Below, piece after piece: positions 1-64,000 of a DNA stretch of 64,000 nt (position 1 is the stretch's first letter; every line of letters starts with the position of its first letter). The notes below the pieces were generated by a model that made no database searches, was not told the DNA's origin, and worked only from the letters and a program-made list of their open reading frames with translations. The position numbers and the translations under genes are program-made. Source of the DNA: Yersinia alsatica (GTDB lineage Bacteria > Pseudomonadota > Gammaproteobacteria > Enterobacterales > Enterobacteriaceae); the NCBI RefSeq assembly GCF_902170305.1, contig NZ_CABHWW010000009.1, positions 248,001 through 312,000 of the forward strand, given 5' to 3'.

Positions 1-341
1 AAGCCCAATAACATCGCGCCATTGGCGGCTTCCAGCAGTGGGCGTTTGATTATCGCTGGCTGCTCTAACATCAGCACTTTGGCCGTTGGCGCATCAGTAA
101 TGGCATCTCGCTGAGCTTGCGGTAACTTACGCCAGGTGGTGCCGCGGGTATTGAGCAGCGGCTCCCAGCCCAGTTTATTAATAAAGCCTTGCAGGCGTTC
201 GTCACTCAACCCATCCACACGATAATCGTGAAACTGATAGGCAATGCCTTGTTCTTCCAGCCAGCGGCGGGCCTTTTTTATGGTGTCACAATTTTTAATG
301 CCATAAAGGCGCAATGATGGGGTTGCTGGGTTATCTGACAT
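1..341 (-). CDS. yffB: YffB, ArsC/Spx-family protein (3' end cut by window)
   Basis: The reading frame starts at an ATG (complement of 339-341) and stays open to base 1, giving 113 codons. The family is about 115-120 residues, so only the last few codons are missing. The N-terminal region has the thioredoxin-like beginning of ArsC/YffB proteins with a single cysteine (Cys18, GIKNCDT). Its physiological role is not settled; E. coli YffB is a glutathione-binding ArsC relative. In E. coli it lies between ypfM/acrD and dapE, and the same ypfM-acrD neighbourhood is seen here, which supports the name. Confidence 0.85.
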
Positions 342-491
342 GGAAAAATAATACCTCGGCTAGAATGGCAAATCAGGCCAGTCACTGAGGTGGCTGGCCG
401 AGCTATTTGTCCATAATGCGGGAAAATGAGGTTTGAATCCAGACAGCTAGCGGCAGATTAACGCGTAAATACGCAACGACTGCCGGAGCCT

Positions 492-1013
492 TTAGCCAAT
501 TCGGTCAAGGTCAGCGGCATATTGGCGGATAGCTTTTTGATAAAGGCTGATGTCCTGATGATTTGAGGTTTCAGCCAGCAGTAGCAATAATGCGGCGACC
601 GCCTCTTTGGTTTCACCCAGATTGTACAGAGTCATGGCCCGAAACAAGGTTATCTCTTTCGCTTGCGGAAAACGGGCCAATGCGGCATCAAATGTGTCTA
701 ACGACGCCTGATATAACCCCAATGCTCGGTAAGTGCTACCTAGCCCCAGATAAGCTTCCTGTAACTCTTTACCCGCCAGATTATGCTCGATAGCCGCACG
801 ATAGAAGGGGACGGCTTGCAACTCTAACCCTTGTACATCATACAGAGAGGCGATTTTAAACAGCAGACTGGCGTTATCAGGGGAGCTGCGCAATAAATCT
901 TGCGCCATTGCCACCGCATCATCATAACGGCCCAGCTCTTTTAGCGAATCAATAGAGTGTTTCATGGTTTTGCTCTGCATTTTACCAATAACGGGTTGTG
1001 TCAAAAACGGCAT
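492..1013 (-). CDS. Tetratricopeptide-repeat protein, function unknown
   Basis: 173 residues, almost entirely helical, with three to four TPR units between about residues 25 and 150 (motifs such as ALLFKIASLYD, AYLGLGSTYRALG and LFRAMTLYNLGE). No signal peptide or membrane segment is visible, so it is probably a cytosolic protein-protein interaction scaffold. The chosen start has an AGGGG sequence close upstream. An internal ATG 16 codons later (965) begins MKHSIDSLKEL, where the clear TPR homology starts, and could be the true start. It lies between yffB and ypfM, where E. coli has no gene. No function can be assigned. Confidence 0.7.
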   Translation of the reverse strand: MPFLTQPVIGKMQSKTMKHSIDSLKELGRYDDAVAMAQDLLRSSPDNASLLFKIASLYDVQGLELQAVPFYRAAIEHNLAGKELQEAYLGLGSTYRALGLYQASLDTFDAALARFPQAKEITLFRAMTLYNLGETKEAVAALLLLLAETSNHQDISLYQKAIRQYAADLDRIG

Positions 1014-1159
1014 TCACCCCTAACTATCTCAGCACGCTACTCCTGAATGACAAAACAGGCAAATAAAGTCGTACCCACCCAAGTCACTCCTTTGAACCGC
1101 CAAATTCCATATCTCTGCGATAGATCTCATTTCCACGATTAGATAGCCTGCTCTCAATT

Positions 1160-1187
1160 TTGACTGTGCAAAAAATAAGCGTATAAT
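1160..1187 (+). promoter_or_regulatory. Sigma-70-type promoter for ypfM
   Basis: TTGACT at 1160-1165 and TATAAT at 1182-1187, separated by 16 bases, lie 26 bases before the ypfM start codon. The spacing implies a very short leader. Prediction from sequence only. Confidence 0.6.
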
Positions 1188-1213
1188 TGGGGTCAATAAC
1201 TAGAGAGGATGTT

Positions 1214-1276
1214 ATGGTTGAAGTTGAGTTGAGCACATGGAAAGAGTTTATCGATGCTATGCTGCGTAAGGCATAA
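1214..1276 (+). CDS. ypfM: YpfM, 20-residue small protein
   Basis: A complete tiny ORF (MVEVELSTWKEFIDAMLRKA) preceded by a GAGAGG ribosome binding site at 1203-1208. It closely resembles the 19-residue E. coli YpfM (pattern E-EL--WK-FI--MLRK), a small protein whose expression has been shown experimentally, and it sits in the same place between yffB and acrD. The peptide is amphipathic and has no obvious membrane segment. Its role is unknown. A promoter precedes it and a strong terminator follows, so it is an independent transcription unit. It is too short for most gene callers. Confidence 0.85.
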   Translation: MVEVELSTWKEFIDAMLRKA

Positions 1277-1353
1277 GCGAATAAACCAGCAGTAAGAATT
1301 TTTATCTTTTTGTTGTTTTATCGATACACACCTAGGGGCGAGTTACCGCTCGC

Positions 1354-1389
1354 AAAAAGGCAGAGACTGTAAAGTTTCTGCCTTTTTTT
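1354..1389 (+). terminator. Rho-independent terminator after ypfM
   Basis: AGGCAGAGACT / AGTTTCTGCCT form an 11-bp stem (one G-T pair) with a GTAA loop, followed by seven T. A second small hairpin (GCGAG / CTCGC, 1338-1353) lies just upstream. Together they close the ypfM transcript. Confidence 0.85.
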
Positions 1390-1394
1390 ATACT

Positions 1395-1508
1395 CTTCGC
1401 CCTTGAAACCACAGGGGTGTTAGCTGCGTGCAGTTACTCGAATCACTGACTTGAGTCAGCTCATCGGGATGCGTTTACTTGCTGCCTACCTGCGGCTCCA
1501 ATAACGTT
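1395..1508 (+). repeat. Dispersed intergenic repeat, copy 1 (about 114 bp)
   Basis: Begins CTTCGCCCTTGA, contains GGTGTTAGCTGCG and the core CACTGACTTGAGTCAGCTCATCGGGA (1444-1469, itself partly palindromic), and ends CCAATAACGTT. The same module recurs at 10844-10957 and 63011-63118, with fragments at 10974-11018 and 25677-25710. All copies lie between genes in the same orientation. It resembles enterobacterial short interspersed elements but does not match the ERIC consensus I know. Confidence 0.8.
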
Positions 1509-1519
1509 AAGTCAGCGGC

Positions 1520-4500
1520 TTACTTTGACTCTTTAGCGCGTGGTGGTCTGCCGGGGAAGCGGCGGCGCACCAAGACAAAGAACAGCGGAACAAAGAAAAT
1601 CGCCAGCACTGTGGCCGAAATCATTCCCCCCATGACACCGGTACCGACCGCATGTTGGCTGCCTGAACCCGCGCCCTGACTGATTGCCATTGGCAGTACA
1701 CCAAAGACAAATGCCAGCGAGGTCATCAGAATTGGCCTTAGCCGCTGGCGCGATGCTTCCAGAGTCGCCTCTACCAAATCCTTGCCCTTGTTATTCAACT
1801 CACTGGCAAATTCGACAATCAAGATGGCGTTTTTCGCCGACAGCCCAATGATGGTCAGTAACCCAACCTGGAAATAAACATCATTCTCCAGACCGCGCAT
1901 CCAAGTGGCGGCAACCGCGCCAATCACCCCGAGAGGCACCACCAGCATCACCGAGAATGGAATTGACCAACTCTCATATAGCGCCGCCAGACACAAGAAC
2001 ACTACCAGCAGCGAAATAGCATAAAGGGCAGGGGCTTGGGAGCCAGATAGCCGCTCTTGATAAGACATCCCGGTCCATTCCAGCCCAAAACCGTTAGGCA
2101 GCTGTTTGACGAGATCCTCCATCACATTCATCGCGGTACCGGTACTGACTCCCGGTGCGGCCTCGCCGACAATTTCCAGTGCTGAATAGCCGTTGTAGCG
2201 CTCTAGCCGTGGCGATCCATATTCCCAGCGTGTGGTCGAAAATGCCGAGAAGGGCACCATGCCGCCGCTACTATTACTCACATACCATTTATTGACGTCT
2301 TCCGGCAGCATGCGGGCGGTGGCTTCAGATTGCACATAAACTTTCTTCACCCGACCGCGATCAACAAAATCATTCACGTAAGTCGAGCCCCAGGCGGTTT
2401 TAAGCGTGTTGTTAATATCATCCAGTGACACCCCCAAAGCTTGTGCTTTGCGTTGATCAATATCGATCTGCAATTGCGGGCTATCATCCAAGCCATTATG
2501 TCGCACTCGCGTTAACGCTGGGTTTTGGGATGCCAGCTGTAACAACTGGTCACGGGCTGCCATTAACTTATCGTGGCCCAAGCCGCCGTGATCTTGTAAC
2601 TCCATATCGAAACCGGAAGAGCCACCTAAACCTGAAATTGCCGGTGGGCTACTGACTGACACTCTGGCCTCAGCAATTTTATTAAATACTTTGGTGGCCC
2701 GTTCGATAATGGCGAAGGACGAATCATTGCTATTCTTTCGCAGATCCCAATCCGTCAGGCGGATAAACAAACGCGCCACGTTCTGGCCATTACCGCCGGG
2801 GCCAGAACCCACGGTAGCGAACACTGACAAAACATTATTTTTCTCTTCGGTCAGGAAGTAGTTTTCTACTTTCTCCACCACTTTCAGTGTCTGTTGCTGA
2901 GTTGACCCGACGGGAAGCTGCACTTGCGCCATAAAGACACCACGGTCTTCCAATGGTAAGAAAGAGGTCGGTAACTTAAGGAATAACAACGCCAAGCCAC
3001 CTAATAGCAGTAAATACAGCAAAATATAACGCAAACTGCGGTGTAAAACGTGCGCGACACCCCGCTCGTAACTGCGGGCACTGCGATCAAAGGTGCGGTT
3101 AAACCAGCCAAAGAAACCGCGCTTGGCATGATGATGCCCCTGTTCGACGGGTTTGAGCATGGTGGCGCAAAGTGCTGGGGTGAGAATCAACGCCACTAAT
3201 ACCGAGAGCACCATGGCGGACACAATAGTAATAGAGAACTGGCGATAAATAGCCCCAGTAGTCCCTCCGAAGAAAGCCATTGGGATAAATACCGCTGATA
3301 GCACCAATGCAATACCGACCAGTGCGCCTTGAATTTGCCCCATGGATTTACGCGTGGCTTCACGTGGGTCAAGCCCCTCCTCGCTCATCACGCGCTCGAC
3401 GTTTTCCACCACCACGATCGCATCATCAACTAATAGGCCGATGGCTAACACAATGGCGAACATGGTCAGAGTATTGATACTGAATCCGAAGGCCGACAGT
3501 ATTGCGAAGGTCCCTAATAACACGACCGGCACGGCGATCGTTGGAATCAGTGTCGCGCGGAAGTTCTGTAAGAACAGATACATAACCAGGAAAACCAATA
3601 AAATGGCTTCCAATAATGTTTTGACCACATCCTTGATTGAGGCTTTAACAAAGGGGGTGGTTTCATAGGCAATTTTGGCTTCAAGACCGTGCGGGAAGAA
3701 TGGCGTCAGTTCTGCAATGCGGGCTTTTACTAACTCATCGGTTTGCAGCTCATTGGCCCCTGATGCCAGCTTGATATTCATTCCTGATGCGGCTTGCCCA
3801 TTAAAGCGGCTCAGATAATCATAATTCTCGGCCCCCATCTCAACTTTTGCCACATCTCCCAGTGTGACCAGTGACCCATCCTGATTAACCCGCAGCGTGA
3901 TTTCTCGGAACTGTTCTGGTGTCTGTAATTGAGATTGGGCATTAATGGTGGCATTCAGTGCCTGATTATTAACTGAGGGGGTACCGCCCAGTTGGCCGAC
4001 GGCTATCTGGCTATTTTGTGATTGGATAGCTGTGACAATATCCTGCGTGGTCAGTTGATAATTATTGAGTTTATTGGGATCAAGCCAGATACGCATTGCG
4101 TATTGCGAGCCGAAGGCGTCGATGCTGCCCACCCCTTCAATTCGGCTAAGAGGGTCTTGCAAATTACTGGCGACATAGTCGGCAATATCTTGCTTATCCA
4201 TGCTGCCATCGGTAGAAACAAATGCCACCATCATCAGGGTGTTATCACCCGACTTTGATACAGAAACCCCTTGTTGCTGGACATCTTGCGGCAGTTTTTT
4301 AATCGCCGATTGCAGCTGATTTTGAACCTGCTGCATCGCTTCGTTAGGGTCAGTACCTGCCTGGAACGTCAGAGTAATGGTTGCCGTACCGGCACTGCTG
4401 CTTTGTGATGACATATACAGCAGGTTATCCAGGCCAGTCATACTTTGCTCTATGACCTGCGTGACGGTATTTTCCAGTGTTTGTGCCGAGGCTCCTGGGT

Positions 4501-4645
4501 ATGAGGCACTGATGCGCACGTTGGGTGGCGCCAGATTAGGGTATTGCTCAACAGGCAGGGTTGAGATTGCCAATGCCCCAGTAAGACACAAAATTATCGC
4601 CAAAACCCAAGCAAAAATCGGGCGGTCGATGAAAAAATTTGCCAT
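1520..4645 (-). CDS. acrD: AcrD, RND-family aminoglycoside/multidrug efflux transporter
   Basis: 1041 residues, the usual length for an HAE1 RND pump (AcrB/AcrD). It begins [17 protein letters not shown] with TM1 at about residues 10-28. Two large periplasmic loops follow TM1 and TM7. The proton-relay aspartates are present in TM4 ([11 protein letters not shown], Asp407/Asp408). Similarity along the whole length is closer to E. coli AcrD than to AcrB, including [12 protein letters not shown] and the C-terminal LVRRRFP. E. coli AcrD works with AcrA and TolC and exports aminoglycosides and other amphiphilic drugs. No membrane-fusion partner is encoded alongside, as in E. coli. The position next to ypfM and yffB supports orthology. 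Confidence 0.95.
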
Positions 4646-4920
4646 GCAGTGCCAGCCTCTATAGATAAAGAATTATATACAGCAGAATCTACTGTGCACT
4701 TTACGTGGTAATGCTGAAGAAAACGTGAAGAAAATAAGGAGAAGCTGTAAAAAACATCGATATAACCGAGTTAATTTAGGCTGATAGGGGGAAGAATGAT
4801 AAACAAGTGTTTCTGCTAGCATCAAGTACTGCTTTGGTACTGAAATTGCTGGCAGTTTGCCTGCAACGCCAAACTTTAGGTATAGACTAAGTAAGTCACG
4901 ACTTAACTGAGGAAAGTATT

Positions 4921-5226
4921 ATGGAACTCAATCCGGTATTTGCCCGTCGTCTCTATCTTTGCTGGTTAATCAGCCGTGGTGATTCGTTGAATGTGCCGCG
5001 CATGATGGAACTGACTGGCTGGCCGCGGCGAACATTACAGGATGTTTTAAAAGCGTTGCCCGGTATGGGCATCACTCTGACATTCGTACAGCAGGGCGTG
5101 CGCAATAATGCAGGTTTTTACCAGTTAGAGAGCTGGGGGCCACTGAATAAAAAATGGATATACGATAACCACAATTCTATTTTAGCGGCCATTGAGCCAT
5201 CTAATAGTTCGACTGCCATTAAATAA
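4921..5226 (+). CDS. Small winged-helix DNA-binding protein, function unknown
   Basis: 101 residues with a strong ribosome binding site (GAGGAAAG). The first about 75 residues form a compact winged-helix-like fold: LNVPRMMELTGWPRRTLQDVLKAL is a typical helix-turn-helix, followed by a basic wing (QGVRNNAGFYQLESWGP). It resembles a family of short enterobacterial winged-helix proteins (HTH_43-like; assignment tentative). It converges with narP, only 11 bases apart. Targets are unknown; because it stands alone it could act on acrD or narP/nap, but nothing in the sequence proves that. Confidence 0.7.
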   Translation: MELNPVFARRLYLCWLISRGDSLNVPRMMELTGWPRRTLQDVLKALPGMGITLTFVQQGVRNNAGFYQLESWGPLNKKWIYDNHNSILAAIEPSNSSTAIK

Positions 5227-5237
5227 CTGGCCGGGTA

Positions 5238-5867
5238 TTAATATTTTTTATTTTCTAAAAACATGATGGTAGCGGCGACCCGTGACCGGACATTGAGCTT
5301 ACGTAATAAATTACGGATATGCACTTTTACGGTTTCTTCTGAAATGTGTAACTCGAAAGCCACCTGTTTATTGGACATCCCGCGCGCCACTTCTTGCAAG
5401 ACATCTAATTCACGCTCGGTTAATTCAGCAAATGGATTAACCTGTTCGTGGCGAGAAGATAAATACTGTGCAACCTCATTACTGAATACTTTCTCACCCT
5501 TGGCGGCATGACGGATATTTTCCAGCAATATTTCCGGTTCGCTGTCTTTGAGCAGATACCCATCGGCGCCAGCATCAATCATGGCGTAGACATCACTGCG
5601 CGCATCAGAGACGGTCAGAACAATGATTCGCGCATCAATCCCTTCATTGCGCAAGGCTTTCAATGTATCCAGTCCGGTCATTCCCTTCATATTCAAGTCG
5701 AGCAGAATGACATCCGGCTGGCATTTGGCCGCTTCGGTAATGGCATCGCTACCGCAGTTGGCTTCAGCAACCACATCAAAGTTGCTATCAAGTTCAAGTA
5801 ACTGCCTAATACCGCGGCGCATTAGGGGATGATCGTCAACGATCATAATAGTGTGACTTTTGGTCAT
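5238..5867 (-). CDS. narP: NarP, nitrate/nitrite response regulator
   Basis: Receiver domain at residues 1-125 with phosphoacceptor Asp57 (VILLDLNMKG) and a LuxR-type C-terminal HTH (LTERELDVLQEVARGMSNKQVA to KVHIRNLLRKLNVRSR). The sequence is closest to E. coli NarP, for example DDHPLMRRGIRQLLELD. The frame is open 23 codons upstream to 5936, but homology begins at the ATG at 5867, which I chose; no strong ribosome binding site marks either. It is divergent from napFDABC, which NarP controls in E. coli. The cognate sensor NarQ is not in this window, although in E. coli narQ lies beside acrD. Confidence 0.92.
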   Translation of the reverse strand: MTKSHTIMIVDDHPLMRRGIRQLLELDSNFDVVAEANCGSDAITEAAKCQPDVILLDLNMKGMTGLDTLKALRNEGIDARIIVLTVSDARSDVYAMIDAGADGYLLKDSEPEILLENIRHAAKGEKVFSNEVAQYLSSRHEQVNPFAELTERELDVLQEVARGMSNKQVAFELHISEETVKVHIRNLLRKLNVRSRVAATIMFLENKKY

Positions 5868-6259
5868 GATAAGTAATGTCCCTGTAACCGATAGCATTAA
5901 ATGTCTGGCTGTTAAACGTGGATTATTTGCGGTCATTAATTTGGCTGACCATTTTATCCATCATAGTTAGTTAAACCACGATTAAAGTGTACCGTAGTCT
6001 CACTGATTTCCTGTTGTAATTCTCCGCGTAGTATAAAAGGGTTCCCGACAGATCTCTATTTTTTACCCGCGAAAAAGGGAATGATGAGTTTACATTTCCA
6101 GCTAAAGTCATTTAACAGCAAGATTTTATCTGAAGAAATAATTACCAAATCTTGGTTTTCTTTTGATAGCTATTCTCATTAAACAAATCGTTATATAAAA
6201 AAGGTAATAACGCAAATAGATTTAACAGCGAGAAACTGCGCAAATAACCACTAAATAAA

Positions 6260-6273
6260 TTGATCTTGCTCAA
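6260..6273 (+). promoter_or_regulatory. FNR-like box upstream of napF
   Basis: TTGATCTTGCTCAA matches the FNR consensus TTGAT-N4-ATCAA at nine of ten positions. In E. coli the nap promoter is FNR-activated from a far-upstream site, so a site about 200 bases before napF fits anaerobic activation of this operon. Confidence 0.65.
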
Positions 6274-6369
6274 TATCACCCCCCGATTAACCCTAAAGAG
6301 TAATTATTTTATTACTGATTATTCTGTATTTAATACCTAAACACTGGGGAATTCTTTCTTTCATATAAA

Positions 6370-6384
6370 TAAGAATCATTATCA
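6370..6384 (+). promoter_or_regulatory. Fur-like box upstream of napF
   Basis: TAAGAATCATTATCA read on the minus strand is TGATAATGATTCTTA, matching 12 of 14 informative positions of the Fur 7-1-7 element (TGATAAT-N-ATTATCA). It lies 85 bases before the napF start, near or downstream of the probable start site. Nap proteins carry several Fe-S clusters and haems, so iron control is plausible but is an inference. Confidence 0.4.
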
Positions 6385-6468
6385 TTAGTTCGATATAAAC
6401 ATTCGGCGATGAATTAATGATCTCTACAGATACACGCGGGCGCGCCAGCAGATGTTAAGGATATCAGT

Positions 6469-6961
6469 ATGACTGATTTATCACGGCGTAAATTGCTGAC
6501 TGGCTTTTGGCAAACCGGCCAACAACAGCCCTCGGCTATCCGACCGCCCTGGTCGGTCATGGAAGCTGATTTTATTGCCGGTTGTACCCGCTGCCTTGAC
6601 TGTGTTGCCGCTTGTGAAACTGGCGTATTGGTTGCCGGTAGTGGCGGATTCCCCGAAATAGATTTCCAGCGCGCTGAGTGCAGTTTTTGCCAAGCTTGCG
6701 TGCAGGCATGTGAAGCTGACGTTTTTACCTCAACGGTGCTGCCTGCCTGGTCGCTAAAGGTAGCGATATCAGACCGCTGTTTGCCTTTTCACCATATTGA
6801 ATGCCGCAGTTGTCAGGACAGTTGTGAAACCCGAGCGATTCGATTTCGCCCACGTCTGAACGGCATTGCTCAACCCGAATTAGACCTTCCTGCCTGCACT
6901 GGCTGTGGTGCTTGTGTACCCAGTTGCCCGGTACAGGCAGTAACCCTCACCCGGAGTGAAG

Positions 6962-6972
<11 letters not shown>
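6469..6972 (+). CDS. napF: NapF, ferredoxin-type protein of periplasmic nitrate reductase
   Basis: 167 residues with four-cysteine [4Fe-4S] ferredoxin motifs CTRCLDCVAAC, CSFCQACVQAC and CTGCGACVPSC. The N-terminus (MTDLSRRKLLTG) looks like a twin-arginine sequence, but the family is cytosolic. NapF interacts with NapA and is thought to help insert or maintain its Fe-S cluster before export. First gene of napFDABC; its 3' end overlaps napD by 11 bases. Confidence 0.95.
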
Positions 6973-9720
<2,748 letters not shown>

Positions 9721-9744
9721 TGCGGTGTTTTTCAGGAGAAAATA

Positions 9745-10212
9745 ATGAATAACCAGATAGTTAAATCATTAAATCGCCGGATTTTATCTGTGATATCGCT
9801 GCTGGCGGTATTGCTGATGGCCGGTGTCGTCAACGCGGCCAGCAATGTCGAGATGGATTTGAGCCAATCGCCTGAAGTCTCTGCTACGGCAGAAGGCAAG
9901 GTGAAAATGCCAAAACAGCAACAGCGGATGGCACTCAACTATGTGAATCAGCCGCCGCTCATTCCACACAGTGTGGATGGCTATCAAATCAGTAAAAACA
10001 CCAACCGCTGCCTGCAATGCCATGGTGTTGAGCATTATCGTGCCACGGGAGCCCCGCGTGTCAGCCCAACTCACTTTATTGACCGCGACGGCAAAGTGTC
10101 GAGTGAAGTCTCTCCGCGCCGCTATTTCTGCTTGCAGTGTCATGTGCCACAAACTGATGCTGCGCCGATTGTCGGCAATAGTTTCCAACCAGCCCCTGGC
10201 TTTGGTCAATAA
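9745..10212 (+). CDS. napB: NapB, dihaem cytochrome c subunit
   Basis: 155 residues with a Sec signal peptide (hydrophobic core about residues 14-28, cleavage near VNAAS) and two haem c motifs, CLQCH at about residues 89-93 and CLQCH at about 130-134. It is the small electron-transfer subunit that docks on NapA in the periplasm. Ribosome binding site AGGAG lies upstream of the ATG. Fourth gene of the operon. Confidence 0.96.
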   Translation: MNNQIVKSLNRRILSVISLLAVLLMAGVVNAASNVEMDLSQSPEVSATAEGKVKMPKQQQRMALNYVNQPPLIPHSVDGYQISKNTNRCLQCHGVEHYRATGAPRVSPTHFIDRDGKVSSEVSPRRYFCLQCHVPQTDAAPIVGNSFQPAPGFGQ

Positions 10213-10239
10213 GCCTGAGGGTTATTGTGAGAATCAACT

Positions 10240-10839
10240 ATGAACGAGACTAAAAAGCCCGGTGTTATCCGACGTATATGGCAGTGGTGGCGTCGGCCTA
10301 GCCGGTTGGCGCTCGGAACATTACTGCTGATTGGCTTTGTCAGTGGCATCATTTTCTGGGGCGGTTTTAATACCGGTATGGAGATGGCGAATACCGAAAA
10401 ATTCTGTATCAGCTGCCATGAAATGAAAGACAATGTCTATCAGGAATATATGGGAACCATCCACTACAGCAACCGCAGTGGTGTAAAGGCGACTTGCCCC
10501 GATTGCCATGTGCCCCATGAATGGGGGCCGAAAATGGTGCGTAAAATCAAGGCCAGTAAAGAGCTGTATGCCAAGGCTTTCGGCTTGATTGACACACCGC
10601 AGAAGTTCGAAGCACACCGCCTAACAATGGCTGAAAATGAGTGGGCGCGAATGAAAGCCAATGGCTCACAAGAGTGCAAAAACTGCCATAACTTCGACAA
10701 CATGGATTTCACCGCGCAAAAAACCGTCGCGGCGAAAATGCACAACACCGCCATAGCCGAAGGTAAAACCTGTATTGATTGCCATAAAGGGATTGCGCAT
10801 AAGTTGCCGGATATGAAGGATGTGCCGACCGGTTTCTAA
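10240..10839 (+). CDS. napC: NapC, membrane-anchored tetrahaem quinol dehydrogenase
   Basis: 199 residues of the NapC/NirT family: one N-terminal membrane anchor (about residues 24-44) followed by four CXXCH haem motifs (CISCH, CPDCH, CKNCH, CIDCH). It oxidises menaquinol or ubiquinol and passes electrons to NapB/NapA. Last gene of napFDABC; dispersed repeats and a terminator-like hairpin follow. Confidence 0.96.
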   Translation: MNETKKPGVIRRIWQWWRRPSRLALGTLLLIGFVSGIIFWGGFNTGMEMANTEKFCISCHEMKDNVYQEYMGTIHYSNRSGVKATCPDCHVPHEWGPKMVRKIKASKELYAKAFGLIDTPQKFEAHRLTMAENEWARMKANGSQECKNCHNFDNMDFTAQKTVAAKMHNTAIAEGKTCIDCHKGIAHKLPDMKDVPTGF

Positions 10840-10843
10840 AATC

Positions 10844-10957
10844 CTTCGCCCTTGATGCCGCAGTGGTGTTAGCTGCGCTCACACACCCGAATCACTGACG
10901 TGAGTCAGCTCATCGGGATGAGCTCGCTGGCTGCCTTGCTACAACACCAATGGCTGT
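10844..10957 (+). repeat. Dispersed intergenic repeat, copy 2
   Basis: About 114 bp, same order of blocks as copy 1: CTTCGCCCTTGA, GGTGTTAGCTGCG, CACTGACGTGAGTCAGCTCATCGGGA, CTGCCTTGCTACAACACCAA. It begins five bases after the napC stop codon. Confidence 0.8.
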
Positions 10958-10973
10958 GGATTTATCCTTGGTT

Positions 10974-11018
10974 CTTGATGCTGCAGCGGTGTTAGCTGCG
11001 CTCACACACCCGAATCAA
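10974..11018 (+). repeat. Dispersed repeat, partial copy (5' half only)
   Basis: TTGATGCTGCAGCGGTGTTAGCTGCGCTCACACACCCGAATCA repeats the first part of copy 2 and stops where the CACTGAC core would begin. It lies 16 bases after copy 2 in the same orientation, as if the module had started to duplicate in tandem. Confidence 0.75.
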
Positions 11019-11055
11019 ACGCCCTGTAGACATGATGCCGGCAGGGCGTTTTTTA
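11018..11055 (+). terminator. Terminator-like hairpin downstream of nap repeats
   Basis: AACGCCCTG pairs with CAGGGCGTT across a 15-base loop and is followed by a run of T (11049-11054). It probably ends the nap transcript after the repeat elements. Confidence 0.65.
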
Positions 11056-11117
11056 TTGCAATCTTGGGTTGTTCTTCTCATAATGAGACCTGTTAATAGG
11101 TCTTTTTGAGGTGATTT

Positions 11118-11357
11118 ATGCCAAGCATAATTTTGACTGACACTAGCGCAAGTGTCAGTGAGTTGAAAAAGAATCCAATGGCAACAGTCAATGCTGGGGC
11201 CGGATTCCCTGTTGCGATTCTCAACCGCAATCAGCCCGCCTTCTATTGCGTACCCGCAGAGCTTTATGAGCAAATAATGGATGCTCTTGATGATCATGAG
11301 CTAGCCAAGCTAGTTAATAATCGCCGTAACCAAAAGTTATTTGATGCCATTCGCTAA
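11118..11357 (+). CDS. Phd/YefM-family (StbD-like) antitoxin, apparently without toxin
   Basis: 79 residues. MPSIILTDTSASVSELKKNPMA is the typical N-terminal DNA-binding beta-hairpin/helix of the Phd/RelB (StbD) antitoxins, followed by FPVAILNRNQPAFYCVPAELYEQIMD. In complete stbDE-type loci a RelE/ParE toxin follows directly. Here the next gene starts 28 bases later and is nudK on the same strand. No RelE-like frame is seen nearby, so this looks like an orphan antitoxin. It has its own AGGTG ribosome binding site. Confidence 0.85.
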   Translation: MPSIILTDTSASVSELKKNPMATVNAGAGFPVAILNRNQPAFYCVPAELYEQIMDALDDHELAKLVNNRRNQKLFDAIR

Positions 11358-11385
11358 TTATTATTAGCCAGATAAAGAAGGCCCT

Positions 11386-11961
11386 ATGTCAGTCAAAATT
11401 GAAAATATTCAGAGCCAATTGTTATCTAAAAACTGGTTTAAGTTATACAAATATACCTTTGATTTAAAAACTGATAATGGCACCTTAGTGCAGCAGATTC
11501 GTGAAGTGTATGACCGGGGTAACGGCGCAACTATTCTGCTGTATAACCGCCAAAGTGGCACGGTGGTGCTGACCAACCAATTCCGGATGCCAACTTATGT
11601 GAATGGTAATCCTGACGGTATGCTGCTGGAAGCTTGCGCTGGCTTACTGGATGACGACTCGCCGGAAGAGTGTATTCGTCGTGAAGCTATGGAAGAGACC
11701 GGCTATCAGATTGATAAAGTACAGAAGTTATTTGAAGCTTATATGTCGCCGGGTGGCGTGACCGAAATTGTTCATTTCTTTGCCGCTGAATATCATCCAG
11801 ATCAGAAAGTCACCGACGATGTTGGTGTGGAGGATGAAGTCATTGAGGTAGTGGAGTTACCCTTTACTGAAGCCATTGCCATGATTGCCGATGGTCGCAT
11901 TAAAGATGGCAAAACCATCATGCTGCTGCAACATGCCCAAATTCAGCATTGGTTTAACTAG
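11386..11961 (+). CDS. nudK: NudK, GDP-mannose pyrophosphatase (Nudix hydrolase)
   Basis: 191 residues, matching E. coli NudK (YffH). The Nudix box is at about residues 86-107 ([22 protein letters not shown]), in the slightly degenerate form typical of this subfamily. The enzyme hydrolyses GDP-mannose to GMP and mannose-1-phosphate and acts in the cytosol as a dimer. It is followed by a terminator and then maeB, the same pair as in E. coli. Confidence 0.93.
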
Positions 11962-11978
11962 TTTATTCTGATGTCTAT

Positions 11979-12000
11979 TGCCGCCATCTGGGCGGCATTT
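11979..12000 (+). terminator. Rho-independent terminator of nudK
   Basis: TGCCGCC / GGCGGCA 7-bp stem with an ATCTG loop, followed by TTTATT, 17 bases after the nudK stop codon. Confidence 0.8.
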
Positions 12001-12168
12001 ATTCTCAAATTGTTGATAATCCCCCCTGATTGATAAGCAAATCCTCCTGTTGATACAAAAATGTTATGCAGAGTATGCCCTGCTTCATAGATTGTGATAA
12101 ATCACTCACTATACTGGTTCTGTTATTGGTCATACCACCTCAAAGCATAAAAGCAAAGGGAACCTACG

Positions 12169-14448
12169 ATGGACGAACAATTGAAACAGAGTGCACTTGA
12201 TTTTCACCAATATCCAACGCCCGGGAAAATTCAGGTGTCACCAACCAAACCGCTAGCGACTCAACGGGATTTGGCGCTGGCTTATTCTCCCGGTGTTGCT
12301 GCTCCGTGTTTAGAAATTGCTGCTGATCCTTTAGCGGCCTATAAATACACGGCACGCGGTAACCTGGTTGCTGTTATTTCTAACGGTACTGCGGTGCTGG
12401 GTTTGGGAAATATTGGCGCGTTAGCGGGCAAGCCGGTAATGGAAGGAAAGGGGGTTCTGTTTAAGAAATTCTCCGGCATTGATGTGTTCGATATTGAAGT
12501 GGATGAGCACAATCCGGACAAACTGATTGATATTATCGCCTCGTTAGAACCGACTTTTGGCGGCATCAATCTGGAAGATATCAAAGCGCCAGAATGTTTC
12601 TATATTGAACAGAAATTGCGTGAGCGCATGAAAATCCCGGTGTTCCATGATGATCAGCATGGCACAGCCATAATCTGTACCGCGGCAGTCCTTAATGGCC
12701 TGCGTGTGGTGAAGAAAGAGATCAGCGATGTGAAGCTGGTGGTTTCTGGGGCAGGGGCGGCTTCTATTGCCTGTCTGAACCTGTTGGTCGCCTTGGGATT
12801 AAAACAGCACAATATTACCGTCTGTGATTCTAAGGGCGTTATCTATAAAGGCCGTGAAGCCAATATGGAGCAAACCAAAGCCGCTTACGCGATTGAGGAT
12901 AACGGCCAGCGCACACTGGGCGATGCCATTCCTGACGCTGATATTTTCTTGGGTTGTTCCGGCCCCGGTGTCCTAACGCCAGACATGGTAAAAACCATGG
13001 CACCTAGCCCGCTGATTTTGGCGCTGGCAAACCCGGAACCTGAAATCCTGCCGCCATTGGCAAAAGCCGTGCGTCCAGATGCGATTATCTGTACCGGTCG
13101 CTCGGATTATCCGAACCAGGTTAACAACGTGCTGTGCTTCCCGTTTATCTTCCGCGGCGCACTGGATGTTGGCGCAACCACTATTAACGAAGAGATGAAA
13201 CTGGCTTGTGTACACGCCATTGCTGACCTGGCCTTGGCTGAGCAAAGCGATGTGGTGGCATCGGCCTATGGCGAGCAAGATCTTTCCTTCGGCCCTGAAT
13301 ATATTATCCCTAAGCCATTTGACCCGCGCTTGATTGTGAAAATTGCCCCGGCCGTGGCTAAGGCGGCAATGGATTCTGGTGTGGCAACCCGCCCAATCAC
13401 CGACTTCAGCGCTTATATCGAAAAACTGACGGAGTTCGTCTACAAAACCAATCTATTTATGAAACCGATTTTCTCTCAGGCGAAAAAAGAGATGAAACGG
13501 GTGGTATTGGCAGAAGGGGAAGAGGAGCGGGTATTACACGCCACTCAGGAGCTGGTTTCTCAGGGGCTGGCATATCCTATCCTGATTGGTCGCCCAAGTG
13601 TGATTGAGACCCGGCTGAAGAAACTGGGCCTGCATATTACTGCCGGAAAAGACTTTGAAGTGGTGAATAACGAGTCTGACCCGCGCTTTAATGAATACTG
13701 GCACGAATACTATCAAATCATGAAACGCCGCGGAGTCTCGCAAGAACAGGCGCGTCGTGCGGTGATTGGCAACCCAACCCTGATTGGTTCCATCATGGTG
13801 CATCGCGGTGAAGCTGATGCCATGATTTGCGGCACCATCGGGACTTATCATGAGCATTATGATGTGGTTGAGAAAGTGTTTGGCTTCCGTGAAGGGGCAC
13901 ATGTGGCCGGGGCGATGAATGCATTATTGCTGCCAACGGGTAACACCTTTATTGCCGATACCTACGTCAATGATGACCCAACGCCAGAGCAACTGGCCGA
14001 GATAACCTTAATGGCAGCCGAAACGGTGCGTCGCTTCGGTATCGAGCCAAAAGTGGCGTTATTATCTCATTCCAGCTTTGGCTCATCAGATTGCCCAGCC
14101 GCGCGTAAAATGCGCCGGACATTGGAACTGGTCAATCAGATGGCACCAGAACTGGAAATTGACGGTGAAATGCATGGCGATGCGGCACTGGTTCCAAGCA
14201 TTCGCCATGATTTGATGCCGGACAGCCCACTGAAAGGGGCAGCTAACATATTGATTATGCCTAATATGGAAGCCGCGCGAATCAGCTACAACTTGTTGCG
14301 AGTGACCTCTTCCGAGGGGGTAACAGTCGGTCCGGTATTGATGGGGGTAGCAAAACCTATCCATATTCTGACGCAAATCGCTTCGGTGCGGCGCATTGTG
14401 AATATGGTGGCGTTAGCGGTGGTAGAAGCACAAACCGAGCCTCTATAA
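12169..14448 (+). CDS. maeB: MaeB, NADP-dependent malic enzyme with phosphotransacetylase-like domain
   Basis: 759 residues. The N-terminal malic enzyme domain (about 1-420) has the catalytic tyrosine region [13 protein letters not shown] and nucleotide-binding segment [15 protein letters not shown]-terminal phosphate acetyl/butyryl-transferase-like domain (about 430-755) is regulatory in E. coli MaeB. The enzyme decarboxylates malate to pyruvate with NADP reduction. Length matches E. coli (759). Monocistronic, with a terminator directly after. Confidence 0.96.
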
Positions 14449-14496
14449 ATATTCTTTACCAATGACGTTGAATATTGGTTTTAGCTGTTGTTAATC

Positions 14497-14521
14497 AAAC
14501 CCGCCTGGCGCGGGTTTTTAC
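14497..14521 (+). terminator. Rho-independent terminator of maeB
   Basis: AAACCCGC / GCGGGTTT 8-bp perfect stem with loop CTGGC and T-rich tail, between maeB and the convergent yaiI. Confidence 0.85.
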
Positions 14522-14536
14522 TTTTCTGGGGCCAAT

Positions 14537-14994
14537 TTAGCGGCCAGCTTTGCTAGCTTGCTGTAACCACTTATCCAGCTCATTAGCGAATTGCTGGCGA
14601 TCGCGCTGATTTAAGGTGTTGGGGCCGCCGGTCTGAATACCGCTGGCGCGCATGGTATCCATAAAATCACGCATATTAAGGCGCTCGCGAATGGTGTCTG
14701 GAGTGTAGCGCTCACCACGGGGATTGAGGGCGATACCGCCTTTCTCAATCACTTCCGCCGCCAGCGGAATATCGGCGGTGATCACCAGATCGTTTTTCTC
14801 TACGCGCTGCACTATCTCGTTGTCGGCGACATCAAAGCCAGCAGCCACTTGTAAGGTCCGAATATATTTCGACGGCGGTGTTTTCAATGGCTGGTTCGCC
14901 ACCAACGTCACCATCATGCCGGTACGATCTACGGCACGGAATAACACCTCTTTAATGACATTCGGACAGGCGTCCGCATCAACCCAAATCTGCA

Positions 14995-14995
<1 letters not shown>
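14537..14995 (-). CDS. yaiI: YaiI/YqxD family protein (DUF188)
   Basis: 152 residues from the ATG at 14995 ([18 protein letters not shown]); the frame is open nine codons further, but homology and an AGGAG ribosome binding site support this start. The N-terminal VDADACP and later [12 protein letters not shown] (acidic residues) are the NYN/PIN-like hallmark of this family, suggesting a nuclease fold, though activity is not established. It overlaps the hemF stop codon by one base (TGATG), so it is probably translated by coupling with hemF. Confidence 0.88.
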
Positions 14996-15978
<983 letters not shown>

Positions 15979-16157
15979 TCATTGTTGTACTCTCCGTGTG
16001 GATTAGCGCTGATTGCGGCAGGAGCACGACAAGATTTATCTGGTTCTTCTTAAAGATTATTATGTTCTATCACTGCGAGAAATATCACTTTACTATGGCG
16101 TGATATAATATTGCGTAATAGTCAGAATATCCATTTTACTCAAGGGTGCGAACATCC

Positions 16158-16583
16158 ATGGAAATCCGCGTATTTCAGCAAGACGATTTTGAAGAAGTGA
16201 TTCTGCTGTGGGAGCATTGTGACTTGTTGCGGCCTTGGAATGATCCGGAAATGGATATTGAGCGTAAACTCAATCATGACCCCGAATTGTTTTTAGTCGC
16301 TGAAGTCAGCGGAGCCATTGTCGGCTCGGTGATGGGCGGTTATGACGGCCACCGAGGTTCTGCTTATTATCTGGGAGTACATCCCGATTTCCGTGGTCGT
16401 GGCTTTGCCAATGCGCTGATCAGCCGTCTGGAAAAGAAACTTATAGCCCGTGGCTGCCCGAAGCTCAATATCATGGTGCGCGAAGACAATGACGCAGTGA
16501 TCGGCATGTATGAAAAGCTCGATTACGAGACGCAGGATTCAATTATGCTGGGTAAACGGCTGATTGTCGATCAGGAGTATTGA
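16158..16583 (+). CDS. ypeA: YpeA, GNAT-family acetyltransferase
   Basis: 141 residues from ATG 16158 ([11 protein letters not shown]); an upstream GTG at 16146 is less likely because AAGGG (16142-16146) is well placed for the ATG. The acetyl-CoA binding motif A is [19 protein letters not shown] (about residues 76-94), followed by [22 protein letters not shown]. The substrate is unknown. Divergent from hemF, as part of the conserved yfeX-yfeY-ypeA-(amiA)-hemF block. Confidence 0.9.
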
Positions 16584-16730
16584 GGGTTATTTAACAATAC
16601 TAACCAGCTATTAATTTAATTGGGGGGCTTTTTATCCCCCCGTATTTGGGGCAACTTTCCGCCAATTAATATAATGATAATCCTATCCTCATAAATCCAA
16701 AAAGTCAGAGGATAGGAGGTCAGCAATTAA

Positions 16731-17144
16731 TTATTTAATCTTGGTTATTTTCTTCACATCAACTTCTACCGAGTTCCAGTCTTTATCAACTTTCCCTTCG
16801 ATTTGCACTTTATCTTGCGGAGTAATGGTTTGGCCATTCCAACGTTTGTTATCAATATCTACAGTAATGGTGCCGGTGTTATCGCGGAAAGTATAAGTAT
16901 CGTGGCCTAAGCGTTCAGTGATATTGCCTTGTAGGATGACGTGGGCGTCATCGCGCATGGTTTTGACTTTATCTACTGTGGTATTGCTGGCATTAGGGCC
17001 AGAAAATCCGCCTTGAGTTGCCGGCTGAGTCTGTGTCGTTGCCGGGCCATCAAAACCACCCTGCGTGGTATTTGTCGCACTTTGAGCCATAAATGCGGTA
17101 CCGCATAACATAACCAAGGTGGCAGCTAAGGTGAGTTTCTTCAT
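16731..17144 (-). CDS. YgiW/YdeI-family periplasmic OB-fold (BOF) protein
   Basis: 137 residues with a Sec signal peptide (MKKLTLAATLVMLCGTAFMAQSA, cleavage near residue 23) and a C-terminal BOF domain (about 55-137: AHVILQGNITERLGHDTYTFRDNTG, VEIEGK-type segments). The region after the signal carries two copies of TQGGFxGP, a linker with internal repetition. E. coli YgiW and Salmonella YdeI of this family are stress- or peptide-tolerance proteins in the periplasm. Inserted here between ypeA and yfeY, which are neighbours (with yfeZ) in E. coli. Confidence 0.85.
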   Translation of the reverse strand: MKKLTLAATLVMLCGTAFMAQSATNTTQGGFDGPATTQTQPATQGGFSGPNASNTTVDKVKTMRDDAHVILQGNITERLGHDTYTFRDNTGTITVDIDNKRWNGQTITPQDKVQIEGKVDKDWNSVEVDVKKITKIK

Positions 17145-17529
17145 TTTATTGCTCCTTCAATGAATGAATAATAATATCTAAAACCAGAGGCTTTACCCGC
17201 CTCACGTTACCCAATACTAGACCAATATGGAGTTATAACACGCTTAATAGTAAGGTATTAAACCGCGAAATATCCAGATTCTATGAGTATAAATGGGGAT
17301 AAACCCTATCTTATCAACCCTATTGGCATCTTTTCTGCTGCGCCACTTAAGCCGATTTGGTGCTGCGGTTGCGGGGCTAATGATGAAAGCATTGAGGGTT
17401 AGGGCACTTTTTCAGCCGTGCGGACTCCAATCTCTGGTTATCTTTTTTCAACTGTCCCTATCTTGCTTTTGTTGCTGTTATTTTGCAGCAAAGCTTATTG
17501 GATGCAGTGGTTTTCTTAAGGAGCGTTAG
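17145..17529. other. Intergenic region between YgiW-like gene and yfeY
   Basis: 385 bases separating divergent genes. An open frame at 17293-17529 on the plus strand lacks a convincing ribosome binding site, ends one base before yfeY and has a cysteine/phenylalanine-rich composition, so I regard it as non-coding. The E. coli gene yfeZ that precedes yfeY is not recognisable. I could not identify a clear sigma-E promoter, although E. coli yfeY is RpoE-controlled. Confidence 0.5.
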
Positions 17530-18141
17530 ATGAATATTCGCCCACGGTTTTCTGGGGTGCGCTTGTTATTACTGGGGGCCCCTTTGTTGTTGGCCGGGTG
17601 TTCGAGCATGTCCGGTTTTTCTTGGTCAAGTTTATCGCCACTTAATTGGTTCAGCGGCAGCAGCAGTATGCAGGTTACCGATAATGGTGTCGGTGGGATC
17701 ACCGCCAGTACACCACTGACCGAGAGTGACATTAAAGAAGGTCTGAAAGGCGATTATCGGTTGCGTAGTGGTATGGCGACCAATGATGGCAAGTTGGTAT
17801 CTTTCTATCAGGCAATGAAGGAAGACCAAATCAAACTGGTTATCTCCGGTCAGCCGAAAGGCACGGTAGAACGAATCGATGTGATGGATAAAAATATTCC
17901 TAGCCAATGGGGTGTGACGATAGGCACGCCATTCAGCGAGTTATATAAAAAAGCCTTTGGCGCTTGTCAAATGGGCACTGGCGATGATGCCGCCCAAATA
18001 GAATGTGTTGCGCCAAACAGTTCGCATGTTAGCTATTTATTTGATGGCGACTGGCATGGCCCTGAAGGTTTAATGCCATCGGATGACACGCTGCAAAGCT
18101 GGAAGGTGAGTAAGATTATTTGGCGTGCTAAAAGCGAATAA
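17530..18141 (+). CDS. yfeY: YfeY, predicted outer-membrane lipoprotein
   Basis: 203 residues with a lipoprotein signal: hydrophobic stretch and lipobox LLAG-Cys at about residues 20-24, followed by serines (no Asp at +2, so outer-membrane sorting is expected). The rest is the DUF1131 domain of YfeY (for example RLRSGMATNDGKLVSFYQAM). The E. coli gene belongs to the sigma-E regulon; the function is unknown. AAGGAG ribosome binding site eight bases before the ATG. Confidence 0.92.
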   Translation: MNIRPRFSGVRLLLLGAPLLLAGCSSMSGFSWSSLSPLNWFSGSSSMQVTDNGVGGITASTPLTESDIKEGLKGDYRLRSGMATNDGKLVSFYQAMKEDQIKLVISGQPKGTVERIDVMDKNIPSQWGVTIGTPFSELYKKAFGACQMGTGDDAAQIECVAPNSSHVSYLFDGDWHGPEGLMPSDDTLQSWKVSKIIWRAKSE

Positions 18142-18167
18142 ATATTATTATCCTTTTGTGACTCCCA

Positions 18168-18199
18168 ATTAAGGCGCAGGTTATTTTTAGCGCCTTAAT
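18168..18199. terminator. Hairpin after yfeY
   Basis: ATTAAGGCGC / GCGCCTTAAT form a 10-bp perfect stem with a 12-base loop between yfeY and yfeX. No T-run follows, so it may act as an RNA-stabilising structure or a weak terminator. Confidence 0.5.
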
Positions 18200-18327
18200 C
18201 ATATTATTCTGTTCCTCAACGTCCTATTTCCTTGCTCAATTTTATTTTGCGCTGACGCAAGGTTATTTTTTCGGCTTCAGTTATTATACCCAGCATAACC
18301 AATACCGATTTCGAGTAAGGAAGAAAC

Positions 18328-19233
18328 ATGACTCAAGTTCAGAGTGGCATTTTGCTGGAGCACTGCCGTTTTGCCATTTTTATGGAAGCAAAAGTGCAAG
18401 GCGAATTTGATGCTATTCGTCAGGGGTGCAAAAAATTCTGTCAGGCATTAGAAGAGTTACAGCAAAAATTCCCCAATGAGCATTTGGGGGCGGTTATTGC
18501 CTTCGGTTCAGATGTTTGGCATGACTTATCAAATGGTCAGGGCGCAAAAGAGTTAAAGCCTTTTGTCCCTTTGGGTAAAGCACCAATAATAGCACCGGCC
18601 ACTCAACGTGATTTATTGATTCATATTCAGTCACTGCGCCAGGATATCAACTTTACCTTAGCGCAAGCTGCGGTTGCTGCTTTTGGTGATGCCATTGTGG
18701 TTGAAGAAGAGACTCATGGTTTCCGCTGGGTTGAAGAGCGTGATTTTACCGGCTTTATTGACGGCACCGAGAATCCACAAGGTGAAGATCGGCCTGAAGT
18801 GGCGGTGATTGCTGAAGGTGAAGAAGATGCCGGTGGCAGCTATATATTAGTTCAGCGCTATGAGCATGATTTGAAAAAATGGAAACGTATCCCCGAACAT
18901 AAACAAGAGCAAATTGTTGGGCGTACCAAACCGGATAGCCAGGAATTGGCTTCAGATCAGCGCCCGGATACTTCCCATGTTAGCCGCGTTGATCTTAAAG
19001 AAGAGGGTAAAGGGTTAAAAATCCTGCGCCAAAGCTTGCCGTATGGGACTGCCAGTGGCAAGCACGGCTTATATTTCATTGCCTATTGCGCGCGCTTACA
19101 TAATATCGAGCAGCAATTATTGAGCATGTTCGGTTCATTAGATGGCAAACATGACTTGTTGCTCGGCTTCAGTAAGCCAGTCACCGGCAGCTACTATTTT
19201 GCGCCGTCACTGACCAAATTATTATCGCTATAA
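18328..19233 (+). CDS. yfeX: YfeX, DyP-type haem peroxidase
   Basis: 301 residues. The DyP signature GFIDGTENP has catalytic Asp145, and His217 (RPDTSHVSR) is the expected proximal haem ligand. The length and the C-terminal region ([18 protein letters not shown]) match E. coli YfeX. The protein is cytosolic and has peroxidase (and disputed deferrochelatase) activity. No encapsulin gene is nearby. The gene ends at a symmetrical terminator shared with nanA. Confidence 0.95.
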
Positions 19234-19254
19234 TATGCAGGCAGACAGACAGTA

Positions 19255-19277
19255 AAAAGGCCGGATATCCGGCCTTT
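19255..19277. terminator. Bidirectional terminator between yfeX and nanA
   Basis: AAAGGCCGGATATCCGGCCTTT is a perfect 22-base palindrome with A-run on the left and T-run on the right, so it can terminate the two convergent genes. Confidence 0.85.
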
Positions 19278-19306
19278 CTGTTTTTTGTGCGTCGCCATTA
19301 TCTTAG

Positions 19307-20200
19307 TTAAGCAGGATATATAGCATCACGCATTCTGTTTACTACAGTTTGTTTCTGTTCCTTGGTCAGCGCGCGCAGCGGCAGACGTGGATTACCGGCA
19401 TCAATACCGTGTAATTGCATGGCGGCTTTACCGGCGGCAACACCACCAAATTCGACCAACACCCGAATCAGCGCGATAACTTGATCCATACTGCGTTGAA
19501 CCGCAGCTTGATTACCCGCGTTGAAATCAGCAATGATCTTTTGGAATAACGGCGCGGCATAGTTATAAGTACTGCCGACGGCACCAATAGCCCCGACTGC
19601 CAACCCACCCGGTAAATGTTCATCTACCCCAAATGGAATATCAAATTTGCCGCCACTGACCCGCAGGCAGCGCTGGAACTCATATAAATCCGCATTATTG
19701 AATTTAATTCCTGACAGATTTGGGATTTTCGATTCTGCTTTAATCAGAAATTGTTCCATATCCAAATTCACACCGGACATCCCAGAGTGATAGTAATAGA
19801 AACCTTTCGATGGAGCCGCAGCGGTAATGGCCTGACAATAGGCGATTAAATCGTCAAGATTACCGGGCTTAAAGAAGCAAGGGCCGATTGCTGAAGTTGC
19901 AAAGATATCCAGTGTTTCAGCATGGCGAGACAGGTCGACGGCATCTTTGATGCTCAGTGCGCCAGTATGCAAGGTAATGCTCAGCTTACCTTGCGCCGCT
20001 TTTACCCAGCGCTCGGCAATTTTTTTGCGCTCTTCAACCGAGCAATGGATACCTTCGCCGGTTGTGCCACACACATACACCCCTGCGACACCATCATTGA
20101 CCAGATGCTCAGCAATTTGGTCGATAACGGGATAATTAACTTCACCCAACTCATCAAAGGGAGTGTGCGGAGCGGCAATCAAACCTGTTAACTTTTTCAT
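19307..20200 (-). CDS. nanA: NanA, N-acetylneuraminate lyase
   Basis: 297 residues of the DHDPS/NAL family. Schiff-base lysine Lys166 (SGIKFNNADLYEF) and catalytic Tyr137 (GFYYYHSG) are present, as is the GTTGEG substrate loop at residues 45-50. It cleaves sialic acid to N-acetylmannosamine and pyruvate in the cytosol. Second gene of a nanE-nanA unit (64-base gap). Confidence 0.96.
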   Translation of the reverse strand: MKKLTGLIAAPHTPFDELGEVNYPVIDQIAEHLVNDGVAGVYVCGTTGEGIHCSVEERKKIAERWVKAAQGKLSITLHTGALSIKDAVDLSRHAETLDIFATSAIGPCFFKPGNLDDLIAYCQAITAAAPSKGFYYYHSGMSGVNLDMEQFLIKAESKIPNLSGIKFNNADLYEFQRCLRVSGGKFDIPFGVDEHLPGGLAVGAIGAVGSTYNYAAPLFQKIIADFNAGNQAAVQRSMDQVIALIRVLVEFGGVAAGKAAMQLHGIDAGNPRLPLRALTKEQKQTVVNRMRDAIYPA

Positions 20201-20264
20201 ACGCGTCCTTTATAAATCAGAGAGATGACCCCGGTGGTCACAATAATGTTGAGTAGCATAGCAA

Positions 20265-21011
20265 TCAATATTCGGTCAGTTTTGCGGTTTGGTATTTTTC
20301 TTGAGAGCGGTCAGAAATCGCCTGTTCTTGGGGCGAGCATTGCTCGATAGCATCACAGAACCAACCGCAAATATGTTCAATTCGGGTAATCGCGGAGCCG
20401 ACGGTCACAGCATAAGCACCTGCCGATATTGCCGCAGCGGCGAGGGCTGGCGAATTATAACGCCCCTCGGCAATCACACGACAACCCGCTTGGGATAACT
20501 GTTTGACCAGTGCCAAATCCGGTTCGGTCGGCACTGGGGTTTGCGTATAGCCAGATAGCGTGGTGCCAATAAAGTCAATGCCTAATCGATGAGCCAATAA
20601 GCCATCTTCAATGCTAGAGGCATCAGCCATTGCCAGGCAGCCGGTTGCTCGCACTCGCTGATAGAGTTCTTCCACGGAAACCGGGCGAGGGCGGCAAGTG
20701 ACATCAAACGCGATAATGTCGGCACCTGCGGCACTGAGTGCATCGACATCTTCCAGCCAAGGGGTAATTCTGACCTCGGAATCGGGTAGGTCGCGTTTAA
20801 TAATGCCGATAATAGGTGCATCAGTCACCCGGCGTACCGCGGCTATATTACTAATGCCTTCAACACGTAGGCCAACTGCGCCGCCATCCAGTGCAGCCTT
20901 TGCCATTGCCGCCACAATTTCGGGGGTATCCATGGCACTGCCGGGCACCGGTTGGCAAGAAGCGATCAATCCATTTTGGAGCTTGTGGCGAAGATTACTT
21001 GTGTTACTCAT
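20265..21011 (-). CDS. nanE: NanE, N-acetylmannosamine-6-phosphate 2-epimerase
   Basis: 248 residues from the ATG at 21011 ([25 protein letters not shown]); an ATG ten codons upstream (21041) would add residues not seen in the family. TIM-barrel protein with the expected [13 protein letters not shown] and [13 protein letters not shown] segments. It converts ManNAc-6-P to GlcNAc-6-P after NanK. Divergent from nanK; the intergenic region carries NanR-type operators. Confidence 0.94.
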
Positions 21012-21071
21012 AGTCAGGTCACTCGCAGTCAGGTTGCACACGGTTTTTTGCTCCGATCTTTATTTTTAAAT

Positions 21072-21084
21072 GAAGTTTTACTCC
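21072..21084 (+). promoter_or_regulatory. Putative NanR operator, nanE-nanK site 1
   Basis: GAAGTTTTACTCC matches the GGAGTTTTACTCC element of the nanT promoter at all but one position. It lies 60 bases upstream of nanE. Inferred operator for the RpiR-type regulator. Confidence 0.6.
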
Positions 21085-21156
21085 ATTATGTTAGATCTTT
21101 TACTTCTAGGGTGCAACTCCAATTGCTTTAGTTATTGCCTTCAAATGGGTTGCTTG

Positions 21157-21169
21157 GGAGTTTAACTCC
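21157..21169. promoter_or_regulatory. Putative NanR operator, nanE-nanK site 2
   Basis: GGAGTTTAACTCC is a perfect 6-1-6 palindrome of the same type, about midway between nanE and nanK. Half sites occur at 21114-21120 (CAACTCC) and 21187-21194 (GGAGTTAT). Confidence 0.65.
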
Positions 21170-21265
21170 AAATTAAAAATAATAATGGAGTTATGACGGG
21201 AAAATTGCCATAGTCATTAAATTATTGTCATTTCATTTATAACAAATGCAAGAGGGTTACACCCG

Positions 21266-22144
21266 ATGGGAAAAGTGTTGGCACTGGATATCGGTGGAAC
21301 AAAAATTGCTGCTGCGGTGGTGACAGAAAGCGGCATGTTGGTTGGCCGTCAGCAGATAGCCACGCCACGAGGTGGCGCTGCGCAGCTGGCTATAGCGCTG
21401 GAAACGTTAATCGCGCCTTATCGGCATCTGGTTGATTTTATAGCCGTTGCGTCAACCGGCATTATCAGTGGTGGGCGTCTGACAGCACTGAATCCCGCCA
21501 ATCTTGGTGGGTTGGCTGATTTCCCGCTGCAAGATTGTGTTCAATCAATTGCCGATTTGCCTTGTGTGCTACTCAACGATGGGCAAGCTGCGGCTTGGGC
21601 AGAGTATCAGGCGGTGAGTGGTGATTGCGACAATATGATGTTTGTGACGGTTTCCACGGGAGTGGGCGGCGGCATCATTTTGAATAAAAAGCTGCTGGTG
21701 GGTCATCATGGATTGGCTGGGCACATTGGCCACACGTTAGCTGATCCCCATGGCTTACTGTGTGGTTGTGGCCGCCGCGGGTGTGTCGAAAGTGTGGCTT
21801 CCGGCACGGCAATTGGTACGGAAACATTGGGTTGGAAGCAACCAGTCGCTGCTGCCAAAGTGTTTGAAATGGCACAGCTTGGTCATATATCTGCTGAGAA
21901 TATTATCAGCCGTTCCGCGACCGCCATTGCTCAGATGCTGGCAGACATGAAAATGGCCCTGGATCTGGAGGTGGTGATTCTGGGGGGCAGTGTCGGTCTG
22001 GCGGTGGGATATTTAGAACGAGTGATTGGTGCACAAAAAACATTACCAGAAATCTACCGAGTGCCGGTTCAGGCGGCGCATCATCGCCAGGATAGTGGCT
22101 TATTAGGGGCGGCACTGTGGGCCAGACATACCCTAGGTCATTGA
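21266..22144 (+). CDS. nanK: NanK, N-acetylmannosamine kinase (ROK family)
   Basis: 292 residues. N-terminal ATP-binding [15 protein letters not shown], catalytic Asp in [13 protein letters not shown], and the ROK zinc motif [10 protein letters not shown]...CGCGRRGC. It phosphorylates ManNAc to ManNAc-6-phosphate. Divergent from nanE and followed by nanQ on the same strand. Confidence 0.95.
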
Positions 22145-22202
22145 CGCTGTAATCAACACTGCCGCGACACCCATGATTTTGGGTCTATATCTTTATAAGT
22201 AA

Positions 22203-22682
<480 letters not shown>

Positions 22683-22739
22683 AACAGACCATGACAATGA
22701 TTTTTATATAATAATAACGCACGTTATCTTTGACATCTT

Positions 22740-22762
22740 CCCCGGTCCCCCGGGGTTTTTTT
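22740..22762 (+). terminator. Rho-independent terminator of nanK-nanQ
   Basis: CCCCGG / CCGGGG stem with a TCCC loop, followed by seven T. Confidence 0.85.
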
Positions 22763-22878
22763 ATTGATCTCACCCTGCACCATGCTGCCATTTATCTTCA
22801 CGAAGTGGGCCAATTATGTAATGATGCGCCCCAGAACTGTCTCCTGTCCGTCAACTTTCTTTCCCTTGAGGTGTCCGC

Positions 22879-23757
22879 GTGAAAACTGGTGCTCCCCGTT
22901 TTAAGCCAGGTAAAATCCTTGATGCCTTGGGTGCCATGCAAAATAGCCTCACTCGCTCAGCACAGCGTATTGCTGCTTATATCTTGACCGAGCCCGCCAA
23001 CGTTACCCAACTCTCCATTGCTGAGCTCTCCTCGCTTACGCAAGCGGGTGAGGCCACGATTATCCGTTTCTGCCGGACGCTGGGTTATAAGGGGTTTCAG
23101 GATTTCAAAATGGACTTGGCCATTGAGGTGGCGACTCGTCATAACAGTGAAAACAGTCTGTTAGATGCTGATGTGCAGGAGGGGGACGATACACTGGCGA
23201 TTGGCAGTAAATTGCAGTCGGCGATTAATAACGTCCTGTCAGAGACACTCAATTTACTTTCTATCGAGAGTGTCGAGCAAGTGGTTAAGTTGCTGCGCCC
23301 AGCGGATCGCATCTGTATTTTTGGTGTCGGCTCATCGGGTATTACTGCGGAAGATGCCAAAGGTAAATTGATGCGCATCGGATTACGCGTTGATGCGGCT
23401 ACCAATAACCATTTTATGTATATGCAAGCCTCTTTGATGCGCCCCGGTGATGTGGCCATTGGTATCAGTCATTCGGGAACGTCGGCGGAAACAGTGCAGG
23501 CATTGAAATTGGCAAAGCAGGCCGGTGCCACCACGGTAGCCTTGACCCACAATATGGGCTCCACCATTACTGAGCTGGCAGATTATGTGCTGATCAATGG
23601 TAACCGTCAGGGGCAGTTGCAGGGTGATTCTATTGGTACCAAAATCGCGCAATTATTTGTTTTGGACTTGATTTACGCCTTGCTGGTTAAAGCCGATCCG
23701 GCTCAGGCAGAGAGCATTAAACGCAAAACCACTCAAGCCGTCAGCCAAAATGGATGA
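22879..23757 (+). CDS. nanR: RpiR/MurR-family regulator, probable NanR
   Basis: 292 residues starting at GTG 22879 (TTGAGG ribosome binding site). N-terminal HTH_6 domain (about 10-85: IAELSSLTQAGEATIIRFCRTLGYKGFQDFK) and C-terminal SIS sugar-phosphate domain (about 125-260: GVGSSGITAEDAKGKLMRIG, GISHSGTSAETVQALK). RpiR-type NanR proteins repress nan genes in Vibrio and Haemophilus, with amino-sugar phosphates as effectors. Its place inside the nan locus, and the repeated GGAGT-ACTCC elements, indicate local control. It is not related to the GntR-type NanR of E. coli. Confidence 0.88.
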   Translation: MKTGAPRFKPGKILDALGAMQNSLTRSAQRIAAYILTEPANVTQLSIAELSSLTQAGEATIIRFCRTLGYKGFQDFKMDLAIEVATRHNSENSLLDADVQEGDDTLAIGSKLQSAINNVLSETLNLLSIESVEQVVKLLRPADRICIFGVGSSGITAEDAKGKLMRIGLRVDAATNNHFMYMQASLMRPGDVAIGISHSGTSAETVQALKLAKQAGATTVALTHNMGSTITELADYVLINGNRQGQLQGDSIGTKIAQLFVLDLIYALLVKADPAQAESIKRKTTQAVSQNG

Positions 23758-23932
23758 CCGGTAATACATTTCCTGCTGCAATACTTAGCCACCGTGGCGG
23801 TGATATTCTCCCCGCGGTGGTAAACACCTCCCCATCCTGTTGTTAGTCTCACTCTATTCAGCATTTCGCCATCTTTGTCACGTTTTAGACACATTGTGAT
23901 TGAAATAGCGGGCTGATCTTATACACTCAAAT

Positions 23933-23945
23933 GGAGTTTTACTCC
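23933..23945. promoter_or_regulatory. Putative NanR operator, nanT site 1
   Basis: GGAGTTTTACTCC, an inverted repeat GGAGT-TTT-ACTCC, 170 bases upstream of nanT. Confidence 0.65.
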
Positions 23946-23962
23946 TTTGTTGTATTTTGTTT

Positions 23963-23975
23963 GGAGTAAAACCAC
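23963..23975. promoter_or_regulatory. Putative NanR operator, nanT site 2
   Basis: GGAGTAAAACCAC matches the reverse complement of site 1 at its first ten bases. The two centres are 30 bases apart, about three helical turns, which would suit cooperative binding. Confidence 0.6.
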
Positions 23976-24099
23976 ATAAATATAAATGTGGCGAGAACCG
24001 TCTGGTAGTGACAGATTAAGTGTTGTTAAACAATCAGTTGCTAAGGTTAAACCTGCCGCGAGGAAAACAGTTTCTGCCAGTGAACTTAGCTGGTGGTAG

Positions 24100-25641
<1,542 letters not shown>

Positions 25642-25676
25642 GCTTTTATCTCCTTTATTTTTGGTACTGCATGGGC

Positions 25677-25710
25677 CACTTGCCGCCTGCCTGCAGTGCC
25701 AATAACGTTG
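25677..25710 (+). repeat. Dispersed repeat, partial copy (3' end only)
   Basis: CCACTTGCCGCCTGCCTGCAGTGCCAATAACGTT matches the last about 34 bases of copy 1 (CTTGCTGCCTACCTGCGGCTCCAATAACGTT). The rest of the module is missing. It lies just downstream of nanT. Confidence 0.65.
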
Positions 25711-25729
25711 GATAGGTCGAAGAGTATTG

Positions 25730-25755
25730 CCCAGCGCAGGTCGGCTGGGTTTTTT
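25730..25755 (+). terminator. Rho-independent terminator of nanT
   Basis: CCCAGC / GCTGGG stem followed by six T. The remaining bases up to cysP (25756-25957) should contain the CysB-dependent promoter; I see no unambiguous site. Confidence 0.75.
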
Positions 25756-25957
25756 ACTGGGCGAGGAACAGCAAAATAAGGCGCTGGCGACCTGCGTTGT
25801 GACTGGCTTAGAGCATTTGATACTTGAACATCACTAAACGGTATATAAAACCGTTATAGGTATGCACCTAGTTATAAATACACTGAACATATTACAGCTC
25901 ATCATTCGTAATGAATGGCAAATGCTTGGTGAATAAACTCAGTGAATAAGGTGCAGA

Positions 25958-26995
25958 ATGAAACAGAATTCAGTGACGAAAAGTACCCGTAAAGGATTAA
26001 CCCGTGCCGCCTTATTAAGCGCGTTAATTTTCAGCAGTGCAACAGTCTCTGCCACTGAGTTGCTCAATAGCTCTTATGATGTCTCCCGCGAGTTATTCAC
26101 CGCATTGAATCCGGGTTTCCAGCAACAATGGGAACAACAAAACCCCGGTGACAAACTGACTATCAAGCAATCCCATGCCGGTTCCTCCAAGCAAGCGCTG
26201 GCTATCTTGCAGGGGCTAAAAGCGGATGTGGTGACCTACAACCAAGTGACGGATGTGCAAATTTTGCATGACCGCGGCAATTTGATCCCGGCTGACTGGC
26301 AAGCTCGCCTGCCAAATAACAGCTCGCCATTCTACTCCACCATGGCTTTCTTGGTGCGCAAAGACAATCCTAAGAATATTCACAGTTGGGATGATTTAGT
26401 GCGCGAGGACGTCAAACTGGTGTTCCCGAATCCCAAAACCTCAGGTAATGGCCGTTACACCTATCTGGCGGCGTGGGGTGCGACTCAGCAAGCTAATGGT
26501 CAGGATGAAGCTAAAACCCGCGACTGGATGAAGCGTTTTCTGAAAAACGTGGTGGTATTTGATACTGGCGGCCGTGGTGCAACCACCACTTTCGTTGAGC
26601 GCGGTTTGGGTGATGTGCTGATCAGTTTCGAATCTGAAGTGAACAACATCCGCAAAGAGTATGGCAGTGACAAATATGAAGTGATTGTTCCGCCGGTCGA
26701 TATCTTGGCGGAATTCCCAGTGGCTTGGGTGGATAAAAATGTTGAGAAAAATGGCACTGAAAAAGCCGCCATTGCTTACCTCACCTACCTTTATAGCCCT
26801 CCGGCACAGCAGGTTATCACCAGCTTTAATTACCGCGTCTATGACAAAGCGGCAATGGAAGCGGCTAAATCTCAATTCCCAGAAACCAAATTATTCCGTG
26901 TTGAAGAGCAGTTTGGTAGCTGGCCACAAGTAATGAGTACCCATTTCGTGACCGGTGGTGAGTTGGATAAATTGTTAGCGGAAGGGCATCAGTAA
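25958..26995 (+). CDS. cysP: CysP, periplasmic thiosulfate-binding protein
   Basis: 345 residues. Signal peptide with hydrophobic core at about residues 15-28 and cleavage after VSA (residue 32). The mature part closely matches E. coli CysP ([48 protein letters not shown]). It delivers thiosulfate/sulfate to CysTWA. AAGGTG ribosome binding site. Its stop codon overlaps the cysT start (TAATG). Confidence 0.96.
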
Positions 26996-27828
26996 TGTTG
27001 TCGGCATCCAGTAAACGGGTTCTGCCCGGATTTACCCTCAGTCTTGGGAGCAGCCTGCTTTACACCTGCCTGATCTTGTTATTACCCCTCAGTGCATTAG
27101 TGATGCAGGTCGCCCAGATGAGTTGGGCACAATACTGGGAGGTGATTACTAATCCTCAGGTGGTCGCCGCTTATAAAGTGACCTTACTGGCTGCGGGCGT
27201 GGCGAGTGTATTTAATGCGGTATTTGGCATGTTGATGGCTTGGATCTTAACGCGCTATCAATTTCCCGGCCGCAGTTTACTGGATGGCTTGATGGACTTG
27301 CCATTTGCGCTGCCGACGGCGGTAGCAGGGCTGACATTGGCAACACTGTTCTCCACCACCGGCTGGTACGGTGCTTGGTTAAACGAGTTCGGCATCAAAG
27401 TTTCCTTTACCTGGCTTGGGATTGCCGTCGCTATGGCTTTCACCAGCTTGCCATTTGTGGTGCGCACGGTGCAGCCGGTATTGGAAGAGTTAGGGCCAGA
27501 ATATGAAGAAGCGGCAGAAACCTTGGGGGCCAGCCGCTGGCAAAGTTTCCGTTTAGTGGTGATGCCAGAACTGGCTCCGGCATTGTTAGCGGGCACGGCA
27601 TTATCCTTTACCCGCAGTCTGGGTGAGTTCGGCGCAGTTATCTTTATTGCTGGCAATATCGCGTGGAAAACTGAAGTGACCTCGCTGATGATTTTCATCC
27701 GCTTACAAGAATTTGATTACCCGGCAGCCAGTGCCATCGCCTCCGTAATTTTGGCGGTTTCACTGGTGCTGCTGTTTGGTATTAACACCTTACAAAGCCG
27801 CTTCGGTCGGCGGATAGGCGGGCACTAA
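26995..27828 (+). CDS. cysT: CysT (CysU), sulfate/thiosulfate ABC permease
   Basis: 277 residues, six predicted membrane helices. The binding-protein-dependent transport signature EEAAETLGASRWQSFRLVVMP (about residues 168-188) contacts CysA. Pairs with CysW to form the membrane channel. Starts and ends with one-base overlaps (TAATG) with cysP and cysW, so translation is coupled. Confidence 0.96.
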   Translation: MLSASSKRVLPGFTLSLGSSLLYTCLILLLPLSALVMQVAQMSWAQYWEVITNPQVVAAYKVTLLAAGVASVFNAVFGMLMAWILTRYQFPGRSLLDGLMDLPFALPTAVAGLTLATLFSTTGWYGAWLNEFGIKVSFTWLGIAVAMAFTSLPFVVRTVQPVLEELGPEYEEAAETLGASRWQSFRLVVMPELAPALLAGTALSFTRSLGEFGAVIFIAGNIAWKTEVTSLMIFIRLQEFDYPAASAIASVILAVSLVLLFGINTLQSRFGRRIGGH

Positions 27829-28703
27829 TGGCTGATATCTCGGAATTTAACGGTGTGGCTCGTCCGCCGATTAACTGGGGTAAATGGACGCTAATCGCCA
27901 TTGGCGCGCTGTTCTCGTTTTTACTGTTGGTGATCCCGATGGTGTGGATCTTCATCACCGCCTTTTCGAAAGGGTTTGAGGTGGTGGTTCAGAATTTAGT
28001 CGACCCCGATATGCTACACGCCATCTGGCTGACGGTTTTGGTCGCGCTGATTACTGTCCCGGTCAATCTGGTGTTTGGCGTGGTGCTGGCTTGGCTAGTG
28101 ACCCGATTTGTCTTCCCCGGCCGCCAGTTATTGATGACGTTAATTGATATCCCGTTTGCTGTCTCGCCAGTGGTGGCCGGTTTGATGTACCTGCTGTTTT
28201 ACGGCTCAAACGGCATGGTGGGCGGCTGGCTGGACTCTCACGACATCCAATTGATGTTCTCGTGGCCCGGCATGGTGCTGGTGACCATCTTTGTCACCTG
28301 CCCGTTTGTGGTACGCGAATTGGTGCCGGTGATGATGAGTCAGGGCAGTCAGGAAGATGAGGCGGCGGTGTTACTCGGCGCTTCTGGCTGGCAGATGTTC
28401 CGTCGTGTGACGCTGCCTAATATTCGCTGGGCGCTGCTGTATGGCGTGGTGTTGACCAATGCCCGTGCCATCGGCGAGTTTGGCGCAGTATCTGTGGTAT
28501 CCGGTTCTATTCGTGGCGAGACCTACACCTTACCGCTGCAAGTTGAGTTGCTGCATCAGGATTACAACACGGCCGGGGCATTTACTGCCGCCGCATTATT
28601 AACCTTGATGGCAATCGTAACCCTTTTTCTGAAAAGTGGCCTGCAATGGCGCTTAGCGCGTCAAGTCATTCGTCTCGAACAGGAGCAAAAGCATGAGCAT
28701 TGA
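27828..28703 (+). CDS. cysW: CysW, sulfate/thiosulfate ABC permease
   Basis: 291 residues, six membrane helices, with permease signature [22 protein letters not shown] (about 177-198). Second channel subunit. Its 3' end overlaps cysA by 11 bases. Confidence 0.96.
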
Positions 28704-29784
28704 GATTGATAATATCAGCAAGTATTTTGGTCGTACCAAAGTACTGAACAACATCTCACTGGATATTCCTTCTGGTCAGATGGTGGCTCTGCTTGGCCCA
28801 TCCGGTTCGGGGAAAACAACCCTGTTGCGCATCATTGCCGGGCTAGAGAACCAGAATGCCGGGCGCTTAAGTTTTCACGGTACTGATGTCAGCCGCCTGC
28901 ATGCTCGGGATCGGCGCGTCGGTTTTGTGTTCCAGCATTATGCTCTGTTCCGCCATATGACTGTGTTCGATAACATTGCCTTCGGTTTGACGGTATTACC
29001 ACGGCGCGAACGCCCGAATGCCGCGGCGATCAAGCAGAAAGTGGCGCAGTTGTTGGAGATGGTGCAATTAGGCCATCTGGCTAACCGTTATCCCTCTCAA
29101 CTTTCTGGCGGCCAGAAACAGCGGGTTGCTTTGGCACGCGCGCTGGCGGTTGAGCCGCAAATCCTGCTGCTGGATGAGCCTTTCGGTGCGCTGGATGCAC
29201 AGGTGCGTAAAGAGTTGCGCCGCTGGTTGCGCCAGCTACACGAAGAACTGAAATTCACCAGTGTTTTTGTGACTCATGATCAGGAAGAGGCCATGGAAGT
29301 GGCGGATCGCGTGGTGGTGATGAGTCAGGGCAATATTGAGCAGGTCGGGACGCCAGATGAAGTGTGGCGTGATCCTGCCACCCGTTTTGTGCTGGAATTC
29401 CTCGGTGAAGTTAACCGCCTGAGTGGTGAAATTCGTGGCTCACAACTGTTTATCGGTGCCCATCATTGGCCGCTGGATTTAGCGCCGATGCATCAGGGCA
29501 GTGTCGATTTATTCCTGCGCCCTTGGGAGATGGAAGTCAGCACACAATCCAGTGACCGCTGCCCATTGCCGGTTCAGGTACTGGAAGTCAGCCCACGCGG
29601 CCATTTCTGGCAACTGACAGTGCAACCTATTGGCTGGCATCAAGATCCGATCAGTGTTGTGCTGCCAGAGGGCAATATTGACGCCCCGGTACGCGGCAAT
29701 CGCTACTATGTTGGCGGATTAAATGCCCGCTTATATTCTGGCGATCAATTATTGCAACCCATTGCTTTAGCCCAAAGCGCCTGA
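28693..29784 (+). CDS. cysA: CysA, sulfate/thiosulfate ABC transporter ATPase
   Basis: 363 residues. Walker [10 protein letters not shown] at 35-43, signature LSGGQ at 137-141, Walker B ILLLDEP at 157-163, H-loop in [11 protein letters not shown]-terminal TOBE-like regulatory domain follows residue 240. Energises CysTW. Confidence 0.97.
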
Positions 29785-29880
29785 TAAGTTTTTCTTCTTT
29801 TTGTAGACACAGAATCATACCCTCCCTCCTTGAAGTGGCTGCGAAAACCGCCGAGGAAGGGTATTTAATAGGTAATTAAC

Positions 29881-30762
29881 GTGACGACCCTTGAACAATG
29901 CATCGGCAATACACCACTGGTAAAACTGCAGCGCTTGAGCCAAGGGCTGAATGCCCAAATTTGGGTAAAACTGGAAGGTAATAATCCGGCGGGTTCGGTA
30001 AAAGACCGCGCGGCACTCGCCATGATCCAGCAGGCCGAGCTACGTGGGGAAATTGCGCCGGGTGATGTATTGATTGAGGCAACCAGCGGGAATACCGGCA
30101 TTGCATTGGCGATGATCGCCGCCATGAAAGGGTATCGGCTGAAATTACTGATGCCGGAAAACATGAGTCAGGAGCGGCAGGCCGCCATGCGCGCCTACGG
30201 AGCAGAGCTTATTTTGGTCAGCCGCGAGCAAGGTATGGAAGGCGCGCGCGATCAGGCATTAATGATGCAGGCTGATGGGCAAGGTAAGGTGCTGGATCAG
30301 TTTAATAATACCGATAATCCGTATGCGCATTTCATTGGCACCGGGCCAGAGATTTGGCAACAAACTGCCGGTGAAGTGAGCCATTTTGTCTCCAGCATGG
30401 GCACCACCGGCACCATTACCGGTGTTAGCCAGTACCTGAAAAGCCAAAACCCACAGGTTAAGGTCATTGGCCTACAACCGGCGGAAGGTAGCAGTATTCC
30501 GGGGATACGCCGTTGGTCAGCAGAATATATGCCGGGGATTTTCCGCCCCGAACTGGTGGATCACGTCCTGGATATCAGTCAACTCTCTGCTGAACAGACC
30601 ATGCGCCGTCTGGCAACGGAGGAGGGGATCTTCTGTGGCGTCAGTTCCGGCGGAGCAGTCGCCGGAGCTTTACAAGTGGCGGCTGAAAACCCCGGCGCAG
30701 TGATTGTGGCGATTATATGCGACCGCGGAGATCGCTATCTATCGACTGGGGTTTTTGACTAA
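29881..30762 (+). CDS. cysM: CysM, cysteine synthase B
   Basis: 293 residues starting at a GTG (29881), where the E. coli protein also begins (S/T-TLEQ-IGNTPLVKLQR). PLP lysine Lys41 (NPAGSVKDRAAL). It makes S-sulfocysteine from O-acetylserine and thiosulfate, which fits its position after the thiosulfate transporter. The C-terminus stops at STGVFD, about ten residues shorter than E. coli CysM. Last gene of cysPTWAM after a 96-base gap. Confidence 0.95.
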   Translation: MTTLEQCIGNTPLVKLQRLSQGLNAQIWVKLEGNNPAGSVKDRAALAMIQQAELRGEIAPGDVLIEATSGNTGIALAMIAAMKGYRLKLLMPENMSQERQAAMRAYGAELILVSREQGMEGARDQALMMQADGQGKVLDQFNNTDNPYAHFIGTGPEIWQQTAGEVSHFVSSMGTTGTITGVSQYLKSQNPQVKVIGLQPAEGSSIPGIRRWSAEYMPGIFRPELVDHVLDISQLSAEQTMRRLATEEGIFCGVSSGGAVAGALQVAAENPGAVIVAIICDRGDRYLSTGVFD

Positions 30763-30866
30763 AATACTGGTGCTGGTATTGGGCCGCCGTCCAGTGGCCC
30801 GACTCTTTTGAAGCTGCAGCGCGGTAAAGAGAGCCAGTCGAATATCAGCCGATCGAATAACTGATT

Positions 30867-32876
30867 TTACTCCCGTTCCAGTGCCCTGATTGGGTCCATT
30901 TCTGCCGCCCGCTTGGCGGGGAAAAAACCAAAGATCACGCCAATCAAGCTGGAACAGATAAACGCCGTAATAATCGATGTGGCGGAGTAAACCATCGAAA
31001 AGTTACTGCTGAATTGACTGAACACCAAGCCAATCCCCAGAGATAACACCACCCCGAGGCACCCGCCCAGTAAACACACCAGCACCGCCTCAATTAAAAA
31101 TTGCTGCATAATATCGCTGGCACGCGCGCCCACCGCCATGCGTACGCCAATCTCTCGGGTGCGCTCAGTGACTGAAACCAACATGATATTCATCACCCCA
31201 ATCCCACCGACCACCAATGAAATAACCGCTATCATTGATACCAGCAATGTCATCGTCGAGGTGGTTTTCTCAATGGTTTGACGAATACTGTCGGTGTTCA
31301 TGACGAAAAAATCCTGTGTCCCGTGGCGTTGCGTCAGCAGCTTGCTCACCCCCTGTTCGGCATTAGCCAGATCGATATCATCGTTCACGCGCACGGTGAT
31401 GCTTTTCAAATAGGACTGCCCGAGCATACGTTTCATGGCGGTGGTATAAGGGATCCACACGTTGAGATTCTCGTCGCTGCCAAATCCACTCTGTTTTCTG
31501 GCCGCGACACCAATCACCCGGCAGGGCAGTGAGCCGAGTAAAATGACTTTTCCAAGCGCTGTTTCGCCATTGGGAAACAGCTTATCGCGGGTGTTTTCAT
31601 CAATCACGGCTTCCTGCATCAGGTTATTGACACTGGTGCGGTTAAAGGCCATTCCTTGGTCGATGGTATAACCGCGCACCAAAAAATATTGCTCGCCAAC
31701 CCCATTTACCGTGCCGCTCACTGACTTATTGCCATAGCGCAGCGTGGCACTGGTGGCGACTGTCGGGGTGACGCTATGAATATAGCCTTGCTGCGCCAGT
31801 GCATCGGCGTCGGTGGCCCGCAATGTGTGAATTGCCGCAGAGCGCATATCACCGAAATCTTTACCGGGGAAAATCTCTAATGTGCTGGTGCCCATGGCGC
31901 TGATGTTCGCCAGAACTTGCTGTTGCGACCCTTTGCCCAGCGCCACCACCGAGACCACAGAAGCAATGCCGATAATAATCCCCAGCATGGTTAATAGGGT
32001 GCGCAGACGTTGCGATGACATTGCCAGCAAGGCCATTCTGAATGCTTCTTGCAGGCGGTCACACTGTGCTCTCCAAGGGGATAGCGGAGCTTTATTGGTG
32101 ATGTCTGAATCTTTTTCAAGGTCGCTCACTTGCGGCTCTATTTTTGCTGATGCAACTTGCGGCTTTTGCCTATCAGCAATGACTTCACCGTCTCGAAGTT
32201 CGATAATTCGCTGAGCATGTTCAGCAATCGACATGTCATGAGTGACAATAACGACCGTATGGCCTTGCCGATGTAAGTTCTTGAGAATATTTAATACTTC
32301 ATTGCCGCTATGAGTATCGAGTGCGCCGGTAGGTTCATCGGCCAGAATCACCTCTCCGCCATTCATCAGTGCTCTGGCAATACTGACTCGCTGCTGCTGC
32401 CCACCAGAAAGCTGGCTTGGGCGATAATCCAGCCGGTCTGCCAGCCCAAGGCGTGACAATAGGTTAGTTGCCCGCTGACGCCGCTCCTCGCGCTCAATGC
32501 CCGCGTAAATCGCCGGAATCTCAACATTTTCCCGCGCATTTAAATCATTCAGTAAATGGTAGCGCTGAAAAATAAAACCAAAGTGTTCGCGGCGTAATTC
32601 AGCTAATGCATCCCTATCCAGATGCAAAGGAATACGCCCAGCCACCAGATACTCACCTGAGCTGGGTTTATCCAGGCACCCGAGAATATTCATCAGGGTT
32701 GATTTACCGGAGCCGGATGCCCCGACGATGGCCACCATTTCGCCACGGTGAATGGTTAGATTGATATTTTTTAATACTCGAACGGTTGCTTCACCCGTGG
32801 CTTTATCGCCAATACTAAACCAACGGCTAACGTTATTGAGTTGCAGTAAAATCTTATTTTGGTTGATATCTGGCAT
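30867..32876 (-). CDS. macB: MacB, ABC-type macrolide/peptide exporter
   Basis: 669 residues. N-terminal ABC domain: Walker [10 protein letters not shown] (52-60), signature LSGGQQQR, Walker [14 protein letters not shown] hydrophobic linker leads to TM1 at about 305, a large periplasmic domain, and three C-terminal membrane helices with the FtsX-like [19 protein letters not shown]. With MacA and an outer-membrane TolC it exports macrolides and amphipathic peptides. It starts three bases after macA. Confidence 0.94.
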
Positions 32877-32879
32877 CAG

Positions 32880-34094
32880 TTACATCCCCATTGGTGGCCC
32901 CATGTGTTGGGCCTTACTGTTGGAGGAGGCGGCATTTGCCTGACTGACAATGACCTGCTCCCCGGCTTGCACGCCAGAGAGAATCTGAGCATCGACATTA
33001 TTGTTTATCCCGACGGTAACGGCTCGACGGCTTATTTTCCCCTTTTCATCAACGACTTGTACCTGATAGTGCCCATTACTACTCTCCAGCGCGGTCGCAG
33101 GGATAACCACGGCGTCCTCGGCTTTATGCAGCACGATATACACCTGCGCAGTCATCGAAATACGCAATGCTCCATGCGGGTTGGCGACATCAAACAAGCC
33201 GTTATAGTAAATGGCGGTACTGGTAGAAGAGCTAGAGCTGCTACTTGATGTTGAGGTGGTGGTGGTTTCATCATTGATTGAGTCAGGCGCAGGTTCTATC
33301 GCCCGCAGTGTTGCGCTGAACCGCTCTGCGGGTTCGCCTAAAATAGTGAAGTAAACCGGCATCCCGGCTTTGACTTTCACCACATCAGCTTCAGAAATCT
33401 GTGCTTCTACCGTCATGGTGTCGAGTTGCGCGACTTTAATGATTGTCGGCGCACTTTGCACCGCATTGACGGTTTGCCCCTCTTCAACCGGGATGGCGAC
33501 CACGGTCCCGGCAATCGGCGAGTTGATTTTGGTGTAACCAAGATTGAGTTTGGCGGTACTGACGGCAATTTCTGCCTGGGCAATTTGTGCATCCAGCGCG
33601 TTAATTTCGGCTTGTGTGCTCTCTAATATTGCTTTGGCACTATCAAAATCAGCCCGAACCCCCAGCCCTTTAGCGAGAATCTGTTGCTGGCGTTGGTAGG
33701 TTAACTGATTATTTTTTTGCGTCGCGACTTTTGCAGCCCGTTGAGCTAGCACATTTTTTAGGGCTTCTTCCGCATCTTTTAGGGCATTTTGCTGAGTAAG
33801 GTCATCAATTTCAGCTACTAACTGGCCTTTTTCAACCTGTTGTCCTAGGGTGACATGGAGGGCTTTAATTTGCCCCGAGACCTGAGCACCCACCGTGACC
33901 TGTTTTTGTGCTTTGATGGTGCCATCAGCCAGTACGGTTTGCTCCAGAGTGCGAATCTCTGCCGGGGCAGTAATAAACCCCGGTTTATCTGCTGGTGACA
34001 TCAATCTAAAGAGCAGTACACCGCCGGCGACCAGCAGCACAATAGCCAGCCCGATAAGGCGTCGTTTCGACCCGGTAACCTGTTGCATAATCAA
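32880..34094 (-). CDS. macA: MacA, periplasmic adaptor of the MacAB exporter
   Basis: 404 residues: N-terminal membrane anchor (about 12-32), lipoyl-like halves flanking a coiled coil (about 95-180) and beta-barrel domains. Residues 277-293 are an unusual tract of only Thr and Ser (ETTTTSTSSSSSSSSTSTA) inserted between the beta-barrel strand ending PAPDSINDE and IYYNGLFDV, where E. coli MacA has no such stretch. First gene of macAB; divergent from a two-component system. Confidence 0.93.
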   Translation of the reverse strand: MIMQQVTGSKRRLIGLAIVLLVAGGVLLFRLMSPADKPGFITAPAEIRTLEQTVLADGTIKAQKQVTVGAQVSGQIKALHVTLGQQVEKGQLVAEIDDLTQQNALKDAEEALKNVLAQRAAKVATQKNNQLTYQRQQQILAKGLGVRADFDSAKAILESTQAEINALDAQIAQAEIAVSTAKLNLGYTKINSPIAGTVVAIPVEEGQTVNAVQSAPTIIKVAQLDTMTVEAQISEADVVKVKAGMPVYFTILGEPAERFSATLRAIEPAPDSINDETTTTSTSSSSSSSSTSTAIYYNGLFDVANPHGALRISMTAQVYIVLHKAEDAVVIPATALESSNGHYQVQVVDEKGKISRRAVTVGINNNVDAQILSGVQAGEQVIVSQANAASSNSKAQHMGPPMGM

Positions 34095-34174
34095 TCAAAG
34101 ATCCTTGAACCACAATTAAGAAAATAGTGCAGCGAAATGCAGGGGGATAATTTACCGCCAAGGCCCGATAAGTG

Positions 34175-34192
34175 TGAGTTAAGTGAAACTCA
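34175..34192. promoter_or_regulatory. Inverted repeat in the macA / two-component divergent region
   Basis: TGAGTT-AAGTGA-AACTCA, a perfect 6-bp inverted repeat, about 80 bases upstream of macA and 85 bases upstream of the response regulator; a related TGAGTAAAA follows at 34207. Candidate operator for either promoter. Confidence 0.35.
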
Positions 34193-34277
34193 AGAATATG
34201 TAAGGATTGAGTAAAACCGGCTGCGCGCGAGTCAAATAGGCATGAAAATAGCCAAAATCAGGCAGGAGAGTGAATAG

Positions 34278-34961
34278 ATGAAAATTTTGTTAGTCGATGA
34301 CGATGTTGAGCTGGGCACGATGTTGAGGGAATACCTGAATGGCGAGGGGTTTAACGCCGAACTGGTATTAACCGGCAGAGCGGGCATTGAAGGTGCCTTG
34401 TCCGGGGAATATACCGCCTTGATCCTCGACATTATGTTGCCTGATATGAGTGGCATTGATGTATTGCGGCAAGTGCGTAAAAAAAGCCGTTTACCTATTA
34501 TTATGCTGACAGCCAAAGGCGACAACATTGACCGGGTTATCGGCCTGGAGATGGGGGCAGATGACTACATGCCCAAACCCTGCTATCCACGCGAGTTAGT
34601 GGCACGGCTGCGCGCAGTATTACGCCGCTTCGACGAGCATCCTGATGTGTCATCCACTAATGACAGTGTCATCATTCAGGGCGACCTGACTCTTAACCCG
34701 TCGACCCGTAGCAGTGAATGGCAAGGTAAACCGTTCGATTTAACCGCTTCGGAGTTTAATTTACTGGAACTTTTGCTGCGCTCACCGGAACGCGTCGTCA
34801 CCAAAGATGAATTGTCCGATAAAGGGCTAGGACGACCACGGGAAGCCTATGACCGTAGTGTCGATGTGCATATCAGTAATATCAGACAAAAACTGGCGGC
34901 CTTACCGGGCAACACACTAAATATTGAAACGGTACGTAGCATTGGCTATCGCATCAGATAA
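34278..34961 (+). CDS. OmpR-family response regulator (CpxR-like)
   Basis: 227 residues. Receiver domain (1-115) with Asp51 (ALILDIMLPDMSG), Lys-containing ADDYMPKP motif, and an OmpR-type winged helix (about 130-226: LTASEFNLLELLLRSPERVVTKDEL, RSVDVHISNIRQKL). It resembles CpxR but is not the cpxRA locus, because its neighbours differ. It lies divergent to macA, 183 bases away, and is followed by its kinase after 25 bases; regulation of macAB is inferred. Confidence 0.88.
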   Translation: MKILLVDDDVELGTMLREYLNGEGFNAELVLTGRAGIEGALSGEYTALILDIMLPDMSGIDVLRQVRKKSRLPIIMLTAKGDNIDRVIGLEMGADDYMPKPCYPRELVARLRAVLRRFDEHPDVSSTNDSVIIQGDLTLNPSTRSSEWQGKPFDLTASEFNLLELLLRSPERVVTKDELSDKGLGRPREAYDRSVDVHISNIRQKLAALPGNTLNIETVRSIGYRIR

Positions 34962-34986
34962 TAACTATTGGTGGAGTCGATAAGAT

Positions 34987-36354
34987 ATGCGCGGACGGTT
35001 GTTTTGGAAAATCCTATTAGGATTTTGGCTGACCTTTATTTTAATGACGCAGATGCTCTGGGTGGTATTTTCCTTCTATGGCAATCGTCATGAACCACCT
35101 GAGCGTGAGATGGTGCGGCAGATCGCCAAATTGCAGGTCGCGTCAGCGGCCTCGATACTCCATACCGGCGGCTTACCTGCGCTAAATAATATGATGACCC
35201 ATTGGTCAGAGGCAGATAAAAACCATTTCTCTGTCTTGCCTGCGACTGAGGTACCCGTAGCAACAGAAGAGCCGCCCAATAAGGCGCGGCCACCTAGAGG
35301 CCGTGAACCCGAGTTCTACAGTAGGGAAGTCACGACGTGGGTCACCGGTCCAGAAGGGCAAAATTATCGTATCAGTTACGATATTGATGGATTACGGGCG
35401 GTCAATCAGCAGGACGGTAGTGGCGAGAGCCGCCATGAAATACTGAACATTCCCATTCCAATGATTTGGATGGGCGTGCTGGGGGGGCTGTTCTTCAGCG
35501 CATTATTGGCGTGGAACCTGTCGCGACCTATGCGCCAGCTACGTGCCGGTTTCGAGCGGGTAGCACAGGGCGATTTGTCGGTGCGGCTGTTACCGGTGAT
35601 GCGCCGACGGCATGATGAACTGACGGAAGTGGCGCGGGATTTTGACTCCATGGCCGAGCGGCTGGAGGCTCTGGTCAGCGCCCGCGAACAGTTGCTGCAT
35701 GATGTCTCTCATGAGTTGCGCTCGCCATTGGCGCGTTTGCAATTGGCGATTGGTTTGGCGCGCCAGAACCCGGTGAACGTCGAGAACTCATTACAGCGCA
35801 TTGAGCACGAATCGGAACGGCTGGATAAGATGATTGGTGAGTTATTAGCACTTTCTCGCGCCGAGAATCACAGTATAGCCGATGACGAAGAGTATTTTGA
35901 TTTACATGAATTAGTGAAAGTGGTGGTCAATGATGCCCGTTATGAAGCACAGGTTCCGGGGGTTGAGATCCTATTGCAGGTCACACCGCAAGTTGGCTAC
36001 ACCGTCAAAGGCAATGCTGAGCTGATGCGGCGGGCAATTGATAATATTGTCCGCAATGCGCTGCGTTTCTCGCGTCATGGTCAGCAAGTTACCGTGACAC
36101 TTTCGCCTAGTGAGCGGAGCTACCAGATTCAGGTTACAGACCAAGGGCCGGGCGTGGAGGAAAGTAAGCTATCCAGTATTTTCGACCCTTTCGTGCGCGT
36201 CAAGTCAGCCATGTCTGGCAAAGGTTACGGGTTGGGCTTAGCCATTACACGGAAAGTGGTTTTGGCGCATGGCGGCCAGGTTGAGGCCCGAAATGGTGAG
36301 CAGGGTGGGTTGGTGATTACTCTGCGGATACCGCGCTGGGCTACCACCGATTAA
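34987..36354 (+). CDS. Sensor histidine kinase (CpxA-like)
   Basis: 455 residues. TM1 at about 9-31, a periplasmic sensor part of about 125 residues containing a proline-rich PPNKARPPRGREPE stretch, TM2 at about 155-176, HAMP, phosphoacceptor His242 (HDVSHELRSPLARLQ) and an ATPase domain with N-box (DNIVRNALRFS), G1 (DQGPGVEE) and G2 (GKGYGLGLAI). The catalytic core is CpxA-like, the sensor domain is not obviously so. The ligand is unknown. Confidence 0.9.
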   Translation: MRGRLFWKILLGFWLTFILMTQMLWVVFSFYGNRHEPPEREMVRQIAKLQVASAASILHTGGLPALNNMMTHWSEADKNHFSVLPATEVPVATEEPPNKARPPRGREPEFYSREVTTWVTGPEGQNYRISYDIDGLRAVNQQDGSGESRHEILNIPIPMIWMGVLGGLFFSALLAWNLSRPMRQLRAGFERVAQGDLSVRLLPVMRRRHDELTEVARDFDSMAERLEALVSAREQLLHDVSHELRSPLARLQLAIGLARQNPVNVENSLQRIEHESERLDKMIGELLALSRAENHSIADDEEYFDLHELVKVVVNDARYEAQVPGVEILLQVTPQVGYTVKGNAELMRRAIDNIVRNALRFSRHGQQVTVTLSPSERSYQIQVTDQGPGVEESKLSSIFDPFVRVKSAMSGKGYGLGLAITRKVVLAHGGQVEARNGEQGGLVITLRIPRWATTD

Positions 36355-36376
36355 ACGTATGCTATGTTTGACCAAC

Positions 36377-36406
36377 AAAAACGACGCCCTTAGGCGCCGT
36401 TTTTTT
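36377..36406. terminator. Bidirectional terminator between sensor kinase gene and crr
   Basis: ACGACGCC-CTTA-GGCGCCGT (one mismatch) with A-run on the left and seven T on the right; serves both convergent genes. Confidence 0.85.
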
Positions 36407-36419
36407 CATTCGTATAAAA

Positions 36420-36929
36420 TTACTTTTTGATACGAATAATAGGTGTCTCACCCACAGTGACACTACCAGAGAGTTTAATCAGCTCTTTAATCTCGTCCAT
36501 GTTAGAGATAACAACCGGCGTCAAGGTAGACTTGGCTTTCTCTTCCAGCAGGGCCAGATTGAACTCAATAACCACATCACCTTTTTTGACGCGCTGCCCT
36601 TCTTCAGCGATGCGCTTGAAGCCTTCGCCTTTCAGTTCAACAGTATCAATACCGAAGTGGACGAACAGCTCAATGCCGCTGTCTGATTCGATAGAAAAAG
36701 CATGGTTAGTTTCGAAAATTTTACCGATGGTGCCGTCAACAGGTGCAACCATTTTATTGCCTGAAGGCTTGATAGCAATACCATCACCAACGATTTTCTC
36801 TGCGAACACAACATCAGGAACATCTTCGATGTTGACGATCTCACCAGACAACGGAGCTACGATCTCAATAGTACCACTGTCTTTTTTATCATCTGAAACC
36901 AATGATTTCAGTTTATCGAACAAACCCAT
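36420..36929 (-). CDS. crr: EIIA-Glc, glucose-specific PTS component
   Basis: 169 residues. Phosphoryl-accepting His91 ([11 protein letters not shown]) and the helper His76 (TNHAFSI) are present. Transfers phosphate from HPr to glucose permease and controls adenylate cyclase and inducer exclusion. Third gene of ptsH-ptsI-crr, 48 bases after ptsI. Confidence 0.97.
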
Positions 36930-36977
36930 GATCTTCTCCTAAGTATTTATATTGGGCAGCGTTCCAGTATCGTGGAA

Positions 36978-38705
36978 TTAGCAGAGCGTTTTTTCTTCAA
37001 TGAATGTGGTAACCAAATCCATCAATTCCTTCGCTGTTGGTTGAGCCAATGCCTGCTCTGCCAACACCTTCACATCTTCGAAATTCGTATTACGGATAAT
37101 TTTCTTGATGCGTGGGATCGAAATCGCACTCATGCTGAACTCATCCAGCCCCATGCCCAATAGCAACAGTGTAGCACGTTCATCACCAGCAAGTTCACCG
37201 CACATACCGGTCCACTTACCTTCAGCGTGAGATGCATCAATAACCTGTTTGATCAGGCCCAATACCGATGGCGACATTGGATTATAGAGATGAGAAATCA
37301 GCTCATTGCCACGATCTACTGCCAGAGTATACTGAGTTAGATCGTTTGTCCCAATACTAAAGAAGTCAACTTCTTTAGCTAAATGGCGAGCGATGACCGC
37401 CGCCGCTGGTGTTTCCACCATCACACCGACCTCGATAGTTTCATCGAAGGCTTTGTTTTCTTCACGTAGTTGGCTCTTCAGCAGTTCAAGTTCTGCTTTC
37501 AGCTCGCGCACTTCTTCAACCGAAATGATCATCGGGAACATGATACGCAATTTACCAAACGCGGAGGCACGCAAGATCGCGCGCAGCTGTGCATGCAGAA
37601 TCTCTTTGCGATCCATAGCAATACGGATTGCACGCCAGCCCAGGAATGGGTTTTCTTCTTTCGGCAAGTTCATGTACGGCAGGTCTTTGTCACCGCCGAT
37701 GTCCATGGTACGGACAATAACTGCCTGAGAACCCATGGCTTCCGCAACAGCTTTATAAGCCTGGAACTGCTCTTCTTCAGTAGGCAGTGAGTCGCGGTCC
37801 ATGAACAGGAATTCGGTACGATACAGACCGACACCTTCAGCGCCATTACGTTCAGCACCGGCGATGTCACGCACGGTACCAATGTTGGCAACCACTTCAA
37901 CCTGATGGCCATCAAGGGTGATAGCAGGCAGATCTTTCAGTTTGGCCAGATCGTTTTTCTCGGTGATGTACTGAGCATTCACCGCTTTCAACTGCTCAAT
38001 CACATCGGCAGTCGGATTTAAATAGACTTTGTTGTTTACCGCATCGAGGATCAAATAGTCGCCATTTTGGACTTGTTTGGTCACATCGCTGGTGCCGACG
38101 ATAGCCGGTAATTCCAACGAACGAGCCATAATGGAGGTGTGAGAAGTGCGACCACCTAAATCGGTGATGAACCCTAACACTTTATCCAGATTAAGCTGCG
38201 CGGTTTCTGACGGCGTCAGATCGGTTGCAACCAGAATCACTTCATCCTGGATAGCACCTAAATCGACAATAGTCAGACCGAGAATGTTCTTCAGCAGGCG
38301 TTTACCGATATCACGTACGTCAGCCGCACGTTCTTTCAGGTATTCGTCATCCAGCTCTTCCAGGGCTTTTGCTTGCCCTTCAATCACTGAATAAGCGGCT
38401 GCATCAGCAGTTGCATGCTCATCTTTGATGAGGGCTATGATTTCCTGCTCAAGCTCTTCGTCTTCCAACAGCATGATATGCCCTTCGAAGATGGCAGCTT
38501 TCTCTTCGCCCAGGCTTATGCCAGCTTTGGTCTTAATCGCTTCCAACTGTTCGGCCGCTTTAGCCCGCCCAGTTTTGAAACGCTCGACTTCCTGCTCCAC
38601 TTGGTCAGCAGAGATCTTTTTCCGGTTGATGACAATCTCATCTTCTTTCAGCAAAAGTGCTTTACCAAAAGCGATACCCGGTGATACTAAAATGCCTGAA
38701 ATCAT
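36978..38705 (-). CDS. ptsI: Enzyme I of the phosphotransferase system
   Basis: 575 residues, as in E. coli. Active-site His189 ([11 protein letters not shown]) and the PEP-binding C-terminal barrel with the catalytic cysteine region ([13 protein letters not shown]). Phosphorylates HPr from PEP. Follows ptsH by 47 bases. Confidence 0.98.
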
Positions 38706-38752
38706 AACCCTACCTTACTCTTGACTGGTGTTAACTAAAAAAGCGCGCGTGA

Positions 38753-39010
38753 TTACTCAAGCTCTGCCATCAGTTTTACCAGATGCTCAACAGCTTTCTT
38801 CTCATCTTCGCCTTCAGCAGAGATCGTAACAACAGTACCTTGGGTCAGGCCCAGAGTTTGCAGTTTGAACAGGCTCTTAGCGCTGGCGCTTTTACCGTTA
38901 GAGATCACAGTAATTTCAGACGCAAAGCCTTTTGCTTCTTTTACGAACTGGGCAGCAGGGCGGGTATGAAGACCGTTTGGTGCAGTAATAGTAACTTCTT
39001 GCTGGAACAT
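38753..39010 (-). CDS. ptsH: HPr phosphocarrier protein
   Basis: 85 residues; phosphorylated His15 ([11 protein letters not shown]) and the regulatory-position Ser46 (SAKSLFKLQ) are in place. Shuttles phosphate between Enzyme I and EIIA proteins. First gene of the pts operon; a perfect inverted repeat lies in its leader. Confidence 0.98.
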
Positions 39011-39415
39011 TGTATTTCCCCAACTTATTGGATTTATGTTGTGGAGCTAAAGTTTAGTGTAAAATCTAAACTTTAGCCTGTATTGGTGCGCGTATAACGA
39101 CATCTTTCAACTCGCGCATGACTATGCCTCAACTACAGGTAAGTCACAAAGACAGTTTCCGATGCAACCTGAGTTCAGGCCTAAAATCGAAACTGCTACT
39201 TCTAAGAATAATGCTCTCTTTGCGTTATGTCTTCAATCAGCGTTAAGTGATGACATTTTTTGTTGTGTTGCATAATTGATAAATCGATTCAGCCAGAGAG
39301 GCGCTCAATACTCGATTAATTTCGCGTATCAAAATAATTGACCGGTTAAATACTAAACCCAGAGGGTAAAATCAATCTTTATGTAGTAAAAACTTTGAAG
39401 CGCGCCACAAAAAAA
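39011..39415. other. ptsH upstream region
   Basis: About 400 bases without coding potential between cysK and ptsH. It should hold the ptsH promoters. I see no full CRP palindrome by eye. The clear structure is the inverted repeat at 39046-39077. Confidence 0.5.
39046..39077. promoter_or_regulatory. Perfect 12-bp inverted repeat in the ptsH leader
   Basis: GCTAAAGTTTAG and CTAAACTTTAGC separated by 8 bases, 36 bases upstream of the ptsH start codon. It could form an RNA hairpin just before the ribosome binding site or be an operator. No T-run follows, so it is not a terminator. Confidence 0.6.
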
Positions 39416-39437
39416 GCACCCATGCGGGTGCTTTTTT
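39410..39437. terminator. Terminator of cysK
   Basis: AAAAGCACCC-ATGC-GGGTGCTTTT with A and T runs on both sides, directly after cysK on the minus strand. Confidence 0.85.
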
Positions 39438-39459
39438 AGCATTTAGTGCGACAGCATCA

Positions 39460-40428
39460 CTACTGTTGCAGTTCTTGCTCAGTGAACAAATCTGCAAACA
39501 ATGCTGTGCTTAAGTAACGCTCACCCGAGGAGGGAAGAATAACCACAATTGTTTTGTCAGTAAAGCCATCTTCTTCAGAAAGCTTAACCGCAGCAGCCAC
39601 GGCTGCACCGGAGGAAATACCGGCCAAAATACCTTCTTCATCCATCAAACGACGAGCCATAGAGATAGCTTCGTCATTGGTCACTAAAGCCACACGGTCA
39701 ACCAAACTCAGGTCGAGGTTGCCGGGAATGAAGCCCGCCCCAATCCCCTGAATTTTATGTGGGCCCGGTTTGATCTCTTGGCCAGCCAATGCTTGCGTGA
39801 TAACTGGCGAGTCGGTTGGTTCAACAGCTACCGTGATAATTGCTTTGCCTTTGGTGTTTTTGATGTAGCGACTGACGCCAGTCAGCGTACCGCCAGTACC
39901 CACTCCGGCAATAAAGACATCCACTTCACCATCAGTATCTTCCCAAATCTCTGGACCGGTGGTTTTCTCGTGAATTTCCGGGTTGGCCGGATTACTGAAC
40001 TGCTGCAAAATAATATAGCGGTCTGGATCGGTAGCTTGGATCTCTTCAGCTTTGGCGATCGCCCCTTTCATCCCTTTGGCACCTTCAGTCAGCACCAGAT
40101 TGGCACCCAGCGCTTTTAATAACTTACGGCGCTCAATGCTCATGGTTTCAGGCATGGTCAGTGTTAATTTATAACCACGCGCTGCGGCAACAAAGGCCAG
40201 AGCAACGCCGGTATTACCACTGGTCGGTTCTACCAATTCTTTGCCTTCGGTCAGAATGCCTTTGTTTTCGGCATCCCAAATCATATTGGCACCGATACGG
40301 CATTTAACGCTGAAACTTGGATTGCGTGATTCAACCTTTGCCAAAATGCGTCCGTTACCGATACGGTTCAGACGAACCAACGGCGTATGGCCGATTGTTA
40401 AAGAGTTGTCTTCATATATCTTGCTCAT
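39460..40428 (-). CDS. cysK: CysK, cysteine synthase A
   Basis: 322 residues, PLP lysine Lys42 ([11 protein letters not shown]), SGNTG loop for substrate binding and GTGGT phosphate loop. Condenses O-acetylserine with sulfide. Same gene order (cysK-ptsH) as E. coli. The preceding 153 bases up to cysZ should contain its CysB-controlled promoter. Confidence 0.97.
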
Positions 40429-40581
40429 AGCCCGTCCTTTAACTCTATGAAAATGTAGGAAACGTTCAAAGCATACGCTAACAGTATGGCTATGGAAGTA
40501 AGTAATTGGTATATCGATATGTTATTAGGAAATAAGTTTTAATCCCAATAACAAGGGCGTGACCAGCACGCCCACAGAAAA

Positions 40582-41349
40582 TTAGCGCGGCGGTTGAATA
40601 AACTGGTCGCGGTAGCGATCAACCCACATAGCCGTGGCCCCGCAGACCGCCACTGGCATAATCACCAGATTCAGGAACGGGATCATAGTGAATAAGCTCA
40701 CTAGCGCACCAAATTGCAGGTTATCAACTTTATTTTGACGTAATGCACTGCGCATGTGCTGGAAGCTCACTTTATGGTTATCAAAAGGATAATCACAATA
40801 TTGAATCGACAGCATCCAAGCACTAAACAGGAACCATAGGACAGGAGCCAGTGTTTGGCCAATCCCCGGGATCAGATATAACAGCAACAGCACCAGTGCC
40901 CGTGGCAAGTAATAAGCTAATTTTCGCCATTCACGCGCCATAATGCGCGGCAAATCTTTCACGATGCCCATGATGCCGGTATCCGGTAGGGGCTTTCCGG
41001 TCAGACTGGCCTCCAATTGTTCGGCCAACAAACCGTTAAACGGGGCGGCGATGAAATTGGCAAGGGTGCTGAACAGGTAACTGAATACCAGCAGCACCGA
41101 AATGACCATTACCGGCCACAGTAAATAACTTAGCCATTGTAACCAGTCAGGAACATGGCTCATTAGTTGCGGAACCCAGTCACCTATCCGGTTGAATAAC
41201 CACCAGAAAGCGCCTCCCATCAGCAGAATATTCACCAGTAAGGGTAGAATCACGAATCGCCGGATGCCCGGACGGGAAATTAACTGCCATCCTTGAGCAA
41301 AATAATGGATACCACTGACCTTTTTTACCGCTTTTTGCGTATACGCCAT
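40582..41349 (-). CDS. cysZ: CysZ, sulfate permease
   Basis: 255 residues with four strong hydrophobic segments (about 30-50, 68-95, 145-175, 205-235). Family motifs [21 protein letters not shown] and [12 protein letters not shown] match E. coli CysZ. Inner-membrane sulfate uptake for assimilation. Divergent from zipA. Confidence 0.95.
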
Positions 41350-41568
41350 GCCATTGAGTTCTCTGTTAGCTTATTGACTCATGTATCATATCGGTATGAT
41401 TTCCCACTGCATAGTCACGTTTTGTACAAAAAATAAGCAAAACATCTAGCATAATCATCTTTCTTCGAAGAAAATTGAGCACGGACTTGCACTTGTGTTC
41501 GTTGGGAAATAGAGTTAAAGGGTGAATGTTTGCCGCGGTGGCAATGTATTGGAACAACAGAGATAGTA

Positions 41569-42552
41569 ATGATGCAGGATTTGCGTCTGATATTAATCGT
41601 TGTTGGCGCGATCGCCATAATAGCGTTGTTATTGCATGGTTTATGGACCAGCCGTAAAGAACGCTCATCACTTTTTCGCGATCGCCCAGTTAAACGTCTG
41701 AAACAAGAACGTGTTGAAACCCCGATTGAGAGTCTTGATGAAGGGGTAGGAGAAGTGCGCGTCCGCACTGCTCATCCACAAGAGAAGCCTTCGTTTAGTC
41801 ACATTGATGATGACGATGAAGACATGCCGGTTATTCAGCATACTGAAACTAAACCGGCACAGGTTAAGGCGGAACCTCGTCAAAAACCTTTTGCTTCAGT
41901 GCAGACAGAATATGACGACCCGCTATTGGGTGGGCTATCTGCTGAGCAACCACCGCATGAATCACAGCGTGATCCTTTGCTTGGTTCGGTTGAAGAACCT
42001 TATTCACAACCGCGACACGCAGAACCGCAGCATGTGGCGGAACATGCACCTCGGGTCGGGCCACAACATGTGGAATCGCAACCAGAGCCAGCTGTTCCTG
42101 CTCCAGAGGTGAAACCGCAAAAACTGAAAGAGACTGTTTTAGTACTGCATGTAGCCGCGCATCACGGCGGTGCTCTGGGTGGCGAATTGCTACTACAGAG
42201 TGTGCTTCAGTCTGGTTTCCAATTCGGTGAAATGGGTATTTTCCACCGTCACCTTAGCCCGGCAGGCAGCGGCCCAGTATTGTTCAGTTTGGCGAATATG
42301 GTAAAACCGGGTTCTTTTGATCCCGATACCATGTCTGATTTCTCAACGCCGGGTGTATCAATGTTTATGATGGTGCCGTCTTATGGCGATGCTAATCAGA
42401 ACTTCAAGCTAATGCTACAATCAGCCCAGCGTATTGCCGATGATGTTGGCGGTGTGGTGTTGGATGATGAACGCCGCATGATGACCCCGCAAAAGCTGGA
42501 AACGTATAAGGCCCGCATCCGCGAAGTGTTGGATGCAAACGCAAGCGCCTGA
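41569..42552 (+). CDS. zipA: ZipA, FtsZ-anchoring cell division protein
   Basis: 327 residues from ATG 41569 ([24 protein letters not shown]); the frame is open 13 codons further but homology starts here. N-terminal membrane anchor (about 5-25), a charged then Pro/Gln/His-rich linker (about 30-190), and a C-terminal FtsZ-binding domain (about 195-320: [19 protein letters not shown]). Tethers FtsZ to the inner membrane. Confidence 0.96.
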
Positions 42553-42585
42553 TAACGTTGCCCCGCAATGAATCGAATTAACCCG

Positions 42586-42610
42586 AACCCCCGCATGCCG
42601 GGGGTTTTTT
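42586..42610 (+). terminator. Rho-independent terminator between zipA and ligA
   Basis: AACCCCCG-CATGC-CGGGGGTT followed by T-run, ending only 17 bases before the ligA start codon. This implies ligA needs read-through or a promoter inside zipA. Confidence 0.8.
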
Positions 42611-42624
42611 ATCTTTGATGGTGA

Positions 42625-44640
<2,016 letters not shown>

Positions 44641-44663
44641 TTACAATCCTGAGGGCGAGTGGT

Positions 44664-44879
44664 ATGGAAAAAGAAAATTTGCTTGAGATTGCCAATACCC
44701 GGATGCCCTTCGGTAAATATCAAGGGCGGATATTAATTGATTTGCCTGAAGAGTATCTGCTGTGGTTCGCCCGTAAAGGGGAGTTTCCGCAGGGCAAGTT
44801 GGGCATGTTAATGGAGATGACACTGGCAATTAAGATTGAAGGGTTGGATAGTTTGGTCAAACCACTCAAGCGCAGTTAA
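44664..44879 (+). CDS. ypeB: YpeB, DUF3820 protein
   Basis: 71 residues with MPFGKYQGRILIDLPEEYLLWFARKG, the DUF3820 signature of a putative quorum-sensing-regulated/exonuclease-associated small protein family. Function unknown. 23 bases after ligA, as in E. coli, so probably cotranscribed. Confidence 0.9.
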   Translation: MEKENLLEIANTRMPFGKYQGRILIDLPEEYLLWFARKGEFPQGKLGMLMEMTLAIKIEGLDSLVKPLKRS

Positions 44880-44953
44880 TCCAGTACTCTAAAATATGGC
44901 GATGGGCGGCACTCTGTTCATCGCCATAGTCTTGCTTGTAGGGTAAAACCTCA

Positions 44954-45298
44954 TTAAATATAAACGTCAATCTGGTTCTGGGCAGAAGGGCGGTTTACCC
45001 CATCACCGGTCGGTGCATTCGCACTCACGGTATTATTATCACCCTCTTTAGTTTTTTCGGCCTCTTTTGCTTCAATACGAGCGACTTGAGCTTGCAGTGC
45101 TGCAATTTGACTCTGAATTTGTTGCTGCTGTTTTTGTAGCTCATCAGCAGTCAAACCCGAATCTTTTAAGGTGCTTAATTTTTCAGTGAGTTTTTGGATC
45201 TCTTGATTAAGAGATTTAATCTGTGCAGTGCTACTGCTGTCCGAAGAGCTACTGCTGCTTACAGACACAGATGCGGTAGAGATAGTATTCGACATCAT
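44954..45298 (-). CDS. FlxA-like coiled-coil protein
   Basis: 114 residues. A Ser-rich N-terminus (SVSSSSSSDSSS, about 11-23) is followed by a long coiled coil (about 25-85: IKSLNQEIQKLTEKLSTLK, QQQQIQSQIAALQAQVARIEAKEAEK). This is the FlxA family layout; E. coli FlxA is expressed with the flagellar class 3 regulon. AAGGAAT before MM, so the second ATG (45295) may be used. No flagellar genes are nearby. The name is by resemblance. Confidence 0.75.
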   Translation of the reverse strand: MMSNTISTASVSVSSSSSSDSSSTAQIKSLNQEIQKLTEKLSTLKDSGLTADELQKQQQQIQSQIAALQAQVARIEAKEAEKTKEGDNNTVSANAPTGDGVNRPSAQNQIDVYI

Positions 45299-45451
45299 TA
45301 TTCCTTAGAAAAACGGAGGTGGAATAATAGATATCGTCGAGGGAAAATTAAACTTTAGCTTCCGGGGGAGGGTTTGCGCAATCTTATCACTTGCTTATCG
45401 CTTTCTTATCAGTTGGTCCTTTTTTGAACGCAATAATATGATTTGGCACCG

Positions 45452-46012
45452 CTACACTACCAACTTTAATTGCGGCCAATGTTGCAGCCAACCTTTACTA
45501 TTGACCCTTTGGTTGTAGGTATCAATTTCACCGTTTTTAGGATTTAGCGTGATGGTTTTGGCAAATAGTGCATCCAGGCCGAGTGGCGCAATTAATTCAA
45601 TATCGCCATTATTATTGAGTTTAGCACCAATGGCGGTTTCGACTTCAACCCAGTAGCTGATGGCATCTTCCATGCTGGTATAGGGCCAGCGCCCGGTGTG
45701 CAGGTGCATCCTGGCTTGATTTTTCACCGACCACGGAAAGGGCATATCTTGAAAAGGTGGCGTTTGAAACAACCGCTTCTCGAGCTGCAAATCGCGCTGT
45801 TCGCTGGCATCTTCCTCATCAAAATAGACTAAATCAATATCATTGAGTGGCGTGGGTGACGTGTAGCCATGCAGTTTATCCCACACCAGATTGCGGACAA
45901 AACCTGCAGCCAGGCACCACTGATGTAAGCCGAGTTCACGAGCAATAAACAGTGCGCGCATCCGATAAGGGTCAGCATGAAGCCATTGAATGATTTGCTG
46001 CTGCGGGTCCAT
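45452..46012 (-). CDS. Nucleotidyltransferase-like protein (NTP_transf_6/DUF925)
   Basis: 186 residues. AAGFVRNLVWDKLHGY and PLNDIDLVYFDEED give the nucleotidyltransferase-type G...D-x-D arrangement, and QARMHLHTGRWPYTSMEDAISYW is typical of this family. The substrate and role are unknown. Stands alone upstream of the tRNA-Ala genes. Confidence 0.82.
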   Translation of the reverse strand: MDPQQQIIQWLHADPYRMRALFIARELGLHQWCLAAGFVRNLVWDKLHGYTSPTPLNDIDLVYFDEEDASEQRDLQLEKRLFQTPPFQDMPFPWSVKNQARMHLHTGRWPYTSMEDAISYWVEVETAIGAKLNNNGDIELIAPLGLDALFAKTITLNPKNGEIDTYNQRVNSKGWLQHWPQLKLVV

Positions 46013-46130
46013 TAGCTATTCCCTCGGTTATCTCTTGTCTATTCACTTAATCAGTGAGCTTAGCGAGTCAACAGGATAGCAGCAGAGAAGATAAAATTGG
46101 AGCCTGATTGTGGCAAATATTGAAAAGCAA

Positions 46131-46154
46131 AAAACCGGCCTAAGCCGGTTTTTT
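46131..46154. terminator. Terminator downstream of tRNA-Ala genes
   Basis: AAAACCGGC-CTAA-GCCGGTTTT, flanked by A and T runs, seven bases after the 3' end of the proximal tRNA-Ala. Confidence 0.85.
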
Positions 46155-46160
46155 AAATGG

Positions 46161-46236
<76 letters not shown>

Positions 46237-46316
46237 ACAAATGTGGTTGTTCGTACTGATTTATCTATGATGCCACTAATTTAACTGGCTTGACTAGATC
46301 ATCAAATCAGAAAATT

Positions 46317-46392
<76 letters not shown>

Positions 46393-46426
46393 AATGCGCA
46401 CATAATAAATTGTGTGAACGGGGCGC

Positions 46427-46455
46427 ATGATATGAAACCACTGAAACAGTGTCAA
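46427..46455 (-). promoter_or_regulatory. Sigma-70 promoter of the tRNA-Ala operon
   Basis: On the minus strand TTGACA (46450-46455), 17-base spacer, TATCAT (46427-46432), followed by a GC-rich discriminator GCGCCCC, typical of stringently controlled tRNA promoters. Confidence 0.75.
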
Positions 46456-46560
46456 CGGCTAATTCCATTTCTCGCGCTAAGCGCTGAAAAAGCCGCCAAA
46501 TCAGTGAGCAAACAGCATAATAAACGGGATGTGATTCATAGTTTGACGGCTATCAGGCAT

Positions 46561-46588
46561 AAAAAAGGTGGCTCGGATAAGCCACCTT
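46561..46588 (-). terminator. Rho-independent terminator of gltX
   Basis: AAGGTGGCT / AGCCACCTT 9-bp stem followed by T-run on the minus strand, about 22 bases after the gltX stop codon. Confidence 0.85.
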
Positions 46589-46610
46589 GCCAGCATGAAA
46601 ATAGGCAATT

Positions 46611-48026
46611 TTATTGCTGAGCTTCGCGCTCGCTGATGAAGGCGAGTGCTTTATCAATACGAGCCAGCGAACGCGCCTGACCAATAGCATGGACAGTGAC
46701 ATCCATACCCGGTGATTGGCCCGCTCCAGTGACAGCAACACGCAACGGCATGCCAACTTTACCCATACCTACACCTAACTCATCTGCAGTGCCCTGAATG
46801 GCGTTGTGGACGTTCTCAGTTGTCCATTCAGTAATTGCTGCAAGTTTAGCTCTAACTGCTTCAAGTGGTTGACGTGCAACTGGGCGTAAATGTTTTTTCG
46901 CTGCGTCAGCATCGAACTCGTCAAACTCTTCATAGAAGTAACGGCAAGACTCGGCCATCTCTTTCAGTGTCTTGCAACGTTCACCCAGCAGTTTAACAAT
47001 CTCTGCTAACTCAGGGCCATTGCGGGTATCAATCCCCAGTTGCTCAACTTGCCATGACAGGTGCACAGCAACATGTTCAGGTGGCAGGCTGTTGATATAG
47101 TGATGATTCAGCCACTGTAGTTTTTCAGTATTGAAAGCACTGGCTGATTTGCTAACCGCATCCAGGGTGAATAACTCGGTCATTTCGGCTACGGAGAAAA
47201 TTTCCTGATCACCATGAGACCAACCCAAACGCACCAGATAGTTCAGCAGAGCTTCCGGCAGATAGCCGTCATCGCGATATTGCATGACACCGACTGCACC
47301 GTGGCGTTTAGACAGCTTCTTGCCATCATCACCCAGAATCATTGAAACGTGGGCATATTCAGGAACTGGCGCGCCTAATGCTTTCAGAATATTGATTTGA
47401 CGAGGGGTGTTGTTGATATGGTCTTCACCGCGAATGACATGGGTGATTTCCATATCCCAGTCATCAATGACCACACAGAAGTTATAGGTTGGCGAACCAT
47501 CTGTACGGCGAATAATTAAATCGTCTAGCTCTTGGTTGCTGAATTCAATTGGCCCACGGATTTTATCATCGAAAATGACAGAACCTTCCTGTGGGTTACG
47601 AAAACGCACTACTGAAGGCTCATCGGCACCATGAGTACATTGGCTGTCACGGCAGCGACCATCGTAGCGAGGCTTTTCGCCATTCGCCATTTGAGTCTCA
47701 CGCAGCTCATCCAGACGCTCTTTAGAGCAATAGCATCTATACGCGGTGCCATTTTCCAACATTTGGTCAATAACAGCATTATAGCGATCGAAACGTTTGG
47801 TTTGGAAATACGGGCCTTCATCCCAATCCAGATTTAGCCAGTTCATACCGTCCATAATGGCGTCGATAGCTTCCTGAGTTGAGCGCTCAAGATCAGTGTC
47901 TTCAATGCGCAAAACAAATTCACCACCCAAATGACGGGTGAATAACCAGGAATAGAGTGCGGTTCGTGCGCCACCGACGTGAAGATAGCCGGTAGGACTG
48001 GGTGCAAAACGGGTTTTGATTTTCAT
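46611..48026 (-). CDS. gltX: GltX, glutamyl-tRNA synthetase
   Basis: 471 residues. Class I signatures: HIGH-equivalent [11 protein letters not shown] at about residues 12-22 and KKLSKRHG (KMSKS-equivalent). Zinc ligands in YRCYCSKE and CRDSQCTHG. Charges tRNA-Glu. Lies between tRNA-Ala and tRNA-Val operons as in E. coli. Confidence 0.98.
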
Positions 48027-48252
48027 TGGGATCGATGCCTTATTACGCTACGCCGGCCAGCAGACGCTGACAGTTGCTCTAAATTCGAAAAAGTAGGCGA
48101 CATTCTACCACCCTGAAGTAATTCCTCAACGATGTTACCGGCATGCAATTGATGATTACTGATAGATATGCCTAAAGAAACGTCCACAGCGGCGATAAAT
48201 ATCGCATCCTGTTTAAATTTGCGGCGAACGATTGTTTTCGTTTTAAAAACCG

Positions 48253-48280
48253 TTGACTCACTTCGAACTATCCCTATAAT
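48253..48280 (+). promoter_or_regulatory. Sigma-70 promoter of the tRNA-Val/tRNA-Lys operon
   Basis: TTGACT at 48253-48258, 16-base spacer, TATAAT at 48275-48280, then GCGACTCC; 20 bases upstream of the first tRNA-Val. Confidence 0.8.
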
Positions 48281-48300
48281 GCGACTCCAACAACACGGCG

Positions 48301-48376
48301 GGGCGATTAGCTCAGTTGGTAGAGCATCTCCTTTACACGGAGGGGGTCATCAGTTCGAATCTGGTATCGCCCACCA
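48301..48376 (+). tRNA. valU: tRNA-Val(TAC) copy 1
   Basis: 76 bases with CCA; acceptor GGGCGAT / ATCGCCC, anticodon loop TTTACAC giving TAC. First unit of an exact 118-bp tandem repeat. Confidence 0.97.
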
Positions 48377-48418
48377 CTCATCTCTCATTGGTTTTAAAGT
48401 ATTAAAAGTAGTAGAAGT

Positions 48419-48494
48419 GGGCGATTAGCTCAGTTGGTAGAGCATCTCCTTTACACGGAGGGGGTCATCAGTTCGAATCTGGTATCGCCCACCA
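48419..48494 (+). tRNA. tRNA-Val(TAC) copy 2
   Basis: Identical to copy 1, 118 bases later. Confidence 0.97.
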
Positions 48495-48536
48495 CTCATC
48501 TCTCATTGGTTTTAAAGTATTAAAAGTAGTAGAAGT

Positions 48537-48612
48537 GGGCGATTAGCTCAGTTGGTAGAGCATCTCCTTTACACGGAGGGGGTCATCAGTTCGAATCTGG
48601 TATCGCCCACCA
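48537..48612 (+). tRNA. tRNA-Val(TAC) copy 3
   Basis: Identical to copies 1 and 2, again after 118 bases. Confidence 0.97.
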
Positions 48613-48654
48613 CTCATCTCTCATTGGTTTTAAAGTATTAAAAGTAGTAGAAGT

Positions 48655-48730
48655 GGGCGATTAGCTCAGTTGGTAGAGCATCTCCTTTACACGGAGGGGG
48701 TCATCAGTTCGAATCTGGTATCGCCCACCA
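48655..48730 (+). tRNA. tRNA-Val(TAC) copy 4
   Basis: Identical gene; its downstream spacer differs from the others and leads to tRNA-Lys. E. coli has three tRNA-Val at this locus (valU, valX, valY). Confidence 0.97.
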
Positions 48731-48757
48731 CTTCTCTTACTCTCAGTTATATATAAT

Positions 48758-48833
48758 GGGTCGTTAGCTCAGTTGGTAGAGCAGTTGACTTTTAATCAAT
48801 TGGTCGCAGGTTCGAATCCCGCACGACCCACCA
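48758..48833 (+). tRNA. lysV: tRNA-Lys(TTT)
   Basis: 76 bases with CCA; acceptor GGGTCGT / ACGACCC, anticodon loop CTTTTAA giving TTT. Last gene of the tRNA-Val-Lys operon, as E. coli lysV. Its 3' end is partially duplicated 239 bases downstream. Confidence 0.97.
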
Positions 48834-48888
48834 TTATATCAAGTGCCTCAGTAACTCCCCCCAAATACAGAAATTGCATACCACACAA
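48815..48888 (+). repeat. Direct repeat, left copy: tRNA-Lys 3' end plus flank
   Basis: 74 bases beginning AATCCCGCACGACCCA (3' strand of T-arm and acceptor of tRNA-Lys) and running into the flank CATTATATCAAGTGCCTCAGTAACTCC. Repeated with about six differences at 49054-49128. Confidence 0.85.
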
Positions 48889-49049
48889 AACGTGTGGGTG
48901 AGACAAAACTGCACGTCAGTTTTGAACAACGCTTGCGTTGGCCCGAAGGGCGAGTATCAGTATGATACGAGTAACCTGCGTTCAGGTTCGAGCCGAGCGA
49001 AGCGAGACAGCAACGCGTAGCGTTGACCCGAAGGGCGAGTCCATAGGAC
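48881..49049 (+). repeat. Array of short hairpins downstream of tRNA-Lys
   Basis: Nine consecutive small stem-loops: CCACAC/GTGTGG, CAAAACTG/CAGTTTTG, CAACG/CGTTG, GCCC/GGGC, GTATCA/TGATAC, AACCTG/CAGGTT, CAACGC/GCGTTG, CCC/GGG and GTCC/GGAC, with loops of 3-5 bases. CGAG recurs seven times as linker. The pair CAACG...CGTTG + CCCGAAGGG + CGAGT occurs twice (48927-48955 and 49011-49040). It has no useful ORF. Function unknown. Confidence 0.85.
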
Positions 49050-49053
49050 GAGT

Positions 49054-49128
49054 AATCCCGCACGACCCAGCATTATATCAAGTACCTCAGTAACTCCCCC
49101 TCAAATACAGAAATCGCATACTACACAA
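49054..49128 (+). repeat. Direct repeat, right copy: tRNA-Lys 3' end remnant
   Basis: Starts AATCCCGCACGACCCA and then differs from CCA (CAGCATT versus CCACCATT-type), so the tRNA end is non-functional; the flanking sequence repeats up to CACAA. Confidence 0.85.
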
Positions 49129-49135
49129 TGAAAAA

Positions 49136-49163
49136 CCCAAGCTGACTTCAGCCCGGGCTTTTG
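49136..49163. terminator. Terminator between tRNA operon and symporter gene
   Basis: CCC-AA-GCTG / CAGC-CC-GGG stem with an internal mismatch, A5 on the left and T4 on the right, so it could terminate transcription from both sides. Confidence 0.6.
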
Positions 49164-49197
49164 ATACTGCTAGCGTGATGCAAATATATTTGTGGTG

Positions 49198-50526
49198 CTA
49201 TTTCGCGGATGCTTCGAGAGTGAAAGCCTCTTGAGCAAGCAGAGTTTCTGTCTCAATTAATTGTTCTTCAGCACTCACCTTGGCAATACCACGGCAACCT
49301 TCGCCATAATGTTCACCTTCCCAACGTCCAACCAGTGCCGCACCGATTGCATTACTCATTACGTTAGTTGCCGAACGGCCCATATCCAAGAAGGGATCAA
49401 CGCCCATTAATAGAATTAAACCCGCTTCCGGAATATTAAATTGGCTCAAAGTTGCGGCGATAACCACTAATGATGCACGAGGAACACCAGCCATACCTTT
49501 AGATGTCAGCATTAGGATTAATAGCATAGTGATTTGTTCGCCCATACTCAGATGTATATTGCATGCTTGAGCAATAAAGATGACGGCAAATGAGCAATAT
49601 GCCATGGAGCCGACCAGGTTGAACGAATAACCAATAGGCAGAACAAAACTGGAAATTTTGTTAGAAACACCAAACTCCTCCAGTTTCTCCAGTGTACCGG
49701 GGAAAGCCGCTTCGGAACTTGAAGTGGTAAAGGCTAACAGTGCTGGTTCGCTGATACCTTTTATTAATCGAAGAGTACAGCGGCCAATCAGCACAATTGA
49801 GCAGCCAATTAAAATGAGCCACAGCAATCCCAGAGTGAAATAGAATTCACCCATAAAGATACCAGCGCTGACTAATACGCCCATCCCGCGCTCAGAAATC
49901 ATCGCTGAGATAGCAGCAAATACGGTCAGTGGCGCAAATAACATGACATAACCGGTCAGTTTCAACATCAGGTGCGCCAGCGAATCTAGCACAGCAACGA
50001 TAGGTTGCGCTTTCTCTCCGATAGCGGAAAGGCTAATCCCCATAAAAATAGAGAAAACAACAATTTGCAGGATTTCATTGCGCGCCATTGCATCAACAAT
50101 ACTGGTCGGAATGGCATGCGAAATAAACACTTTAGCGGAGAAAGGAACTGGAGCAATACCGTCAACAGCACTGGCACTTGCTGCCACGAAATTGATGCCA
50201 TCGCCCGGTCTGAGGAGGTTAACCACCACCAAGCCAAGCAGAATTGAAATGAATGCCGCGCAAATAAACAGGAACAGCGTTTTTGAGAAAACGCGCCCTA
50301 ACGTTTTGGCGTCACCCATTTTGGCAATCCCAACCACTAAGGTTGAGATAATCAATGGCGCGATAATCATTTTAATTAAACGCAGAAAAATATCGGTAAA
50401 GATGGATATTTCAGATGAGTATGATTTGGCAAAGTCAGGACTGCTAAAGGAATTTATTAAAAAACCGACAATAATACCTATTATCAAACCCAAGATGATC
50501 ATTGTGGTCAAGTTCTTTGATTTCAT
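49198..50526 (-). CDS. Dicarboxylate/amino acid:cation symporter (DAACS family)
   Basis: 442 residues with eight membrane helices and two re-entrant loops. The signatures LAFTTSSSEAAFPGTLEKLEEFGV (serine-rich hairpin 1) and MGVDPFLDMGRSATNVMSNAIG (NMDGT-equivalent/substrate site) are those of the GltP/DctA family. By context it probably imports glutamate, or exports/imports a C4/C5 dicarboxylate, for the glutamate mutase pathway. A terminator hairpin separates it from the upstream operon, so it may be expressed at a different level. Confidence 0.88.
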   Translation of the reverse strand: MKSKNLTTMIILGLIIGIIVGFLINSFSSPDFAKSYSSEISIFTDIFLRLIKMIIAPLIISTLVVGIAKMGDAKTLGRVFSKTLFLFICAAFISILLGLVVVNLLRPGDGINFVAASASAVDGIAPVPFSAKVFISHAIPTSIVDAMARNEILQIVVFSIFMGISLSAIGEKAQPIVAVLDSLAHLMLKLTGYVMLFAPLTVFAAISAMISERGMGVLVSAGIFMGEFYFTLGLLWLILIGCSIVLIGRCTLRLIKGISEPALLAFTTSSSEAAFPGTLEKLEEFGVSNKISSFVLPIGYSFNLVGSMAYCSFAVIFIAQACNIHLSMGEQITMLLILMLTSKGMAGVPRASLVVIAATLSQFNIPEAGLILLMGVDPFLDMGRSATNVMSNAIGAALVGRWEGEHYGEGCRGIAKVSAEEQLIETETLLAQEAFTLEASAK

Positions 50527-50609
50527 AATGATTCCATTTATAAGTAGGGTGGCATTGTTTTTATAAAATATTTAATAATTTCACCGATGTTGTATTTTAT
50601 TTTCTATAG

Positions 50610-50642
50610 AAAAAACGGTGCATCAGGCAGCACAATGCACCG
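50610..50642 (-). terminator. Rho-independent terminator after the glm operon
   Basis: CGGTGCAT / ATGCACCG 8-bp perfect stem with an 11-base loop, followed on the minus strand by TTTTTTC; located between the DUF4387 gene and the symporter gene. Confidence 0.8.
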
Positions 50643-50683
50643 GGCTATTCGGATGTTTTTCTATCGTTACAGCTGATTAAAAA

Positions 50684-51001
50684 CTAAATATTGAACTCGA
50701 GCTTTAATAATGGTGCATGTTGTTGAGCACCATAGACATCGGTATCACCTACGGCACCTGACACCAGATGGCGTGGCATCACTATTTTTACCGCATTGGC
50801 GGGATCAAACCAAATAATACGCGAGACGAATTTAGGCTCGACTTTATAAATATTGGCTATCAACTCTTTTTGGAATTGGCCGGATTCTTTAATGTTAGAA
50901 TAAATGCTTTTATTCTTGAATAAAATATCCAACACTAATTCATATGGCCCCGCATTTTTTGATCTGACGACATGAGCCAATTCTATAATAGACATTTTCA
51001 T
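50684..51001 (-). CDS. DUF4387 family protein
   Basis: 105 residues, no membrane segment. Typical sequence LAHVVRSKNAGPYELVLDILFKN and VMPRHLVSGAVGDTDVYGAQQHAPLL. DUF4387 proteins are commonly encoded next to DUF1446/AtuA proteins, and in some genomes the two are fused, which suggests subunits of one enzyme. AAGGAG ribosome binding site; the ATG overlaps the AtuA-family stop codon (ATGA). Reaction unknown. Confidence 0.85.
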   Translation of the reverse strand: MKMSIIELAHVVRSKNAGPYELVLDILFKNKSIYSNIKESGQFQKELIANIYKVEPKFVSRIIWFDPANAVKIVMPRHLVSGAVGDTDVYGAQQHAPLLKLEFNI

Positions 51002-52371
51002 GCCATCACTCCTTCTGCTGTGATATTTTCCAGCTTAAACTTAAATGCAATTTCTGGTGTATATTCCATTAAGTGATAAATAGAAAATTCATAAACCAGA
51101 CCTGCCCGAATATCAGAAGGCGAGAAGGGGAATGCTAAATTACCGGCAGTAGCAATTCGCCCGGTATAACCATAATGAAGCAAGGTCGAGCGCGCGAGGG
51201 AGCAAATACTGTCTGCCATTGCTTGAGAAGGGGCGACAACATCAAGCAAAATACCCAATTCATAAGATGTGGTATCTGGCTCCGGCTCCATTTTACCCAT
51301 GACGCCATTTTTGCCATACAGATGAAAATTGAGTTGCACCGAATCAGGCGCGATACTCAGATTTTTCTCTACACTTTTGCGCACTTCGAGCAAAATATTA
51401 TCAATATCCGCAATCATAATGGCGTCACGGGTGCCAGCAATGCTCAGCGTGCGATAACCCACCGGGCGAGCCCCTTCTAACTTCACAGCATAGGGGGTGT
51501 TTTCATGCACTGAGCCGCTAACGCGAACTTGGCCATTACCCGCATCCTTAAACTGGCAAGCGGTCAGATTCAATACACCACCGGGGCCGGGTAAGAAGTA
51601 AGGATCTGATTTCTCATACAATGTATGTGCTGCTGCCGAGGTTTCAGTAAATTGGCGCTTTTCGTTGAAAGTCTTCAAAGTAAAGCCAGTTTCATCCAGA
51701 ATACCCATGGCACAGTCGGAACCTGATCCTGGCGTTGCGGCAATGGCGGCACACTCCAGAATCTTGCCACAATGCAGGGCCAAACCCTCATCGAACCCCT
51801 TCATAATAGGTAATGCGGCAAAGCAGGCAGGATCATAAGCTCGGCCGCCTAACACCACTTGCGCCCCGGCTTGCAATGCCTCCTGGAAAGGCTCGACCCC
51901 CATCTGTGCCACGATATACGTGGTTGCATCAATAGCTTCATGGGTGAGTTCCGGCACAAAGTCCAGCGACTGAATCTTGCCAGCATCAAGAGCAGCGTGA
52001 ACCACTTCTTTACTCACATCGGCTGGAATAACCGCCAGGGTAAAGCTCAGTGATTCCTCTTGGGCAATTTCCAAAATGATCTGACGACACCATTCCAGAT
52101 GTGGTGCAGCGCCAGAACCTCCTGCCGTACCTATGACGACAGGAATACCTTGTTTTACACCGGCCGTTATCATGTAACGCAAATCCCGTTTAACCCCAGC
52201 CCGGTCGGTAAAAGGTTTGCCGGAACCCAGATAATGGGGGCCGGGATCGGAGGAACCAGCATCAACGGCGATTAAATCGGGTGATTCCTCCAGCGCTTTC
52301 ATAAAGCTCTCTTCGGGAAATCCATATCCCAGAATGGCTGTTGGCGAGAGGATTTTAAAGGTTTTAGACAT
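50998..52371 (-). CDS. AtuA-family (DUF1446) protein
   Basis: 457 residues covering the DUF1446 domain (SPTAILGYGFPEESF, DAGSSDPGPHYLGSG, GTAGGSGAAPHLEW, GGRAYDPACFAALP). AtuA of Pseudomonas belongs to the acyclic terpene utilisation cluster, but its reaction is not established. Here it sits between MAL and DUF4387 with a one-base gap and a four-base overlap, so it is part of the glutamate mutase operon. I infer a step acting on mesaconate or citramalate, without direct evidence. Confidence 0.85.
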   Translation of the reverse strand: MSKTFKILSPTAILGYGFPEESFMKALEESPDLIAVDAGSSDPGPHYLGSGKPFTDRAGVKRDLRYMITAGVKQGIPVVIGTAGGSGAAPHLEWCRQIILEIAQEESLSFTLAVIPADVSKEVVHAALDAGKIQSLDFVPELTHEAIDATTYIVAQMGVEPFQEALQAGAQVVLGGRAYDPACFAALPIMKGFDEGLALHCGKILECAAIAATPGSGSDCAMGILDETGFTLKTFNEKRQFTETSAAAHTLYEKSDPYFLPGPGGVLNLTACQFKDAGNGQVRVSGSVHENTPYAVKLEGARPVGYRTLSIAGTRDAIMIADIDNILLEVRKSVEKNLSIAPDSVQLNFHLYGKNGVMGKMEPEPDTTSYELGILLDVVAPSQAMADSICSLARSTLLHYGYTGRIATAGNLAFPFSPSDIRAGLVYEFSIYHLMEYTPEIAFKFKLENITAEGVMA

Positions 52372-52372
52372 A

Positions 52373-53617
52373 TCAATTCGCCTTTGCTTGCAGTTGTGCG
52401 ATGGTCCGAGTCATCTCATTAAACACAATGTTCATGCCTTCATCGAAGCCCATACCCGGCTTGATGAGCATGCGCATTGGGCGGGAAGCAATAGCGACAT
52501 GCACACAGGTACGGGCGCTGATATCCGTTTCGTTACAGGTTCCGCCTTGATAGGCCTCCATACCTTTTTTATTGCAGTAAAGCACGGCATCAACAATGTT
52601 GTGGATACTGCCCAGATCTGGGGTTTTGATCTGCACCATGTGGCAGCTGCGCGCATCAGTAAAATCGATGATATCTTGGTAGGTATTGCACCATTCGTCG
52701 GCCACGATTTTGACGGAAGAACCGAGTTTTTCCAGATTACGGGTGATTTCGGTCAACAGACGAATTTGGTCGGGTTTATTCCCCGCATCCACCGGCCCTT
52801 CGATATACAAATCAAGCTCTCCGGCCTGTTCCTGTAAGCTGGCGATATACTCGGCACACCGCATTGGGTCCATATCGAAAATCAAGCCAATAGTGCCGTA
52901 AACGTCGATATGTAAGTTAGGTTTGTAATTGGGATCAACCCGCAAGTCAGTCACACGTTTAGCCAACCAGCTCACGTAATCACGCAGTTTTTCCCCATTA
53001 CGCCCCAGTTTTTCATCAACATTATTGATAAGGCCGTGTGGCAGGACATCGACACCTTTGAGGATCATTTTATCGACGGCGATGTAGCGATCGTCGCCAC
53101 TTTGCCCGAACAGCGGGATAGGCAGGGCCACCAGCGGTAGATGCCACTCATCACATACCACTTCCGCTTTTAAGCGGCCAGTGGCTAATGCGGTGGCGTC
53201 CAGCAATGCTTGGGACAGGCCATAACGAATGGCGGTATGCAGCTGCTTGCCATTAATCGTCACTTCATCAAAGAAGCGCGCATTTTGGCGAAACTCACTA
53301 ATGTCACGCCCTTCCAGCAGTGGTTTGATATGTTTTTCCAGGAAAGGAACGAAGTTGGCGGCAATAAACAGAGGGTCACGGCCACCAGCTCCGGAATATT
53401 GTACTGCTGCACAGTCGCCAACTGCGACGGCACCATTCTCTAAAATTAATTGGATATTTACACATTCACCAGCCTGACGAATAGAGGTGAAACCATCAGT
53501 TACAGGTTGGCCCTGATAGATAAAACCATCCAATTTAGCGCCGTTTTTTATTGCCTGCTGGTCATCGAAGTAGAAAGATGAATTACCGGCAGTGAACAGT
53601 ACTTGCTTGATTTTCAT
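52373..53617 (-). CDS. mal: Methylaspartate ammonia-lyase
   Basis: 414 residues, enolase superfamily. Catalytic Lys331 (VQIKTPDLGS) and His194 (PHGLIN), and metal ligands Asp238, Glu273 and Asp307, occupy exactly the positions known for the Clostridium and Citrobacter enzymes. It removes ammonia from (2S,3S)-3-methylaspartate to give mesaconate. Its start overlaps the glmE stop (TAATG). Confidence 0.96.
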   Translation of the reverse strand: MKIKQVLFTAGNSSFYFDDQQAIKNGAKLDGFIYQGQPVTDGFTSIRQAGECVNIQLILENGAVAVGDCAAVQYSGAGGRDPLFIAANFVPFLEKHIKPLLEGRDISEFRQNARFFDEVTINGKQLHTAIRYGLSQALLDATALATGRLKAEVVCDEWHLPLVALPIPLFGQSGDDRYIAVDKMILKGVDVLPHGLINNVDEKLGRNGEKLRDYVSWLAKRVTDLRVDPNYKPNLHIDVYGTIGLIFDMDPMRCAEYIASLQEQAGELDLYIEGPVDAGNKPDQIRLLTEITRNLEKLGSSVKIVADEWCNTYQDIIDFTDARSCHMVQIKTPDLGSIHNIVDAVLYCNKKGMEAYQGGTCNETDISARTCVHVAIASRPMRMLIKPGMGFDEGMNIVFNEMTRTIAQLQAKAN

Positions 53618-55065
53618 TATGGTCTTCCTATTAATTTGCTGTGGGATACGGCGTTAATATCGTCAATAATCATTTGGAATGACGGGGTACGGCCTTCTTC
53701 TTTGGCTCTCTCAGCAACAAAATCATGGTGGAGCGCCAAAACATCTTTAGGCAGTGGAACGGAACCGGGATCAAACACGCGGATAGCGCCGTGGTTATCA
53801 CGGATTGGCATCATCTTGCCGGAGTTACAGGTCGCGGGCGCAAAAGGCACATCAAGAACCCCGGCTTCAAAGGCTCGGACAGTGCCGATAGCAATATCGC
53901 CTTGGCCTAGCTCCAGCACTTTGTTCATCACCGCGCGGACTTCACGTTTAATCAGCTCAATTTCGCGGTCAACTTCGACACAAGGCGGGAATTTTTGGTC
54001 ACGCACCATGTTCAGCATTTGGTTTGATGCTCTCAAACCTTGACCATTAGCCTCGGCTGTTGGAATGCCATAGGCTTCATGTGGGCTCTTAGTGATAACT
54101 TTGGTAGCCCCGGCCATCCCCGCGACAGCGGCTCCCCAAGAGATAACCGCAAATGCACGAGATTCGTCCTCTGGGAAGCCCCCCATCCACTGGTGGAATA
54201 CCGTGCTAAGCTCATAATTTTCATAGCCATTGGCATGGAAATATTCATCAGCTAACTCGCGCAGAGAGCGGATAGCTGCAATATCTTGCACCACATTACC
54301 CACTTGGCCGTAACCGACGGTGATTGATTTCACGCCCTGTTCCAAAGCCAATAACCCCTCAATAATGGCCACAGCATGGGAAACAAAAGGCGGGATTAAG
54401 GTGCCGGTTAATGGGCCAAAGGGTTCGCGATTGATACGAATTCCGTGCTCTTCATATACGCCAATCAAACGGTCACAGTACTGCCAATCGCGAATGGATT
54501 TCTCCAGCGTCACACGTTTTGCATAGGGGATGTTGTAAGAGATACCGCCACCTTCATAGCTGGTAAATCCGCTAGCCATGGCAATTTCGGCCAATAGGCG
54601 GGCATCGGGGGTGCCGTGGCGAATTTGCAGTGGTTTAGATAAAGTTTCGGTAATACGGCGACAGGCGGTGACGCCATGATTAACCACGGGTAACCCATTG
54701 AGCTTGGATGTGCCCGCTTCGATAGATTTTTGGATACCAACCGCTGCCTCTTCATAGCGATTGAGGCGGGTATAAGCATCGATGGTGGTCGGTAACAGAT
54801 CGCAGTCTTTTTGGAGTGTTTTTAATAGCTCGATATGTTCTTCGATTAAGGCCACTCCCGCACGAGGTTGGCTCAGCGTGATCCCTTGGCGGTCGGCTTC
54901 AAACAGGGCCCGGGCAAAGTTTTTTGCCTCAGGAATGCTTTGCTGGTATTTGACTCCATCCTCAAAATTCTCAACATCCTTGCCGGTGTGCCAAGTTTTT
55001 AATACTTGAAAGCGCTCAGACATAAAGTCGTCTAAAGATATTTTTTTGTTTCGAAGTTCCATCAT
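53617..55065 (-). CDS. glmE: Glutamate mutase epsilon subunit (GlmE)
   Basis: 482 residues from the ATG at 55065; an ATG five codons upstream (55080) would add residues not found in relatives, and MELRNKKIS at 55062 is equally possible. TIM-barrel subunit binding glutamate and adenosylcobalamin, highly similar to Clostridium GlmE (QPRAGVALIEEHIELL, RHGTPDARLLAEI, YEGGGISYNIPYAK, VFHQWMGGFPEDES). With GlmS it rearranges L-glutamate to (2S,3S)-3-methylaspartate. Confidence 0.95.
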   Translation of the reverse strand: MMELRNKKISLDDFMSERFQVLKTWHTGKDVENFEDGVKYQQSIPEAKNFARALFEADRQGITLSQPRAGVALIEEHIELLKTLQKDCDLLPTTIDAYTRLNRYEEAAVGIQKSIEAGTSKLNGLPVVNHGVTACRRITETLSKPLQIRHGTPDARLLAEIAMASGFTSYEGGGISYNIPYAKRVTLEKSIRDWQYCDRLIGVYEEHGIRINREPFGPLTGTLIPPFVSHAVAIIEGLLALEQGVKSITVGYGQVGNVVQDIAAIRSLRELADEYFHANGYENYELSTVFHQWMGGFPEDESRAFAVISWGAAVAGMAGATKVITKSPHEAYGIPTAEANGQGLRASNQMLNMVRDQKFPPCVEVDREIELIKREVRAVMNKVLELGQGDIAIGTVRAFEAGVLDVPFAPATCNSGKMMPIRDNHGAIRVFDPGSVPLPKDVLALHHDFVAERAKEEGRTPSFQMIIDDINAVSHSKLIGRP

Positions 55066-55076
55066 GACTCCAATTT

Positions 55077-56468
55077 TCACTTGTTCAAAATTCGAACGCC
55101 AGTCTGGGCGGCAGCTTTAGGAAAGCGACGAGCGACATTAGCGAGCAGGGGAAGTAAACCTTGTGTATCTCTGTAATATTCAAACTGGTTGGGGAGCAGC
55201 ACTTGCTTGCCTTTATCATCAAAATCACGATATTTCAGCCAGTTATGGATATCGAATGACTCTGCTCTGGAGAGCCATCCTCCGGTGCCAATGACTTTCT
55301 TCACGAGACTTAAATCACGGCCAAGTTGCAGGTCAACATTGCCAGTACAGGTACAGACCTGTGTTTTGGTGCCAGCATGGCGCTCAGAGGCATATCCGAC
55401 ACAAATCCCCGCCAGCAATTGGTCAAACACGCACTCTTCATCGGTGCGCGGTAAATAGCCGGGATGTGCAGTGATATGTTTTAAATAGGCATGAAAAGCG
55501 GCAATTTTGCTCTGTTGATGGGCGAAATAGTGCTCAATCATTGGCATGCCGGTTTCGCCTGCATTAAGGGCCGAAACCCGCATGCCCAAATCGCCTTCTA
55601 CGGTGCGCTTAATCAGCGGTTCTGGGATGCCATGCATGACGGTGTCAGGCATTAAGTGATTGTTATAGGAGGAATAAATATCTGTCGTTGCCCCTCCCAT
55701 ATCAATCAGCATAAATGTTTCCCACTCGGGGACATGCAGGCGAATTTGCTGAACTAATTCAAAGACTGAATAAGGCGTTGGTAATGGTTCTTCACCGGTT
55801 TGATTGACGATGACGTCTAAACCTTTCCCTTTCACAATTTTGTGCAGAAAGATGTCACAAATAGCTTTACGCGCGCCATAAGGGTTAGGGCTATCAAGAT
55901 TGGGCAGAACATTATCGACAATGGTTAAATCTTTATTAGCGAGGATCTCCTGTACATCATCATCCAGGTCACGATTTCCGGCATAAATAATGGCGCATTC
56001 AAGGTCCGATTGAGCCAATAATTTGGCGTTCAATAAGCCGTGATTGCAGTCGCCACCATCAGTACCGCCGGTAAATAGCAGGATATCTGGCGGTGATGTT
56101 TCCAAAGCTCGGACATCTGATTTATTCAAGTTATAGGAGAAATGTTGTGACACTTTGGCCCCGGCAGAGTGCGCCGCAACTTTGGCAGACTCGAGGGTAA
56201 TATTGGGCACCAACCCAATAGCCGCAACGGAAAGCCCCCCTTTAGCCGAAGAGGAGTAATCAATTTTGACCTTCCCAGAGGCCAACAGTGGTCGGGCATC
56301 ACTCACATTCAGGATCTTATTCAAGACTGAAAAGAACCCATCGGCTAAATGTTGTGGTGTCGTGGGGGATAATGCATAGTTTTTCACTTCAATCTGGTCA
56401 TTATCCCCAACCTCGAACACTGCTCCTTTGGTCCAAGTGGAGCCAATATCGATAGAAACGCTGATCAT
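55077..56468 (-). CDS. glmL: GlmL (MutL), glutamate mutase reactivating ATPase
   Basis: 463 residues of the ASKHA/MutL family: phosphate-1 motif SIDIGSTWTKGAVF at the N-terminus and FMLIDMGGATTDIYS (phosphate-2) near residue 240. Such proteins, encoded between GlmS and GlmE, reactivate the mutase by exchanging inactive cobalamin. Overlaps glmS by ATGA and is followed by glmE after about 11 bases. Confidence 0.93.
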   Translation of the reverse strand: MISVSIDIGSTWTKGAVFEVGDNDQIEVKNYALSPTTPQHLADGFFSVLNKILNVSDARPLLASGKVKIDYSSSAKGGLSVAAIGLVPNITLESAKVAAHSAGAKVSQHFSYNLNKSDVRALETSPPDILLFTGGTDGGDCNHGLLNAKLLAQSDLECAIIYAGNRDLDDDVQEILANKDLTIVDNVLPNLDSPNPYGARKAICDIFLHKIVKGKGLDVIVNQTGEEPLPTPYSVFELVQQIRLHVPEWETFMLIDMGGATTDIYSSYNNHLMPDTVMHGIPEPLIKRTVEGDLGMRVSALNAGETGMPMIEHYFAHQQSKIAAFHAYLKHITAHPGYLPRTDEECVFDQLLAGICVGYASERHAGTKTQVCTCTGNVDLQLGRDLSLVKKVIGTGGWLSRAESFDIHNWLKYRDFDDKGKQVLLPNQFEYYRDTQGLLPLLANVARRFPKAAAQTGVRILNK

Positions 56469-56911
56469 TGCATGCCCTCAGCTGTTTCCTCTGTTTGTAT
56501 CACATGGTCAATATCGCGCTTCATAAGGGAACAAACTAATTCCAGATCCGTGTCTGGTGCGAAGACACGGTTGAAACCCATCGCTTTAAATTTGGTTTCA
56601 ATCTCTGAAAAATCATGTTTACCAATAACCAGATTCCCGCCGACGTAGAGCAATATTTCACCTATTCCGCGTTCAACGCAGTTCTCGCGCATGCCAATAC
56701 AGTCGACTTCACCATGTCCATAAATAGAGGAAATGACAATGGCCTGAGCACCGGTTTCAATGGCGGCATCAATATATTCATCTTGACTCACCATCACACC
56801 GAGGTTAATTACGTTAAAATTGTGCATGGTAAATACTCGGTCTAGCACTTTATTACCAACAGCATGGCAATCAGCACCAATGACGCCAATAACAATTGTT
56901 GGGTTTTGCAT
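56465..56911 (-). CDS. Glutamate mutase sigma subunit (GlmS), B12-binding
   Basis: 148 residues from ATG 56911 (GAGGGC ribosome binding site); the frame runs ten codons further. B12-binding motif Asp14-x-His16-x-x-Gly19 (GADCHAVGNKVLD), with SxL and GG elements (YVGGNLVIG) later. Binds cobalamin with GlmE. First gene of the operon. The literature symbol glmS is left out here to avoid confusion with glucosamine synthase. Confidence 0.95.
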   Translation of the reverse strand: MQNPTIVIGVIGADCHAVGNKVLDRVFTMHNFNVINLGVMVSQDEYIDAAIETGAQAIVISSIYGHGEVDCIGMRENCVERGIGEILLYVGGNLVIGKHDFSEIETKFKAMGFNRVFAPDTDLELVCSLMKRDIDHVIQTEETAEGMQ

Positions 56912-56960
56912 GTTAAGCCCTCTATGTAGATTACGTTCCATATATTTTGTTTGGTAGGTG

Positions 56961-56986
56961 GGAAGTCAAATAAGCATTTAACTTCC
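56961..56986. promoter_or_regulatory. Inverted repeat upstream of the glutamate mutase operon
   Basis: GGAAGT-c-AAAT-aagc-ATTT-a-ACTTCC, ten paired positions with one mismatch, 50 bases before the GlmS start. GTAGG and CCTAC extend it with a small bulge. Candidate operator or leader hairpin. Confidence 0.5.
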
Positions 56987-57445
56987 TACGCGAAACTATT
57001 TTATTTCTGAGTGATTTTTTATTGGTTAATAACGAGCTTCATTCCCTCTAGCCAAAAAAATGATCATTTTCTGTTAGGGTTTTTATTGCTGCTTAATGTG
57101 CTTCTCAGATAAATAAAGTACAATTGATTTATTATCAGGATGTCTTGATAAAAAATTAAAAGTGACTTTTTTTATTTTTATTCTCACTAATATTGTTTTT
57201 TAATCTAATAAAATCAAGGTTATAAAATAAGCAATCTTATTTTGTTAATGATATTGTATGAATGTTATTTTTAAAATAAATAATATTTATGGAGAAACTG
57301 TGACCAATGTTTGATTATCCTTTTATTCCCATACTGTGATGAGGTTCATATTTTTATTTTGCTGCATTAAATATGAAATGGTGCTTATTCATCCTAAAGG
57401 TTACATTAGCCACTATAAGATATAGTGACTCTTTTCTTACATTGA
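56987..57445. other. AT-rich spacer between GlmS and PduX-like genes
   Basis: About 460 bases, strongly AT-rich, no coding potential. A perfect small hairpin CACTATA-AGA-TATAGTG lies at 57411-57427 near the end of the kinase gene. I looked for a cobalamin riboswitch B12 box and did not find one. Probably contains the promoter of the glm operon. Confidence 0.5.
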
Positions 57446-58306
57446 TTAACGTACTCCACCAGCAACCATCTTGACTAAATGTGTCTGCGGATAATATTTA
57501 ATTAACTGTTTTTGCTGTAGCACACTGAGAAGACACTCAATATCATGTTGTCGATGGTTAAATAGCAGCCCAATAACGCTGCCACTATGGGCAACATTCA
57601 AACCATATATACCACTGTGCTCGACAAGATCTAATAATTGACGAAACTTGGGCTTCGGTAGCACCGACTGGCTGGCAATAGCACTGAGTGTGGTTGCTTC
57701 ACCAAGCTTATGACAACACTGTTTTTCATGCGCTAACTGGAACTGTTGCAGCGCTTTAGCCAAATTGGGGGCTTGTTTCAGCAGAGATGAATGGCGGTTT
57801 CTCTGATGGAATTCTTCTGTCAGTAATGTCTGTGGGCTTTCTAATAGCACAATGTCGATGTCAGGTAGCCAGGGAAATGGCTGACGAGTTTGTGCCGTCT
57901 GGTGATCAAAAAGGGTGAGATCTTTAAATATGGTGCTGTCGGTGGGCTCAATTGCCACACAGAGTTTAGCCAGTGATTCATCACTCAGTGATTGTCCCAG
58001 TAACCGGGTGGTGGCAACAGCGGCGGCGGCAATATCTGCGGTACTGCTGGCGAGCCCTTTTGCCACAGGGATGGTCGATTCAAATTCGATGCAAATATTG
58101 TTGGCAAGTCGCGGTGATTGGCCAAAATGCACTAACACTTGCTTAACCATTTGGCGCATGCGTGGTCGCTCACATCGGCCGGGTTTTCCTTGGGTAACCG
58201 ACACTTTGCTATACCAATTTATTGGGCAGGAGATAAGCTTTTCTCCACCCATAATCCATCCCTGGAGCAATTCACCGCAGGAAGCAGGGCAGTAGGCTTC
58301 AGCCAT
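57446..58306 (-). CDS. pduX: PduX-like L-threonine kinase (GHMP family)
   Basis: 286 residues from ATG 58306 (MAEAYCPASCGELLQGWI); an ATG three codons earlier is possible. GHMP ATP-binding motif PVAKGLASSTADIA at about residues 85-98 and C-terminal GLNVAHSGSVIGLLF match Salmonella PduX, which makes L-threonine phosphate for the aminopropanol arm of cobalamin. Not in a pdu operon here but beside an SUMT gene. Confidence 0.9.
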   Translation of the reverse strand: MAEAYCPASCGELLQGWIMGGEKLISCPINWYSKVSVTQGKPGRCERPRMRQMVKQVLVHFGQSPRLANNICIEFESTIPVAKGLASSTADIAAAAVATTRLLGQSLSDESLAKLCVAIEPTDSTIFKDLTLFDHQTAQTRQPFPWLPDIDIVLLESPQTLLTEEFHQRNRHSSLLKQAPNLAKALQQFQLAHEKQCCHKLGEATTLSAIASQSVLPKPKFRQLLDLVEHSGIYGLNVAHSGSVIGLLFNHRQHDIECLLSVLQQKQLIKYYPQTHLVKMVAGGVR

Positions 58307-58348
58307 GAGCAGCATCCCGATAATAAAAATCCTTTTGTAGACAATACA

Positions 58349-59131
58349 TTATATTGCCTGCAACAGTGGCCCATGATTGATATCGATTGGATGAGAGGTA
58401 AAAGCCAGTACATCACTAAGATTAACCACATTTCCAATGACCAGCAGCGCCGGAGCATGGATCTTTTTCCGCGCAATTTCATCTTTTAGCGTGCTAAGTG
58501 TTCCTTTGGCTATTTCCTGTTGTTGCTGACTGGCATACATCACCGCCGCGGCAGGTGTATCGGGTGACTTGCCCCCCTTAATCAGTCGCTGGCAAATCTC
58601 TTCTTGTCGGCTCATTCCCATCAGCACGATCAGCGTGCCATCTAACTGTGCCAGTGCATTCCAATTCTGTGGTTCATTTCCCTGACACATATGTCCGGTG
58701 ACAACATGAAAACTGGAAGCAAAATGACGGTGTGTGACCGGGATCCCCGCGTAGGCTAATCCGCCGATGGAGGAGCTAATGCCCGGCACGATTTCAAACG
58801 GGATATTGTGCTGTGCCAGGCATTCAGCTTCTTCTCCCCCACGGCCAAATACATAGGGATCACCCCCTTTAAGGCGCACAACATTTTTACCGGCTAAAGC
58901 GTGATCAATGAGAATTTGATTGATATGTTCTTGCGGAACTGGATGGTGATTTGAGTTTTTTCCGACATTAATAATTTGGCAATTTGCGGGTGCTTGAGCA
59001 ATGAGCTCAAGATTAACTAAACGGTCATGAACGATAACTTGGGCTTCACGGATAGCTAGTAGCCCTTTTACGGTGATTAATGATGCATCCCCTGGCCCCG
59101 CTCCTACTAATAACACTTTTCCTATACTCAT
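58349..59131 (-). CDS. cobA: Uroporphyrinogen-III C-methyltransferase (SUMT)
   Basis: 260 residues, single SUMT domain (no CysG-type dehydrogenase part): VGAGPGDASLITVKG, RLKGGDPYVFGRGGEE, PGISSSIGGLAYAGIPVTHR, and MGMSRQEEI. Converts uroporphyrinogen III to precorrin-2, feeding cobalamin synthesis. Named cobA in the sense of SUMT; the adenosyltransferase at 62410 is a different enzyme. Forms a unit with pduX, 42 bases apart. Confidence 0.92.
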   Translation of the reverse strand: MSIGKVLLVGAGPGDASLITVKGLLAIREAQVIVHDRLVNLELIAQAPANCQIINVGKNSNHHPVPQEHINQILIDHALAGKNVVRLKGGDPYVFGRGGEEAECLAQHNIPFEIVPGISSSIGGLAYAGIPVTHRHFASSFHVVTGHMCQGNEPQNWNALAQLDGTLIVLMGMSRQEEICQRLIKGGKSPDTPAAAVMYASQQQQEIAKGTLSTLKDEIARKKIHAPALLVIGNVVNLSDVLAFTSHPIDINHGPLLQAI

Positions 59132-59602
59132 TAGAGCAACCTTTATATAGCAGAGAAGGCATAAGATTTTTTAAAATTAATCATCAAAAAATATCATGTA
59201 AAAATAAAATATGATTTAAGTGCGGCCTCATTATCCATGAACAGGAAAATAAGTTACTTGACCATGCTCTCATTATTTAATCATTTTTTGGAATGAACTC
59301 TTCAGAATATATGACATTTAATTTTTATTTGAAATTTATTATTTAAATTTTTTGCATTGTCATTAATTATGTTTTTATTCATTACTTTGTTTTTTTAACT
59401 TCAATATTACATTTGTTATTGATAATTATGAGGGCTATCACAAAAACAGCCGAGGGCTGTGTTTATATAAATAAATTTGTGTATGTTAAAAACCAAATAA
59501 AATCCAGCAGTAACTTTCTATCAGCATTAAATATCTAATATAAATATCTAGGCATAGCAGGCTATCTAATCAATGGTTTTATGAAATAATGGGTGAGTTA
59601 CA
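59132..59602. other. Divergent promoter region between SUMT and LysR genes
   Basis: 471 AT-rich bases, no ORF. ACAGCC-GAG-GGCTGT (59446-59460) is a perfect 6-bp hairpin extended by A/T pairs and may be an operator or terminator. No further structure recognised. Confidence 0.5.
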
Positions 59603-60523
59603 ATGCGGTGCAAAATTCCTAAAACAGACTTATTAGTCACATTTGAAGCAGTTGCTCAATATGAAAGCTATACGCGAGCCGCAGAGAAGCTGGCGTTGAC
59701 ACAAAGTGCCGTTTTCCGCCAGATCACGGCACTGGAAGAGTTACTTAATGTTTCATTGTTTCATCATGTACGTAAGCGGATTTTTCTCAATGACGCCGGG
59801 CGCTATTATCTAGGTTTAGTCAGAGACACCTTGGAACAATTGGAGCGAGATACACAAAGCATTATGTCCTATCAGTCTACTCAGCAAGTGCTAGAACTGG
59901 CGGTGACACCAACATTTAGTACACATTGGCTTATTCCAAATCTCAGCGATTTTCACGAGAATCATCCAGAAATTGTCCTTAATTTAATTGCACTCACTAC
60001 CCCCGCTGATTTTTTGAATCTGAAATATGATGCGGCGATTATGCGTGAAGATTTCAGCAGCCCTTGGGCTGAAAATGAGCATCTATTTGAAGAAGAACTG
60101 GTACCTGTATGCAGCCGTATGTTGTGGCGCGATGACAAAAAGGTGATGCGTGCGGAACAATTAATGGATGAGTTCACATTGCTGCATCAGACGACCCGTT
60201 TAGACTCTTGGTATGATTGGTTTGCACTTTCGGGAGTCAATAATCCACAGGTACGCATGGGGCCACGTTTTGATCTTTTATCAATGTTGATCTCAGCTGT
60301 GCGCTCTAATCTTGGGGTGGCGTTATTACCGCGTTTTGCCATTCATAAAGATTTAGAAAATGGCGATATGGTTATTCCTTGCGACTTGCCAATGAGCACG
60401 GGCAACCATTTTGTTCTGACTTATAAAGACGGTAAAAGAGGATTAAGGAGTTTGCAAAAATTTAGCCGCTGGGTCCATGGAAAATCCAAAGAAGAAGAAC
60501 TAAAAAGGACATGGGTTAACTGA
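59603..60523 (+). CDS. LysR-family transcriptional regulator of the cluster
   Basis: 306 residues. N-terminal HTH (about 10-65: YESYTRAAEKLALTQSAVFRQITALEELL) and a C-terminal effector domain of the GcvA type (ELAVTPTFSTHWLIPNLSDFHENHPEI). GGTGAG precedes the ATG. Divergent to the cobA-pduX unit and upstream of fumD, so it is the likely regulator of the glutamate pathway. The effector is unknown. Confidence 0.88.
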   Translation: MRCKIPKTDLLVTFEAVAQYESYTRAAEKLALTQSAVFRQITALEELLNVSLFHHVRKRIFLNDAGRYYLGLVRDTLEQLERDTQSIMSYQSTQQVLELAVTPTFSTHWLIPNLSDFHENHPEIVLNLIALTTPADFLNLKYDAAIMREDFSSPWAENEHLFEEELVPVCSRMLWRDDKKVMRAEQLMDEFTLLHQTTRLDSWYDWFALSGVNNPQVRMGPRFDLLSMLISAVRSNLGVALLPRFAIHKDLENGDMVIPCDLPMSTGNHFVLTYKDGKRGLRSLQKFSRWVHGKSKEEELKRTWVN

Positions 60524-60742
60524 ATTTCAAGAGAATATATATAATTTGTACCTTTATAGATACTTATTCACCAATCAGCACTATGTGTTGCAGATAGAAC
60601 AATTGCTTTTTATTTTATCCTATCAATAATGGTGGTGTAATGCATATAGCATGTGGAAATATTATCCCTTAACCCATTTTTTAATATAAATGTTTAGTGA
60701 GTTCTGCCTGCTATTTACCTTTTGGCTAATAGAGTGGAAATA

Positions 60743-62389
60743 ATGTATAAAAAAGAGTTTTTTTACCAAGAGCTATTCCCTCTTTCTGAAGATGAAACAG
60801 ATTATTACTTATTAACAAATAAGTATGTTTCTACCATTGAAATTGATGGGAAAGAAATATTAAAAATTGAACCTGAAGCCCTAACATTGGTATCTCAGCA
60901 AGCTTTCCATGATGCCTCGTTTTTCCTGCGCCCAGCACATCAACAGCAAGTTGCGGCTATTTTACATGACCCGCAAGCAAGCGAAAATGACAAATATGTC
61001 GCGCTCCAACTATTACGAAACTCAGAAATTTCAGCTAAAGGTATTTTACCCAACTGCCAAGATACCGGCACATCCACTATTATTGCCAAAAAGGGCCAGC
61101 GCGTTTGGACGGATATCGATGATGCGCAAGCATTATCCCGTGGTATCTATAACACCTTCCGCGACGATAATTTGCGTCATTCGCAAAATGCTGCTCTGGA
61201 CATGTATACCGAAGTGAATACGGGAACTAACCTGCCAGCGCAAATTGATATTTTCTCTACCCCTGGAGCGCAATATTCCTTCCTGTTTGTCAATAAAGGG
61301 GGCGGTTCAGCAAATAAAGCCGCGCTGTATCAAGAGACAAAAGCGCTGTTGGAACCGAAAAAGCTAAAAGCTTTTTTAATTGAGAAAATGAGAGGGTTAG
61401 GAACTGCCGCATGCCCCCCTTACCATATTGCATTTGTGATTGGCGGAACATCGGCTGAATTGACGTTAAAGACGGCGAAGCTGGCTTCGACTAAATATTA
61501 TGACAATCTGCCCACCGAAGGTAACCAATACGGGCAAGCTTTCCGCGACACTGAACTGGAACACGAATTACTTCAAGCCTCGCGTGAGTTTGGCTTAGGT
61601 GCCCAGTTTGGCGGAAAGTATTTTGCTCATGATATTCGGGTTATTCGTTTACCGCGCCATGGCGGTTCCTGCCCGATAGGCATGGCAATTTCATGTTCAT
61701 CTGACCGAAATATTAAAGCAAAAATAAACAAAGAAGGGATATGGCTAGAGAAATTAGAGCGGCATCCTGAGCAATATATCCCCGAAAGTATGCGAGTTAA
61801 TCACGAAGGGACGGTGGTTAATATCGACCTTAACCAACCGATGGATGAAATTCGTCGACAGCTTTCTCGTTACCCTGTTTCTACCCGCGTATCACTTAAT
61901 GGTTCATTGATTGTGGCTCGCGATATTGTCCACGCCAAATTAAAAGAGCGGCTGGAGCAGGGGGAGGAATTACCGCAGTACATGAAAGATCACCCGGTCT
62001 ATTACGCGGGGCCAGCGAAAAAGCCAGAAGAGTTTATTTCCGGTTCAATGGGGCCAACAACTGGAGGGCGTATGGATCTATATGTTGACCTTTTCCAATC
62101 CCATGGCGGCAGTTTAGTGATGTTGGCAAAAGGTAATCGTAGCCAGCAGGTCACCGAAGCCTGTCAGAAACACGGTGGATTCTATTTAGGCAGCATCGGC
62201 GGTTCTGCGGCTATTTTGGCGCAGGAATATATCAAAAGTCTGGAATGTATCGAGTTCCCAGAACTGGGAATGGAAGCGGTATGGAAAATGGACGTTGAGA
62301 ATTTCCCAGCCTTTATTTTGCTTGATGACAAAGGTAATTCATTCTTTGACCAGATTCAGATGAAGGCATGTGCTGGCTGTAATCAATAG
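60743..62389 (+). CDS. fumD: Class I fumarate hydratase-like enzyme, probable mesaconase FumD
   Basis: 548 residues from ATG 60743 ([14 protein letters not shown]); a TTG at 60722 is less likely. It has the class I fumarase layout with Fe-S cysteines in [23 protein letters not shown] and the [10 protein letters not shown] and KACAGC C-terminal regions. In E. coli O157:H7, FumD of a glutamate mutase cluster was characterised as a mesaconase/fumarase, so by context this enzyme probably hydrates mesaconate to citramalate. Sequence alone does not separate mesaconase from fumarase. Confidence 0.85.
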
Positions 62390-62409
62390 ATTTTACGCGA
62401 GGATATCCC

Positions 62410-63000
62410 ATGAGCGAAGAACGGTATCAGCAGCGGCAACAACATCTAAAGGAACAAGTTGAGACGCGCGTTGCAGATGCCACCAAAACCGGTGGCATCA
62501 TCATTGTATTTACTGGCAATGGTAAAGGAAAAAGCACGGCAGCTTTTGGTACAGCAACAAGAGCTGTCGGTCATGGTCGGCAAGTTGGGGTGGTTCAGTT
62601 TATTAAAGGGACATGGGAAAACGGCGAATATAACCTGCTCAGCCGCAATGGAGTTGAGTTTCATATTATGAAGACCGGCTTCACCTGGGATACACAAGAC
62701 AAAGCCGCCGATACCCAAGCAGCAAAGAAAGTATGGCAGCAAGGCTGTCGCATGTTATCCGACCCGTCTTACCATCTCGTGATTCTGGATGAATTGACTT
62801 ATATGGTCACCTACGGCTACTTGGCGTTAGATGAAATCATTACCGCGCTAAAAGATCGGCCCAAGAACCAAAGTGTCATCATCACCGGGCGGGCGTGCCA
62901 TCGTGATCTCATCGCCTTGGCAGATACCGTTAGCGAGTTACGGCCAGTTAAGCATGCTTTTGATGCTGGGATTAAGGCGCAGAAAGGTATTGATTGGTAA
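62410..63000 (+). CDS. btuR: Cob(I)alamin adenosyltransferase (BtuR/CobO type)
   Basis: 196 residues closely matching E. coli BtuR. P-loop GNGKGKST at residues 36-43, VVQFIKGTWENGE and ELTYMVTYGYL. Makes adenosylcobalamin, the cofactor of glutamate mutase. 20 bases after fumD, hence cotranscribed. E. coli has btuR next to yciK, so a second copy elsewhere is possible. Confidence 0.94.
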   Translation: MSEERYQQRQQHLKEQVETRVADATKTGGIIIVFTGNGKGKSTAAFGTATRAVGHGRQVGVVQFIKGTWENGEYNLLSRNGVEFHIMKTGFTWDTQDKAADTQAAKKVWQQGCRMLSDPSYHLVILDELTYMVTYGYLALDEIITALKDRPKNQSVIITGRACHRDLIALADTVSELRPVKHAFDAGIKAQKGIDW

Positions 63001-63010
63001 TTCCCCTTTG

Positions 63011-63118
63011 TCCTTGACGCTGCAGCGGTGTTAGCGGTACTCGCGCGCCCGAGTCACTGACTGGAGTCAGCTCATCGGGACTTGCTCGCTTGCTGCCTTG
63101 CTGCAACGCCAATGACTT
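63011..63118 (+). repeat. Dispersed intergenic repeat, copy 3
   Basis: TCCTTGACGCTGCAGCGGTGTTAG, core GTCACTGACTGGAGTCAGCTCATCGGGA and tail CTGCCTTGCTGCAACGCCAA match copies 1 and 2. Begins ten bases after btuR, at the junction with conserved nupC. Confidence 0.8.
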
Positions 63119-63150
63119 TGGGGAATTCTGCGAGTTGAAATTGCAGACAT

Positions 63151-63175
63151 AAAAAAAGGCGCCGTAGCGCCTTTT
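63151..63175 (-). terminator. Rho-independent terminator of nupC
   Basis: AAAAGGCGC-CGTA-GCGCCTTTT with an A/T run on each side, 20 bases after the nupC stop codon. Confidence 0.85.
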
Positions 63176-63194
63176 CGTGATTGTTTTCTAGTGA

Positions 63195-64000
63195 TTAGAG
63201 TACCAGACCCGCGATCGAAGCGGACAGCACGCTGACCAGTGTAGAGCCGTACAGCAGTTTCAGACCAAAGCGAGAAACCACATTACCTTGATGCTCATTC
63301 AAGCCTTTAATCGCACCGGCTACGATACCGATGGAAGAGAAGTTCGCGAATGAAACCAAGAATACCGATAGAATACCCACACTGCGTGGAGACAGTTCAG
63401 ATGCGACTTTCTGCAAGTCCATCATCGCCACGAATTCGTTAGAAACCAGTTTGGTTGCCATGATACTACCGACTTGCAAGGCTTCATGAGCAGGAACGCC
63501 CATAACCCAGGCAAACGGGAAGAAGACATAACCCAAGATCCCCTGGAAGCTAATACCGAACAGCAGGCTGAACAAAGCATTTACCGCAGCAATCAATGCG
63601 ATGAAACCAATCAACATCGCCGCAACGATAATGGCCACTTTGAAACCGGCCAGGATGTATTCACCCAGCATTTCAAAGAAGCTTTGGCCTTCATGCAGGT
63701 TACTGAGCTGCAATTCTTCTTCATCATCGGCTTTATACGGGTTGATTAACGACAACACGATAAAGGTGCTGAACATGTTAAGCACCAGAGCCGCAACCAC
63801 AAACTTCGCATCCAGCATTGACATATAAGCACCAACAATTGACATGGAAACTGTCGACATTGCTGTTGCTGCCATGGTGTACATGCGTTTTTCAGACATT
63901 TTGCCCAAAATGTCTTTATAAGCGATGAAGTTTTCAGACTGGCCCAGAATCAATGAACTGACGGCGTTGAAAGATTCCAACTTGCCCATGCCGTTCACCT
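63195..64000 (-). CDS. nupC: NupC, nucleoside:proton symporter (5' part beyond window)
   Basis: 267 codons of the C-terminal two thirds; E. coli NupC has 400. Strong similarity to NupC ([57 protein letters not shown]) of the CNT family. Imports nucleosides except guanosine-type in E. coli. The start lies beyond base 64000; the internal ATGs are not starts. Confidence 0.95.

Follow-up and report, generated by a model that had tools for sequence, protein, structure and literature searches.

RtT RNA behind tRNA-Lys in Yersinia alsatica: a hairpin element with a nested second block and an end that copies its host tRNA

Known tRNA-linked elements and the Yersinia locus

The RtT RNA (RF00391) of the E. 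coli tyrT operon, annotated in an E. coli database record as 'processed from tyrT transcript', reportedly goes back to Bosl and Kersten in 1991, whose paper is said to be, together with the tyrT repeat papers, the founding work on the family. Integrative elements residing in tRNA genes are bordered at either end by a directly repeated tRNA 3' end, a feature shared with RtT, which differs from them in that it measures only about 165–240 bp and has no room for an integrase gene. The occurrence of RtT in many other tRNA operons and Northern signals for two RtT RNAs of Actinobacillus are reported in PMC4986893, and PMC7657543 notes a tandem G.A motif for this RNA. The loss of a tRNA gene with its RtT from an E. 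coli strain is reported in PMC12584984, and a table of Salmonella differences in PMC2658671 lists rtT RNA, in a row that appears to read 175 bp VNTR. Small intergenic palindromes are likewise found in REP/BIME sequences, to which rtT-like attenuator-like elements were assigned in PMC2965389, although RtT differs from these in being tRNA-linked, oriented and furnished with a tRNA-end copy.

The window, i.e., the whole stretch of 64,000 nucleotides of Yersinia alsatica DNA that was analysed, holds an element of this kind on its forward strand, as it does all features named below. A sigma-70-like promoter, TTGACT-16-TATAAT (48253..48280), lies upstream of the tRNA genes and matches 11/12 in a consensus scan, a score that by itself is no evidence of function. 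Four tRNA-Val(tac) genes, each within an identical 118-base unit (48301..48730; ARAGORN, with 100% matches in TRF), and the tRNA-Lys(ttt) gene that hosts the element (48758..48833; ARAGORN and Rfam) come next. The tRNA-Val units are 100% identical including their spacers over 48301-48732 (TRF), and they look like a recent expansion, since most uncut relatives at this locus have three tRNA-Val genes with unequal spacing.

The whole element spans about 48889-49072. A left direct repeat (48815..48888; repeat search), which joins the tRNA-Lys 3' end to some 55 nt of trailer, precedes the 5' strand of the closing helix, CGTGTGGG (48891..48898), whose partner lies at 49057-49064 and which is indicated by the RNA fold (z -3.03) and by a similar arm in relatives. 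Next come an extra block (48905..48974), about 70 nt long and containing four hairpins, and the RtT core (48985..49053), comprising GGTTCGAG; CGAGCGAAGCGAG at 48994-49006; CAACGC/GCGTTG at 49011-49025; CCCGAAGGG at 49027-49035; and a last hairpin, GTCC/GGAC (49039-49049), flanked by CGAG on either side. An 18-nt copy of the tRNA-Lys 3' end (49055..49072; repeat search and fold) forms the 3' strand of the closing helix; it is identical to 48816-48833 in 17 of 18 letters and terminates in GCA, not CCA. The right direct repeat, again tRNA-Lys 3' end and trailer, occupies 49054..49128 (96% over 47 nt and 91% over 32 nt), and beyond it a terminator-like imperfect hairpin followed by TTTT was read from the sequence at 49133..49158. 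This hairpin is absent from the output of the consensus terminator scan and is also present in a relative (G009) without RtT at the locus.

The first-pass annotation of this DNA, which saw a chain of mini-hairpins and knew no named family for it, was wrong on the latter point. The chain is RtT RNA, with a full-length Rfam match (model 1-130) at 48951-49072 whose 80.8 bits exceed the gathering score of 45; it stands directly behind the same-strand tRNA-Lys gene, and a tRNA-end copy closes its structure. The same-strand position behind a tRNA, the hairpin set, the terminal copy of a tRNA 3' end and tandem G.A pairs, of which one is reported for RtT in PMC7657543, are shared with the rtT of the E. 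coli tyrT operon; the differences are that the host is tRNA-Lys here and tRNA-Tyr there, and that the window's element encloses a second RtT-like block, about 70 nt long. Membership of the family and its occurrence in more than one tRNA operon are already known; the nested block, the host-matched ends, the host-following arm and the reading of all CGAG as G.A pairs go beyond the open-access literature searched, and as the founding papers lie outside that literature, parts of this may have been published.

The nested block accounts for the Rfam match beginning at 48951 rather than at the arm at 48891, which corrects the Rfam boundary for an RtT copy of this make. The extra block is missing from a sister copy elsewhere in this genome (C11:526127), and a core model (R1), built from 48 cores including the window's own, matches the block as a weak, divergent core (26.2 bits, E 1.8e-5, locus L006 1447-1527); a second, divergent RtT-like block is lodged between 5' arm and core. 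The earlier idea of a repeat that grows by adding palindromes fits in so far as this block is present here and absent from the sister copy; the arrays found elsewhere add whole units, such as 13 of 169 nt each in one genome (G019). The block also resembles AaHKsRNA22 (RF02902) over 48895-48982, but membership was rejected as the 27.8 bits fall under the gathering score of 39.8. With regard to dispersal, the window's genome holds six RtT copies over the cut-off, each behind tRNA-Lys or tRNA-Tyr, and stretches like the extra block without a nearby tRNA at two further sites, C9:244622 and C39:82554. The surroundings of the former (C9:244586-244705) form an intergenic chain of other palindromes without a tRNA, between genes whose translations resemble tmcA and ypfH; this chain contains a stretch similar to the extra block (88% over 56 nt), and a TwoAYGGAY match at 44.3 versus 43 bits lies at this locus.

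Hairpins, pairing and transcription

Within 48881-49049, eight non-overlapping perfect hairpins (stem at least 4, loop 3–5) were counted, or ten with stems of at least 3, in place of the nine announced by the first-pass annotation. Its statement that the density of palindromes is far above chance was borne out, as none of 2000 dinucleotide shuffles of the interval reached eight (mean 1.48, sd 1.06, maximum 6), and the tile at 48881 is the hairpin-richest of the window's 169-base tiles (step 20). CGAG, for which seven copies had been given, occurs six times in the interval, while a seventh, noted by eye, starts at 49049 and crosses its edge; the module of CAACG-CGTTG plus CCCGAAGGG does occur twice, at 48927-48951 and 49011-49035. 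The interval was drawn too short on the right, where the 3' strand of the element lies in 49055-49072.

The fold of 48889-49075 reaches -68.3 kcal/mol (z -3.03), a value attained by 2 of 200 shuffles, and pairs CGUGUGGG (48891-48898) with CCCGCACG (49057-49064), i.e., with the tRNA-end copy; a weaker fold results for the complementary strand (-62.6, z -2.25). In an alignment of 48 cores, which were chosen by sequence pattern, 96.2% of the cells are paired and both-side changes occur in 12 of 17 pairs (122 cells), each unequalled in 500 shuffles, and the covariation score of 0.382 compares with 0.146 in shuffles (sd 0.010; 0/500 as high) that leave the relatedness of the cores in place. Sliding the partners along the alignment abolishes the pairing. 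Further pair types show no excess in these cores (22 versus 21.0 in shuffles, 198/500 as high), and the invariance of the first hairpin is partly due to the choice of cores by pattern. Covariation and the Rfam match thus back the earlier proposal of a structured RNA.

Two G.A pairs seem to sit within a continuing helix (C-G, G.A, A.G, G-C), since alignment pair 58/77, located outside GA..GA, reads C-G in 33 of the 48 cores and U-A in 13, and on this account the CGAG "linkers" are probably helix halves, that is, halves of tandem G.A pairs. CGAGCGAAGCGAG is no Watson-Crick palindrome; given tandem G.A pairs, its letters can be folded as C-G, G.A, A.G, G-C, C-G around GAA.

Taken as a whole, the element is reasonably likely to be a host-fitted, tRNA-like structured RNA behind tRNA-Lys, copied and lost via tRNA-end repeats and with a function that is putative. 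Small hairpins, lengthened by tandem G.A pairs, would be enclosed by a helix that has its 3' strand from a copy of the host tRNA 3' end. This explanation and its rivals overlap, and the likelihoods given to them are not meant to add up to one. Family membership, covariation, the host-matched 3' end, the tendency of the arm to follow the host and the change in copy number are established by comparison of sequences.

The principal rival, a DNA-level parasite, is rather unlikely. It would be a small palindromic element, mobile or recombining, with tRNA 3' ends or the shared T-loop sequence GGTTCGAATCC as its target, and its hairpins would stay perfect because they function, or undergo correction, as single-stranded DNA. 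The stems of 151 sequences hold 18 G.T, 23 A.C and 99 other mismatched cells beside 1756 Watson-Crick cells, alignment errors included, and a second parse of 159 inserts gave 3 G.T and 2 A.C, whereas the tRNA stems of 59 tRNAs from the same loci hold 73 G.T beside 1215 Watson-Crick pairs, a control without A.C counts because ARAGORN leaves mismatches unpaired. As G.T is rare and no commoner than A.C, and as selection for RNA pairing should favour G.U, these counts speak against a view based on RNA only and in favour of the parasite, as does the block-wise change of the stems; the tandem G.A pairs are strand specific, which fits RNA (or a single DNA strand), and weigh on the other side. In one hairpin of the core (alignment columns 27-45), the arm-swapped forms CAACGC/GCGTTG and CGTTGC/GCAACG occur in similar numbers; adjacent pairs switch together as one block, and intermediates are few.

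The window's element is probably transcribed together with the tRNAs, judging from the promoter-like site before them and the consensus scan of the window, in which no terminator was reported between tRNA-Lys and the element. The suggestion in the first-pass annotation that the chain lies within the 3' part of a tRNA transcript is therefore plausible here, but does not extend to all relatives, since a terminator-like hairpin intervenes between tRNA and element in 26 of 93. Under the preferred explanation, the RNA would be transcribed with the tRNA operon and released by tRNA-processing enzymes. The closing helix seems more important than the CCA end: Lys-type units directly before another tRNA gene (n = 25) keep the helix part (mean 10.8/11) and less of CCCACCA (3.4/7), the other 60 Lys-type units scoring 10.7/11 and 6.4/7, in a test that fits the best 11-nt head first and so favours head over tail. 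Eight of the 25 still keep 6 or 7 letters of CCCACCA.

That the element acts in trans as a regulatory small RNA (e.g., in the stringent response) is stated for RtT in PMC4986893; the tRNA copy would then be no more than a relic. We regard such a role as improbable, in view of stems and loops that are swapped wholesale between relatives and of the absence or decay of the element in 3 of 13 compared loci, the window's own counted. In the mechanism preferred here, RtT would be dispensable, more a passenger or structured spacer that tRNA operons tolerate than an essential regulator.

The 3' end and the 5' arm in relation to the host tRNA

RtT elements were observed behind several kinds of tRNA, and comparison shows that they usually carry the end of their own neighbouring tRNA. 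In the named genomes, an exact core pattern without the tRNA end gave at least 176 matches; of the 176 listed, 141 were used after removal of 27 without an upstream tRNA within 2.5 kb, 5 near a stretch end and 3 duplicates. Among the matches listed, the last 18 nt of the own host are strictly the best match in 118 of 141 elements and agree in at least 16 of 18 letters in 114 of 141, including as misses three rows of one locus (L110) that scored zero as an artefact, the tRNA beginning before the stretch. The hosts of these 141 are Lys (97), Tyr (12), Ser(gga) (9), Arg(ccg) (7), Pro(tgg) (7), Arg(acg) (4), Pro(cgg) (2) and three singles, counts among the matches listed that are not frequencies.

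Two further sets gave the same picture. A search with R1 of 88 loci, chosen to cover the matches in the genus without overlap, returned 150 matches, of which the 136 with at least 35 bits were used and the 14 weaker left out; the host tail agrees in at least 15 of 18 letters in 104 of 136 (Lys 60/69, Tyr 31/37, Arg(acg) 13/14). Nine of the 136 are without an upstream tRNA in the stretch and seven stand behind tRNA-Val; by eye, six of the nine and all seven are tRNA-Lys bodies carrying the insert. A distant set consisted of 59 Rfam-model matches in 40 chosen regions outside the own family, from the order and class listings, many of them below the gathering score and six without an upstream tRNA in the stretch. 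Here the host tail agrees in at least 14 of 18 letters in 42 of 59 and the own tail beats that of every other class in 44 of 59, and the hosts Ser(gct, cga, tga), Gln(ttg, ctg) and Glu are added; the end columns of the Rfam model are tRNA-Tyr-like and cannot favour each host's own variant. Altogether, host-matched ends were seen in 13 anticodon classes and 7 amino acids among the matches listed, where the Ser classes are not independent witnesses, having nearly one common tail (own tail 18, best other class 17 or 18), and the named set owes its Glu case to a metagenome contig. In a tree of 102 inserts (70 columns; 7 of 96 inner branches starred), the host labels need 18 changes, as compared with a possible minimum of 6 and a shuffled mean of 35, which indicates that host classes cluster on the tree.

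Pattern matches were also seen in records labelled Sumerlaeota (L076), Chthoniobacterales (L149) and Chryseobacterium (L162), which may be mislabelled bins or chance; the latter two look like RtT with a tRNA-end copy, and the first shows neither a tRNA end nor, within 3 kb, a tRNA called by ARAGORN.

On the other side of the closing helix, the 5' arm likewise tends to follow the host tRNA. For 60 arms among the matches listed, the mean helix score with the own host is 7.19, against 5.07 with shuffled tails (sd 0.22, maximum 5.74 of 500), in a test that is anchored on a TGAG-like motif, misplaced in some rows, and that leaves out 61 of the 141 elements (49 of them Lys). The distant arms (n = 31) gave 7.73 versus 5.87 (sd 0.20, maximum 6.52 of 1000), this set being what remained, after removal of one duplicate, of the 32 elements taken from the 42 with a tail match of at least 14 by leaving out 10 tandem near-copies. 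The own host scores above the mean of the other classes in 49 of 60 arms among the matches listed and in 24 of 31 distant arms; among the matches listed, no such fit was found for Ser(gga) (3/7) or Pro(cgg) (0/2). A looser test, of the 12-nt tail against 60 nt and in competition with the best other class, did not discriminate (44 wins and 16 ties in 141 among the matches listed), and a flank test of the sequence before GTTCGA against the host tRNA gave 72 wins and 16 ties in 141 among the matches listed, clear only for Lys (62/97 wins) and Arg(acg) (4/4).

Since the 3' strand of its closing helix copies the end of the host tRNA, the element resembles the minihelix of the host's acceptor and T stems, with hairpins replacing the T loop. 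Such a shape could also be left by a tandem tRNA duplication that lost the D and anticodon arms and whose T loop took up the hairpins, a relic of no present function, which is quite unlikely. The repeats do include tRNA end, trailer and in some loci a terminator; the arm, as we read it, looks like the 5' strand of the acceptor joined to that of the T stem; and identical tandem tRNA-Val units adjoin. Yet the arm pairs with the copy even at the mismatch of the tRNA-Lys T stem, arms follow the host, and the covariation is strong, which tells against a relic.

Copy number, direct repeats and interrupted tRNAs

RtT was found over the cut-off in all 25 genomes of the genus, each with 1 to 18 matches at E <= 0.1, and, in three samples under stricter filters, in 32 of 60 genomes from the family, 27 of 197 from the order and 12 of 185 from the class. 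Related copies as well as compensatory changes, the lack of which had been named in advance as telling against the structured element, were thus both encountered, the latter in the 122 cells described above. In E. coli, 4686 of 5426 genomes match the Yersinia query, in 1 to 14 places, and the remaining 740 gave no match to it. At the locus between tRNA-Val and tRNA-Lys, 13 distinct loci including the window's, counted without those having an interrupted tRNA between Val and Lys, show none (2), a decayed copy (1), one (6), one and a part (1), two (2) or three (1), so that copy number varies from 0 to 3 at one locus within the genus. The relative without RtT at the locus (G009) retains the terminator-like hairpin together with a single repeat copy, and may represent either the original or a deleted state.

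Among single-unit loci with a tail match of at least 14 (146 elements kept), the repeat extends past CCA into the trailer, with at least 70% identity over 20 nt, in 39 of 70, against 4 of 70 with shuffled partners. Recombination or slippage between these tRNA-end direct repeats would be the simplest engine of gain and loss, able to multiply, delete and homogenise units. The same flanking repeats, often reaching past the CCA, also speak for a DNA-level parasite, and to our knowledge there is no enzyme known to mobilise RtT, which is counted against that reading. The draft genome (40 contigs) gave 0 matches to the Y1 (REP) transposase family PF01797; this separates RtT in this genome from REP/BIME, led to the rejection of REP/RAYT mobility, tells against the DNA-level parasite and, for the Y1 type, speaks against the transposase target that had been considered at first.

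Two forms of the element were observed. Many have a short, minihelix-like arm made of an acceptor strand and a T-stem strand, and others have a whole tRNA-Lys body, as in Photorhabdus arrays and in 11 copies of more than 70% identity in Yersinia loci, or a tRNA-Arg 3' half; in these the core lies between T-loop positions 58 and 59 in our numbering. The interrupted tRNA-Lys bodies of Photorhabdus and Yersinia and the tRNA-Arg halves with the same insert favour a parasite acting on DNA; against this, 9 of the 13 interrupted tRNA-Lys copies that R1 gave in Yersinia without an upstream tRNA or behind tRNA-Val keep TTAAAG before GTTCGA, like ordinary RtT in the same genome, and can be deletion fusions of tRNA and RtT, GGTTCGA being common to both, rather than insertions. 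The Yersinia copies were dropped as proof of insertion into the T loop on account of this TTAAAG junction.

A wider formulation, tentative and in our judgement unlikely, would take RtT as a gene-less parasite or symbiont of the tRNA genes of Gammaproteobacteria that settles at T-loop 58/59 or behind a tRNA, takes over the acceptor end, refits its 5' arm and mimics its host. Because RtT tracks the identity of the neighbouring tRNA, it offers a natural system for studying how a short non-coding element acquires and keeps its neighbour's sequence, and it lets one ask how such large structured inserts are accommodated in tRNA operons and whether RNA or DNA accounts for the preservation of the hairpins.

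In six loci (L081, L100, L112, L129, L132 and L150), the terminator-like hairpin that follows the tRNA recurs after the tRNA-end copy and so flanks the RtT element on both sides. In two Photorhabdus loci (L141 and L077), tRNA-Lys bodies stand in tandem, each with its T loop interrupted by an RtT core, and in other Photorhabdus loci some interrupted bodies are called by ARAGORN as tRNAs with a wrong 3' end.
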